DNA of 41,143 nucleotides from Chloroflexota bacterium. GTDB lineage: Bacteria; Chloroflexota; Anaerolineae; JAAEKA01. Below are positions 1 through 41,143 of this stretch, piece after piece. Where the stretch lies: the NCBI GenBank assembly GCA_034717495.1, contig JAYELL010000047.1:1-41143 (forward strand). The letters run 5' to 3'. The notes beneath the pieces were generated by a model. That model was not told the DNA's origin. It did not search any database and worked only from the letters and a program-made list of their open reading frames with translations. Position numbers and translations under genes: made by a program. Numbering within the stretch: the stretch's first letter is position 1; each line of letters starts with the position of its first letter.

Positions 1-1
1 T

Positions 2-556
2 CATCAAAAAGGTGGCCCAGGTCTGACCTGAAGGGCTTGGCGTATCATTACGTGCCATATACTTCTGGACCGTGCGTTTGCTGACTTTGATGCCCGGTTT
101 GAGGAGTTCGCCCCGAATGCGTTCCGCTCCCCAGGTCAGGTTGTCCGCGGCCATTTGCCGGATGAGTGAAATGGTCTCAGCAGGGATTCTCGGTGATTGT
201 GACTTGGGATTGGACTTACGCCGCCAGATGATGCGGAACAGTTCACGGTGCCAACGCAGAAGGGTACCGGGTTGGACAATGAGCAGCGCTTGCTTCCAGA
301 ATGGAGTGGCTCGGGCGAGCAACAGCAGTTTGATGCGATCGAAGTTATTGAGTTGCGGATGCTTGCTCTGGCGTTGAAGGATAATGAGTTGCTGACGCAG
401 GAGGGCGTTTTCGGCGACGAGATCGGCTTTGCCGCGCGTCAAGTCGGCGGTAGTACCACGCACAAGGGAAAGGGTGTTGGGTTTGAGCCAGCGTTTGAAG
501 TGATATTGCGCGGCAACGAAGAATCGACGGCGGGATTGACGGACGTTTGATAGCAT
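2..556 (-). CDS. DDE integrase-type transposase, N-terminal part (cut by window edge)
   Basis: An open frame of 185 codons runs from the ATG at 556-554 to the left edge without a stop, so this is the 5' part of a longer gene. The protein begins MLSNVRQSRRRFFVAAQ. It carries a helical segment with ENALLRQQLIIL, then QPGTLLRWHRELFR, then WGAERIRGELLKPGIKVSKR followed by TVQKYM. This order (helix-turn-helix region, then a conserved linker ahead of the DDE integrase core) is typical of integrase-core transposases common in Chloroflexota and other environmental bacteria. The catalytic DDE domain would lie to the left of the window. No terminal inverted repeat could be recognised downstream of the start, so the right end of the element, probably between 560 and 700, is not defined. 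The assignment to this transposase type rests on remembered family motifs. Confidence 0.8.
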   Translation of the reverse strand, partial: MLSNVRQSRRRFFVAAQYHFKRWLKPNTLSLVRGTTADLTRGKADLVAENALLRQQLIILQRQSKHPQLNNFDRIKLLLLARATPFWKQALLIVQPGTLLRWHRELFRIIWRRKSNPKSQSPRIPAETISLIRQMAADNLTWGAERIRGELLKPGIKVSKRTVQKYMARNDTPSPSGQTWATFLM

Positions 557-802
557 GTCGCTGCTGCTCCCGTTTTGGAGATGTGAAAGCGGGAGGATAG
601 CAGTTTGTCGCCTGCAAATCAAGCGACTCAAGTGCTCAAACCGGAACGGATGTGCTAAGCAGCCAGCACGGCCGTCTTCGCACCGGACTAGGATCGAGTT
701 GCGCTGTGATGGCCGGCATCAACCCTGTACACTTTTACAGAAACGAATTTGCATTATCCTTGATCTTCTTTGCACACGCCGTGGGCGTCCCGCGCAGGCC
801 TC

Positions 803-831
803 TAGCCAATTGTGTCCTGTTTGGATATAAT
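803..831 (+). promoter_or_regulatory. Putative promoter for the HerA-like ATPase gene
   Basis: A perfect TATAAT lies at 826-831. No good -35 box is found 17 bases upstream (TAGCCA at 803-808), so only the -10 element is convincing. The expected transcript start near 838 gives a leader of about 110 bases before the ATG at 951. The whole stretch 557-950 holds no supported gene. Confidence 0.4.
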
Positions 832-950
832 AGGGACACTATGCTGCTCTTGCCCGACGCATCATTCCGTATCATTGCAGCCATCGCCGGGCCATTTTCC
901 TTCTTCCAAAATCGCCCATCCCATTGCTGCGGATACACAGGAGAAACGCC

Positions 951-3509
951 ATGACCATTGTCGAGCGTTTGGGCTCGTTTTACCTTGGCAAGGCCTACGA
1001 TCTGGCGAATCAAACCCTGCTCGATTCCCAGATCATGTACGATGCACGCGACCTGACCACTCACGCGGTCTGTGTGGGCATGACAGGCAGCGGCAAGACA
1101 GGCCTCTGTATCGACCTGCTGGAGGACGCAGCGATCGATAAGGTGCCCGCCATCATCATCGACCCCAAGGGAGACATCACCAACCTTCTGCTGACATTCC
1201 CTGATCTCCTCCCTGAGGACTTCCAGCCCTGGGTCAATGTGGATGATGCCCGGCGCAAAGAGATGACGGTTGAGGAATATGCCGGGGCAGAGGCCGAAAA
1301 ATGGCGCAACGGATTGGCGGACTGGGATCAAGGGTCCGAGCGAATTCGTTTACTCAAGGAAAGCGCTGACTTCGTGATCTACACCCCAGGTTCCAATGCT
1401 GGTGTGCCGGTCAGCATTTTAAGTTCGCTGGCTGCCCCTGATCTGGATTGGGAGGACTCTCAGGAAGTCCTGCGGGAGCGGATCAATGGCACCGTCAGCG
1501 CGCTGCTGGGCCTGGCAGGCATCCAGGCCGACCCTGTCACCAGCCGCGACCACATTCTGCTTTCCAATATCTTCGAGCATGCCTGGCGCAACGGTGAGGA
1601 CCTGGATTTGCCCAAGTTGATCATGGCCATCCAGGATCCACCTGTGCGTACGCTTGGCGTCTTCGACGTGGACACCTTCTTCCCCCAGAAGGAACGCTTC
1701 ACCCTGGCTATGGCCCTCAACAACATCATCGCATCGCCGGCCTTCGCCAGCTGGCTGGAAGGTGTACCGCTGGACATCGATTTGATGCTTTACGGGAGCG
1801 ATGCCAGGCCCAACCACAGTATTTTTTACATTGCCCACCTGAGTGACGCCGAGCGCATGTTCTTCGTCACCCTGTTGCTGGAGCAGATGATCACCTGGAT
1901 GCGGACCCAACCAGGCACCACCAGCCTGCGGGCGCTGGTCTATATGGACGAGGTCTTCGGCTTCTTTCCGCCCGTAAGTGAGCCGCCCAGCAAGCGCCCC
2001 ATGTTGACCCTGTTGAAACAGGCGAGAGCTTACGGATTGGGCATGGTTTTGACCACTCAGAATCCAGCTGACCTGGACTACAAGGGGTTAACCAACGCCG
2101 GCACCTGGTTCATCGGCAAACTTCAAGCCGAGAGGGACAAAGAGAGGGTCCTTGAGGGACTGGAAAGTGTCTCGGCCGAAGCAGGTTCCAGCCTGGATCA
2201 CCGGGCGCTGGACAAGATGATTTCCAGCCTGGGCTCGCGCGTCTTTTTATTGCACAATGTTCACGAGGATGGTCCGGCGACCTTCATGACCCGCTGGGCC
2301 ATGAGCTATCTGCGCGGCCCATTGACTCGCACCCAGGTGCGAGAGCTGATGGCAGACGAGAAAAAAAAGCTGGATGTTCAACCAGCGGTCGGCCCGCCGG
2401 CTGAAGCGGGAATCGTTTCCTCAAAACCGGTGCATGTTGGGGCCAAAACCATCGACAGGCCCGACGGCATGATAACGATCCCGGAAGGCTTGCTGACGAC
2501 CCCGCCGGCGTTGCCTCACGATCTGACCCGGGTCTACCTGCCTGTGACCCGTTCCAGGCGAGATGCCCTGCGCGAATTGCAGGATGAGTTGGACGCTACC
2601 CTGGAACCCGACGACCTCCTGCTGATCTATGAACCACAGCTTCTGGGAGCAGGTACGTTGCGCTTCGTCAATGAAAAACGAGGGGTCAACGAACGAAAAG
2701 AGATCATGGTGCTGGCGCAACCACCCAGAAGTGCCGGTTTTGTGGATTGGGAAGAGGGGGAACCTGTCGATCTGGATTTCGATGACCTGCAGGATCGGCC
2801 TGAGCCAGGCAGCCTGTTTGTTGCAGAAGTGCCTGATGCGGCCGATAGCGCCAGAGAACTCTCCCGAATCTCCAAGGACTTTTCCGACTATCTCTACCGC
2901 AATTTCAGCTTTCCACTGATGTACAGCCCGGCGTTCAAGCTCTACTCGACTCCCGATGAGAATGAACGGGCCTTCAAGATCCGTGTTCAGCAGGCCGCGC
3001 GCGAGAAACGAGATGCCCAGGTCGACAAGCTCGCGGCAAGATTCGAAAAAGAATCCTACAGGGTCACCACACGCTTGAAACGGGAAGAGCGTGAACTGGC
3101 GGAAGACCAGGAAGACCACGAGGCCCGAAAAAGAGATGAGTGGTTAGGTGCCGGCGAGTCGATATTCAACACCCTCTTTGGAAAACGTCGCTCAAGCACA
3201 ATTTTCAGTTCCGCTTCCCGCCGCCGGCGCATGACGGCATCGGCGAAACAAGACATCCTGGAATCGCAAGAGGAGATTGAACGCCTGAAAGAGCAGTTGG
3301 CGGAGAACCGGGAAGACCTGGAAGAACAAATCGAGGAAATCCGTAACCTTTGGCAAGATGCGGTTGACGAGTTCGAGGAATATCACGTCAAACCGCGACG
3401 CGTTGACGTCGATGTCCACACAGTCGCCCTGGCCTGGGTACCTATGTGGGAAGCGTCCATAGAGAACCATCGCGGCCGATTGCACACGGAGACCGCAAGA
3501 GCCTTCTAA
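951..3509 (+). CDS. HerA/FtsK-like ATP-binding protein with C-terminal coiled coil
   Basis: This 852-residue protein is a P-loop ATPase of the HerA/VirB4/FtsK superfamily. Walker A is GMTGSGKT at residues 43-50, followed by IDPKGD near 70-75. Walker B is VYMDE around 330-334, with a TTQNP motif downstream, as in HerA-type DNA-translocating ATPases. Residues from about 480 on do not match a domain I know. The region near 690-830 is rich in E, K, R and Q and is predicted to be a long coiled coil (EEIERLKEQLAENREDLEEQ). I chose the ATG at 951 because an AGGAG lies at 939-943; an in-frame start at 924 has no such site. There is no NurA nuclease or other HerA partner next to it. The neighbours are a transposase fragment and an envelope gene, so its role (DNA translocation, repair or defence) cannot be told from context. 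Confidence 0.8.
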   Translation: MTIVERLGSFYLGKAYDLANQTLLDSQIMYDARDLTTHAVCVGMTGSGKTGLCIDLLEDAAIDKVPAIIIDPKGDITNLLLTFPDLLPEDFQPWVNVDDARRKEMTVEEYAGAEAEKWRNGLADWDQGSERIRLLKESADFVIYTPGSNAGVPVSILSSLAAPDLDWEDSQEVLRERINGTVSALLGLAGIQADPVTSRDHILLSNIFEHAWRNGEDLDLPKLIMAIQDPPVRTLGVFDVDTFFPQKERFTLAMALNNIIASPAFASWLEGVPLDIDLMLYGSDARPNHSIFYIAHLSDAERMFFVTLLLEQMITWMRTQPGTTSLRALVYMDEVFGFFPPVSEPPSKRPMLTLLKQARAYGLGMVLTTQNPADLDYKGLTNAGTWFIGKLQAERDKERVLEGLESVSAEAGSSLDHRALDKMISSLGSRVFLLHNVHEDGPATFMTRWAMSYLRGPLTRTQVRELMADEKKKLDVQPAVGPPAEAGIVSSKPVHVGAKTIDRPDGMITIPEGLLTTPPALPHDLTRVYLPVTRSRRDALRELQDELDATLEPDDLLLIYEPQLLGAGTLRFVNEKRGVNERKEIMVLAQPPRSAGFVDWEEGEPVDLDFDDLQDRPEPGSLFVAEVPDAADSARELSRISKDFSDYLYRNFSFPLMYSPAFKLYSTPDENERAFKIRVQQAAREKRDAQVDKLAARFEKESYRVTTRLKREERELAEDQEDHEARKRDEWLGAGESIFNTLFGKRRSSTIFSSASRRRRMTASAKQDILESQEEIERLKEQLAENREDLEEQIEEIRNLWQDAVDEFEEYHVKPRRVDVDVHTVALAWVPMWEASIENHRGRLHTETARAF

Positions 3510-3718
3510 GAGACAATCATCGCCCGACATTGCGCTGACAAAATCAGGTCACGCGCATCCCGATTATGTAGCCTGACTAACTTTCAGAAACAGCGAGTTA
3601 TGTTACGATACCATTGAAATCCAGGCTTTCGGACTCGCTTGAGAGCCGAATCCCGTGATCTTCACGAATCATCTAAAGGAGCCTTGCGTCCAACAACAGT
3701 GGACACTGGAGTATTTTT

Positions 3719-5644
3719 ATGGCGACGACCCATCATACCCCGGGTGCATCAGCACCTGACCGCAGCAAACTGTCGTTGCTCCTGCGCACCCTATTGCTGG
3801 TCCTGGTAGCCGGCGTCTGGCTGGTGGCTATTGCCATGGTGGGTGGGATCATTGGCTCGCGGCTCATGTACGAGAACAGCATCTACCCCGGAGCGTCGGT
3901 TCGGGGAATCGACCTGAGCGGACTGAGTTTGCAGGAATCCATTGACCGGCTGCAGATCGAATTCGACCCCTATCCCCTGGCCCCTGTGACGGTTGCCCAT
4001 GGCGACCAGTCGTGGACCTTGACCGCAGAAGACCTGGGTGTCGACTTCGACGCCTATTCAGCAGCCAGAGCGGCCTACGATGTCGGGCGACAGCCTATCC
4101 CGGTAGGAGACATTATGACACAAGTCTCCCAGATACAGACCAATCTCCAGGACACACTGTCTGCCTACCAATCCGGACACGAGGTATTGGCCCTGGAGAC
4201 AGTGGACAAATCGGCTGGCCTTGATTGGCTGCGCGAAAGGGCCTACGAAATCGACAGTCCGGCCATCGAAGCGGCCCTGCGAATGGATGGCACGGAGATC
4301 ATGTCGACTGAGAGTCAAACCGGTTATTCACTGGATATCGACGCCTCCCACCGGGCAATCTATGAAGCACTGCTGGCAAACCAGGGCGAGAGGGTAGAAC
4401 TGATCATCAACGAACGCAAACCCCTCCTGTCCGATGTTTCACAGGCCGAGGTTTTTGTCCGGCAGGTCCTCAACGGTCCGATAACGCTGACCGCCTCCGA
4501 TTCCGATCTGGACACCCAATCGCCCGCTCCTGCCTACACCATTCCCGTCGGTGATTTAGCATCACTATTGACGCTGGATATCGTCCCCCAGTTGGATGGC
4601 AGCAAGGAACTGATGGCAAGCCTGGACGTTCAGCCATTGCGGGAACAGGTTCAGCTCTGGGCTTTGGAACTGGCCAGAGAGCCACGCGAAGCCCGTCTGG
4701 ATTTTGATCCCTCCAATGGTGAGATCAGTGTAGTAACACCCAGCCAGATTGGTCGTATGCTGGACATCGACGCTTCGATGGAGGCAATTCGGTCGGCAGC
4801 GCTAAGTTCGTCCCGGGAAGCCGAACTGCCCCTACGCCTGGTCGAACCATCGATCAATATGCACAAGATCGACGAAATGGGAGTTGTGGAACTGGTTGCC
4901 AAAGGAACCACCGATTTCGCCGGCTCAAGTGCCGATCGTATCCATAACATCAAGACAGCGGCAGCGGCTGTGGATAACACCGTCGTGCCACCAGGAGAAG
5001 TCTTCTCCTTCAACGCCGCCATCGGCGATGTCGATGCCGAGCATGGATACAAGGACTCGCTGATCATTTGGGGAGACCGCACAGCCGTAGGCATTGGCGG
5101 CGGAGTCTGCCAGGTGAGCACAACAGCATTCCGGGCCGCTTTCTACGGTGGTTTCCCCATCGAGGAGCGATGGAACCACGGCTACGTAGTCGGATGGTAT
5201 GGCAAACCGGGGCTCGATGCGACCATCTACACCCCCGATGTCGATTTTAAGTTCCGCAATACCACCGACAACTTCCTGATCATCAAATCCGAGGTCAACG
5301 ACGTCAAGGGCAAATTGACCTTCAACTTCTACGGAACCAAGCCCGACTGGAATGTGCAGGTCGTCGGCCCTGAGGTCATTGCCGAGAAACGGGCAGGAAC
5401 CCCTGTTTACCAGGAGGACGCCAATTTGACAATCGGTCAGGTTCAACAGGTGGAGTGGGCCAAAAAAGGGGTAGATGTCCAGTGGAATCGTTTGGTCAAG
5501 GGTGCGAACGGGGAGATCATCAGTGACGAGACTCTGGAAAGCAGCTACACGCCCTGGCCTGCCTATTATCTGGTTGGGCCGGGGACAGCGGTTCCCAGTG
5601 GCGTGGACTTCCGCCCATTGAGAGACTCGCAATCGGGAGGATAA
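3719..5644 (+). CDS. VanW family protein with peptidoglycan-binding-like repeats
   Basis: This is a 641-residue envelope protein. One membrane segment lies at about residues 19-45 (LLLRTLLLVLVAGVWLVAIA), leaving the rest outside. Three YoaR/PG_binding_4-type segments follow, near 85-130, 200-240 and 320-380, each with a pattern like WTLTAEDLGVDFD or PSQIGRMLDIDAS. The VanW domain spans about 395-520 with the hallmark GIGGGVCQVSTT near 458-469. The C-terminal stretch (about 545-620) resembles a G5-like beta domain. VanW proteins are linked to cell-wall biology but have no established reaction. The ATG is preceded by GGAG at 3708-3711. The gene stands alone, 209 bases after the ATPase gene and convergent with the next one. 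Confidence 0.88.
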   Translation: MATTHHTPGASAPDRSKLSLLLRTLLLVLVAGVWLVAIAMVGGIIGSRLMYENSIYPGASVRGIDLSGLSLQESIDRLQIEFDPYPLAPVTVAHGDQSWTLTAEDLGVDFDAYSAARAAYDVGRQPIPVGDIMTQVSQIQTNLQDTLSAYQSGHEVLALETVDKSAGLDWLRERAYEIDSPAIEAALRMDGTEIMSTESQTGYSLDIDASHRAIYEALLANQGERVELIINERKPLLSDVSQAEVFVRQVLNGPITLTASDSDLDTQSPAPAYTIPVGDLASLLTLDIVPQLDGSKELMASLDVQPLREQVQLWALELAREPREARLDFDPSNGEISVVTPSQIGRMLDIDASMEAIRSAALSSSREAELPLRLVEPSINMHKIDEMGVVELVAKGTTDFAGSSADRIHNIKTAAAAVDNTVVPPGEVFSFNAAIGDVDAEHGYKDSLIIWGDRTAVGIGGGVCQVSTTAFRAAFYGGFPIEERWNHGYVVGWYGKPGLDATIYTPDVDFKFRNTTDNFLIIKSEVNDVKGKLTFNFYGTKPDWNVQVVGPEVIAEKRAGTPVYQEDANLTIGQVQQVEWAKKGVDVQWNRLVKGANGEIISDETLESSYTPWPAYYLVGPGTAVPSGVDFRPLRDSQSGG

Positions 5645-5715
5645 TCGCTCAGAAGATCAGGGATTATGCCCTTTGTGACGGAGCGCTGGCATGGCCTGAC
5701 AGGATGCGGAGCTTT

Positions 5716-6084
5716 TCAATAGCCGGTTGTCATGGCCCGCAGAGAAATGAAAAAGAGCCACAGGCTGACGATAGCAAACAAAATGGCCTCCCGGCGGGTA
5801 TCCTTGCCGTCGATGTAGAGGAAAAGGGCGGGCAATGAGATGATAGCTGTGATCCCATAAAGCAGATGAACGCCGCCACGGCCGGGCCGGCCACCGCCTG
5901 CCCAAAGCACGACACCGATGACCATCTGAGCGATCATCAGTAGCTCGGCGATAGCCAGGGTCCCCCAATAGCTGCCGGATATATTGCCCTTGCGAAGAAA
6001 GATGATCAAGCCCCATATGGCGCATATGGCGGTGAAAATCACGGCAGTTATGGCCAGGCGATCGTGGATGATAGTCAATGTCAT
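5716..6084 (-). CDS. Small four-helix membrane protein, unknown function
   Basis: This 122-residue protein is almost entirely hydrophobic, with four predicted membrane segments: about residues 8-30, 40-63, 72-92 and 98-118. A glycine/arginine-rich loop (GGGRPGRGG) follows the second segment. I do not recognise a named family; similar short four-helix proteins are common in Chloroflexota genomes and are annotated as hypothetical. It is transcribed divergently from the OsmC gene and convergently with the VanW gene. Another reading frame on the same strand overlaps it but lacks the regular helix pattern. The hydrophobic periodicity makes this frame the likely real one. Confidence 0.65.
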   Translation of the reverse strand: MTLTIIHDRLAITAVIFTAICAIWGLIIFLRKGNISGSYWGTLAIAELLMIAQMVIGVVLWAGGGRPGRGGVHLLYGITAIISLPALFLYIDGKDTRREAILFAIVSLWLFFISLRAMTTGY

Positions 6085-6189
6085 AGCTTGGCTCCTGTTC
6101 GTGGGCTATCCCGAGCAGTTTAGCCCACCGGGAAAAGGCTGTCAAGTCGCCCCTCCATTCAAACAACCACACACTTTCCCATTCCCCAT

Positions 6190-6218
6190 TTGCCTTCCCC
6201 CATCTCCTGAGATAAGAT
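6190..6218 (+). promoter_or_regulatory. Possible promoter for osmC-nadE-HAD operon
   Basis: TTGCCT at 6190-6195 and TAAGAT at 6213-6218 are separated by 17 bases. Each box matches the sigma70 consensus at 4 of 6 positions. The position fits transcription of the OsmC gene starting at 6280. The match is only moderate. Confidence 0.35.
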
Positions 6219-6279
6219 AGCCATGGCTCGCGTTCCAGAGCTGCGAAGCAAGAAATAATACTCAAGTTTGGAGAATACA

Positions 6280-6705
6280 ATGGCGAAAACCAAAGAGGTC
6301 ACCGTGACCTGGGTCCAGAAGCAACAGTTCGTTGGTACCGACAGCTCGAAGCATTCCGTGGTGATTTCGAGTCAAAGTGAAGAAAATGGCACAGGGATGT
6401 CGCCTTCGCAGCTTTTATTGCTCAGCCTGGCATCCTGCTCTGCATATGATGTAGTGAACATCCTTGAGAAAAAGCGTCAGAAGCTATCAGACCTCGTTGT
6501 CAAGGTCGCGGGCGTAAACGCTCCTGAGCCACCGTGGCCGTACACGCACATCACAATGGAATATCAGGTGCGTGGTACAGGCCTCAAGGAAAAAGCGGTA
6601 GCTGACGCCATCCATCTATCCCACACCAGGTATTGTTCGGTAGCGGCAACCCTGCGCCCCGCTGTCGAAATCGTTACAAGCTACGAGATCATCGAGGATT
6701 CGTGA
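6280..6705 (+). CDS. OsmC family protein
   Basis: A 141-residue OsmC/Ohr-superfamily protein, a family of thiol-dependent hydroperoxide reductases. Both family cysteines are present: C53 in the helix LASCSAYDVV and C119 in TRYCSVAATL. The overall layout (MSPSQLLLLSLASC ... SHTRYCSV) is that of the YhfA/OsmC branch rather than Ohr. The start is the ATG at 6280, with a GGAG Shine-Dalgarno site at 6270-6273; a TTG at 6268 is in frame but lacks one. The stop codon overlaps the GTG start of the NAD synthetase gene by four bases (GTGA), indicating translational coupling. Its substrate is not known; protection against organic peroxides is the usual role. Confidence 0.9.
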   Translation: MAKTKEVTVTWVQKQQFVGTDSSKHSVVISSQSEENGTGMSPSQLLLLSLASCSAYDVVNILEKKRQKLSDLVVKVAGVNAPEPPWPYTHITMEYQVRGTGLKEKAVADAIHLSHTRYCSVAATLRPAVEIVTSYEIIEDS

Positions 6706-8507
6706 TCCCTTCCTTACGCATTGCACTGGCTCAAATCAACGCTACCGTCGGCGATCTCGACGGCAACGCCGCTCGCATCCTCGATTTTGCCCAACAGGCG
6801 CGCGCCCGAGAGGCGCAGATCGTCGCCTTTCCGGAACTGGCTGTCACCGGCTACCCGCCTGAGGACCTGCTGCTAAAACCCGGTTTTGTTGCCGCAAATC
6901 TGGAGAGCCTTCACGACATTGCCCGCAATATCCAGGGAATCACTGCGATCGTCGGCTTTGTTGATCAGGACAGCGACATCTACAACGCTGCTGCCGTCAT
7001 CAACGACGAAGAGGTTGTGGCTGTCTATCGAAAGATGTTCCTGCCCAACTACGGTGTTTTCGATGAGCAACGCTATTTCGGGATGGGCACCGTACCTGTC
7101 AATTTGCGCCAGGCAGGAGAGGAACAACTTGCCTCGGCATCGACGCCCCTCATCGGCATCAATATCTGCGAAGACATCTGGAACCCGGCTGGGCCGACCG
7201 AAGCCCAGGCCCTGGCTGGCGCTCAGGTTGTGATCAACATCTCCGCCTCACCCTACTATGCCGGCAAAGTACGAAACCGTGAGCGCATGATAGCCACCCG
7301 CGCCGCCGACAGTGTGGTTATCGTGGCCTTCTGCAACATGGCGGGAGGGCAGGACGAGTTGGTTTTCGACGGGGCCAGCAGCATCTTCAACCAGGAAGGG
7401 GACCTGATCGCTCGTGCCCGGCAATTTGAAGAGGACTTGCTGGTTGCCGACCTGGACCTGACAGCCGTTTTCCGGCAGCGCCTGCATGATCCCCGCGGCA
7501 GGCAGGAGCGCTCTCGCCAGGTGAACCTGACGGTTCACGAGTGTGTCCTACCTGTTGGCGAAAACACTGAGACCAGCGGCATCGCTACGGACACCGCAGA
7601 GTCGCAAACTGCGCAGCCAGCGACTCTGCCGCCGACCATCACCCCGCTACTCGATTCCCGCGAGGAAGTCTACCGGGCTCTGGTCCTGGGCACGGCCGAC
7701 TATCTGCACAAGAATGGCTTCAACAAGGTTGTCATCGGCCTCAGCGGCGGCGTCGATTCCACGCTGGTGGCAGCCATCGCAGTCGATGCGCTGGGACCGG
7801 AAAACGTCACCGGGGTTTCCATGCCCTCCCGCTACTCCTCCAGTCATAGTCTGGAAGATGCCGAAACCCTGGCCACGAACTTCGGCTTTCGTTACATGAC
7901 GATTCCCATCGACGATACCTTCCAGGCCTATCTGGAGATGCTCGCCCCCTCCTTTGAGAACAGCGAACCCGATGTGACCGAGGAAAACATCCAGGCCAGA
8001 ATCCGGGGCAACATCCTGATGGCTCTGAGCAATAAATTCGGATGGCTGGTACTGACAACCGGCAACAAGAGCGAGATGAGCGTAGGCTATGCCACGCTCT
8101 ATGGCGACATGGCCGGTGGCTACGCCGTGATCAAGGATGTACCAAAGATGCTCGTCTACGATCTGTGCCGCTGGCGCAACGATCAGGCCGGCTATGCCAT
8201 CATCCCGGAACGGGTATTGAGCAAGGCACCCAGCGCAGAGCTGCGACCCGACCAGAAGGATGAGGACTCCTTGCCTCCCTACCATGTTCTCGATCCTATC
8301 CTGGAGGCTTATGTCGAAGACGACCGTAGCGTCAGCGAGATCATCGATATGGGCTTCGATCCCAAAACGGTCAGTGAGGTCGTCCGGCTGGTAGATCGCA
8401 ACGAATACAAGCGGCGGCAGGCGGCGGTAGGTGTCAAGATTACCGAACGAGCCTTTGGCAGGGACCGGCGTTTGCCGATCACCAACCGATTCCGGGACCA
8501 GGGATGA
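6702..8507 (+). CDS. nadE: Glutamine-dependent NAD+ synthetase
   Basis: This enzyme makes NAD+ from deamido-NAD+, ATP and glutamine, the last step of NAD biosynthesis. It is 601 residues when read from the GTG at 6702, which overlaps the OsmC stop; a longer frame upstream lies inside osmC and is not needed. The N-terminal nitrilase-type glutaminase domain has the catalytic glutamate (AFPELAVTG, E45), lysine (YRKMFLPNYGVFDE) and cysteine (GINICEDIW). The C-terminal synthetase domain has the ATP-pyrophosphatase loop GLSGGVDSTL and the TTGNKSEMSVGYATLYGD motif. Length and both domains are normal, so it should be active and use glutamine. The stop overlaps the next start (ATGA). Confidence 0.96.
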   Translation: MIPSLRIALAQINATVGDLDGNAARILDFAQQARAREAQIVAFPELAVTGYPPEDLLLKPGFVAANLESLHDIARNIQGITAIVGFVDQDSDIYNAAAVINDEEVVAVYRKMFLPNYGVFDEQRYFGMGTVPVNLRQAGEEQLASASTPLIGINICEDIWNPAGPTEAQALAGAQVVINISASPYYAGKVRNRERMIATRAADSVVIVAFCNMAGGQDELVFDGASSIFNQEGDLIARARQFEEDLLVADLDLTAVFRQRLHDPRGRQERSRQVNLTVHECVLPVGENTETSGIATDTAESQTAQPATLPPTITPLLDSREEVYRALVLGTADYLHKNGFNKVVIGLSGGVDSTLVAAIAVDALGPENVTGVSMPSRYSSSHSLEDAETLATNFGFRYMTIPIDDTFQAYLEMLAPSFENSEPDVTEENIQARIRGNILMALSNKFGWLVLTTGNKSEMSVGYATLYGDMAGGYAVIKDVPKMLVYDLCRWRNDQAGYAIIPERVLSKAPSAELRPDQKDEDSLPPYHVLDPILEAYVEDDRSVSEIIDMGFDPKTVSEVVRLVDRNEYKRRQAAVGVKITERAFGRDRRLPITNRFRDQG

Positions 8508-9085
8508 GAGTGGTCGTCGTTTTCGACATATTCGGCGTCCTGCTCTCCCGCAGCTTTGCATCGTCGGCCGACAGCTTATCCCTCCTCCTGAATCGATCTG
8601 CCGCGGAAATCAAGACGGCCTACGTTCGCTGGGAGCACCCGTGGGACCGCGGGCAGATCACTGCGGTGGACTTTTGGAGCGAGGTTCAAGCCGAGTTGGG
8701 CACCGGTGTCGATTGGCAAGTCCTGGACAACGCGGTGCTGAACAGCATCCATCCCCTGCCAGGCAGCCTTCAACTCCTGGCCCGATGTGGCGAGAATACC
8801 GATACCTACCTGCTGAGCGACACCCGTCGCGAATGGTTTCAGACCCTTGACGACAGGTTCGGCTTGCGCCGCAGGGTGCGGCGTGCGTTTCTCTCCTTTG
8901 AGATGGGATTGGGCAAGTCGGACCCCGGCTGCTTCGAGTTCGTGCTGGCCGAAATCGGCTGCCAACCGGGCGACGTCACTTTTCTGGACGACCGGGCAAC
9001 CAACATCACCGCGGCGCGGCGCCTTGGAATCAAGGCGATCAAATTCAGCACCGCAGCAGCAGTCGAAGAAGAACTTTGTTCGTGA
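8504..9085 (+). CDS. HAD superfamily hydrolase
   Basis: A 193-residue HAD hydrolase of the HAD-IA/YihX-like type. Motif I is VVFDIFGVLL with nucleophile D8; the usual second aspartate two residues later is F10, as is seen in some FDLGGV-type members. Motif II is LLSDTR, motif III the lysine in MGLGKSDPG, and motif IV TFLDDRATNITAARRLG. The cap is a small helical insert after motif I. The ATG overlaps the nadE stop, so the two are translationally coupled. Such enzymes dephosphorylate small phosphorylated metabolites; the substrate cannot be told. The stop TGA at 9083-9085 is followed in the same frame by the Nudix remnant. Confidence 0.88.
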   Translation: MRVVVVFDIFGVLLSRSFASSADSLSLLLNRSAAEIKTAYVRWEHPWDRGQITAVDFWSEVQAELGTGVDWQVLDNAVLNSIHPLPGSLQLLARCGENTDTYLLSDTRREWFQTLDDRFGLRRRVRRAFLSFEMGLGKSDPGCFEFVLAEIGCQPGDVTFLDDRATNITAARRLGIKAIKFSTAAAVEEELCS

Positions 9086-9259
9086 TTTTTCCAACCCACC
9101 GAAAGGTTCGCCTACATCACCAGCGATGACTATCTGCTGGTCTTCAAGCATACGAATTTTCCCGAGGCCTGCATCCAGGTGCCTGCCGGCACCCTTGAGC
9201 CTGGCGAAACAGCGGAGGCCGGCGTGCTGAGAGAGGCGTACGAAGAGAGCGGCAATGAT
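9086..9259 (+). pseudogene. Truncated Nudix hydrolase remnant
   Basis: Directly after the HAD stop, in the same frame, about 58 codons encode the first half of a Nudix hydrolase. A beta-strand segment (ERFAYITSDDYLLVFKH) leads into a complete Nudix box: G4-TLEPG-E-7 residues-REAYEESG, counted from the GTG at 9179. The second half of the fold is missing: after EESGND the frame passes straight into the N-terminus of an FAD oxidoreductase. The remnant has no ATG; the only near-cognate starts are a GTG inside the fold and CTG codons. I read this as a deletion that joined two genes. A working Nudix enzyme needs roughly 130 residues, so activity is unlikely. Confidence 0.75.
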
Positions 9260-10468
9260 TATCCGAAGACGCCGTTGAAAAACGCTACATCCCTTCCTTC
9301 TTCACCCGATGCCATCATCATCGGTGGTGGCATCAGTGGTACCGCAGCGGCCTTCTTTTTGACTCAGGCTGGCCTGAAGTCAACCATCATCGAGCGTCTG
9401 CCTGCCCTGGCAGCGTTGACAACCGCCCGCTCCATGGAGTCCGTGCGCGCCCAGTTTGTCGAGCCTGAGACTCTCCTGATGATGCGTGAGAGCATCACCT
9501 TCTACGAAGATTTCGCCGAAAACATCGGACTGTCAGATGTCGATATCGGATTGCACCAGGCTGGCTATCTGTTTTTGACGACGGAAGCTGCTGGCGCTGA
9601 GCGATTCCGCCAGAGGGTCAGGCGCCAGCACGCTTTCGGCCTGACAGATGTGGTCCTGTTGACCGGGGAGCAGATTCGCCAGCGCTTTCCCTTCGTCTCG
9701 GAGAAGGTTGTGGCGGGCACCTTTCGCCCGGGGGATGGCTGGCTGGCGGCCCACGAGGCTGCTTTTGGCTTCGCGCGCTCATCGGGCGCAAAGGTCCTGA
9801 CCGGCACGGTTGTTTCCGGCATCCTCCAGGAGAGCGGGCGTGTAACAGGGGTTGAAACGGACCAGGGTAGAATAGCAGCACCGGTGGTGATCGTGGCCGC
9901 CGGCCCCTATTCGGGCAATGTCGCCAGCCTCGCCGGCCTGGATCTGCCATTGACCATCGTGCGCCGGCACCGGGTGACTATCGGCCAACACCCATTGATT
10001 CCCCAGGATGCACCCATGGTAATCGACGGGGATACCGGTGCCCACTGGCGTCCCGAGAGTCCCGGCGCAGCCTTGGCCTGGGCCCAGGCCCATGAGCCAC
10101 CGGGAGAACCGTTGGATGATGTCCGTGCAAATCCCATGTTTGTCTTTGATGTGATGGAGGGGGTCTATAGACTCTGCCCCTTCTGGCTGGAGGTGGCCGA
10201 GTCCCTGAAGCGTGACCAGGTGTTTCTCCTGGCTGGACAGTACACCGTTACCCCTGACCACAAGCCCATCATTGGGCCCCACCCTGAGCTCGCCGGTTTA
10301 TACGTCAGCGCCGGTTACAATGGCCATGGCATCATGGCCGCACCAGGTGCCGCACGTCTGCTGGCAGACCTGGTGACAGGAAAGGTGAACGACTCGGGCA
10401 ACCCTTTTGGCGTCGCCAGGCTGTCAGCATTGGCCGGGGACTCTGAAAATCATGAACTCATGCTGTAA
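9179..10468 (+). CDS. FAD-dependent oxidoreductase (DAO family)
   Basis: A D-amino-acid-oxidase-type flavoprotein. The FAD-binding Rossmann motif DAIIIGGGISGTAAAFFL is at residues 43-60 counted from the GTG at 9179, followed by IIERLPAL. The C-terminal YTVTPDHKPIIGPHPEL and YVSAGYNGHGIMAAPGAAR closes the FAD site as in glycine/sarcosine oxidase-like enzymes. The probable reaction is oxidation of an amine such as a glycine derivative or amino acid. The true start is uncertain. GTG 9179 would include the Nudix box; TTG at 9275 would give an 11-residue leader before the Rossmann motif, the normal spacing for the family, but its Shine-Dalgarno site is weak. The first 32 residues are therefore probably leftover Nudix sequence. 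Confidence 0.85.
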   Translation: MPAGTLEPGETAEAGVLREAYEESGNDYPKTPLKNATSLPSSPDAIIIGGGISGTAAAFFLTQAGLKSTIIERLPALAALTTARSMESVRAQFVEPETLLMMRESITFYEDFAENIGLSDVDIGLHQAGYLFLTTEAAGAERFRQRVRRQHAFGLTDVVLLTGEQIRQRFPFVSEKVVAGTFRPGDGWLAAHEAAFGFARSSGAKVLTGTVVSGILQESGRVTGVETDQGRIAAPVVIVAAGPYSGNVASLAGLDLPLTIVRRHRVTIGQHPLIPQDAPMVIDGDTGAHWRPESPGAALAWAQAHEPPGEPLDDVRANPMFVFDVMEGVYRLCPFWLEVAESLKRDQVFLLAGQYTVTPDHKPIIGPHPELAGLYVSAGYNGHGIMAAPGAARLLADLVTGKVNDSGNPFGVARLSALAGDSENHELML

Positions 10469-10486
10469 AGCTTTCTAAAACAGGCC

Positions 10487-10508
10487 CACTGTGGCAGGGT
10501 GCACAGTG
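10487..10508. terminator. Hairpin between convergent genes
   Basis: CACTGTG at 10487-10493 and CACAGTG at 10502-10508 form a perfect 7-base stem with an 8-base loop. It lies between two convergent genes ending at 10468 and 10530. There is a short T-rich stretch beyond it on the minus side (TGTTTTAG). It may stop transcription from either side, but the U-tract is poor. Confidence 0.4.
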
Positions 10509-10529
10509 CCGTTCGCCTGCTCTTTTCAT

Positions 10530-11476
10530 TCACCAGTCATCCTCGTAGTCATCCTCGTCAAAGGGACTGCCCATCACAAGGATTTCCTTACCCTCCCCAA
10601 GGCGTACCCGGCGTCCAACCGTCTGTTCGAAGAACATGATCGATTCCGCGGTTTCTCCTGTACGACTGAGCTCTTTGAAATCCCCGGCTGTGAACGATGG
10701 GGTGTCTGGCTTGTCTGGCAAACAGAGTATATTTTCGACAAATTGGCTGCCAGCGCCAGCCAGTTCCTGTGGCAGCCAATTTTCTCGCGCCGATTGGCTT
10801 CCAGACTCTTCAGAACTTCCCTCTTGGCTTCAGCTGCTCCTGCTGACTCCAGGGGCATGCCCCGCTGGGCCCACACATCCACATAGTCTCGCATCGCCCG
10901 TCGTGGCGAGCGCGGCGGTAAAAGCATGATGTCTTTCACCGCTCCTTCCCATGGTGGGTTGAAGTCGATGAGAAAATTCATGCCCCGAATCTTACGCCGC
11001 CACCTTCCGGTATACCACAAGACAATGATCACTCCCTGTGAGTCGTCTGAGTACCTGAAAGCCTGGTAGAAAGACGTTTGTTCCTGGAGTTCCTCAAGGT
11101 CCGAAATGTCGACCCCTGCACCTTCCAGCCAGGTGTGGGCACTTTTCTGCTCCTCGCGGTCAATGCCTTGCTGCTTCAACATTTCGAGCAGTGCCCTTAT
11201 GCTTCTCCGCTGCTCTAACCACTCGGGAACCACTTCGTCCAGACGAGCCTGAACCTGCGCAGGAGCATTCTGATAGGCCTTGAGCAAAATGGGCAGGATA
11301 TCGGTCGCTTCAAGCCCCGTCACCAAAGCGTCCAGGTCTGCTTTGATTACTTGTGTCTCTTTCTCAACCAGGGACTCCTCTGCCAGCAGTTTGTCCAGGC
11401 GCGGGCGCAGCAAAGTAAGAGCTGAGATGTTCTGCCTGAAAGGCCTCCGTTTGCTCTTTTTTCGAGATTTACTCAT
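10530..11476 (-). pseudogene. Uncharacterised protein, frameshifted near its C-terminal quarter
   Basis: The frame from the ATG at 11476 encodes about 232 natural-looking residues (MSKSRKKSKRRPFRQN at the N-terminus, then helical acidic segments such as DLDALVTGLEATDILPILL). It then runs into an arginine/serine-rich tail that ends at 10574. A different frame continues with sensible protein from about 10779 to the stop at 10530 (ENWLPQELAGAGSQFVEN ... SPFDEDDYEDDW). The change of frame falls at a run of four T on the plus strand (10780-10783). One extra base there would restore a protein of about 315 residues. It starts 11 bases after the stop of the gene upstream (11488-12114), so the two form a unit. 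I do not recognise the family. A sequencing or assembly error is as likely as a real mutation. Confidence 0.65.
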
Positions 11477-11487
11477 GGATTGCTCTT

Positions 11488-12114
11488 CTACTCATCTGGC
11501 TCTCGATGCGCTGTTTGATCTTCATCCACCCAATCCTCTTCCTCCCACACCATACCACTCCGGCCTGGTACCTTCCGTACCGGCCCTGCCTTGTAATAGC
11601 TACACGACTTGGGTCCATAGCAAAACGTCTCAAATCGATACCTCTTCTTCCCCGGGTTCCAGTGGTCCACTATGATCTCCACCGGCATTCGGCATCCCCA
11701 TACACAACTCCTGCACTTACTTTCATATGTGCGTGCCGACAATCGCCGATGCCCTCGCCATCTATACAGGTCAAGCTCGATAGCCACTCCATGCCAGGGC
11801 GGTGGTTCCTTTACTTCACCCTCAAAACGTCTTAACACCTTCAGCTTACTCGTTTTATAGAATTCCACCGGTTCTTTGCGCTCATCGGCAACAGGCAGAG
11901 ATTCTCCACTGATCTCATCGCCAACTTGAAACTCGTGCTTTCTATATGCCGTCTTTCCAATACCAACCGAGTACTCGCGCATTTCATCCTTGATGATACC
12001 ATGGATGAATAGACAATATCCCAAGTAGCTATGAGAGCGTTGATCGAACGAGCGGGTCAATCGGATTCGAGGCTGCACAGAAATAACCTGGCCAGACCAA
12101 ACAATTTTCTCCAT
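11488..12114 (-). CDS. Uncharacterised cysteine-cluster protein
   Basis: This 208-residue protein has no family I can name. The N-terminal half looks beta-rich (IVWSGQVISVQPRIRLTRSF, then an HSYLGYCLFIHG strand pair), which could be a small barrel. Five cysteines in the second half form CX2CX3C at 134-141 (KCRSCVWGC) and CX5C at 165-171 (FCYGPKSC), a pattern fit to bind zinc or an iron-sulfur cluster. The C-terminus is acidic (WEEEDWVDEDQ). The ATG at 12114 has an AGGGG Shine-Dalgarno site seven bases upstream; a GTG nine codons earlier does not. It is the first gene of a two-gene unit with the frameshifted gene downstream. Codon use is a little less GC-rich than in the neighbouring pgk, which is consistent with transfer but does not prove it. 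Confidence 0.65.
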   Translation of the reverse strand: MEKIVWSGQVISVQPRIRLTRSFDQRSHSYLGYCLFIHGIIKDEMREYSVGIGKTAYRKHEFQVGDEISGESLPVADERKEPVEFYKTSKLKVLRRFEGEVKEPPPWHGVAIELDLYRWRGHRRLSARTYESKCRSCVWGCRMPVEIIVDHWNPGKKRYRFETFCYGPKSCSYYKAGPVRKVPGRSGMVWEEEDWVDEDQTAHREPDE

Positions 12115-12251
12115 TTTCTGTCCCCTTTGACCAATTGTCACCGCTGCCCAACATTTGCATAATCAGCCGAGCGTATTGGCTCCGGGCGCCACTTACCCTC
12201 GGGCGAAGCCCGGTCTGGTGCATATGGGGTTGTGCAGCCTATCGTGTCGCC

Positions 12252-13442
12252 TTACTTGTCATCCAGGGCAGCGACCCCGGGTAACACCTTGCCCTCCAGG
12301 TATTCCAGGCTCGCGCCGCCGCCGGTGCTGATGTGGGACATCTGGCCTGCCAGGCCAGCCTGCTTCACTGCAGCGGCAGAGTCGCCGCCACCAATGATGG
12401 TCGTCGCGTCCAGATCGGCGAGCACCCCCGCGACGCTAACCGTTCCCTGGGCAAAAGAAGGAAACTCAAAAACACCCATGGGGCCATTCCAGACCACCGT
12501 CCTGGCGCCGGCCAGGTGGTTTGCGAAATGGGCAATGGTGGAGGGTCCGATGTCCAGGATGCGCCAGCCGGGCTCGACTTCGTCCACCCCGACCACCTTA
12601 TGCTGAGCGTCGGCGTCAAAGGCATCGGCCACCACGACATCCACCGGCAGCACCAACTTGTCGCTGCCCTCCACAAGCAATTCCCGGGCTGTCTCAAGGC
12701 TGTCCACCTCCACCAGTGAATCGCCCATCTCCAATCCCTGGCCCTTCAGGAAGGTATTGGCCATACCCCCGCCGATCAGCAAGGTATCTACTTTTTCAAA
12801 CAGGTTGCGGATGACATTGATTTTGTCCGACACCTTGGCGCCACCCAGGATAGCGACAAAAGGCCGCTCCGGGTCCTCAACCGCACGACCCAGGAAAGCG
12901 ATCTCCTTTTCCAGCAGGAATCCCGCGGCTGACTCTCTCCCCTCCTCGCGCATGATGGTGGGCACACCCACCACACTGGCATGGGCCCGGTGGGCGGTGC
13001 CAAAGGCATCGTTAACATAAGCTTCGGCATGGACGGCCAACGCCGCTGCAAAGTCGGGATCGTTGCTTTTCTCACCAGGGTGAAACCGAAGATTCTCAAG
13101 AACGACGATATCGCCCGGCCTCAACGTCTTGACAAGCACGTCCACCTCCGGCCCGATGCAGTCGGTCGCCATTACCACACGGTTGTCCGGTAGCAGCTCC
13201 TGCAGTCGATGGGCAGTGGGCGCCAGGCTATAACTGGCCTCGATCCCCTTGGGGCGCCCCAGGTGGGAAGCCAGAATCAAAGCCGACCCTTGCTCCAGCA
13301 GATACTGAATCGTCGGCAGAGCAGCCTGGATGCGGGTGTCATCGGTGATCTGGCGATGCGCATCCAGTGGCACGTTGAAATCGACCCTCACAAAAACACG
13401 CATTCCTGCTACGTCGATATCCCGAACTGTTTTTTTGTTCAT
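12252..13442 (-). CDS. pgk: Phosphoglycerate kinase
   Basis: Glycolytic enzyme that transfers phosphate between 1,3-bisphosphoglycerate and ADP. At 396 residues it is of normal length. Recognisable motifs are [12 protein letters not shown] at the N-terminus, [12 protein letters not shown], the hinge region [17 protein letters not shown], and the C-terminal GGGDSAAAV and [16 protein letters not shown] nucleotide-binding segments. The start is the ATG at 13442, which has AGGAGA just upstream; in-frame codons further 5' are not supported. It lies 164 bases downstream of gap on the same strand, the usual gap-pgk order, so the two are probably co-transcribed. The spacer contains a long inverted repeat and a heptamer array. 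Confidence 0.97.
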
Positions 13443-13460
13443 GTCCTTCTCCTGAACAAG

Positions 13461-13534
13461 AAATGCGTGATACGATTCCCGTGAAACCACGTGCGTTGAT
13501 GCACCTCGCTTCACTTTTCACGTATCACGCATTT
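13461..13534. repeat. 14-base perfect inverted repeat between gap and pgk
   Basis: AAATGCGTGATACG at 13461-13474 is the exact reverse complement of CGTATCACGCATTT at 13521-13534, with 46 bases between. Inside it, GTGCGTTGATGCAC can form a small 4-base stem, and GTGAAA/TTTCAC a further one. The arms consist of the words GTGATACG and GTGAAA, typical of degenerate intergenic repeats in these genomes. It sits 18 bases upstream of the pgk start, inside the presumed gap-pgk transcript, where it could affect RNA processing or translation of pgk. Confidence 0.7.
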
Positions 13535-13574
13535 GTTTCGCGTCTCTCTTTGCCGAATTGCCTTCTGGAATCAA

Positions 13575-13608
13575 CAATTCACAATTGGCAATTCACCAAT
13601 TAACAATT
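13575..13608. repeat. Heptamer CAATTNN tandem array next to the gap stop codon
   Basis: CAATT begins at 13575, 13582, 13589, 13597 and 13604, giving periods of 7, 7, 8 and 7. The array runs into the stop codon of gap (13607-13609, minus strand). Two further copies of the same word, again 7 bases apart, occur at 20106 and 20113 before the peptidase gene. It is a short tandemly repeated repetitive sequence of the kind known from cyanobacteria and Chloroflexota. Confidence 0.7.
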
Positions 13609-14620
13609 AAAGCCCTTTGTCCGTCATCAACTTGCAGAGGTCGGCAACGCGAACGGAGTAGGCCCATTCATTGTCGTACCAGGTAACAACCTTGGCCAAC
13701 TTGCCGTCAAGCACCTGGCAGAATTCCAGATCGACGATGCTGGAGCGGTCATCGCCCTTGAAATCCATGCTGACCATGGGACCGACGACCACTCCCAGGA
13801 TACCTTCCAGGTCGCCTTCAGCGGCATCCAGGAAAGCTTGGCGGAGTTCCTCGGTATTCGTTTCCTTTTCCAACTCGGCCACAAAGTCCACCACTGAAAC
13901 CGTGGGAGTGGGAACCCTCATGGCCATGCCATCGAACTTGCCTTCCAGAGAGGGGATCACCAGGGCAACAGCCTTGGCAGCGCCCGTGCTGGTCGGGATG
14001 ATGTTCAGAGCTGCCGCGCGAGCCCGGCGCATGTCCTTGTGGGGCAGATCCAGGATCTTTTGATCGTTGGTGTAGGAATGGATGGTGGTCATCAGACCCT
14101 TGACAATGCCAAAATTATCGTTGACAACCTTGGCTGCCGGGGCCAGACAGTTGGTGGTGCATGAGGCGTTGGAGACGATGTGATGCCTGGCCGGATCGTA
14201 TTCGTCATCGTTGACGCCCAGTACCAGAGTCAAGTCCTCGCCCTTGGCGGGAGCAGTGATAATAACCTTCTTGGCGCCAGCCTCGATGTGCTTGCCGGCC
14301 GTCTCACCCGTGCGGAACACGCCGGTAGACTCGACCACGATATCCACGCCCAGCTCGCCCCAGGGCAAGTTGGCAGGATCGCGCTCGGCAAAAACCTTGA
14401 CAGTTTCGCCATCGACGACGATGTTGCCATCCTTGACTTCGATCTCGCCAGGATACTTGCCGTAGTTGCTGTCATACTGGAGTAGCTGTGCGTTGGTTTC
14501 GGCATCGAAAAGATCATTGATGGCAACAACTTCGATTTCGCCGTCGTATTTTTCCTGGATGGCTTTGAAGACCTGGCGGCCAATACGGCCAAATCCGTTG
14601 ATACCAACTTTAACTGACAT
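13607..14620 (-). CDS. gap: Glyceraldehyde-3-phosphate dehydrogenase, type I
   Basis: A 337-residue NAD-dependent GAPDH that converts glyceraldehyde 3-phosphate to 1,3-bisphosphoglycerate. The N-terminal NAD fold has [10 protein letters not shown] at 7-16 and the acidic IND at 34-36, which favours NAD over NADP. The catalytic cysteine is C154 in [12 protein letters not shown]. The S-loop and C-terminal [13 protein letters not shown] are intact. The start ATG has a strong GGAGGAAAAA Shine-Dalgarno region. It is the first gene of gap-pgk, behind an extended -10 promoter and a structured leader (see separate entries). Nothing suggests loss of function. Confidence 0.97.
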
Positions 14621-14655
14621 TGTATTTTTCCTCCTCGATGGAAAGGGTGGTTCGT

Positions 14656-14671
14656 AGCGCCTTTCGGCGCT
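14656..14671 (-). promoter_or_regulatory. GNRA-capped hairpin in the gap leader
   Basis: On the minus strand AGCGCC-GAAA-GGCGCT is a perfect 6-base, GC-rich stem closed by a GAAA tetraloop, 35 bases before the gap start codon. A second near-perfect stem lies just upstream in the same leader: CTGGCAG and CTGTCAG near 14681-14696, with one G-U pair. Together they make a compact structured 5' leader, possibly an mRNA stability or regulatory element. No known riboswitch is recognised. Confidence 0.5.
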
Positions 14672-14726
14672 GAATTATCGGACTGACAGAACTGCCAGCT
14701 AATCGCTTTTTGCTATCCAATCTACA

Positions 14727-14735
14727 AGTATACCA
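14727..14735 (-). promoter_or_regulatory. Extended -10 promoter of gap
   Basis: On the minus strand TGGTATACT at 14735-14727 combines the extended -10 TGN with TATACT, a 5 of 6 match. No clear -35 box is seen, which is usual for extended -10 promoters. The transcript would start near 14720 and have a leader of about 100 bases. Confidence 0.45.
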
Positions 14736-14769
14736 TACTCTTGGAATCAGGAATATGACGCAGCGCATG

Positions 14770-16065
14770 TTACAGAGCAGGTTCTGCGTGAATATCCATG
14801 ATGACTCGGGCCAATTTGGCCGGATCGTGACGCCATGGATGGGATTCATCGATTACGTCGGCCGTAAGCAGCAGGTACTCCTCGGGTGATGTGGCCGGCA
14901 ATGCAACGGGCTCCAGGTGCGATTGATCTCCCGTGCTGGCGACGAGATGATCGTTGGCCAGGACAACAGGCAACAGGTCACCCACATGGCGGCGCAAGGC
15001 TTCGACGTGGGCCTCCGTATCGAAATCAGCGGTCTCACCCGGCTGGGTAGCGACATTGACCACGTATATCCTGGTCGCCGACGACGCCTGTATGGCTGCC
15101 GCGATGCTGGGAACCAGCAGATTGGGCAATACACTGGTGAAGAGGCTGCCCGGGCCGGCGACAATGATCTCCGCTTCCAGGATCGCCCGAATCGCTTCGG
15201 GATAGGCTGTTACCTTCTCCGGTTGCAAAAAGATCCGCTCGATCTGCTGACGGGCCGCCGGAATGGCCGATTCTCCCACAACACGACGCCAACCATGCCC
15301 ATTGCTGCCATCGGCTACCCGCAAGTCGGCAGCCAATGTCACTTGCTGGAGAGTGGAAGGAATCACCCGGCCACGTACCGCCAGCACACGGCTCGATTCC
15401 ATCACACCTGCCTCAAAACTGCCGGTTACGTCGCTCATGGCGGCTATGAAGAGATTGCCGAAATTGTGCCCCTCCAGTCCATAGTCATCGGTGAACCGGT
15501 ATTCGAACAGGTTCCCCGTCAGCCCTTCCGCCTCGGAGAGAGCAACGATGCACTGGCGGATGTCGCCAGGGGGTAACATCCCGGTGGCCTGCCGCAACAG
15601 ACCGGAACTGCCTCCATCATCGGCAACAGAGACGATGGCTGTGATGTTATCCGAGTATTCCTTGAGTCCCCGCAGCAGGGTTGACAGGCCAGTGCCACCG
15701 CCCAACGCAACGATGCGCGGGCCTCGCCGGCGCTGATGGTGTCGAATCATTCGCCGTGCCACATCCGAGTCACCAGGCCTGACAAAGGGGTTCAACAGGG
15801 AGCGACCAAGTTGGTAAAGAGACAGAACAGTCAGGCCAATCCCCAGGCCTCCCAGGAGCAGCGCACGTGCCGAACGGGGAAGAAACTGCAGGGTCAGGTA
15901 ATAGACGACCGAAGGCAAGCTGACATCAGCGTACAAATAGCGCAGAAGATATGCCAGGCCCAGCGCCAGCAACACGATGCCCAGCACCAGCAAGATGAGC
16001 CAGCGCTTGATATGCATTCCCGGACGTAACCAAATCAGGGTCGAGTCGTGCTCGATATTAGGCAT
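14770..16065 (-). CDS. yvcK: YvcK/CofD-like protein (gluconeogenesis factor) with membrane anchor
   Basis: A 431-residue member of the YvcK (CofD-like) family, which binds UDP-GlcNAc in Bacillus and controls carbon flow and cell-wall growth. Two membrane segments lie at about residues 20-43 and 67-86; these precede the soluble domain and are typical of Chloroflexota and Cyanobacteria versions but absent from Bacillus YvcK. The soluble domain opens with IVALGGGTGLSTLLRGLK (GGGTG at 122-126), then SVADDGGSSG and PPGDIRQC, and has GPGSLFTSVLPNLL near the C-terminus. Its place next to gap-pgk, on the same strand, suits a role in central carbon control. It has its own near-consensus promoter and a hairpin in its leader. 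Confidence 0.92.
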   Translation of the reverse strand: MPNIEHDSTLIWLRPGMHIKRWLILLVLGIVLLALGLAYLLRYLYADVSLPSVVYYLTLQFLPRSARALLLGGLGIGLTVLSLYQLGRSLLNPFVRPGDSDVARRMIRHHQRRRGPRIVALGGGTGLSTLLRGLKEYSDNITAIVSVADDGGSSGLLRQATGMLPPGDIRQCIVALSEAEGLTGNLFEYRFTDDYGLEGHNFGNLFIAAMSDVTGSFEAGVMESSRVLAVRGRVIPSTLQQVTLAADLRVADGSNGHGWRRVVGESAIPAARQQIERIFLQPEKVTAYPEAIRAILEAEIIVAGPGSLFTSVLPNLLVPSIAAAIQASSATRIYVVNVATQPGETADFDTEAHVEALRRHVGDLLPVVLANDHLVASTGDQSHLEPVALPATSPEEYLLLTADVIDESHPWRHDPAKLARVIMDIHAEPAL

Positions 16066-16095
16066 CTAAACTGTTTCCGCCGTAAACACACCGAT

Positions 16096-16122
16096 GCTGC
16101 CGGCGACATACTTGCCGGCAGC
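16096..16122 (-). promoter_or_regulatory. Perfect 9-base hairpin in the yvcK leader
   Basis: GCTGCCGGC (16096-16104) and GCCGGCAGC (16114-16122) are exact reverse complements with a 9-base loop. The hairpin lies between the predicted transcript start near 16136 and the ATG at 16065. No T-run follows on either strand, so it is not a normal terminator. It may protect the 5' end or regulate translation. Confidence 0.6.
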
Positions 16123-16142
16123 ACAAGGATTGACCAATCATG

Positions 16143-16171
16143 ATTATAATCGAACCAATCGGGGAAGTCAA
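16143..16171 (-). promoter_or_regulatory. Sigma70-type promoter of yvcK
   Basis: On the minus strand TTGACT (16171-16166) and TATAAT (16148-16143) are 17 bases apart, a near-consensus promoter. The -10 word ATTATAAT is its own reverse complement, but the plus-strand reading has no -35 at the right distance. The -35 box lies 6 bases from that of the divergent rsmD promoter. Confidence 0.75.
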
Positions 16172-16177
16172 AGAAAA

Positions 16178-16206
16178 TTGGCTCAATCTCGCAACCCCGC
16201 TATAAT
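16178..16206 (+). promoter_or_regulatory. Sigma70-type promoter of rsmD, leaderless geometry
   Basis: TTGGCT at 16178-16183 and a perfect TATAAT at 16201-16206 are 17 bases apart. With the last base of the -10 box at position -7, transcription should start at or within a base or two of 16213, the A of the rsmD start codon. No Shine-Dalgarno site can therefore exist in the transcript. Confidence 0.7.
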
Positions 16207-16212
16207 CGAACT

Positions 16213-16782
16213 ATGAGAGTCATTGCAGGTATTGCCAAAGGACGCAGGCTTCAGAGTGTGCCAGGAGAGGGCACACGTCCCATATCCGATCGTGTGAAAT
16301 CAGCTCTGTTCAGCATTCTGGTGTCTCAGGATGCGATCAGGGACAGCCGCTGGTTGGATCTGTTCGGAGGCACGGGCGCAGTTGGCATCGAAGCGCTCAG
16401 CCGCGGTGCGGGAACTGTCGTATTCGTCGAACGGTCGGGAAAAGCACTCGAGGTAATTGGACAGAACCTTAGCAGTACCGGACTGGGTGACCTGGGCAAA
16501 TCCCATGTGGTTCGAGGCGATGCATTCACCTACGTGGACCGTCCTGATCTGGAAGCTTTCGACATTATCTACGTGGCGCCACCCCAATATCACGACCTCT
16601 GGAAAAAGGTGCTAACCATCATCGACCGGCGCCCCGACCTGTTGAGCGAATTGGGGCAGGTCATCGTCCAGATCCATCCCAAGGAAGATGATGAGGGTCT
16701 TCCTCTGGCCAATCTGGAACGCTACGACCAGAGGCAGTACGGCAGCACCCGCCTGATTTTCTTCGAGTTGAGCGGTGATTGA
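16213..16782 (+). CDS. rsmD: 16S rRNA (guanine966-N2)-methyltransferase RsmD
   Basis: A 189-residue methyltransferase of the RsmD family, which methylates G966 of 16S rRNA late in 30S assembly. The N-terminal MRVIAGIAKGRRL and RPISDRVKSALFSIL are the family signature. The SAM-binding motif I is LDLFGGTGAVGIEALSRGA, followed by FVERSGKALEVI. The catalytic motif, usually DPPY or NPPY, reads YVAPPQY here. The frame begins with an ATG almost at the predicted transcript start, with no Shine-Dalgarno site. It is divergent from yvcK and convergent with the decayed glycosidase gene. Confidence 0.92.
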   Translation: MRVIAGIAKGRRLQSVPGEGTRPISDRVKSALFSILVSQDAIRDSRWLDLFGGTGAVGIEALSRGAGTVVFVERSGKALEVIGQNLSSTGLGDLGKSHVVRGDAFTYVDRPDLEAFDIIYVAPPQYHDLWKKVLTIIDRRPDLLSELGQVIVQIHPKEDDEGLPLANLERYDQRQYGSTRLIFFELSGD

Positions 16783-16827
16783 GTCAAACGATTGGTAAGA
16801 TAGACCACCACCTCTTTATCCTCATAT

Positions 16828-17767
16828 TCACCTGGTTTCGAGCCCAAAATGCTCGCAGTAGCGGTTGAAGAGGTTATGCGCCTGCAGGTAGCAGGAGTTT
16901 GGACTGAGGAAGTGAGAAAATTCAAATGTGATGGCCTTTTCCAACTGCGCTTGTCGGGCAGCCTCCAGTTTGAGAAGCAGTTTTTCCCATTTGATGGGAA
17001 GGAACTTGATCGGCATATCCCGGTCAAAGGTTTCGATGTTGGTCCAACAGTGTAACCGGTTCTTTTCTGCCAGGATTTTGTTGATGGCCAAATATTCCGG
17101 CAATTCGTGGAAATCGACATGTCCGTCTTGAAAGGCAACAATATCAACGGCCCCGGCAATACCGGCCATGATTTCGTTCCATTCTTGCTCATGTTGTCTG
17201 GGGGTGATGCGGTCTGTTTTTTCAATGGATGCATCAAAGCTCCAGACGGCCTTGACTCCATCAATCCAGGGCGAGATCAGTACCGGCAACCCCCCTGAGA
17301 CCTGTTTGCACTGATGGCCCATTTTTGCGTAAATGTCGATGATTCCGCCGGTGCGGCGGCTTACTTCTTGCGAGAGATACCAGCCTTTGAATGCTGCGCG
17401 TTGGCCGTATTTTGCCCACACTTCATCAATGACAGCCAGGTTGATGTCCACCTCCTTTCGGTAGTCGCCCTGATGCCAGTACTGGCCAGAATCGTACAGG
17501 CCAAAATAGAAGGCCATGCCGTGCTTTTCGCTTAACCTCAAAAACAAGTCAACCAGATCAATGGGCGGGCGATAACAATTTTCCTTTTTTTTGCAATACT
17601 TCGGAGGAATAGGTTAGCCACCGTTTATGTCCGCAACGAATTAAGATGACTGTATCAATGCCAATCATTTTCATCGTCTGGAAATCACGATCCCACTCAT
17701 CAGGCCCCCAATTTTGGTGGACAATGTCGTGGCTGATTTCATCCAGAAACGTTCCCGTCAATTTCAT
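16828..17767 (-). pseudogene. DUF4434-like glycosidase, split by a homopolymer frameshift
   Basis: Two frames form one protein. The first, from the ATG at 17767, gives about 58 good residues (MKLTGTFLDEISHDIVHQNW, then MKMIGIDTVILIRCGHKRW) and stops at 17558. The second continues to 16828 (RPPIDLVDLFLRLSEKHGMAFYFGLYDSGQYW ... FEFSHFLSPNS). The break is a run of eight T on the plus strand (17585-17592); removing one base restores a continuous protein of about 313 residues. The fold looks like the TIM-barrel DUF4434 family of putative glycoside hydrolases. Its start lies just after the stop of an ABC permease remnant. It may be a true pseudogene, a phase-variable gene, or a sequencing error in a homopolymer. 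Confidence 0.7.
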
Positions 17768-17774
17768 TTGTGAT

Positions 17775-17855
17775 TTATCCTTTAACCCCGGTCAGGGCGA
17801 TGCCTTCGGTAAACGTGCGTTGGGTGAAAAAGAAAAGGATCAAGATGGGCAGCAT
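17775..17855 (-). pseudogene. C-terminal remnant of a carbohydrate ABC transporter permease
   Basis: The minus strand encodes 26 codons from an internal ATG at 17855 to the stop at 17775, ending [17 protein letters not shown]. This is the very characteristic C-terminus of MalG-type sugar permeases (usual form QRYFxxGIxLTGxKG), preceded by the end of a membrane helix (LPILILFFF). The frame stays open for a few codons upstream but no permease sequence is seen there. The rest of the transporter is gone. With the glycosidase remnant right behind it, this marks the tail of a lost sugar-uptake operon. Confidence 0.7.
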
Positions 17856-17862
17856 AGTTAGG

Positions 17863-17891
17863 GTATTATCACGGCTTTTCCCTGTTGTCAA
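17863..17891 (-). promoter_or_regulatory. Possible promoter in front of the permease remnant
   Basis: On the minus strand a perfect TTGACA (17891-17886) lies 17 bases from TAATAC (17868-17863), or 15 bases from the better -10 match GATAAT (17870-17865). It points into the permease and glycosidase remnants, so the decayed locus may still be transcribed. Confidence 0.4.
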
Positions 17892-17939
17892 GACTCTTTG
17901 TGAAAATGGCAGCACTTTTGAATGTGAGTCCCGCCTCCG

Positions 17940-17968
17940 TTGACGCCTGCGCAACGGCGTGGTACGAT
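17940..17968 (+). promoter_or_regulatory. Promoter of hutI
   Basis: TTGACG at 17940-17945 and TACGAT at 17963-17968 are exactly 17 bases apart. Transcription would start near 17975, giving a leader of about 46 bases before the ATG at 18021, with AAAGGA as the ribosome site. Confidence 0.55.
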
Positions 17969-18020
17969 GATGCAGTCACTGAATCCTGTCTAGTTTCCGA
18001 CCTGCCCGAAAGGACGCCCC

Positions 18021-19310
18021 ATGAACGCCGATCTTCTCATTCTGAATGCTCATCAACTTCTGACCTGTGCCAGCCCCGCCGGACCCAAAAGGGGCCACGA
18101 TCTGGCCGACCCAGGGCTGGTCGAAAATGGGGCGATCGCCGTTCTTGAGGGCCAGATTGTTGCCGCCGGCACGACGCCCGAGGTGCTGAAACAGGTCGAC
18201 GATCCGGAAGCAGCCATCATCGTCGACGCCGCCGACCGAGTCGTTTTGCCGGGCTTTGTCGATCCCCATACCCATCTCCTGTGGGCCGGCGACCGGGCCG
18301 GCGAGTTCGAGATGCGTATCGCCGGTGCAAGCTATATGGAAATCATGGACGCAGGCGGGGGAATCATGAACACCGTGCGGGCCACCCGTGCCGCCACTAT
18401 CGATCAACTGATAGAGGAAACCCTTCCCCGATTGGACAGCATGATCATGCACGGCACCACCACTGCTGAAGTCAAGACAGGCTACGGGCTGGATACCGAG
18501 ACGGAGATCAAGATGCTGGATGCCATTCGCCTCCTGGACGAGCAGCACCCGCTAGACCTTATTCCCACATTCCTTGGCGCTCACGCTGTCCCCCCGGACT
18601 ACGCGGATACCCCGGACAGGTTCGTCGATTTGCTGGTTGAAGAGATGTTGCCTGCGGTCGCCGAATTGCGGTACCGGGTCGAAACGCCCGATGGCGGTTA
18701 TTATGTGCGGGCAGCCGATTTCTGTGACGTGTTCTGTGAGGTCGGGGCCTTCGATGTGGCCCAGAGTCGGAGGATACTGGAAACCGCCAGAGACCTGGGC
18801 CTGGGGCTGAAGATCCACGCGGACGAATTCGAACCCCTGGGCGGCTCGACACTGGCCGTGGAACTGGGCGCCATCAGCGCCGATCACCTGGTATGCACCA
18901 CCGACGAACAACTGAGGGTCCTGGCGACTTCCGACACGGTCGCCGTGTCGCTGCCCGGCACCCCCTTTGGGCTTGGACATGATCGTTACACACGCGCCCG
19001 CACCCTGATCGATCAGGGTGCAGCCCTGGCCCTGGCGACCGACCTGAACCCGGGCACCTGTTGGGGAGAGTCGATGCAGTTCATCATCTCCCTGGCATGC
19101 CGCTCCATGCAATTGACCCCGGCCGAGGCAATCTGCGCAACCACCATCAACGGCGCGCACGCCCTGGGGCTCGGTGACTACCTGGGCAGCCTGGAGGTGG
19201 GCAAACAGGCCGATATCCTGGTCCTCGACATTCCCGATTTCCGCCACCTGGGCTATCGTTTCGGCACCAACCTGGTGGAGACCGTCATCAAACGGGGGGC
19301 TGTGATCTAA
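18021..19310 (+). CDS. hutI: Imidazolonepropionase
   Basis: A 429-residue amidohydrolase that opens the ring of 4-imidazolone-5-propionate to formiminoglutamate, step three of histidine breakdown. Metal ligands appear in VDPHTHLLWAGDR (H83, H85), with later ligands in FLGAHAVPP, KIHADEF and ATDLNPGTCW. The region TTTAEVKTGYGLDTETE is a strong family signature. Length matches the family (about 400-430). No hutH, hutU or hutG is next to it, so the rest of the pathway must be elsewhere or the enzyme serves alone. It has its own promoter, and the gene ends at the hairpin shared with the convergent small secreted gene. Confidence 0.95.
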   Translation: MNADLLILNAHQLLTCASPAGPKRGHDLADPGLVENGAIAVLEGQIVAAGTTPEVLKQVDDPEAAIIVDAADRVVLPGFVDPHTHLLWAGDRAGEFEMRIAGASYMEIMDAGGGIMNTVRATRAATIDQLIEETLPRLDSMIMHGTTTAEVKTGYGLDTETEIKMLDAIRLLDEQHPLDLIPTFLGAHAVPPDYADTPDRFVDLLVEEMLPAVAELRYRVETPDGGYYVRAADFCDVFCEVGAFDVAQSRRILETARDLGLGLKIHADEFEPLGGSTLAVELGAISADHLVCTTDEQLRVLATSDTVAVSLPGTPFGLGHDRYTRARTLIDQGAALALATDLNPGTCWGESMQFIISLACRSMQLTPAEAICATTINGAHALGLGDYLGSLEVGKQADILVLDIPDFRHLGYRFGTNLVETVIKRGAVI

Positions 19311-19350
19311 AATAAAAACGAGGATGCTTCCGGAAAGGGGCATCCTCGTT
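19311..19350 (-). terminator. Intrinsic terminator of the small secreted protein gene
   Basis: An 11-base perfect stem (19317-19327 with 19340-19350) with a 12-base loop is followed, on the minus strand, by TTTTTATTTT. That is a textbook rho-independent terminator for the gene at 19374-19850. From the plus side the same hairpin follows the hutI stop by six bases but lacks a T-tract. Confidence 0.85.
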
Positions 19351-19373
19351 GCCGATGCTGAATATCGATCAGG

Positions 19374-19850
19374 CTATCGGGTATGGACTTTCACGTTACC
19401 AGCGTACACATCGTACGTACCTGAAGGATCGGACGGGTTGCTGCACCAGGTATCGAATTCTGACTGCGTCATGTTTTGAACGTAGACCATTTCGTCCACG
19501 CTGGGCTCCCCGTTATCGATTACCTTGATGGCGCGCCAGGACCAATCGCCTGATAGGCCGGTATCGCCGCCGAAATACGCCACGTTTCCCTCAATCAGTA
19601 CGCATTCAACATCCTCGATCGTCCAGGGTGTTCCTCCCGGAGGATCTACCTGGTAAGTGGATACATACCCTTTTTCAGGCCGGTTCCCCTTGGCCTCATG
19701 AGCATTGAAGGACATTTCCCACTGCGAGCCATATACCGTCCGCCAGACCGTGCCCGTGGCCTTGTCTGCAGGACCGCCGGCGAAGGCTGCCGTTGACAGA
19801 ACCAGCATGATCGCCATGGCAAGCATGGCCACCTGAAAAGCCTTTTTCAT
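19374..19850 (-). CDS. Small secreted protein, unknown function
   Basis: A 158-residue protein with a clear signal peptide: MKKAFQVAMLAMAIMLVLS then TAAFA with cleavage near residue 24-25. The mature part is rich in aromatic and glycine residues (WRTVYGSQWEMSFNAHEAK, GDTGLSGDWSWRAIKVIDNG) and probably a small beta-sandwich. It has two cysteines that could pair. I do not recognise the family. A very strong AGGAGGTGA Shine-Dalgarno site precedes the ATG and an intrinsic terminator follows, so it is likely a well-expressed, single-gene unit. The leader contains GGGTC-AAGA-GACCC, a small perfect hairpin near 19907-19920 if the transcript starts above it. Confidence 0.75.
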   Translation of the reverse strand: MKKAFQVAMLAMAIMLVLSTAAFAGGPADKATGTVWRTVYGSQWEMSFNAHEAKGNRPEKGYVSTYQVDPPGGTPWTIEDVECVLIEGNVAYFGGDTGLSGDWSWRAIKVIDNGEPSVDEMVYVQNMTQSEFDTWCSNPSDPSGTYDVYAGNVKVHTR

Positions 19851-20053
19851 CGTTTCACCTCCTGAAACTAGACCTAAATGGAATTCTTTTGGAGCAAATC
19901 GCCCCGGGTCTCTTGACCCTATTCAAACATTCGCGCCGGGAAAAAGCAACAATTATGACAAAACTTACATCAAGAATCGGCTTTTCCAGATTTGGCGCTC
20001 CCTGGATGAACAGCCTTCAATACCAGGATTGCTGCTGTCGTCGGTTTGAACCG

Positions 20054-20082
20054 TTGGCGTGGGTCTGCACCTGTGCTATAAT
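20054..20082 (+). promoter_or_regulatory. Promoter of the M20 peptidase operon
   Basis: TTGGCG at 20054-20059, 17 bases, then a perfect TATAAT at 20077-20082 preceded by TGC, so the -10 is also of the extended type. Transcription should start near 20089. Two CAATT heptamers lie in the leader between it and the TTG start at 20133. Confidence 0.75.
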
Positions 20083-20132
20083 CGAAACTCTGTCATTAAC
20101 CTTCACAATTGACAATTTGAAAGAGGTATCCC

Positions 20133-21221
20133 TTGATCAACACAGATCGACTCGTTGACACTTTTTTGGAGTTGGTTAGAATCGATAGCCCCAGCGGACA
20201 GGAAGAAACCATCGGCAAATACCTGGCCCAACGACTGCAAGGCCTGGGGCTGACAACCGGGAGGGACGAGCTTGGCAACCTCATCGGTCGATTGGAGGAG
20301 GGCACAGGCGAAACTCTGCTGCTCAGCGCTCACATGGACACGGTGGGCACCGACACAGGCATCGAACCAGTCATACGGGACGGAGTGATCTACAGCTCCG
20401 GCGACACCATCCTGGGCGGCGATGACAAATCGGGGGTCGCGGCAATTCTTGAAGTCTTGACCCTTCTGAAGGAAAAAGGGCTTGCTCACCCTCCTTTGGA
20501 GGTTGTTTTCAGCGTGGGCGAGGAGTTGGGTCTTTACGGCGCCCGAAACCTGGATACGAAGATACTTTCGGCAAAACAGGGGCTGATCATGGACTCCGGC
20601 GGGCCGACCGGTCATATCGTCGTCTGCGCTCCCGGCCAGGATAGCCTGGTCTTCACAGTGCATGGTGTGACTGCCCATGCCGGTGCTGAGCCCGAGAAGG
20701 GCATCAACGCGATCCGCGTAGCGTCCGAAGCTATCGCTGCCATGCCCATGGGACGGATAGATACCGAAACCACCTGCAACATCGGTATCATCTCAGGCGG
20801 CACGGCGCGCAATATCGTCCCGGCAAGTACGCGCGTGGTTGGTGAAGCCAGAAGTCGTGACCCAAAGAAACTGAAAGCCCTGACCGAAGAAATCGTCTTG
20901 TCCTTCCAACAGGCGGCAGAAAACCACGACGCCAGCGTTGAGATGGAGATCACCCGCGCCTATGACGCCTACCGGGTGCCCGAGAACACCCCTATTGTCC
21001 AGATCGTAAGCCAGGCAGCGCGGGAGTTGGGGCACGAGGTCATGCTGAGCGACAGCGGTGGCGGTACCGATGGCAACATCTACAACGCTGCCGGCATCCA
21101 ATGCATTGTCTTGAGTACAGGAATGAAAGAGGTGCACACGGCCAACGAACATATCGCCATAGCGGACATGGCAGCGGGCACCGCATTGCTGCTTGAAGCA
21201 GTAACTCGACTGGCTTCGTAA
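20133..21221 (+). CDS. M20 family metallopeptidase (peptidase T-like)
   Basis: A 362-residue di-zinc aminopeptidase or deacylase of the M20 family, close to the PepT/YqjE-like group. Zinc ligands are H67 and D69 in SAHMDTVG, D97 in GGDDKSG, the catalytic and bridging glutamates E130-E131 in SVGEELGLYG, and the C-terminal histidine in VHTANEHI. The middle dimerisation domain contains VHGVTAHAGAEPEKG. The start codon is TTG at 20133 with AAAGAGG seven bases upstream; no ATG is nearby. It heads a run of genes with short gaps (peptidase, PAP2, DUF624-like, RNase J). A tripeptidase role is likely but not certain. Confidence 0.9.
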   Translation: MINTDRLVDTFLELVRIDSPSGQEETIGKYLAQRLQGLGLTTGRDELGNLIGRLEEGTGETLLLSAHMDTVGTDTGIEPVIRDGVIYSSGDTILGGDDKSGVAAILEVLTLLKEKGLAHPPLEVVFSVGEELGLYGARNLDTKILSAKQGLIMDSGGPTGHIVVCAPGQDSLVFTVHGVTAHAGAEPEKGINAIRVASEAIAAMPMGRIDTETTCNIGIISGGTARNIVPASTRVVGEARSRDPKKLKALTEEIVLSFQQAAENHDASVEMEITRAYDAYRVPENTPIVQIVSQAARELGHEVMLSDSGGGTDGNIYNAAGIQCIVLSTGMKEVHTANEHIAIADMAAGTALLLEAVTRLAS

Positions 21222-21239
21222 CGGAAGGAACCAGCCCAC

Positions 21240-22172
21240 ATGGACGACCTTCTCGGTCTCGACACCTGGGGCACCGATCTAATTTTGGCAGTCCAGTCGA
21301 TCAGTAATGACACCCTGGATTCCTTTTTTCTGGCAATCACAGAACTGGGAAATGCTGAAGCCTTCCTTGTTATCATGGCATTGGTCTACTGGAGCATCAA
21401 TCGTCAATGGGGGCTACGTCTGACGGTACTGGCGATGCTGTCTACCTGGACCAACGAGTTTTTCAAGGTTATCTTCAGGCTGCCACGCCCCAATCCAGCT
21501 ATCGTACGCCAGCTGGTCCACGAGCAGACCTACGGCTTCCCCAGCGGACATGCCCAAACTGGTGCGGTAATCGTGTGGGGTTACCTGGCCGCCAAGGTTC
21601 GAAAAGGGTGGTTCACCGCGCTGGCAGTCCTGCTCATCTTCCTGATCGGGTTCTCCCGAGTCTACCTGGGTGTCCATTATCCCCAGGATGTGCTGGCAGG
21701 CTGGATTCTTGGAAGCCTGATTCTGGTGATCTGGCTGCACTACGAGGAAAGCCTCGCTGCCTGGTGGAAACAGCTGGAAGTCCGATCCCAAGTCATGGTC
21801 ATCATCGCCGGTATATCGGCGATGCTCTTCCTGATGCCTACCGACGCGACAGGCCATTACCCGAACGAAACCGCTGCCACCCTTGCAGGCACGCTTCTCG
21901 GCGTTGGCATCGGCACGATCCTGGAAAACAAGATGGTTCAATTCCGCGTGGATGGTTCCGTGGGACGCCGCCTGCTTCGTTATCTGGTAGGCATCATTTT
22001 TGTTGGTTCCATCTATGTGGCGGGCTCCCTGCTGCCCGAGTTTGAACCCTGGGCGCTGGATATCGTAGTCCGGGTAACTCGCTACAGCCTGGTCGGGCTC
22101 ACTGTGGCCTGGTTGGCACCCCTGCTATTCATCCGCCTTCGATTGGCTGACAGCGACCTTAACCTTAGTTGA
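21240..22172 (+). CDS. PAP2-family membrane phosphatase
   Basis: A 310-residue integral membrane protein with the three phosphatase motifs: KVIFRLPRP (motif 1), FPSGHAQTG (motif 2) and SRVYLGVHYPQD (motif 3). The catalytic histidines are in motifs 2 and 3. The PAP2 core occupies roughly residues 10-170; a C-terminal half of about 130 residues adds several more membrane helices and is unlike short PAP2 proteins. Family members dephosphorylate phosphatidate, undecaprenyl pyrophosphate or other lipid phosphates, so recycling of the lipid carrier for cell-wall synthesis is a fair guess. It starts 18 bases after the peptidase stop with a GGAAGGA site. Confidence 0.9.
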   Translation: MDDLLGLDTWGTDLILAVQSISNDTLDSFFLAITELGNAEAFLVIMALVYWSINRQWGLRLTVLAMLSTWTNEFFKVIFRLPRPNPAIVRQLVHEQTYGFPSGHAQTGAVIVWGYLAAKVRKGWFTALAVLLIFLIGFSRVYLGVHYPQDVLAGWILGSLILVIWLHYEESLAAWWKQLEVRSQVMVIIAGISAMLFLMPTDATGHYPNETAATLAGTLLGVGIGTILENKMVQFRVDGSVGRRLLRYLVGIIFVGSIYVAGSLLPEFEPWALDIVVRVTRYSLVGLTVAWLAPLLFIRLRLADSDLNLS

Positions 22173-22194
22173 AAGAGCATAGATTGACCTTGCC

Positions 22195-22806
22195 ATGCGC
22201 TCCCTGAAAGTTATCTGGTCCAGCTTTCGCTCACTTTACGATGAGCTTTTTCTCATGATTGGCCTCAGCCTGCTCTGGTGGCTGGCCGTCGTCACGATTG
22301 TGGCAGGGCCTCCCGCAACTACGGCACTGGCATCCATTGGCTACCGACTGGGAAATGGTCAACGAGTCGGTCTGGATCACGCCAAGGAATCTTTTCTTGG
22401 CCATTTCTGGCTTAGCTGGAAGCTGGGTTTGGCAGGATTGGTGGGCATGGCGGTAATTTTCGGCAATATCTTCTTCTACAACAGTCTGGACAACTGGCTG
22501 CGAACCCTGGTCATCCTCTTCCTTTATCTGGCGATTGCCTGGATCGCCATCCTGTTGTATGTGTTCCCCATGCCAGAAGCCATGGAAACGCCTGGAGCGC
22601 TGGATATCCTGCGAAATGCAGCCATCATGGCCCTTGCCAGCCCGGGATTCACGTTTCTAATCCTGCTCGGCCTGGCAATCGTGTTAGCAATTTGTCTTGC
22701 CCTGCCGTTTCTTCTATTGTTGATCGCCCCGGGGATCATAGCGATCATCAGCGGTACGGCACTTGCCGACCGGATCGCAGTAGCCGAAGAGAAGCAGAAT
22801 AGCTAG
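22195..22806 (+). CDS. DUF624-like (YesL-type) membrane protein
   Basis: A 203-residue integral membrane protein with about five to six predicted helices. The start MRSLKVIWSSFRSLYDELFLMIGLSLLWWL and the following PPATTALASIGYRL are typical of DUF624 proteins, which have no established function and are often found near sugar or envelope genes. It lies 22 bases after the PAP2 gene and 23 before RNase J, so it is probably in the same operon. The C-terminus is short and charged (VAEEKQNS). Confidence 0.7.
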   Translation: MRSLKVIWSSFRSLYDELFLMIGLSLLWWLAVVTIVAGPPATTALASIGYRLGNGQRVGLDHAKESFLGHFWLSWKLGLAGLVGMAVIFGNIFFYNSLDNWLRTLVILFLYLAIAWIAILLYVFPMPEAMETPGALDILRNAAIMALASPGFTFLILLGLAIVLAICLALPFLLLLIAPGIIAIISGTALADRIAVAEEKQNS

Positions 22807-22829
22807 CTGCTGAAAAGTGAGTAACAGAC

Positions 22830-24485
22830 ATGCTTGAGAGTTTACGAATCATTCCGCTGGGTGGCCTGGGTGAAATCGGCAAAAACATGATGGTCTTTGA
22901 ATATGGCGATGACATCATGATCGTCGACGCAGGAATCATGTTTCCCTCCAACGATATGCTGGGGGTGGACCTGGTCCTGCCGGACTGGAGCTATCTGAGA
23001 GACAAGGTTGATCAGATTCGCGGAATCGTCATCACCCACGGCCACGAGGATCATTTGGGGGCGCTGCCCTATTTTCTCCACGACCTTGAATTGGATGTTC
23101 CCATCTATGCCACTCGCCTGGTACAGGGTCTCATCGACCGGAAGTTACGCGATGCCAAGCTTCAAAAGCAGTGTGAGCGGGTAGAAATCAAGGCGGGCGA
23201 GCCCTTCCTCCTCGGCCCATTCGAGATAGAGGGAATCTCCTTCAATCATTCCATTCCCGACGGCGTTGCGCTGGCAATCCGCACCCCGGCTGGCATGGTT
23301 CTGCATTCGGGTGATTTCAAATTCGACTATTCACCGGTACATGGCACAAGCCCCGATTTCGGTCGCCTGGCCCAGTTGGGCGCTGAAGGCGTCATGGTAC
23401 TGCTGGCAGACTCGACCGGCGCCGAGCGCCCTGGCTGGACTCCGTCGGAAGCTATCATCGCCGATGCATTCGATCGCATCTTCCGGGACGCACCTGGCCG
23501 CATTATCGTTTCTACCTTCGCCTCCCTGCTCAGCCGGGTTCAACAGATTCTTGACGCAGCCCACGCGCACCGGAAAAAGGTTGCCCTTGCAGGCTACAGC
23601 ATGCTACAGAATGTCAAGATCGCTCGCAAGCTGGGCTACCTGAACGTGCCCCGCGGTACACTGATAGAGCTGGAGAAGATCAAGTCCCTGGATCCAAAAA
23701 AGACGGTAATCATTACCACAGGGGCCCAGGGACAACCGGAAGCCGCTCTGGCACGGATCGCAACCAACAAGCACAGGGATATCAAGATCATTCCCGGAGA
23801 CACCGTCATTCTCAGTTCGCACCCGATTCCCGGTAACGAAGAGATGATCTCCGAGATGATCAACCGCCTCTTTCGACGCGGTGCAGAAGTCATTTATCCA
23901 CCCCTGGCGCCAGTGCACGTGAGCGGACATGCGGCACAGGAAGAAATGAAGCTGCTGTTGACCCTGACCAGTCCGGAGTACTTTGTGCCGGTACACGGCG
24001 AATTACGCCATTTGAAGGCCCATGCCAGACTGGCGAAAGAGGTCGGCGTTCCTGAAGATTACATCCTGACGGTGGAGAACGGCACCGTACTCGAATTTGA
24101 CGAAGATGGCGCCCTGATCAGGGAGCGAATTCCTGGCGGCTACATCTTTGTGGACGGTAGCCGGGTCGGGGATATTGGGCCCTCAGTACTGCGCGACCGC
24201 GACGTTCTGGGATCCCACGGATTCGTTATGGTGGCTTTCGTATGGAACAGCGAAACGCGCAAGGTCGAGGGCCAGCCCGAGATTATCTCCAGAGGATTCA
24301 TTTACGAAAAAGAGTCCCAGGACCTTCTTTCCGGCGCCCGCGATCACCTGATCGAAACATTGGATGACACATCTCGTGTCAGCAAACGAGGCATCGAGGA
24401 GGCTTCCCGCCTGGCTCTTTCCCGCTACTTCTACGAGCAGACCGGCCGCAGGCCACTTGTGGTTCCCATGGTCGTGATTGTCTAA
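22830..24485 (+). CDS. rnj: Ribonuclease J
   Basis: A 551-residue metallo-beta-lactamase/beta-CASP ribonuclease with both endo- and 5'-exonuclease activity, central to mRNA decay and rRNA maturation in bacteria lacking RNase E. The N-terminus IIPLGGLGEIGKNM is diagnostic. The zinc motif THGHEDH is at residues 69-75, with HSGDFKFD later. The beta-CASP part includes STFASLLSRVQQI and TTGAQGQPEAAL, and the C-terminal domain contains FVPVHGELRHLKAHARLA. Length is normal. It is the last gene of the cluster starting at 20133 and is convergent with the next gene, 15 bases away. Confidence 0.96.
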   Translation: MLESLRIIPLGGLGEIGKNMMVFEYGDDIMIVDAGIMFPSNDMLGVDLVLPDWSYLRDKVDQIRGIVITHGHEDHLGALPYFLHDLELDVPIYATRLVQGLIDRKLRDAKLQKQCERVEIKAGEPFLLGPFEIEGISFNHSIPDGVALAIRTPAGMVLHSGDFKFDYSPVHGTSPDFGRLAQLGAEGVMVLLADSTGAERPGWTPSEAIIADAFDRIFRDAPGRIIVSTFASLLSRVQQILDAAHAHRKKVALAGYSMLQNVKIARKLGYLNVPRGTLIELEKIKSLDPKKTVIITTGAQGQPEAALARIATNKHRDIKIIPGDTVILSSHPIPGNEEMISEMINRLFRRGAEVIYPPLAPVHVSGHAAQEEMKLLLTLTSPEYFVPVHGELRHLKAHARLAKEVGVPEDYILTVENGTVLEFDEDGALIRERIPGGYIFVDGSRVGDIGPSVLRDRDVLGSHGFVMVAFVWNSETRKVEGQPEIISRGFIYEKESQDLLSGARDHLIETLDDTSRVSKRGIEEASRLALSRYFYEQTGRRPLVVPMVVIV

Positions 24486-24500
24486 TCCACTCCCTCCACC

Positions 24501-25463
24501 TTAGCTCGATTCCCGCCGCGGCATTCCACATTCGCGACAGAACCGGTCATTACTAGCATACTTGGCTCCGCAGGTGGGACAGAATTTATCGATGCCCGGA
24601 CCGACAGATATCGACCGATCCACAGGTTGGGTGGATTGAGGTCCTGCTTCTCTTGCCATTCGCCGCCGAGCCTGTCTCGATGTAGGTTGCCGACGACTTC
24701 GCAGGAAGTTCAGAGCGAGGAACAATAGTCCCAACAGCGAGGCAACGCCAATAGCTCCAACGGCGTATGGCAGCCACTCCGGCGAGGAAGCCGCGTCGGT
24801 CGTTACTTCACCTTCCCGATCAACAGGAATCGCCGAACGTATCGTGGGATCCGAATCCGACTTGACGTAGCTGACAGAAACTGGCACCTCTGCCCCTGCC
24901 ACCTGCGACCCAAGACTCTTGATGAATTCAGGATTGCCTGAAGAGTCGCTGCCTGGCTCCAGTGAAGGAGATAGCGTCAAATCGCTGGATCGGGCAGGTT
25001 GGCGAAATCTGAGGATCGTTTCCTGGCTATCCAGGGGAACAACAAGGGAAAGATCGAACTGGCGATCGGGAGGTGAGGAGAGCACATCTGCATAAAATTC
25101 GACCACAAATTGGGCAGAGTCTACATTGAAGGAAAGCAGTTGCCCTTGACCTGTCTCTTCGCTCTGCCAAGGCAGGTTCAAGAGATTTCCGTCCTCAGCC
25201 CGAAAGGCCACAGCATTGACGATAGCATCCTCCGGTACCGGAATACGAAGCGACTGAGGGAATACCGTCCCCTCGTCAAGAATCCCCTCATAAATGACAA
25301 GCACCGACGGCTGGTCATGCTCGGGCCAAACGGACATCTGCCAGAGTTGGAGCTCAGCATCCAGGGGTTGTGCTGTAACTGGGATCACAAGAAGGATCAA
25401 GGCAAGGATTAGCCCCAGGGATTTCAATCCCTGTTGCCTGCGATCAACGATCCTGGTTGCCAT
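24501..25463 (-). CDS. Exported membrane protein with C-terminal zinc ribbon
   Basis: A 320-residue protein of unknown function. It has an N-terminal signal or anchor (LGLILALILLVIPVTAQ, about residues 15-31) and an extracellular beta-rich part to about 230 (QLWQMSVWPEHDQPSVLVIYEG). A membrane helix near 238-258 follows, then a cytoplasmic basic linker (RSRRQPTSRQARRRMAR), and a zinc ribbon at the C-terminus: CPTCGAKYASNDRFCRECG, with a CX2C...CX2C pattern. This outside-sensor, inside-zinc-ribbon layout is common in Chloroflexota hypothetical proteins. The ATG at 25463 has GAGAGG nine bases before it. Confidence 0.75.
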   Translation of the reverse strand: MATRIVDRRQQGLKSLGLILALILLVIPVTAQPLDAELQLWQMSVWPEHDQPSVLVIYEGILDEGTVFPQSLRIPVPEDAIVNAVAFRAEDGNLLNLPWQSEETGQGQLLSFNVDSAQFVVEFYADVLSSPPDRQFDLSLVVPLDSQETILRFRQPARSSDLTLSPSLEPGSDSSGNPEFIKSLGSQVAGAEVPVSVSYVKSDSDPTIRSAIPVDREGEVTTDAASSPEWLPYAVGAIGVASLLGLLFLALNFLRSRRQPTSRQARRRMAREAGPQSTQPVDRSISVGPGIDKFCPTCGAKYASNDRFCRECGMPRRESS

Positions 25464-25585
25464 ACTTTTTTCCTCTCAAAATGAAGTCTTGTTCTACTGC
25501 AACGACCATTGTACTCGTAGAGAGGATCATCTGCAACCTTTTCTGCCCTGAACATGGCTCATCCTGACGGGGACCCCCGAGGACA

Positions 25586-25614
25586 GAAGCGGTTCCGGCG
25601 GAAGCCGTCGCTTC
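25586..25614 (+). terminator. Strong hairpin followed by T-rich sequence
   Basis: GAAGCG (25586-25591) pairs with CGCTTC (25609-25614); inside, TTCC and GGAA can pair around a GGC loop. A T-rich tract (CTTTTTACTTT) begins about 14 bases downstream. It could end a plus-strand transcript, but no upstream plus-strand gene is close. Confidence 0.35.
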
Positions 25615-26178
25615 GGTCTTTCAGAGCCTTTTTACTTTACCCTTTCTCTTTATTAATTGAATCCAGTAGCAGCAGTAGGGGCTGTGGAAATGTGCAAAAG
25701 AGGGAAACCGGGTTTTCGTGGCACAACATGTCGGCCCGCTGAGACGTAAGGACACGAGAGATGGATATCTCTCAAGGGAGCGTTATCCCGTATCTCTGTT
25801 AACAGACAGGGGAAAGCGTTGCTGGTCATCCACAGGTCTTCCAGTCTCCGATTCCGGCATTTTTTGTGCGATGAGAAATCTATTTAGTTGTTGCCTTCAT
25901 CGGCGTAACTAGATAGCGCTGAACTCGGGCGAATCGATCCGACAGATGAATTTTATTGGGAGGATTCTTTTCCACCACGCGCATCGGGTTGTTCCCTGCC
26001 GCCTGGTGGATAACCGGGTGAGCTGCCTGGAGCTTTCTGGATGGCGCTTCTCTGCAAGCCTCAACCTCTCCCCTTCCCAACCTGGGAAGCCCATCGCTTC
26101 GTTCTGGGGGCTGCGCACGGGGCTGGGGGGTGGGTAAAAAGCATCAAAAAGAGAAGTGAAAGCTCTTCCCTGGAGTGG

Positions 26179-26208
26179 TTGACAAGACTTGCTCTTCTGA
26201 ATTACAAT
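26179..26208 (+). promoter_or_regulatory. Promoter of the endonuclease/phosphatase gene pair
   Basis: A perfect TTGACA at 26179-26184, 18 bases, then TACAAT at 26203-26208. Transcription would start near 26215, about 42 bases before the GTG at 26257. Confidence 0.7.
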
Positions 26209-26256
26209 GCCACCGCTGCGTAGTCCACCCATCTTATTGAATTGAGAGAGTGACAG

Positions 26257-27030
26257 GTGAAGGTTCTGACGTATAATGTTCATATGTGGGAGGGGATGGA
26301 TGGACGGATGGATGTTGAGCGCCTGGCCGTCATCATCGAGGAGAGTGGCGCCGACATCGTTTCCCTGAACGAGGTATTGCATCCGGTCTATTCCCACTCT
26401 CAGGAACGTTGGCTTCTGGCCGAGCTTGCCGAATTGCTGCGAATGAAATGGGCGTTCGGTGAGAGTGGTCGCATTGTGCAGACTCCTGGCTGGTGGGGTC
26501 CGATAGGCAATGCCGTTCTGAGCCGCCAACCCATCGAGTCTGGTGATAACTATTCTCTTCCCTCCTTTCCCTTAACTCAGAATAGAAACCTGCTCATTAC
26601 CCGAACGACCGCCGACTCTGGGAGAGCCTTTACCATTTACTCGACCCACCTCGACCATGCCTTTGAGGGAACGCGCCTCTGGCAGATTCGAGGTGTCCTG
26701 GATCAACTGCGATCAATGGTCGATACCAATCATTTGTTGATGGGAGATTTCAATACCCCGGGGCCAACGGGCCCAAATATGCGTCGTTTTGCGCCTCCCC
26801 TCATCAGAGTTCTTCGAAGAGAAGGCTATGTGGATGCGTTCCTGGCGGCTGGTCGTGGCGATGCAAGTACGTTTTATTACGGATGGCCCTTTCGGATCGA
26901 TTATATTTTCGTTCCTCAGCCCATTGCCGGGAAGCTTGTATCCTGCCGGACATTGAGTGGTCCCCTTGTCGACCTGGCTTCTGACCACCGGCCGCTTCTG
27001 GCTGAATTCGATTGGTCGATTGGCCATTAG
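26257..27030 (+). CDS. Endonuclease/exonuclease/phosphatase family protein, copy 1
   Basis: A 257-residue EEP-fold (DNase I-like) metal-dependent phosphodiesterase or phosphatase. Active-site motifs are LTYNVHMW (Asn), IVSLNEVLHP (metal-binding Glu), YSTHLDHA (His), LLMGDFNTPGP (Asp/Asn) and the C-terminal SDHRPLLAEF (Asp/His). No signal peptide is seen, so it acts in the cytoplasm. The start is the GTG at 26257 with GAGAGAG just upstream. The substrate is unknown: nucleic acid, phosphoinositide-like lipids or other phosphodiesters are all possible. It is followed after two bases by a diverged paralogue. Confidence 0.87.
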   Translation: MKVLTYNVHMWEGMDGRMDVERLAVIIEESGADIVSLNEVLHPVYSHSQERWLLAELAELLRMKWAFGESGRIVQTPGWWGPIGNAVLSRQPIESGDNYSLPSFPLTQNRNLLITRTTADSGRAFTIYSTHLDHAFEGTRLWQIRGVLDQLRSMVDTNHLLMGDFNTPGPTGPNMRRFAPPLIRVLRREGYVDAFLAAGRGDASTFYYGWPFRIDYIFVPQPIAGKLVSCRTLSGPLVDLASDHRPLLAEFDWSIGH

Positions 27031-27032
27031 TC

Positions 27033-27857
27033 ATGCGACTACTTACCTACAACATCCACGGCTGGCGAGGCGGTGATGGCGCCTTGAACCTGGATCGATT
27101 GCTTCGGATCATTGAGGCCAGTGATGCCGATATTGTGGCATTGAACGAGGTTTTCCATCCATTCTCGCTGCCCGACTCGGACCGGACAGCATTGGATATT
27201 CTTGCCGATGCTTTGGGTATGAGCTACGCCTTCGGAGTTGCTCTCACTCCTCAATTTGCATTTTCACCTCTATCCTCTTACGGCAATGCATTGCTTTCCC
27301 GTTTCGACATTCTGGCCCATGCGGGACATCACCTGACGCCAATTGGAGGGCACGAGCAGCGAGGCCTGCTGGAAGCCCGGTTGCTTCTGCCTGATAGCCC
27401 TTCTCCCCTGTCCGTTTATGTTACCCACCTGGACCATCGAAGCGAAGCTGTCCGGCTCCGGCAATTGAACTCAGTACTGCAGTGGACGAACCGGGATAGG
27501 GAACGCCGACATCTGTTGTTAGGCGATTTTAATGCGCTGGCGCCGCAGGATTACGAGGGCCGGGCCGGTGATCTGGATGATCTGAGGGACCGTCAGGAAA
27601 CAGCGCATATGGTCGCTGACGGCCTGCAGGTCGTTCCCCATATTCTGAGCCGGGGCTATAGCGACGCTGGCGCCTCTGGCGAGGAGGGACGCCAGCCGAC
27701 CTTCCCTGCTGAAAGACCGGTGATACGGATCGACTATGTTTGGGTCTCTCCGGCAATGGCTGGAGCGATTCGTTCCTGCGGACGATGGAGGACCGATGAA
27801 ACGGCGATAGCGTCCGATCACCTGCCCGTCTTCGCTGATTTCGAAGGCTGGCGCTGA
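27033..27857 (+). CDS. Endonuclease/exonuclease/phosphatase family protein, copy 2
   Basis: A 274-residue paralogue of the gene just upstream. It repeats the same motif order: LTYNIHGW, IVALNEVFHP, YVTHLDHR, LLLGDFNALAP and SDHLPVFADF. The shared opening (TYN.H.W.G.DG....RL..II..S.ADIV.LNEV.HP) points to tandem duplication followed by clear divergence. The start is the ATG at 27033, two bases after the upstream stop; a TTG at 27012 inside the upstream gene is less likely. It has an extra insert near the middle (DYEGRAGDLDDLRDR) absent from copy 1. The pair probably share one transcript. Confidence 0.87.
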   Translation: MRLLTYNIHGWRGGDGALNLDRLLRIIEASDADIVALNEVFHPFSLPDSDRTALDILADALGMSYAFGVALTPQFAFSPLSSYGNALLSRFDILAHAGHHLTPIGGHEQRGLLEARLLLPDSPSPLSVYVTHLDHRSEAVRLRQLNSVLQWTNRDRERRHLLLGDFNALAPQDYEGRAGDLDDLRDRQETAHMVADGLQVVPHILSRGYSDAGASGEEGRQPTFPAERPVIRIDYVWVSPAMAGAIRSCGRWRTDETAIASDHLPVFADFEGWR

Positions 27858-27887
27858 CGAGGAAAAGTCCAGAGGGTGGAGAATTCT

Positions 27888-28523
27888 ATGGCATCGACGA
27901 ATCCGCAAGAGCATGTAGATCGTCTCAAACGGGTCACCAGGCGCCCCGACCACGATCTCGGTGGGCGCGTTCCTCCCGGTCAGTTTCTGACCGAACGCTT
28001 TCCCGTTTTGCACTACGGAGAGGTGCCTGAGATCAACCTTGAAACATGGGATTTCCATGTTTCCGGGCTGGTCAAAAAACCGCTTCGGCTGACATGGCAG
28101 GAGTTTCGTTCGTTGCCCGAGACGACCCTCACAACAGACATTCACTGTGTGACCCGGTGGAGCAAATTGGATACCACCTGGAGTGGCGTTCGCTGGCAAG
28201 ATTTTCTGTCTGCCCTGGGGATCAGGTTTTCTCTCGATGCCAGCCATGTAATGGTTCATTGCGAGCATGGTTTCACGACAAATCTGTCCCTGGAAGCGCT
28301 GAACGATGATGAAACTATGTTTGCCTGGTCATATGAGGGCCAGCCGATCACGCCAGAACATGGATGGCCCTTGCGGCTGCTTGTCCCGAAACGGTATTTC
28401 TGGAAAAGCGCGAAGTGGATTCGGGGCATCGAGTTCATGGCAGCGGACCAGCCAGGGTTCTGGGAACGCAATGGCTATCACATGGAGGGTGATTACTGGA
28501 GGGAAGAGCGCTTCGGTTGGTAG
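27888..28523 (+). CDS. Sulfite oxidase-like molybdopterin-dependent protein
   Basis: A 211-residue protein of the sulfite oxidase/MsrP molybdopterin fold (SUOX-type single domain, YuiH-like). The molybdenum ligand cysteine is C87 in [13 protein letters not shown]; downstream motifs [31 protein letters not shown] are the usual conserved ones. There is no signal peptide or Tat motif, unlike MsrP, so it should stay in the cytoplasm. The ATG at 27888 has a GGTGGAG site; a GTG at 27876 lies inside that site. It follows the EEP pair by 30 bases. The substrate is unknown; no heme partner is nearby. Confidence 0.88.
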
Positions 28524-28567
28524 ATCGACAGAATTGATCTCTGAGTCAGACTGCAAGGAGGACCAAC

Positions 28568-29590
28568 ATGGCCAAAGGCAAAAAGAGATCGAACACCAAG
28601 GTGGAGCAAGACAAGTACCTGTTAGGATTGGATCTGGGCGGCACGAAGATTCTGGCCGCAGTTGTGGATTCCGACGGCAAGATCGTGGGAGAGGCCAAAA
28701 AAAGGACCCAGGCTTCTCTGGGACCGGACAAAGTCATTGACCGGATCGTCGAGACTGCATCCGAGGCTATCACAGATTCGGAGGTGAGGCCCAAGGATAT
28801 GCTGGCGGCAGGCATTGGCGCGCCTGCGCCGGTCGACGTCCAAACCGGCACTGTCTTTGCTCCCCCTAACCTGCCAGGCTGGGATGTGGTACCATTGGGA
28901 GACCTGTTGGAAAAGGGCCTTGGCATACCGGTGATTGTCGATAACGACGTCAATCTGGGTACCTTTGGCGAACATGAACTGGGTGCTGGGCGGGGTACCC
29001 GGCATATGGTCGGGATTTTTGTTGGCACCGGGGTTGGCGGTGGCGTGATCGTGAATGGCAAGCTCCACAGAGGGATTCGCTACTCAGCTGGCGAAGTTGG
29101 GCACATGATCATGGTGCCCGACGGACCTTTGTGTGGATGTGGTCGCAGAGGTTGTCTCGAGGCTCTGGCCAGCCGGACGGCAATGGAGCGAGATGTTCGC
29201 GCTGCCATGGCTGCTGGAAGGCCGACGGTGGTTGGTGATCTGATGGCCGCCTCCGGTCGTGATCGACTGACCAGTGGTACGATCAAAAAGGCAGTCAAGG
29301 CCGGCGATGAGGTCATGATCGAGGTAATTGGGAAGGCGCAATACTACCTGGGTTTACTGTCAGCCAACCTGGTGGATTTTATGGATCCTGAAATGCTTGT
29401 GTTTGGTGGCGGTGTTGTGGAAGCCCTGGGAGAGAGTTTCCTGGAGCCCATTCGAACGACGGCTCGCAGCTATTTTCTTCAGCAGCGCGATATGGATAAG
29501 GTCAAGTTTGCACCTGCTACCCTGGGCGACTATGCGGGAGTTCTGGGGGCAGCGATGCTTGCTGCCCAAATGGTCGACGGAGAAGTCTAA
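28568..29590 (+). CDS. ROK family sugar kinase (glucokinase-like)
   Basis: A 340-residue ROK protein, probably a glucokinase that makes glucose 6-phosphate with ATP. The N-terminal phosphate loop is LGLDLGGTKILAAVVD. The catalytic region is IPVIVDNDVNLGTFGEHELG, and the sugar-binding/zinc motif is AGEVGHMI followed by CGCGRRGCLEALAS with the conserved cysteines. There is no N-terminal helix-turn-helix, so it is a kinase and not a repressor. It begins with a lysine-rich tail (MAKGKKRSNTKVEQD). AAGGAGGACC gives a strong ribosome site. It sits 61 bases before the mannose-1-phosphate guanylyltransferase, in keeping with sugar-phosphate supply for nucleotide-sugar synthesis. Confidence 0.93.
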   Translation: MAKGKKRSNTKVEQDKYLLGLDLGGTKILAAVVDSDGKIVGEAKKRTQASLGPDKVIDRIVETASEAITDSEVRPKDMLAAGIGAPAPVDVQTGTVFAPPNLPGWDVVPLGDLLEKGLGIPVIVDNDVNLGTFGEHELGAGRGTRHMVGIFVGTGVGGGVIVNGKLHRGIRYSAGEVGHMIMVPDGPLCGCGRRGCLEALASRTAMERDVRAAMAAGRPTVVGDLMAASGRDRLTSGTIKKAVKAGDEVMIEVIGKAQYYLGLLSANLVDFMDPEMLVFGGGVVEALGESFLEPIRTTARSYFLQQRDMDKVKFAPATLGDYAGVLGAAMLAAQMVDGEV

Positions 29591-29651
29591 CCTGGATCAA
29601 CCCGCGCTGAACGCAAAGGGTGATCTTGTCTTGAGGAGGATTCGATAGGGT

Positions 29652-32159
29652 ATGAAGGCCGTTGTGATGGCCGGAGGTGCGGGATCACGGCTACGTCCCT
29701 TGACGGTGGGGCGGCCGAAGCCGATGGTGCCTTTGGTAAACAAACCGGTTCTTGCTCACATTCTCGATCTCCTGCGACAGCATGACATCACAGATGTGGT
29801 TGTCACGCTGCAGTATATGGCGAGCATGATAGAGGACTATTTCGGTGATGGCAGTGCCCTCGGAATGCGAATCACCTATGTGGTCGAAGATAGTCCCCTG
29901 GGCACGGCCGGCAGCGTTCTCAATGCACGGCAACATCTGGATGAGACCTTTCTGGTCATCAGCGGCGATGCTGCGACCAACTTCAACCTGCAGGAAATCG
30001 TTGAAAGCCACAGGAAAAATGATGCTCCTGCAACCATCGTGCTTCACCCGGTCCGGGAACCGCGGGACTACGGCGTGATCGTAACCGATGGTGAAGGCCG
30101 CATTACCCGGTTTCAGGAAAAACCAAGTTGGGGCGAGGTTGCATCGGATACGGTCAACACCGGAATCTATGTCCTTGAGCCGGAGGTCCTCGATCTGATT
30201 CCTGGTGGGCAGCCCTATGACTGGGGCAGCCAGGCGTTTCCTTCTATGTTGTCTGATGGACTGACTCTCTACGGCTGTATTCCTCACGGCTATTGGTGCG
30301 ATATCGGTAACTTCGCCGAATACCGCGGCGCGACCGATGCTGTTCTGGGAGGACGGGTATGTGATCTGGCTACCCTCGGAACCCACATCGGCGGCGATAT
30401 ATGGGTAGGGCGAGATGTCCAGATCGCTCCCGATGCCCAACTCTTCGGCCCGATCTATCTCGGCAACGAGGTCCAGGTCAAGGGAAAAGTGGTCATACGC
30501 GGTCCCAGCGTCGTGCGGGATTATTCGATCGTAGACAACCGTGCTCAAATCGACCGAAGCATCATCTGGCGAAACTGCTATATTGGAGAGGATGCGGAGT
30601 TGAGAGGAGCTATTGTAGGGCGCCAGTGCAGCATCAAGGCCAAAGCAGCGCTCTATGAAGGTGTGGTAATCGGCGAAAGTTGTCTCATTGGCGAAGGTGC
30701 CTTATTGCACGCCGGTATAAAGCTGTGGCCAGGCAAGGAAATCGACGCCGGGGCTGTGGTCAAAACCAGCATTATCTGGGGGTCGCAGGGCCGGCGGGTT
30801 CTGTTCGGGCGCTACGGTGTGACGGGTGTAGTAAACGTGGATCTGACACCTGAATTTGCCGCTCGCCTGGGTGCTGCTTTTGGTGCTACGTTGCCTCGAG
30901 GTTCAATCGTAACAATTAACCGGGACCCCCATCCCGGGTCCCGGATGCTAAAACGGGCCACTATTTCGGGCTTGCCCTCCGCAGGATGTCATGTGAGCGA
31001 TTTGCGTTCCGTTCCTATTCCTGTGGCACGATTCTACACGCGCTATAGCCCGTCATCGGGTGGTGTGCACGTTCGCATTTCACCTCACGATCAACGGGTG
31101 GTCGACATTCGATTTTTCGGAAGCGACGGCCTGAATCTCAGCAACCACGAGGAGCGCACCATTGAGCGCGTCTTTTTCAGGGAGGATTTCCGCCGGGCCT
31201 ATCTGGATGATGTGGGAACCATCGATTATGCGCTGGATGCGATTCCCCTATACCAGCAGGAATTTCTTGCCCACATCGATCAAAACGCCATTCGAGAGGC
31301 TTCCCTGGATGTCGTCGTGGATTATGCGTTTGCTTCGACCTCTCTGGTTATGCCCGAGCTTTTTCAGGAGCTGGGGGTCAATACGACCCCTCTTGGTGCC
31401 CGAATCGATGCCTCCTACATATCTCTGATGCGCGAGTCTTTTGAACAGGAGTGCAGCCGGCTGGCCACCATCGTCGCTGCCCTGGGCAGCGATTTGGGCG
31501 TCCGGCTGGACGTCGGCGGCGAGAAGATGTTTGTCGCCGATGAGAAGGGATCGTTGGTCTCTGATGGTATCCTGTGCGCTGCAATGGCAGAACTGGCCTT
31601 GCGAGCCAATCCCGGGGGCGTTATCGCTGTTCCGGTGAATCAATCGATGATCTTCGAGGAGATCGCCAGGAAGTATGGTGGCAGTGTCTTGCGTACCCGG
31701 GTAGACCTGGCCTCGCTGATGCAGGCGGGCAGCCAGGCGAAGGTGATCATGGCAGCCGATGGAATCGGCACCTATGTATTCCCGTCATTTGTTCCGGTTG
31801 CCGACGCGATGTTTGCAATGGCCAAGCTGCTCGAGTTTCTGGCTCAGCAGAACGTGCGCCTTTCCGAGGTTGTCTCAAGCCTCCCCTCTTTCCATGTCCA
31901 GTCTTCAATGGTGGATTGTCCGTGGAACGAAAAAGGAACCGTGATGCGACGACTCCATCAGAAGTACGCCGGATCAGATGTTCAGGTTGTCGATGGGATC
32001 AAGATTTTTCTCTCGGAGAACGAGTGGGTATTGGCCCGCCCGGATCCGGACCGCGCTCTGTTTCGCGTGACAGCGGAAGGCAAGACACCGGAACGGGCTC
32101 AGCAACTCCTGGACGAGCACACTCAAATGGTCGCCGCCCTTGCAGATGCAGCGGATTGA
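29652..32159 (+). CDS. Mannose-1-phosphate guanylyltransferase fused to phosphomannomutase-like domain
   Basis: An 835-residue fusion. Residues 1-235 are a nucleotidyltransferase: [15 protein letters not shown] is the nucleotide loop, followed by [12 protein letters not shown] and the metal aspartate in VISGDAATN. Residues about 250-375 form a left-handed beta-helix of hexapeptide-like turns. Residues about 385-830 resemble phosphomannomutase/phosphoglucomutase. In that domain the usual active-site loop TASHNP is replaced by VRISPHDQ (near 473) and the metal loop DGDGDR by LDVGGEK (near 618), so mutase activity may be lost and the domain regulatory. The likely product is GDP-mannose for surface glycans. 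The gene overlaps the next start by a few bases if TTG 32156 were used. Confidence 0.88.
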
Positions 32160-32176
32160 CCCGCTGGGAAACGAAT

Positions 32177-32959
32177 TTGTATCCGGTCCTGTTTTCTTTA
32201 GGAAGGCGAACCATATCGACCTATAGTGTCGTCATGGGGCTGTTCCTGCTGCTGGCGTTAATCTGGTTGGCCCGGGAGGACCACCGGCATAGGGACGGAC
32301 GACTGAATGCAGCATTGATTGCTCTTTTCGCTGGTCTCGTTGGGGCCCGTGTGATTCACGTGTTCAGCAATTGGATCTACTTCAAGCAGCGTCCGGACGA
32401 AGTGTTCTCATTTGCCAGCGGCGGGCTGTCCCTTCATGGCGGTCTATTGATTGGAATAACAGGTCTGGCACTGGGTGCCTGGTGGAAGTACCGGACTGAA
32501 GGAGATGTGATTGGCCGCATATGGCAGTTAGCGTCGGCATTGATGGGGCCTTTTGCTCTGGTCTATTTGGGCGGCTGGCTGGCATGTCTGCTGGCAGGCT
32601 GTGCTTATGGCCGGGCGGTGGCGCCACCCCAGCGGGTTTATTCGCTCGATTGGCCAGATATCTATGGTGTGGTTGCCTTCCGGTGGCCAAGCCAGCTGAT
32701 GGGGGTGGTTTTAGCATTTGCACTGCTGGCAATTGCCTTGCGCTGGCCTGATCGCCCCGGGTTATTTCTGGTTATCCTTGGATTGGGCGATTTTTTCATT
32801 GCATTCACTCGTGGTGACCTGGCTGTAAGTTGGGGTCCCCTGCTGGCGACGCAGTGGGCCGATCTGGTGATCGTTGCCACCGGACTTATGTTGACAATCT
32901 ACCGACGACGACTGGCGACATCGCCGGTCTTTGGCACAACATCGACGACACATTGCTGA
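32177..32959 (+). CDS. Prolipoprotein diacylglyceryl transferase (Lgt)-like protein
   Basis: A 260-residue membrane protein of the Lgt family, which adds diacylglycerol to the cysteine of lipoproteins. YPVLFSLGRRTISTYSVVMGL is the usual Lgt opening, and LSLHGGLLIGITG holds the essential HGG motif. Further on, LGGWLACLLAGCAYGR aligns with the Lgt signature, but the arginine at the start of that signature appears as tryptophan. I chose the TTG at 32177 because it gives the standard N-terminus and has GGGA upstream. A TTG at 32156 overlapping the preceding stop is an alternative; an in-frame stretch further 5' lies inside the upstream gene. It may be active on unusual terms or be a paralogue with another role. 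Confidence 0.8.
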   Translation: MYPVLFSLGRRTISTYSVVMGLFLLLALIWLAREDHRHRDGRLNAALIALFAGLVGARVIHVFSNWIYFKQRPDEVFSFASGGLSLHGGLLIGITGLALGAWWKYRTEGDVIGRIWQLASALMGPFALVYLGGWLACLLAGCAYGRAVAPPQRVYSLDWPDIYGVVAFRWPSQLMGVVLAFALLAIALRWPDRPGLFLVILGLGDFFIAFTRGDLAVSWGPLLATQWADLVIVATGLMLTIYRRRLATSPVFGTTSTTHC

Positions 32960-32969
32960 GGAGGTAACT

Positions 32970-34292
32970 ATGTCGGTTAAGCGACTGGGAGAACAACGAT
33001 GGGATCGAAAGCAGCTGGCCTTGACGCTGGTGTTTTTTCTGCTGGTGACGTTTTTTGCCGCACCGCTGGTCCATGCACAGGATGAAGAGCCAGAAGAGCA
33101 ACCCTCTCAGGTGCACGTTGTCGTCCCTGGGGAGTCTCTCTATGGCATTGCCGCGCGCTATGGCGTTAGCCCCGGCGCTATAATTTCCGTGAACGATATT
33201 GGCAATCCCAACTATATCCGGACCGGTACCCGGCTGGTGATCCCCTCCAGAGAGGGGCAGACGGGGCTGGTGCACAGCGTCAAGCGAGGGGAAAGCCTGA
33301 GCAGCATCGCAACTCGTTATGGTGTCACAACCCTGGATATCATACGGGCAAACAATCTGATCGATCCCAATTATGTGTTTTCGGGCCAACGACTGATGAT
33401 TCCTGTGGTTGAAGAGGGCAGCGAGGAAACACCAACCTTGGAGGATACGGTCGTTGTGCTGGAGGGAACCCCGCAACCGGGAGAGACTCCGCAATCTGAA
33501 GAAACGCCCGTCGCTACGTTCACGCCGCAGCTGGCGGCGACCGAGACACCCGAAGCCGTGCCGGCCCCCGAGCGGGCAAGCGGGGCTGCCTTCTGCCCAA
33601 CGGGCTGCGAGTCGATAAGTATTTCAGCTCCATTCCCGGACGAGGTCGTCGACAGCCCTCTCTCAGTTAGCGGCTTTAGCAACGGCTTCCAGGAGGACCT
33701 GGTGGTGCGGGTCCTCGATCAGACCGGGCAGGAGATCGGCATCACCAACGCCGCGGTGAGGGATACTGACAGCAGTTTCTCCGCTGTCATCAACTACGTT
33801 CTGCCCGCGGAGACACAGCTGGGAAGGGTTCAGGTCTACAGCCTCAGTTCCCTGGATGGCGCCATTGAGCATTTATCCTCGGTGGTTGTGATTCTGCATG
33901 GCGCCGGCCTGGAGGAACAACTCAGTCTTCTGGAAAAGGCGGTCGAGGAGAAGGACTATGAGCAGATTGAAGAGCTCTTGATGGATGAATGGGTGATCGG
34001 TTTCTATCGATCTGAAGGGTTGGTCCTCAGGGCTGACGAAGCCATCGAGCAGCTCAAAGCCAACTACCTGGGGCCGGGCCAGGTGGCTGTCGATCTTGCT
34101 GTGGATGGCAGAGAGTTGTTGGCCGACCGCATCGCCTTTCCTGACAACGTGACGGCCGTGGTTTATTCCTCTGGCTGGGGGCCGGACGGTGTCGATGATG
34201 CCTTCCTATTGATGATCGCCGCCGACGATGGCCGAAGTCGCTGGGGTGGTATGCTTTACGTCTACGATGCCCTGCGGGATTACGAATTTTAG
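32970..34292 (+). CDS. Secreted LysM protein with Gmad2-type domain
   Basis: A 440-residue exported protein. The signal peptide is about residues 15-36 (LALTLVFFLLVTFFAAPLVHA, cut before QDEE). Two LysM domains follow at about 48-92 and 101-146 (VVVPGESLYGIAARYGV and HSVKRGESLSSIATRYGV), which bind peptidoglycan. A Pro/Thr/Glu-rich linker runs to about 205. Then come a Gmad2-type immunoglobulin-like domain at about 215-310 (ISAPFPDEVVDSPLSVSG) and a C-terminal domain of about 125 residues of SnoaL-like look. The ATG at 32970 has GAGGAGG before it. It probably scaffolds or senses the cell wall; no enzyme motif is visible. It starts ten bases after lgt and may be co-transcribed. Confidence 0.88.
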   Translation: MSVKRLGEQRWDRKQLALTLVFFLLVTFFAAPLVHAQDEEPEEQPSQVHVVVPGESLYGIAARYGVSPGAIISVNDIGNPNYIRTGTRLVIPSREGQTGLVHSVKRGESLSSIATRYGVTTLDIIRANNLIDPNYVFSGQRLMIPVVEEGSEETPTLEDTVVVLEGTPQPGETPQSEETPVATFTPQLAATETPEAVPAPERASGAAFCPTGCESISISAPFPDEVVDSPLSVSGFSNGFQEDLVVRVLDQTGQEIGITNAAVRDTDSSFSAVINYVLPAETQLGRVQVYSLSSLDGAIEHLSSVVVILHGAGLEEQLSLLEKAVEEKDYEQIEELLMDEWVIGFYRSEGLVLRADEAIEQLKANYLGPGQVAVDLAVDGRELLADRIAFPDNVTAVVYSSGWGPDGVDDAFLLMIAADDGRSRWGGMLYVYDALRDYEF

Positions 34293-34310
34293 GGTAGGCG
34301 GTGGTTACGC

Positions 34311-35282
34311 TTACTTCTTTTTCTGGCGACGCTCGGCAAAACGACCCATGCCAAACATTTCCATCATCATGTTGCGCTTGGCCGGCTTGGGGGATCCTGG
34401 CTCCTCCCAGTGCCCGGTGCGACGTTCGGCCTGCCATTGATGGCGTGCTTCGACCGCACTTTCGAAGGCCTGCGCCAGAGCATCGTCGTCACCGGCCTCA
34501 ATGAGGTCGCGCCACGCCTGCAAGTTTTCCATGTAGGTATCAATCCAGCGCAGCACATGCTCCTGGTTGCCCGCGATGGCACTGCGAAAGACGGCAGGAT
34601 CCTCTGAGACCAGTTGGGTGGTATTCTCAAATTGACCACCGGCCAGTTTGCGCATCTCTGCCCAGGAAGGCTGACCCATGACGCTGGAAATCAGCGCCAT
34701 GCTAATCGTGGCAGGAAGGTGTTCCACAGCCGCCATCATGCCATCATGTTCTGTGGCATCCAGGAAAAGCGGATTCGCACCCAGCCGTTCTGCCAGGTCG
34801 GTCGCCATCTTGACGGCAGCCTCACTGGTCGTCGAGGTTGGGCAAATGGCCCAGGTGGCCTTGTCGAAGAGGTCAGCCCTTGCGGCTGCGCCACCTCCTC
34901 CCTCGCTGCTGACAATTGGATTGGTGCCGACGAAGGTTACTCCTGGGGGCAGCAGCTCGTCGGCCCATGCCAGCACCAGCCCCTTGGTGCTGGCAGTATC
35001 GAGTAACACGGTCCCCGGCTGCAACTCAGGCGCCAGGGCCTCCAGGGTGCTGCGTATCGCTGAGACCGGCAATGCCAGAATGATCAGATCCGCGTCATCG
35101 GTAGCATTGATCAGATTCCAATCGGTTTTGTCAACAGCTTTCATCTTCTTGGCTTGACTGGCAGCGTTATTGTCCTTATCGTGACCGACAACCTCGAAAT
35201 CCCGCTTCCCGCCGACCAGGCCAAGGCCTATGGAGTTTCCAATCAAGCCCAGGCCGACAATCGTTATCTTGGGTTTTGCCAT
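34311..35282 (-). CDS. Prephenate dehydrogenase-like protein (TyrA family)
   Basis: A 323-residue NAD(P)-dependent dehydrogenase of the TyrA type. The N-terminal Rossmann motif is VGLGLIGNSIGLGL at 9-22, and DTASTKG near 95-101 matches the family's D..S.K segment. The usual catalytic HPM.G reads TNPIVSSEGGGG, so the histidine is N121. The downstream HD..A..SHLPH segment reads EHDGMMAAVEHLPAT, with the last histidine replaced by alanine. The fold is clear but the classical prephenate chemistry is doubtful. A basic, methionine-rich tail ends the protein (NMMMEMFGMGRFAERRQKKK). It may act on another dicarboxylic substrate. Confidence 0.75.
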   Translation of the reverse strand: MAKPKITIVGLGLIGNSIGLGLVGGKRDFEVVGHDKDNNAASQAKKMKAVDKTDWNLINATDDADLIILALPVSAIRSTLEALAPELQPGTVLLDTASTKGLVLAWADELLPPGVTFVGTNPIVSSEGGGGAAARADLFDKATWAICPTSTTSEAAVKMATDLAERLGANPLFLDATEHDGMMAAVEHLPATISMALISSVMGQPSWAEMRKLAGGQFENTTQLVSEDPAVFRSAIAGNQEHVLRWIDTYMENLQAWRDLIEAGDDDALAQAFESAVEARHQWQAERRTGHWEEPGSPKPAKRNMMMEMFGMGRFAERRQKKK

Positions 35283-35312
35283 GACAAAGGTCCTCTCCTT
35301 TTGAAGCCTGGA

Positions 35313-35852
35313 TCAATTCATGTCGTCCGCCGCCTGCAACTGGGCCAGCAGCCGGTCTGTTTCCTCGATCACTGGTGCATCGATTTTATCCTGGTGCCGC
35401 CTGATAAGAGCCACTGTGCGTTCGCTGCAGCCAGCCTCTTGGGCCAGACGGGCGCCCAGGTCGGGGTGGTTCAGGTGGAGGTAGAAGGGAAATCGCCAGC
35501 TATCCGGTTCAGGGCTGGCTATTTGCTGAACCAGGCCCGGTTTTACGGTATTCATCAAAACAATCAGGACTCTGTGGGGCAGCCGTAATCTTCGTCCGGT
35601 GCCAATCGATTTTCCCGCGTCGTGCAACAGGGCTGCTGCCAGAAGATCCGCATTCTGGTATCCCCGAGTCTGAAGGGCTTGAAACACATTCAAGCTGTGA
35701 CGCTGGTCCCGTGGGATCATCTCCCGAAAGAGCGTAGTGGCGTCAACCGGCAGAACTGTCTTCAGCGAAGCTATCTCGTCAGCACTGATACGGGGACGAA
35801 AGGACCCGGTGAATTGCCTGATCCTGTAGCTAATTCGTTGCAGTATCGCCAC
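35313..35852 (-). CDS. HD-domain protein
   Basis: A 179-residue protein of the HD phosphohydrolase superfamily. The metal motif is LLAAALLHDAGK near 70-81, preceded by the first histidine in RDQRHSLNVFQ and followed by HHPD-like residues (LNHPDLGARLA) and LIRRHQD. Such proteins cleave phosphate esters of nucleotides or similar compounds. It lies 30 bases upstream of the TyrA-like gene and 31 bases downstream of the site-2 protease on the same strand, so the three probably form one operon. The particular substrate cannot be told. Confidence 0.82.
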   Translation of the reverse strand: MAILQRISYRIRQFTGSFRPRISADEIASLKTVLPVDATTLFREMIPRDQRHSLNVFQALQTRGYQNADLLAAALLHDAGKSIGTGRRLRLPHRVLIVLMNTVKPGLVQQIASPEPDSWRFPFYLHLNHPDLGARLAQEAGCSERTVALIRRHQDKIDAPVIEETDRLLAQLQAADDMN

Positions 35853-35883
35853 TGGTTTGTCGGCTTCCCCGTTTTCTGTTCAA

Positions 35884-36507
35884 TCAGGATAACAGCATGC
35901 TGACCAGAGCCTCAGTCGGTTTCCAAACGATCCAACCCAGCAGGTCAACACCCGGGATGAAGCTGCCCAGGATAATCAAACCAAAAAGAACCATTGGTCC
36001 AATCTGCGCCGTCTTTGCCAACGCGTTGGCCCAGGATACAGGGAGAATTCCCAAGGCTACTTTGAAGCCATCCAGAGGAGCAACGGGCAACAAATTGAAG
36101 AATAGCAGCGCTATGTTCAGATAGACAAAGGTGATCAGTATCATTCTCACCAGTTGATCGCCAGCGAAGTCCGTCAGCCCCCAGAGAAAGGCCACCAGGA
36201 CCGCCATAATCAGGTTGGAAAGAGGGCCGACCACCGCCACCAGAGCCATGTCTCGCCGGCCGTGTTTCAGGTTATAGGGATTCACGGGAACAGGTTTGGC
36301 CCAACCAATACCAACCATGAGAACCATCAGCGTGCCCATGACGTCCAGGTGCTTCAGGGGATTGAGCGTCAAACGGCCCAGGTCCTTGGCGGTCGGGTCG
36401 CCAAGTCGATTGGCTGCCCAGGCATGGGCGAATTCATGGACCGTGAAAGCCGGGATAAGGGCGATCAATAAGGCGATTATCTCTTCGGTGGAACGACCAA
36501 GTAACAT
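35884..36507 (-). CDS. Site-2 protease family protein (M50)
   Basis: A 207-residue intramembrane metalloprotease. The zinc motif is HEFAH at residues 24-28, in the first membrane helix (IALIPAFTVHEFAHAW), and the third ligand is in NLLPVAPLDGFKV in a later helix. About five to six helices are predicted. No PDZ domain is present, so it belongs to the short M50 group with unknown substrates. I place the start at the ATG at 36507; an in-frame codon 15 residues upstream would add a charged, cysteine-rich leader unlike the family. It heads a minus-strand operon with the HD-domain and TyrA-like genes and is divergent from the beta-mannosidase gene. Confidence 0.88.
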   Translation of the reverse strand: MLLGRSTEEIIALLIALIPAFTVHEFAHAWAANRLGDPTAKDLGRLTLNPLKHLDVMGTLMVLMVGIGWAKPVPVNPYNLKHGRRDMALVAVVGPLSNLIMAVLVAFLWGLTDFAGDQLVRMILITFVYLNIALLFFNLLPVAPLDGFKVALGILPVSWANALAKTAQIGPMVLFGLIILGSFIPGVDLLGWIVWKPTEALVSMLLS

Positions 36508-36636
36508 AAGGGAATCCTGTCTGCAAAGATTGTTGCGGCGATTATAGCACACAAGCTATCCCCTCGAAAGCCAGCAAACCTCCAGGTCCGCCTGCCGCAG
36601 TTTGACCGCAGGTGGATTCCGCAGCATAATCGCTGC

Positions 36637-38973
36637 ATGGACTCGATTCCGCAGCGACGCCACCGAGATCTGGCGACACTGACCTGGATGTTTAGCCAGG
36701 TACCTTCCCGACCGTGGCCCTCTTCCCGGCAGCATGTGGAATTCGACATGGCCAGCGTGGCAGGGTGGTTGCCTGCCACCGTGCCAGGCAACGTTCGCAG
36801 TGATCTGCTTACTGCGGGCTTGATTCCCGATCCCCTTCTCAGCGACGGATTGGAGTCCAGCCGGTGGACGGAGGGCGTTGACTGGTGGTACCGGACCCAG
36901 TTGCCTCTCGACATGCAGCCGGGAGATCGGGCCTTTCTCGAGTTCGATGGCATTGACTATCTCAGCGCTATCTTCGTTGACGGCCAGCAGATTGGCCTCC
37001 ATCAGGGCATGTTCAGCCGCCAGATCGTCGAGCTTCCTTCCAACCTGTGTGAACGCTCCAGTGTTCAACTGGCCGTGCGTATCTGGGGATCCGACAGCTT
37101 GCCCGAGTACAGCACAAATTTGTGGCAGTCCGCCTGGGCCCGGATAGCAGCGAAGGCCCAGGATAGCTTTCCCCCCTTCGACGACCGGTTGGCGTCCCTC
37201 AAGGCGCCCATGCATTCTGGCTGGGACTTCGCTCCCCGCCTGCGAACCATGGGGATATGGGATCTCTGCCGCCTGGTAATCTGTCGCGGGGTCTACCTGG
37301 CCGACCTGCAGGTCGAGGCTGAGCCCGTCGCGCCGATCACCGATCCGGGGCCAGCCCGGCTTCAGTTAAGCCTGACGCTCAACAGCGACAGTGCGCGTAT
37401 TGTGCAGGCGGAGATTGTCATCGCTCCCTCGGACGACACATCCAACATCCTCGAACGGTTCACTTTGGACCTCCAGGTTCCAGCCGGATCGAGCAGGCAT
37501 CAGCGGGAGGTTCTTCTGCCGTCGGCCCGCCTCTGGCAGCCATGGGACCGGGGCCAGCCCTGTTTATACCAGGTATCGATCGTTCTGCGGGAAGCTGCGG
37601 TAGAGGGTTCTGAGAAGTCACAGGTACTGGACAGGGTTGGCGTGCGGGTTGGGGTTCGAAGGATTCAGCGGGAGTTGACTGGCGATGGCGCACCCTGGAA
37701 CGTGGTTGTCAATGGACACACTCTTTTCCTGCGGGGAGCCAACTGGGTACCGGTGGATTCCCTCCAGGGACGGTCAGGCCTGCAGAACTATGGTCCCCTT
37801 TTGCAGCTTGCCAGGGAAGCTGGGCTCAATTTCCTGAGAGTGTGGGGAGGTGGCGGCCGCGAGAAAAAACTCTTTTATGACCTGTGCGATGAGATGGGCT
37901 TTCTTGTCTGGCAGGAATTCCCGATAGCCTGCGTATTCCTGGATCACCTGCCGCGGGATCGGGCTTATCTGGAGGTGTTGCGTCAGGAAACTGCCGGGAT
38001 TGTCCGTGCCTTGCGCAATCATCCGTCGCTTTTCCTCTGGTGTGGGGGCAACGAGTTTAGTCCCCTGCGTAACCGTCCGGCGATCCGAACCATGGCTGAG
38101 GTTGTGGCGACAGAGGATCCGGAAAGGCCCTTCATTTCGGCTTCGCCCAGCATGGGGGACTCCCACAACTGGAACGTCTGGCACGGACTGGCTCCCCTGG
38201 CTGCCTATCGCGGGGAACATGCAGCGTTTGTCAGTGAGTTTGGCCTGCAGGCTGTTCCCCACATCGACTCCTTGCGGCGTTTCCTGCCCGCGATGCAATT
38301 GTGGCCACCGGGCACGGGGTGGGAACGCCACAAGGCCGACCTGGACAAGCTGACCCGCTATGCCCAATGGTTTCGCGACTCCGATAGCCGTGACGCGCCG
38401 GCAGACGAGGCACTGGAGTCTTTTGTCCGGGCCAGCCAACGCTGCCAGGCTGCCGGACTGCAGGTAATGGTGGAGCATGTTCGGCGACGCAAGGGACAAA
38501 CCGGCGGCCTGGCGCTATGGCAGTGGAATGAGCCCTGGCCCGCCATCAGCTGGAGTGTCATCGATTACTTCGGGCAAGCGAAACGAGCTTATGATGTGCT
38601 GGCTCGTATCATGCAGCCGGTTCTGGTCAGCCTGTTATTCCCGCTGAAGCCAGTCAAAAGGGGTGATCAGTTGACGAGCGAGATATGGCTGGTGAATGAT
38701 CGCCTGACGGAATTGGCAGGATGCCGGCTCGAGGTTTTCCTCGACGAAAAACTGGTGCATGAACAGGCCTGTTCGGTCGGCGCCAACAGGGCGTCCCCTG
38801 TTGGAAAAATGAGCATCGCGATGCCCTCGACAGCGGGGGAACTGCGGGTTGCATTGTGGCAGGGGAACCGGCGGTTGGCAGAAAACGTCTACGACCTGCG
38901 CCACGTGGATGGTGGCACTGCCCCCGCGACGGCGACAATCCTGCGCCAGGGGGTTGATTGGCTATTGCGTTAA
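36637..38973 (+). CDS. Glycoside hydrolase family 2 protein, beta-mannosidase-like
   Basis: A 778-residue retaining glycosidase. The N-terminal sugar-binding domain begins around residue 45 (WLPATVPGNVRSDLL), followed by the immunoglobulin-like domain and the TIM barrel from about residue 360 (LFLRGANWVPVDS). The acid/base is E473 in WCGGNEFSPL and the nucleophile E534 in FVSEFGLQAVP. The sequence style (PGNVRSDLLTAGLIPDP, WWYRTQLP, LRVWGGGG) is that of beta-mannosidases. There is no signal peptide, so it acts in the cytoplasm on imported oligosaccharides. The ribosome site before the ATG at 36637 is weak. It is 32 bases upstream of the secreted glycosidase-like gene and may be co-transcribed with it. 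Confidence 0.9.
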   Translation: MDSIPQRRHRDLATLTWMFSQVPSRPWPSSRQHVEFDMASVAGWLPATVPGNVRSDLLTAGLIPDPLLSDGLESSRWTEGVDWWYRTQLPLDMQPGDRAFLEFDGIDYLSAIFVDGQQIGLHQGMFSRQIVELPSNLCERSSVQLAVRIWGSDSLPEYSTNLWQSAWARIAAKAQDSFPPFDDRLASLKAPMHSGWDFAPRLRTMGIWDLCRLVICRGVYLADLQVEAEPVAPITDPGPARLQLSLTLNSDSARIVQAEIVIAPSDDTSNILERFTLDLQVPAGSSRHQREVLLPSARLWQPWDRGQPCLYQVSIVLREAAVEGSEKSQVLDRVGVRVGVRRIQRELTGDGAPWNVVVNGHTLFLRGANWVPVDSLQGRSGLQNYGPLLQLAREAGLNFLRVWGGGGREKKLFYDLCDEMGFLVWQEFPIACVFLDHLPRDRAYLEVLRQETAGIVRALRNHPSLFLWCGGNEFSPLRNRPAIRTMAEVVATEDPERPFISASPSMGDSHNWNVWHGLAPLAAYRGEHAAFVSEFGLQAVPHIDSLRRFLPAMQLWPPGTGWERHKADLDKLTRYAQWFRDSDSRDAPADEALESFVRASQRCQAAGLQVMVEHVRRRKGQTGGLALWQWNEPWPAISWSVIDYFGQAKRAYDVLARIMQPVLVSLLFPLKPVKRGDQLTSEIWLVNDRLTELAGCRLEVFLDEKLVHEQACSVGANRASPVGKMSIAMPSTAGELRVALWQGNRRLAENVYDLRHVDGGTAPATATILRQGVDWLLR

Positions 38974-39005
38974 GAAAAGAGTGAGGCGAGGAGTCGCAGT
39001 GCCCC

Positions 39006-40397
39006 ATGATGAATTCCCAACGACGTACAATCGCTCTTGTTGCCTTCGTGTTGGTGGCGATCCTTGTATTGGCGGCTGTCTGGCTTTTTATCGGTAGACA
39101 ACCTTCCGCACAAAATGCTCAGGCGCCGGTTGCCCCCTCGGAGCCCTGGACGCCATCGTTGCCAGCCGAATTGGAAACGCCGGCGCAGGCTTCACCGACT
39201 GCGCCTATGGGACCTTCACCCCTGGCTTCTCCGAGCCCCACCTTGGGCTTACAGACTCCCCTTTCCCTTGAACCCTCTGAGCAGCAATCAGAAGCTGATA
39301 AGGCTCTCTATTTGCCCAGTGTGGGGCAGGGGGATTCGCTGGGAGAGGTGCCTTCTCCGGCAGATGAACCGACTCGAGAAGAGCCAGAAGATGAGACGGA
39401 ACCAACCGTTCGGGCTGCCGGGGTCGAGCCTGTTGAAACGGTCAAACCGATGATCCTGGCAGACCTTCCGCCCCTGAGTCTGGCCGACTGGCCCCGGCCC
39501 GTCCGCGACAACGGCATTTGCATCCACAATATCACCGAAGCCTACTATCATGAGGAGAATCTGGACATGCAGGTCCGCCGGCTTCAGGAAATGGGCATGC
39601 GCTGGACCCTGATGCTCTATGCCGATGAAAACCAGATCATGAAGGCTGCTCCTCGTTTCCGCGATGCCGGCATCATGGTTGTCTGGCGCAAGATGCTGCG
39701 ACCTTATGAGCGCTACTACGACTGGGGGCGGGATATCGCCTTGCTGCGCGAGCTGGGTATGGAACCCTACATGCAGATCTACAATGAACCCAGCCTGTCA
39801 GCCGAATGGCCCGACAAGCGCATGGACCAGGAGCAGTTTCTAAAGAATCTTGTCAATGCGGTGGAGCAGGTCTACAACGCTGGCGGCTATGTGGGCCTGC
39901 AGTTTGTGAGCGATGAGTGGCTGATTGCGGCCATCGATGAGATCCAGCGTCGCCAGGGTAATGCGGTTTTTGATCGCATGTTCCTGGTTCCCCATCCCTA
40001 CGGGTTGAACCACCCTCCCGACTACATCGAGGATGCCAATTCGGTCCTGGGTTTCTTGGATCAGGCCGATGTCGTCCGGGAAAGGCTGGGCTTCGTGCCT
40101 CCTATGATTGCCGGGGAAGGGGGCTGGAAATACAACGCCAGCGACGACAATCGGTTCCCGCGCATCGACGCGCCGCTCCACCGGGATTACCACGTGGCAG
40201 CCTATGATTGGTTCCGCAGTGGTACCCTCTCCAACGGTGAGCCCCTGCCCGACTACCTGCTGGCCTTCTGCCCATGGCTCCTGTCGTCCAAACTGGAGGA
40301 CAGCGCCTGGTTCGACAGTTTTGCCGGCGATCACCAACTTACCATCGATGGCGTGAAAGGAATGTCCAATTTCGAGAGGCGGTTTAGTTGGGAATGA
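39006..40397 (+). CDS. Secreted glycosidase-like protein with Pro-rich stalk
   Basis: A 463-residue exported protein. One membrane segment (IALVAFVLVAILVLAAVWLFI, about 9-29) is followed by a Pro/Ser/Thr/Glu-rich stalk to about residue 150. Then comes a globular domain of about 300 residues that looks like a TIM-barrel glycosidase: DNGICIHNITEAYYHEE, QIYNEPSLSAEW (with an Asn-Glu pair typical of clan A acid/base sites) and MIAGEGGWKYNA (a possible nucleophile glutamate). I do not recognise the exact family; it may be GH39- or GH5-like. The start has GAGGAG about 20 bases upstream, so ATG 39006 or 39009 is equally possible. The octamer array begins on the base after its stop codon. Confidence 0.75.
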   Translation: MMNSQRRTIALVAFVLVAILVLAAVWLFIGRQPSAQNAQAPVAPSEPWTPSLPAELETPAQASPTAPMGPSPLASPSPTLGLQTPLSLEPSEQQSEADKALYLPSVGQGDSLGEVPSPADEPTREEPEDETEPTVRAAGVEPVETVKPMILADLPPLSLADWPRPVRDNGICIHNITEAYYHEENLDMQVRRLQEMGMRWTLMLYADENQIMKAAPRFRDAGIMVVWRKMLRPYERYYDWGRDIALLRELGMEPYMQIYNEPSLSAEWPDKRMDQEQFLKNLVNAVEQVYNAGGYVGLQFVSDEWLIAAIDEIQRRQGNAVFDRMFLVPHPYGLNHPPDYIEDANSVLGFLDQADVVRERLGFVPPMIAGEGGWKYNASDDNRFPRIDAPLHRDYHVAAYDWFRSGTLSNGEPLPDYLLAFCPWLLSSKLEDSAWFDSFAGDHQLTIDGVKGMSNFERRFSWE

Positions 40398-40539
40398 GGG
40401 GACGCGGAGACGCGGGGATACGGGGACGCGGAGACACGGAGACACGGGGACGCGGGGACGCGGGGACGCTGGGATGCTGGGACACGGGGACGCGGGGACG
40501 CGGAGACACGGGGACGCGGAGACGCTGGGACGCGGGGAG
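40398..40539. repeat. G-rich octamer array, 17 units in perfect phase
   Basis: Seventeen units of 8 bases, without any gap, run from 40398 to 40533, with a partial unit to 40539. Eight units are GGGGACGC. The others vary only at unit positions 1 (G/T), 3 (G/A), 6 (C/T) and 7 (G/A); positions 2, 4, 5 and 8 never change. The array begins on the base after the TGA of the preceding gene. There are no spacers, so it is not CRISPR. It is a short tandemly repeated repetitive sequence; the strand is G-rich and could form G-quadruplexes. Confidence 0.9.
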
Positions 40540-40566
40540 TTGGAAATCTAGTGAAGGGGGTAGATC

Positions 40567-40947
40567 ATACCGAATATTCGCAGTTATCGTGAATTACGCG
40601 TGTACCGGGCGGCATTTGAAGCTGCAATGCAGGTGTTCGAGTTGACACGGAGTTTTCCTGCCGAAGAAAGATACGCATTGGTTGATCAAGTTCGGAGATC
40701 ATCGCGATCGGTTTGCATGAATATCGCAGAAGCATGGCGGAAACGCCGATACCCAAGGCACTTCGCCAGCAAGTTGAGCGATTCGGAGGCAGAAGCTGCC
40801 GAGACTCAGGTTTCTCTTGAATTCGCACTGCGATGTGGCTACATTGACCAGGAGATATTCGACACCATCGACGATAGTTACGACAAGATACTTGCTCAAC
40901 TCGTCACCATGGGCAAGAATCCCGAGAAATGGACCATTCGACGATAA
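40567..40947 (+). CDS. S23-type four-helix-bundle protein (23S rRNA intervening-sequence family)
   Basis: A protein of the S23/IVP four-helix-bundle family (PF05635-like), first found inside intervening sequences of 23S rRNA and related to Avd of diversity-generating retroelements. Signature pieces are FELTRSFPAEERYALVDQVRRSSRSVCMNIAEAWR and EAAETQVSLEFALRCGYI. Homology begins before the first usual start (GTG 40600). The upstream in-frame codons give PNIRSYRELRVYRAAFE, the standard family N-terminus, and an ATA at 40567 takes the place of the start. A GAAGGGGG Shine-Dalgarno sequence lies at 40553-40560, seven bases before it, and an in-frame stop is at 40561. Read from ATA the protein has 126 residues, the normal length. 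Function is unknown; RNA or nucleic-acid binding is thought likely for the family. Confidence 0.85.
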   Translation: MPNIRSYRELRVYRAAFEAAMQVFELTRSFPAEERYALVDQVRRSSRSVCMNIAEAWRKRRYPRHFASKLSDSEAEAAETQVSLEFALRCGYIDQEIFDTIDDSYDKILAQLVTMGKNPEKWTIRR

Positions 40948-41011
40948 CAATCTGGCCGGGCAAAGCCCCGCCCACTTCGCTTCACAGGGTCGAAAAGTTG
41001 CGTCCCCCACT

Positions 41012-41137
41012 CGCCGTGTCGCCCCTCCGCCCTCCCCACCCGCAGCGTCCCCCCTCGCCGCGTCGCCCCTCCGCCCTCCCCACCCGCCGCGTCCCCCTCC
41101 GCCCTCCCCACCCGCCGTGTCGCCCCCTCCGCCCTCC
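41012..41137. repeat. C-rich tandem repeat with octamer complements
   Basis: The core CTCCGCCCTCCCCACC occurs at 41025, 41069 and 41097, with a truncated copy at 41127, at spacings of 44, 28 and 30 bases. The copies are joined by CGCCG(C/T)GTC-like words. GCGTCCCC, the exact reverse complement of the octamer GGGGACGC, occurs at 41045 and 41089 in the array and at 41000 just before it. The array may continue past the window edge. On the minus strand it is very G-rich and could form G-quadruplexes. Confidence 0.8.
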
Positions 41138-41143
41138 GTAATC

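What the first reader, a model, noticed from the sequence alone, without database searches (positions are those of the whole stretch)
40398..41143. S23-family gene held between complementary short-repeat arrays
Upstream of the four-helix-bundle gene lies a G-rich octamer array (GGGGACGC units). Downstream lies a C-rich array that contains three exact reverse complements, GCGTCCCC, at 41000, 41045 and 41089. A transcript across both could fold with the gene in the loop. Intervening sequences in 23S rRNA have this same design: complementary flanks with an S23-family gene in the loop. Here it sits in an ordinary intergenic site. Sequence shows the arrays and the complements; the folding and the parallel are inference.
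Basis: partly seen in the sequence, partly recalled or inferred. Interest (0 to 1): 0.75.

Follow-up and report, generated by a model that had tools for sequence, protein, structure and literature searches.

The report
Mobile S23 gene between complementary repeat arrays
A small gene of the family known from inserts in ribosomal RNA sits, here and in many other bacteria, between two mirror-image short-repeat arrays as a movable hairpin cassette slipped between ordinary genes, which bears directly on the unsolved origin of those ribosomal inserts.

Summary
Window 40398-40538 is a GGGGACGC array that starts on the base after the upstream gene's stop codon. An S23-family gene (PF05635/TIGR02436) follows, then a complementary C-rich array (41000-41137) that runs into the contig end. 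Of 120 S23-family genes from at least nine phyla, 114 have a 7-9-bp tandem array in a flank (control windows 13/261). In 80/120 the two flanks are inverted complements (other genes 4.5%, cross-locus pairs 8%). The repeat unit differs from locus to locus, but the two arms match each other. The 5' arm is purine/G-rich in 77/79. At one site (OTC|arcC), orthologous S23 genes in six genomes have mostly unrelated units yet complementary arms. Two sites on Nostoc plasmids have empty counterparts with 11-55-bp gaps, so the cassette is an insertion. This genome holds truncated and internally deleted copies elsewhere, but no reverse transcriptase. Thirty-two other GGGGACGC arrays in it are solo (one possible partner), so pairing belongs to the S23 element. 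Best reading: an intergenic, mobile relative of 23S rRNA intervening sequences with array-built arms. The transposition chemistry, and whether RNA or DNA hairpin is the working form, are not shown.

The parts
39006..40397 (+). upstream (host) gene, 463 aa, no Pfam match; its stop codon TGA is 40395-40397
40398..40538 (+). 5' arm: degenerate GGGGACGC octamer array, G/purine-rich, begins on the base after the host stop codon
   Evidence: TRF; sequence; paired with 3' arm in MFE fold
40555..40560 (+). G-rich tract, possible Shine-Dalgarno of the S23 gene (inference)
   Evidence: sequence; in several relatives the last array unit lies just before the S23 start codon
40564..40947 (+). S23-family / four-helix-bundle gene (PF05635, TIGR02436). 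Conserved N-terminus lies upstream of the first GTG (40600), so initiation is at ATC/ATA/ATT or the start has decayed
   Evidence: XCC0516 structure 2gsc E=8.7e-11
41000..41137 (+). 3' arm: C-rich array with three exact GCGTCCCC, inverted complement of the 5' arm
41138..41143 (.). contig end; right boundary of the element and downstream gene not seen
   Evidence: window = G000:C47:1-41143

Best explanation
The region is one copy of a widespread mobile insertion cassette of about 450-710 bp: an S23-family gene enclosed by two inverted, mutually complementary arrays of degenerate 7-9-bp repeats. The purine/G-rich array lies 5' of the gene, the pyrimidine/C-rich array 3'. It is an intergenic relative of the S23-bearing intervening sequences (IVS) of 23S rRNA. 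It inserts between genes, often directly behind a stop codon and before the next ribosome-binding site, so host reading frames survive. Shown: association, inverted complementarity, insertion relative to empty sites, dispersed truncated copies, concerted divergence of the two arms at an orthologous site, purifying selection on the protein. Inferred: the two arms form a hairpin (cruciform or single-stranded DNA during movement, and a stem in the transcript) that the S23 protein recognises by shape rather than sequence, so the repeat unit can drift as long as both arms drift together. The 5' array often lies at the ribosome-binding position of the S23 gene, so pairing with the 3' array could limit its expression. 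The enzyme that cuts and joins is probably supplied by the host; a reverse transcriptase is not needed, since this genome shows none.
For: Inverted flank complementarity: 80/120 S23 genes at or above the threshold, against 17/120 direct orientation, 8% cross-locus pairs, 4.5% of 289 control genes and 1.1% of random positions (p about 2e-38). It holds in both S23 subfamilies (56/86 and 24/34) and in hits from at least nine phyla. Tandem arrays, nearly all of period 7-9, in 114/120 flanks versus 13/261 control windows. 5' arm G-skewed in 77/79. Empty sites: Nostoc MS1 plasmid has stop-array-S23-array where four relatives have 11, 11, 12 and 25 bp between the same two genes; at the L148 site relatives have 28 or 55 bp, and one has a 208-bp gene-less purine/pyrimidine segment. 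Copies in this genome: L012 element versus C15 (82%, S23 truncated after its N-terminal part) and C52 (93%, only the S23 3' end left between both arrays), with homology confined to the cassette. OTC|arcC site: six genomes, one supported S23 clade (with a seventh member next to OTC), own-locus arm complementarity 31-78 versus 12-30 with other loci outside sister pairs. dN/dS median 0.069 over 121 pairs. Pairing is specific to S23: 32 testable GGGGACGC arrays elsewhere in this genome give 1 downstream and 0 upstream partners. No RVT_1 match in this genome.
Against: One third of S23 genes lack strong arm complementarity, including three of the five in this genome (scores 20-25). No target-site duplication could be recognised at the empty sites. 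No cutting/joining enzyme is identified. Arm mismatches give no sign of selection on sense-RNA pairing. The window copy is cut by the contig end, has no ATG start, and its non-array part has no second copy in this genome. The genome is a draft of 120 contigs, and arrays often lie at contig ends. Loci are not phylogenetically independent.
Confidence: 0.7

Rival explanations
1. RNA-level element: the cassette works like the 23S IVS, as an mRNA hairpin cut out by RNase III. The arms are kept complementary by selection on the transcript, and spread is through RNA.
For: Same architecture and size class as the Coxiella IVS, which RNase III excises (PMC4990558); window RNA folds better than shuffles; many elements lie between co-directional, probably co-transcribed genes (24/31).
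Against: No excess of G:U over A:C mismatches on the gene strand (171 vs 244); antisense insertions are common (9 of 24 co-directional); no reverse transcriptase in this genome.
Confidence: 0.2
2. Passenger model: dispersed array/hairpin repeats are host-genome features with their own dynamics, and S23 genes merely land or survive inside ready-made hairpins.
For: Gene-less hairpins exist at some sites (L188, L321, L322, L365), and one empty site has a small solo purine array (L364).
Against: The same GGGGACGC unit elsewhere in this genome is nearly always solo. In a small sample, arrays were 1 in 364 kb of S23-free genomes versus 12 in 709 kb of S23-bearing ones. Closely related S23 genes share unit type (G000/G035, G004/G005), as expected if arms travel with the gene. 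The 5' arm is nearly always the G-rich one relative to S23.
Confidence: 0.2
3. Retroelement accessory (Avd-like): S23 works with a reverse transcriptase that writes the repeats.
For: Avd of diversity-generating retroelements is a homologue of PF05635 (PMC10053308); weak PF05635 hits next to RT genes in relatives look like Avd.
Against: No RVT_1 match in this genome, which nevertheless holds five S23 genes and a 93%-identical derivative copy.
Confidence: 0.05
4. Chance or composition: G-rich and C-rich tracts happen to flank one gene.
For: The window pair alone is only z=2.3 over dinucleotide shuffles.
Against: Family-wide controls; empty sites.
Confidence: 0.01

Closest known systems
S23-bearing intervening sequences (IVS) of 23S rRNA (Coxiella, Leptospira)
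   Same: S23-family ORF in the loop of complementary ends; similar size (428-444 nt vs 453-711 bp between outer arm ends here); the Coxiella IVS has tandem heptamers GACAGAT before the ORF, varying in number between strains (PMC4990558)
   Different: sits between protein-coding genes, not in rRNA; both arms are tandem arrays; gene-less and truncated derivatives are dispersed; excision by RNase III not known
STRR and G-rich heptamer repeats of cyanobacteria and Xanthomonas (PMC4692102)
   Same: degenerate G-rich 7-8-mer tandem arrays in intergenic regions; 70-75 convergent inverted pairs reported in Xanthomonas, whose XCC0516 is an S23 protein of solved structure
   Different: not linked to S23 genes in that paper; most arrays of the window's unit in this genome are solo
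REP/RAYT (TnpA-REP) systems
   Same: a protein gene flanked by short inverted repeats, with many gene-less copies in the genome (from general knowledge)
   Different: S23 is not an HUH transposase; ends differ from locus to locus instead of sharing one sequence
Avd of diversity-generating retroelements
   Same: homologous four-helix-bundle fold
   Different: needs an adjacent reverse transcriptase and template/variable repeats; no reverse transcriptase was found in this genome

Membership tests
23S rRNA IVS with S23 ORF | encodes an S23 / IVP protein | tested here: met
   PF05635 and TIGR02436
23S rRNA IVS with S23 ORF | ends complementary, ORF in the loop | tested here: met
   weaker for the window copy alone
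23S rRNA IVS with S23 ORF | lies within an rRNA gene | tested here: not met
   no Rfam match in the window; upstream neighbour is a protein gene
23S rRNA IVS with S23 ORF | excised from the transcript by RNase III | not testable with these tools
   needs RNA work
STRR-type short tandem repeat | degenerate 7-8-mer tandem arrays dispersed in intergenic DNA | tested here: met
Avd / diversity-generating retroelement | reverse transcriptase gene | tested here: not met
   0 RVT_1 matches in this genome
REP/RAYT | HUH (Y1) transposase gene | tested here: not met
   the only gene found in the cassette is PF05635
classical IS element | conserved terminal inverted repeats shared by family members | tested here: not met
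   arm units differ between orthologous elements
classical IS element | target-site duplication | tested here: inconclusive
   none recognised at the MS1 empty-site comparison

The most novel reading that the evidence does not exclude
S23 / four-helix-bundle proteins are the protein part of a large, unrecognised class of bacterial mobile element whose ends are defined by hairpin shape rather than sequence. The two arms are rewritten together by an unknown copying process, the short-tandem-repeat arrays of cyanobacteria and other phyla are partly its debris, and 23S rRNA IVSs are the branch that settled in rRNA.
Probability: 0.45. Interest if true: 0.9.

Novelty: new variant of a known kind. 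Interest (0 to 1): 0.8.

Why it matters
The origin and function of S23-bearing IVSs has stayed unclear since 1990 (so stated in PMC4990558), and S23 / 'four helix bundle protein' genes are widespread and lack an assigned role. The finding gives them a context (array-hairpin cassettes between ordinary genes), a likely nucleic-acid substrate, and natural experiments: filled, gene-less and empty sites, and orthologous sites where both arms have changed together. It may also explain part of the short tandem repeats long noted in cyanobacteria and other phyla.

Tried and rejected
A G:U test for RNA-level selection came out in the opposite direction. Reverse-transcriptase dependence was rejected for this genome. 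'Octamer array marks S23' was rejected: GGGGACGC arrays are common and solo. 'Elements split genes' was considered from flanking open frames; the cases read looked like consecutive genes, not one split gene. A Nostoc genus search for empty sites was not possible through the genome search; plasmid records gave the empty sites instead. Literature searches found no paper linking S23 genes with flanking arrays; only open-licence papers are held, so earlier notice elsewhere cannot be excluded. The palindromic contig L134 was set aside as a probable assembly artefact.

Full report
Observation. The 5' array begins at 40398, the base after the TGA (40395-40397) of the upstream 463-aa gene. Between the arrays lies an S23-family gene (PF05635; TIGR02436; nearest solved structure XCC0516, 2gsc). 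Its conserved N-terminus (..SYRELRVYRAAF..) starts before the first GTG, so it uses a rare start codon or has lost its start. The window ends at the contig end, so the right edge is missing. The RNA fold pairs the two arrays and beats 20 shuffles (z=-2.59), but composition contributes: the window pair alone is z=2.3 against shuffled arms.

Family-wide test. S23 genes were collected from this genome and relatives and from genome contigs across Cyanobacteriota, Bacteroidota, Chloroflexota, Verrucomicrobiota, Planctomycetota, Cloacimonadota and others. For 120 genes with enough flank, the 250 bp upstream was compared with the reverse complement of the 250 bp downstream. The score reached 30 in 80/120; the same flanks in direct orientation reached it in 17/120, and flanks of different loci in 8% of 708 pairs. 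Other genes in the same loci reached it in 4.5% of 289, random positions in 1.1%. Tandem arrays of period 5-11 occur in a flank of 114/120 S23 genes against 13/261 control windows; the best period is 8 (114 flanks) or 7 (55). The 5' arm is purine-rich (median 80%) and G-skewed in 77 of 79 cases. In several relatives its last unit lies just before the S23 start codon, where a ribosome-binding site is expected. Within this genome two of five S23 genes pass the threshold; the other three have weaker complementarity (scores 20-25), though short complementary repeats can be read in their flanks.

The arms are specific to S23 elements. The GGGGACGC unit is frequent in this genome (39 exact double units, one in 40 relatives), but of 32 testable arrays elsewhere in it only one has a possible complementary partner within 900 bp downstream and none upstream. 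Random sampling gave 1 array of 5, 7, 8, 10 or 11 bp period in 364 kb of S23-free genomes and 12 in 709 kb of S23-bearing genomes; this sample is small.

Insertion is shown by empty sites. On Nostoc sp. MS1 plasmid pNSMS101 the cassette (stop codon, GCAGGGGAGCAGGGAGCAGGGAGCAGGGGAG, S23, TCTCCCCTGCCCCCTGCACCCCTGC) lies between two genes that are 12, 11, 11 and 25 bp apart in Trichormus variabilis ATCC 29413, Nostoc NIES-3756, Nostoc SO-36 and Nostoc HK-01; HK-01 has a small solo purine array in the gap. At the site of L148 (Nostoc linckia) relatives on plasmids have 28 or 55 bp, or, in ATCC 53789, 208 bp with a purine tract and a pyrimidine tract but no gene. No target duplication was recognised.

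Dispersed copies. In this genome the C68 element (L012) has a partner at C15 with the 5' array, leader and N-terminal part of S23, then unrelated DNA, then the 3' array (82%), and one at C52 with both arrays and only the S23 3' end (93%); the flanking genes differ. These look like truncated and internally deleted derivatives. Gene-less purine/pyrimidine hairpins with similar units also occur (L188).

Arms change together. Between the ornithine-carbamoyltransferase-like gene and arcC, six genomes (G000, G004, G005, G019, G035, G053) carry S23 cassettes whose proteins form a supported clade (SH-aLRT 96); the one further member, G028, also lies beside OTC. Complementarity of each 5' arm with its own 3' arm is 31-78; with other loci it is 12-30 except within the sister pairs G000/G035 and G004/G005, which share unit type. 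Other genomes have unrelated gene-less hairpins or nothing at this site. So over time the unit drifts in both arms of one element. How is unknown; gene conversion between arms, structure-templated repair, or selection on the hairpin would all fit.

Protein. S23 is under strong purifying selection (median dN/dS 0.069, 121 pairs) with invariant Arg/Ser/Glu residues. The genes occur in many phyla and the tree needs 19 changes of phylum, though few columns limit resolution.

Mechanism. Elements lie mostly between co-directional genes (24/31), sense in 15 and antisense in 9, and in 9 of 15 sense cases the paired arm begins within 10 bp of the host stop codon. Arm mismatches are not enriched for G:U on the gene strand. 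This favours movement and maintenance at the DNA level, with the G-rich arm tied to the S23 strand, perhaps because it serves ribosome binding. The genome has no reverse transcriptase match. The recombinase is unknown; host supply is inference.

Known relatives. Published 23S IVSs have the same plan, and the Coxiella IVS even has heptamer repeats before its S23 ORF (PMC4990558). The window copy fails the defining location test (no rRNA), so it works like, and is homologous in its protein to, an IVS but is not a 23S IVS. G-rich heptamer arrays with inverted pairs are known in Xanthomonas and arrays in Nostoc (PMC4692102), without mention of S23. Avd of DGRs is a homologue (PMC10053308) but needs an RT.

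Verdict. The finding is real, general and apparently undescribed in the papers that could be searched. The cassette structure and insertion are well supported; the chemistry of movement and the RNA-versus-DNA question are open.

Noticed in passing
G000 C37:43461-43594 (L170), C17 (L163), C46 (L173, L174): Longer composite repeats mix GGGGACGC units with GCTTCCAGAAGACCGCAGACGACGGACGGCAGACC and GGACCACGAAGGCGCGAAGGAC motifs; nature unknown.
   Followed up: no
G000 contig ends (C4, C36, C59, C62, C70, C86, C96, C117, C47 end): Octamer arrays often lie at contig ends, so they probably break the assembly.
   Followed up: no
L134 (Plectonema cf. radiosum contig, 3825 bp): Flanks beyond the arms are inverted copies of each other, so the contig is a palindrome; probably an assembly fold-back through the hairpin.
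   Followed up: partly
G024, G005:C346, G034, G011:C122, G023:C78, G003:C276: Weak PF05635 hits lie next to RVT_1 genes: likely Avd proteins of diversity-generating retroelements.
   Followed up: no
L159 (S23 at 87 and 587), L107, L089, L099: Two or more S23 genes close together, in L159 500 bp apart with strongly similar direct flanks: tandem duplication of the element.
   Followed up: no
G000:C38:148579-148899 (L013): S23 gene with an internal TAG, probably decaying, between two genes, the downstream one hdrA-like; a related arrangement is seen in L091.
   Followed up: no
L321, L322, L305, L315, L325, L326, L329: The OTC|arcC gap in many Chloroflexota carries gene-less hairpins of different sequence, mostly purine arm first in the direction of the operon.
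   Followed up: partly
window 36637-38973: Glycoside hydrolase family 2-like protein, upstream of the gene that precedes the element.
   Followed up: no
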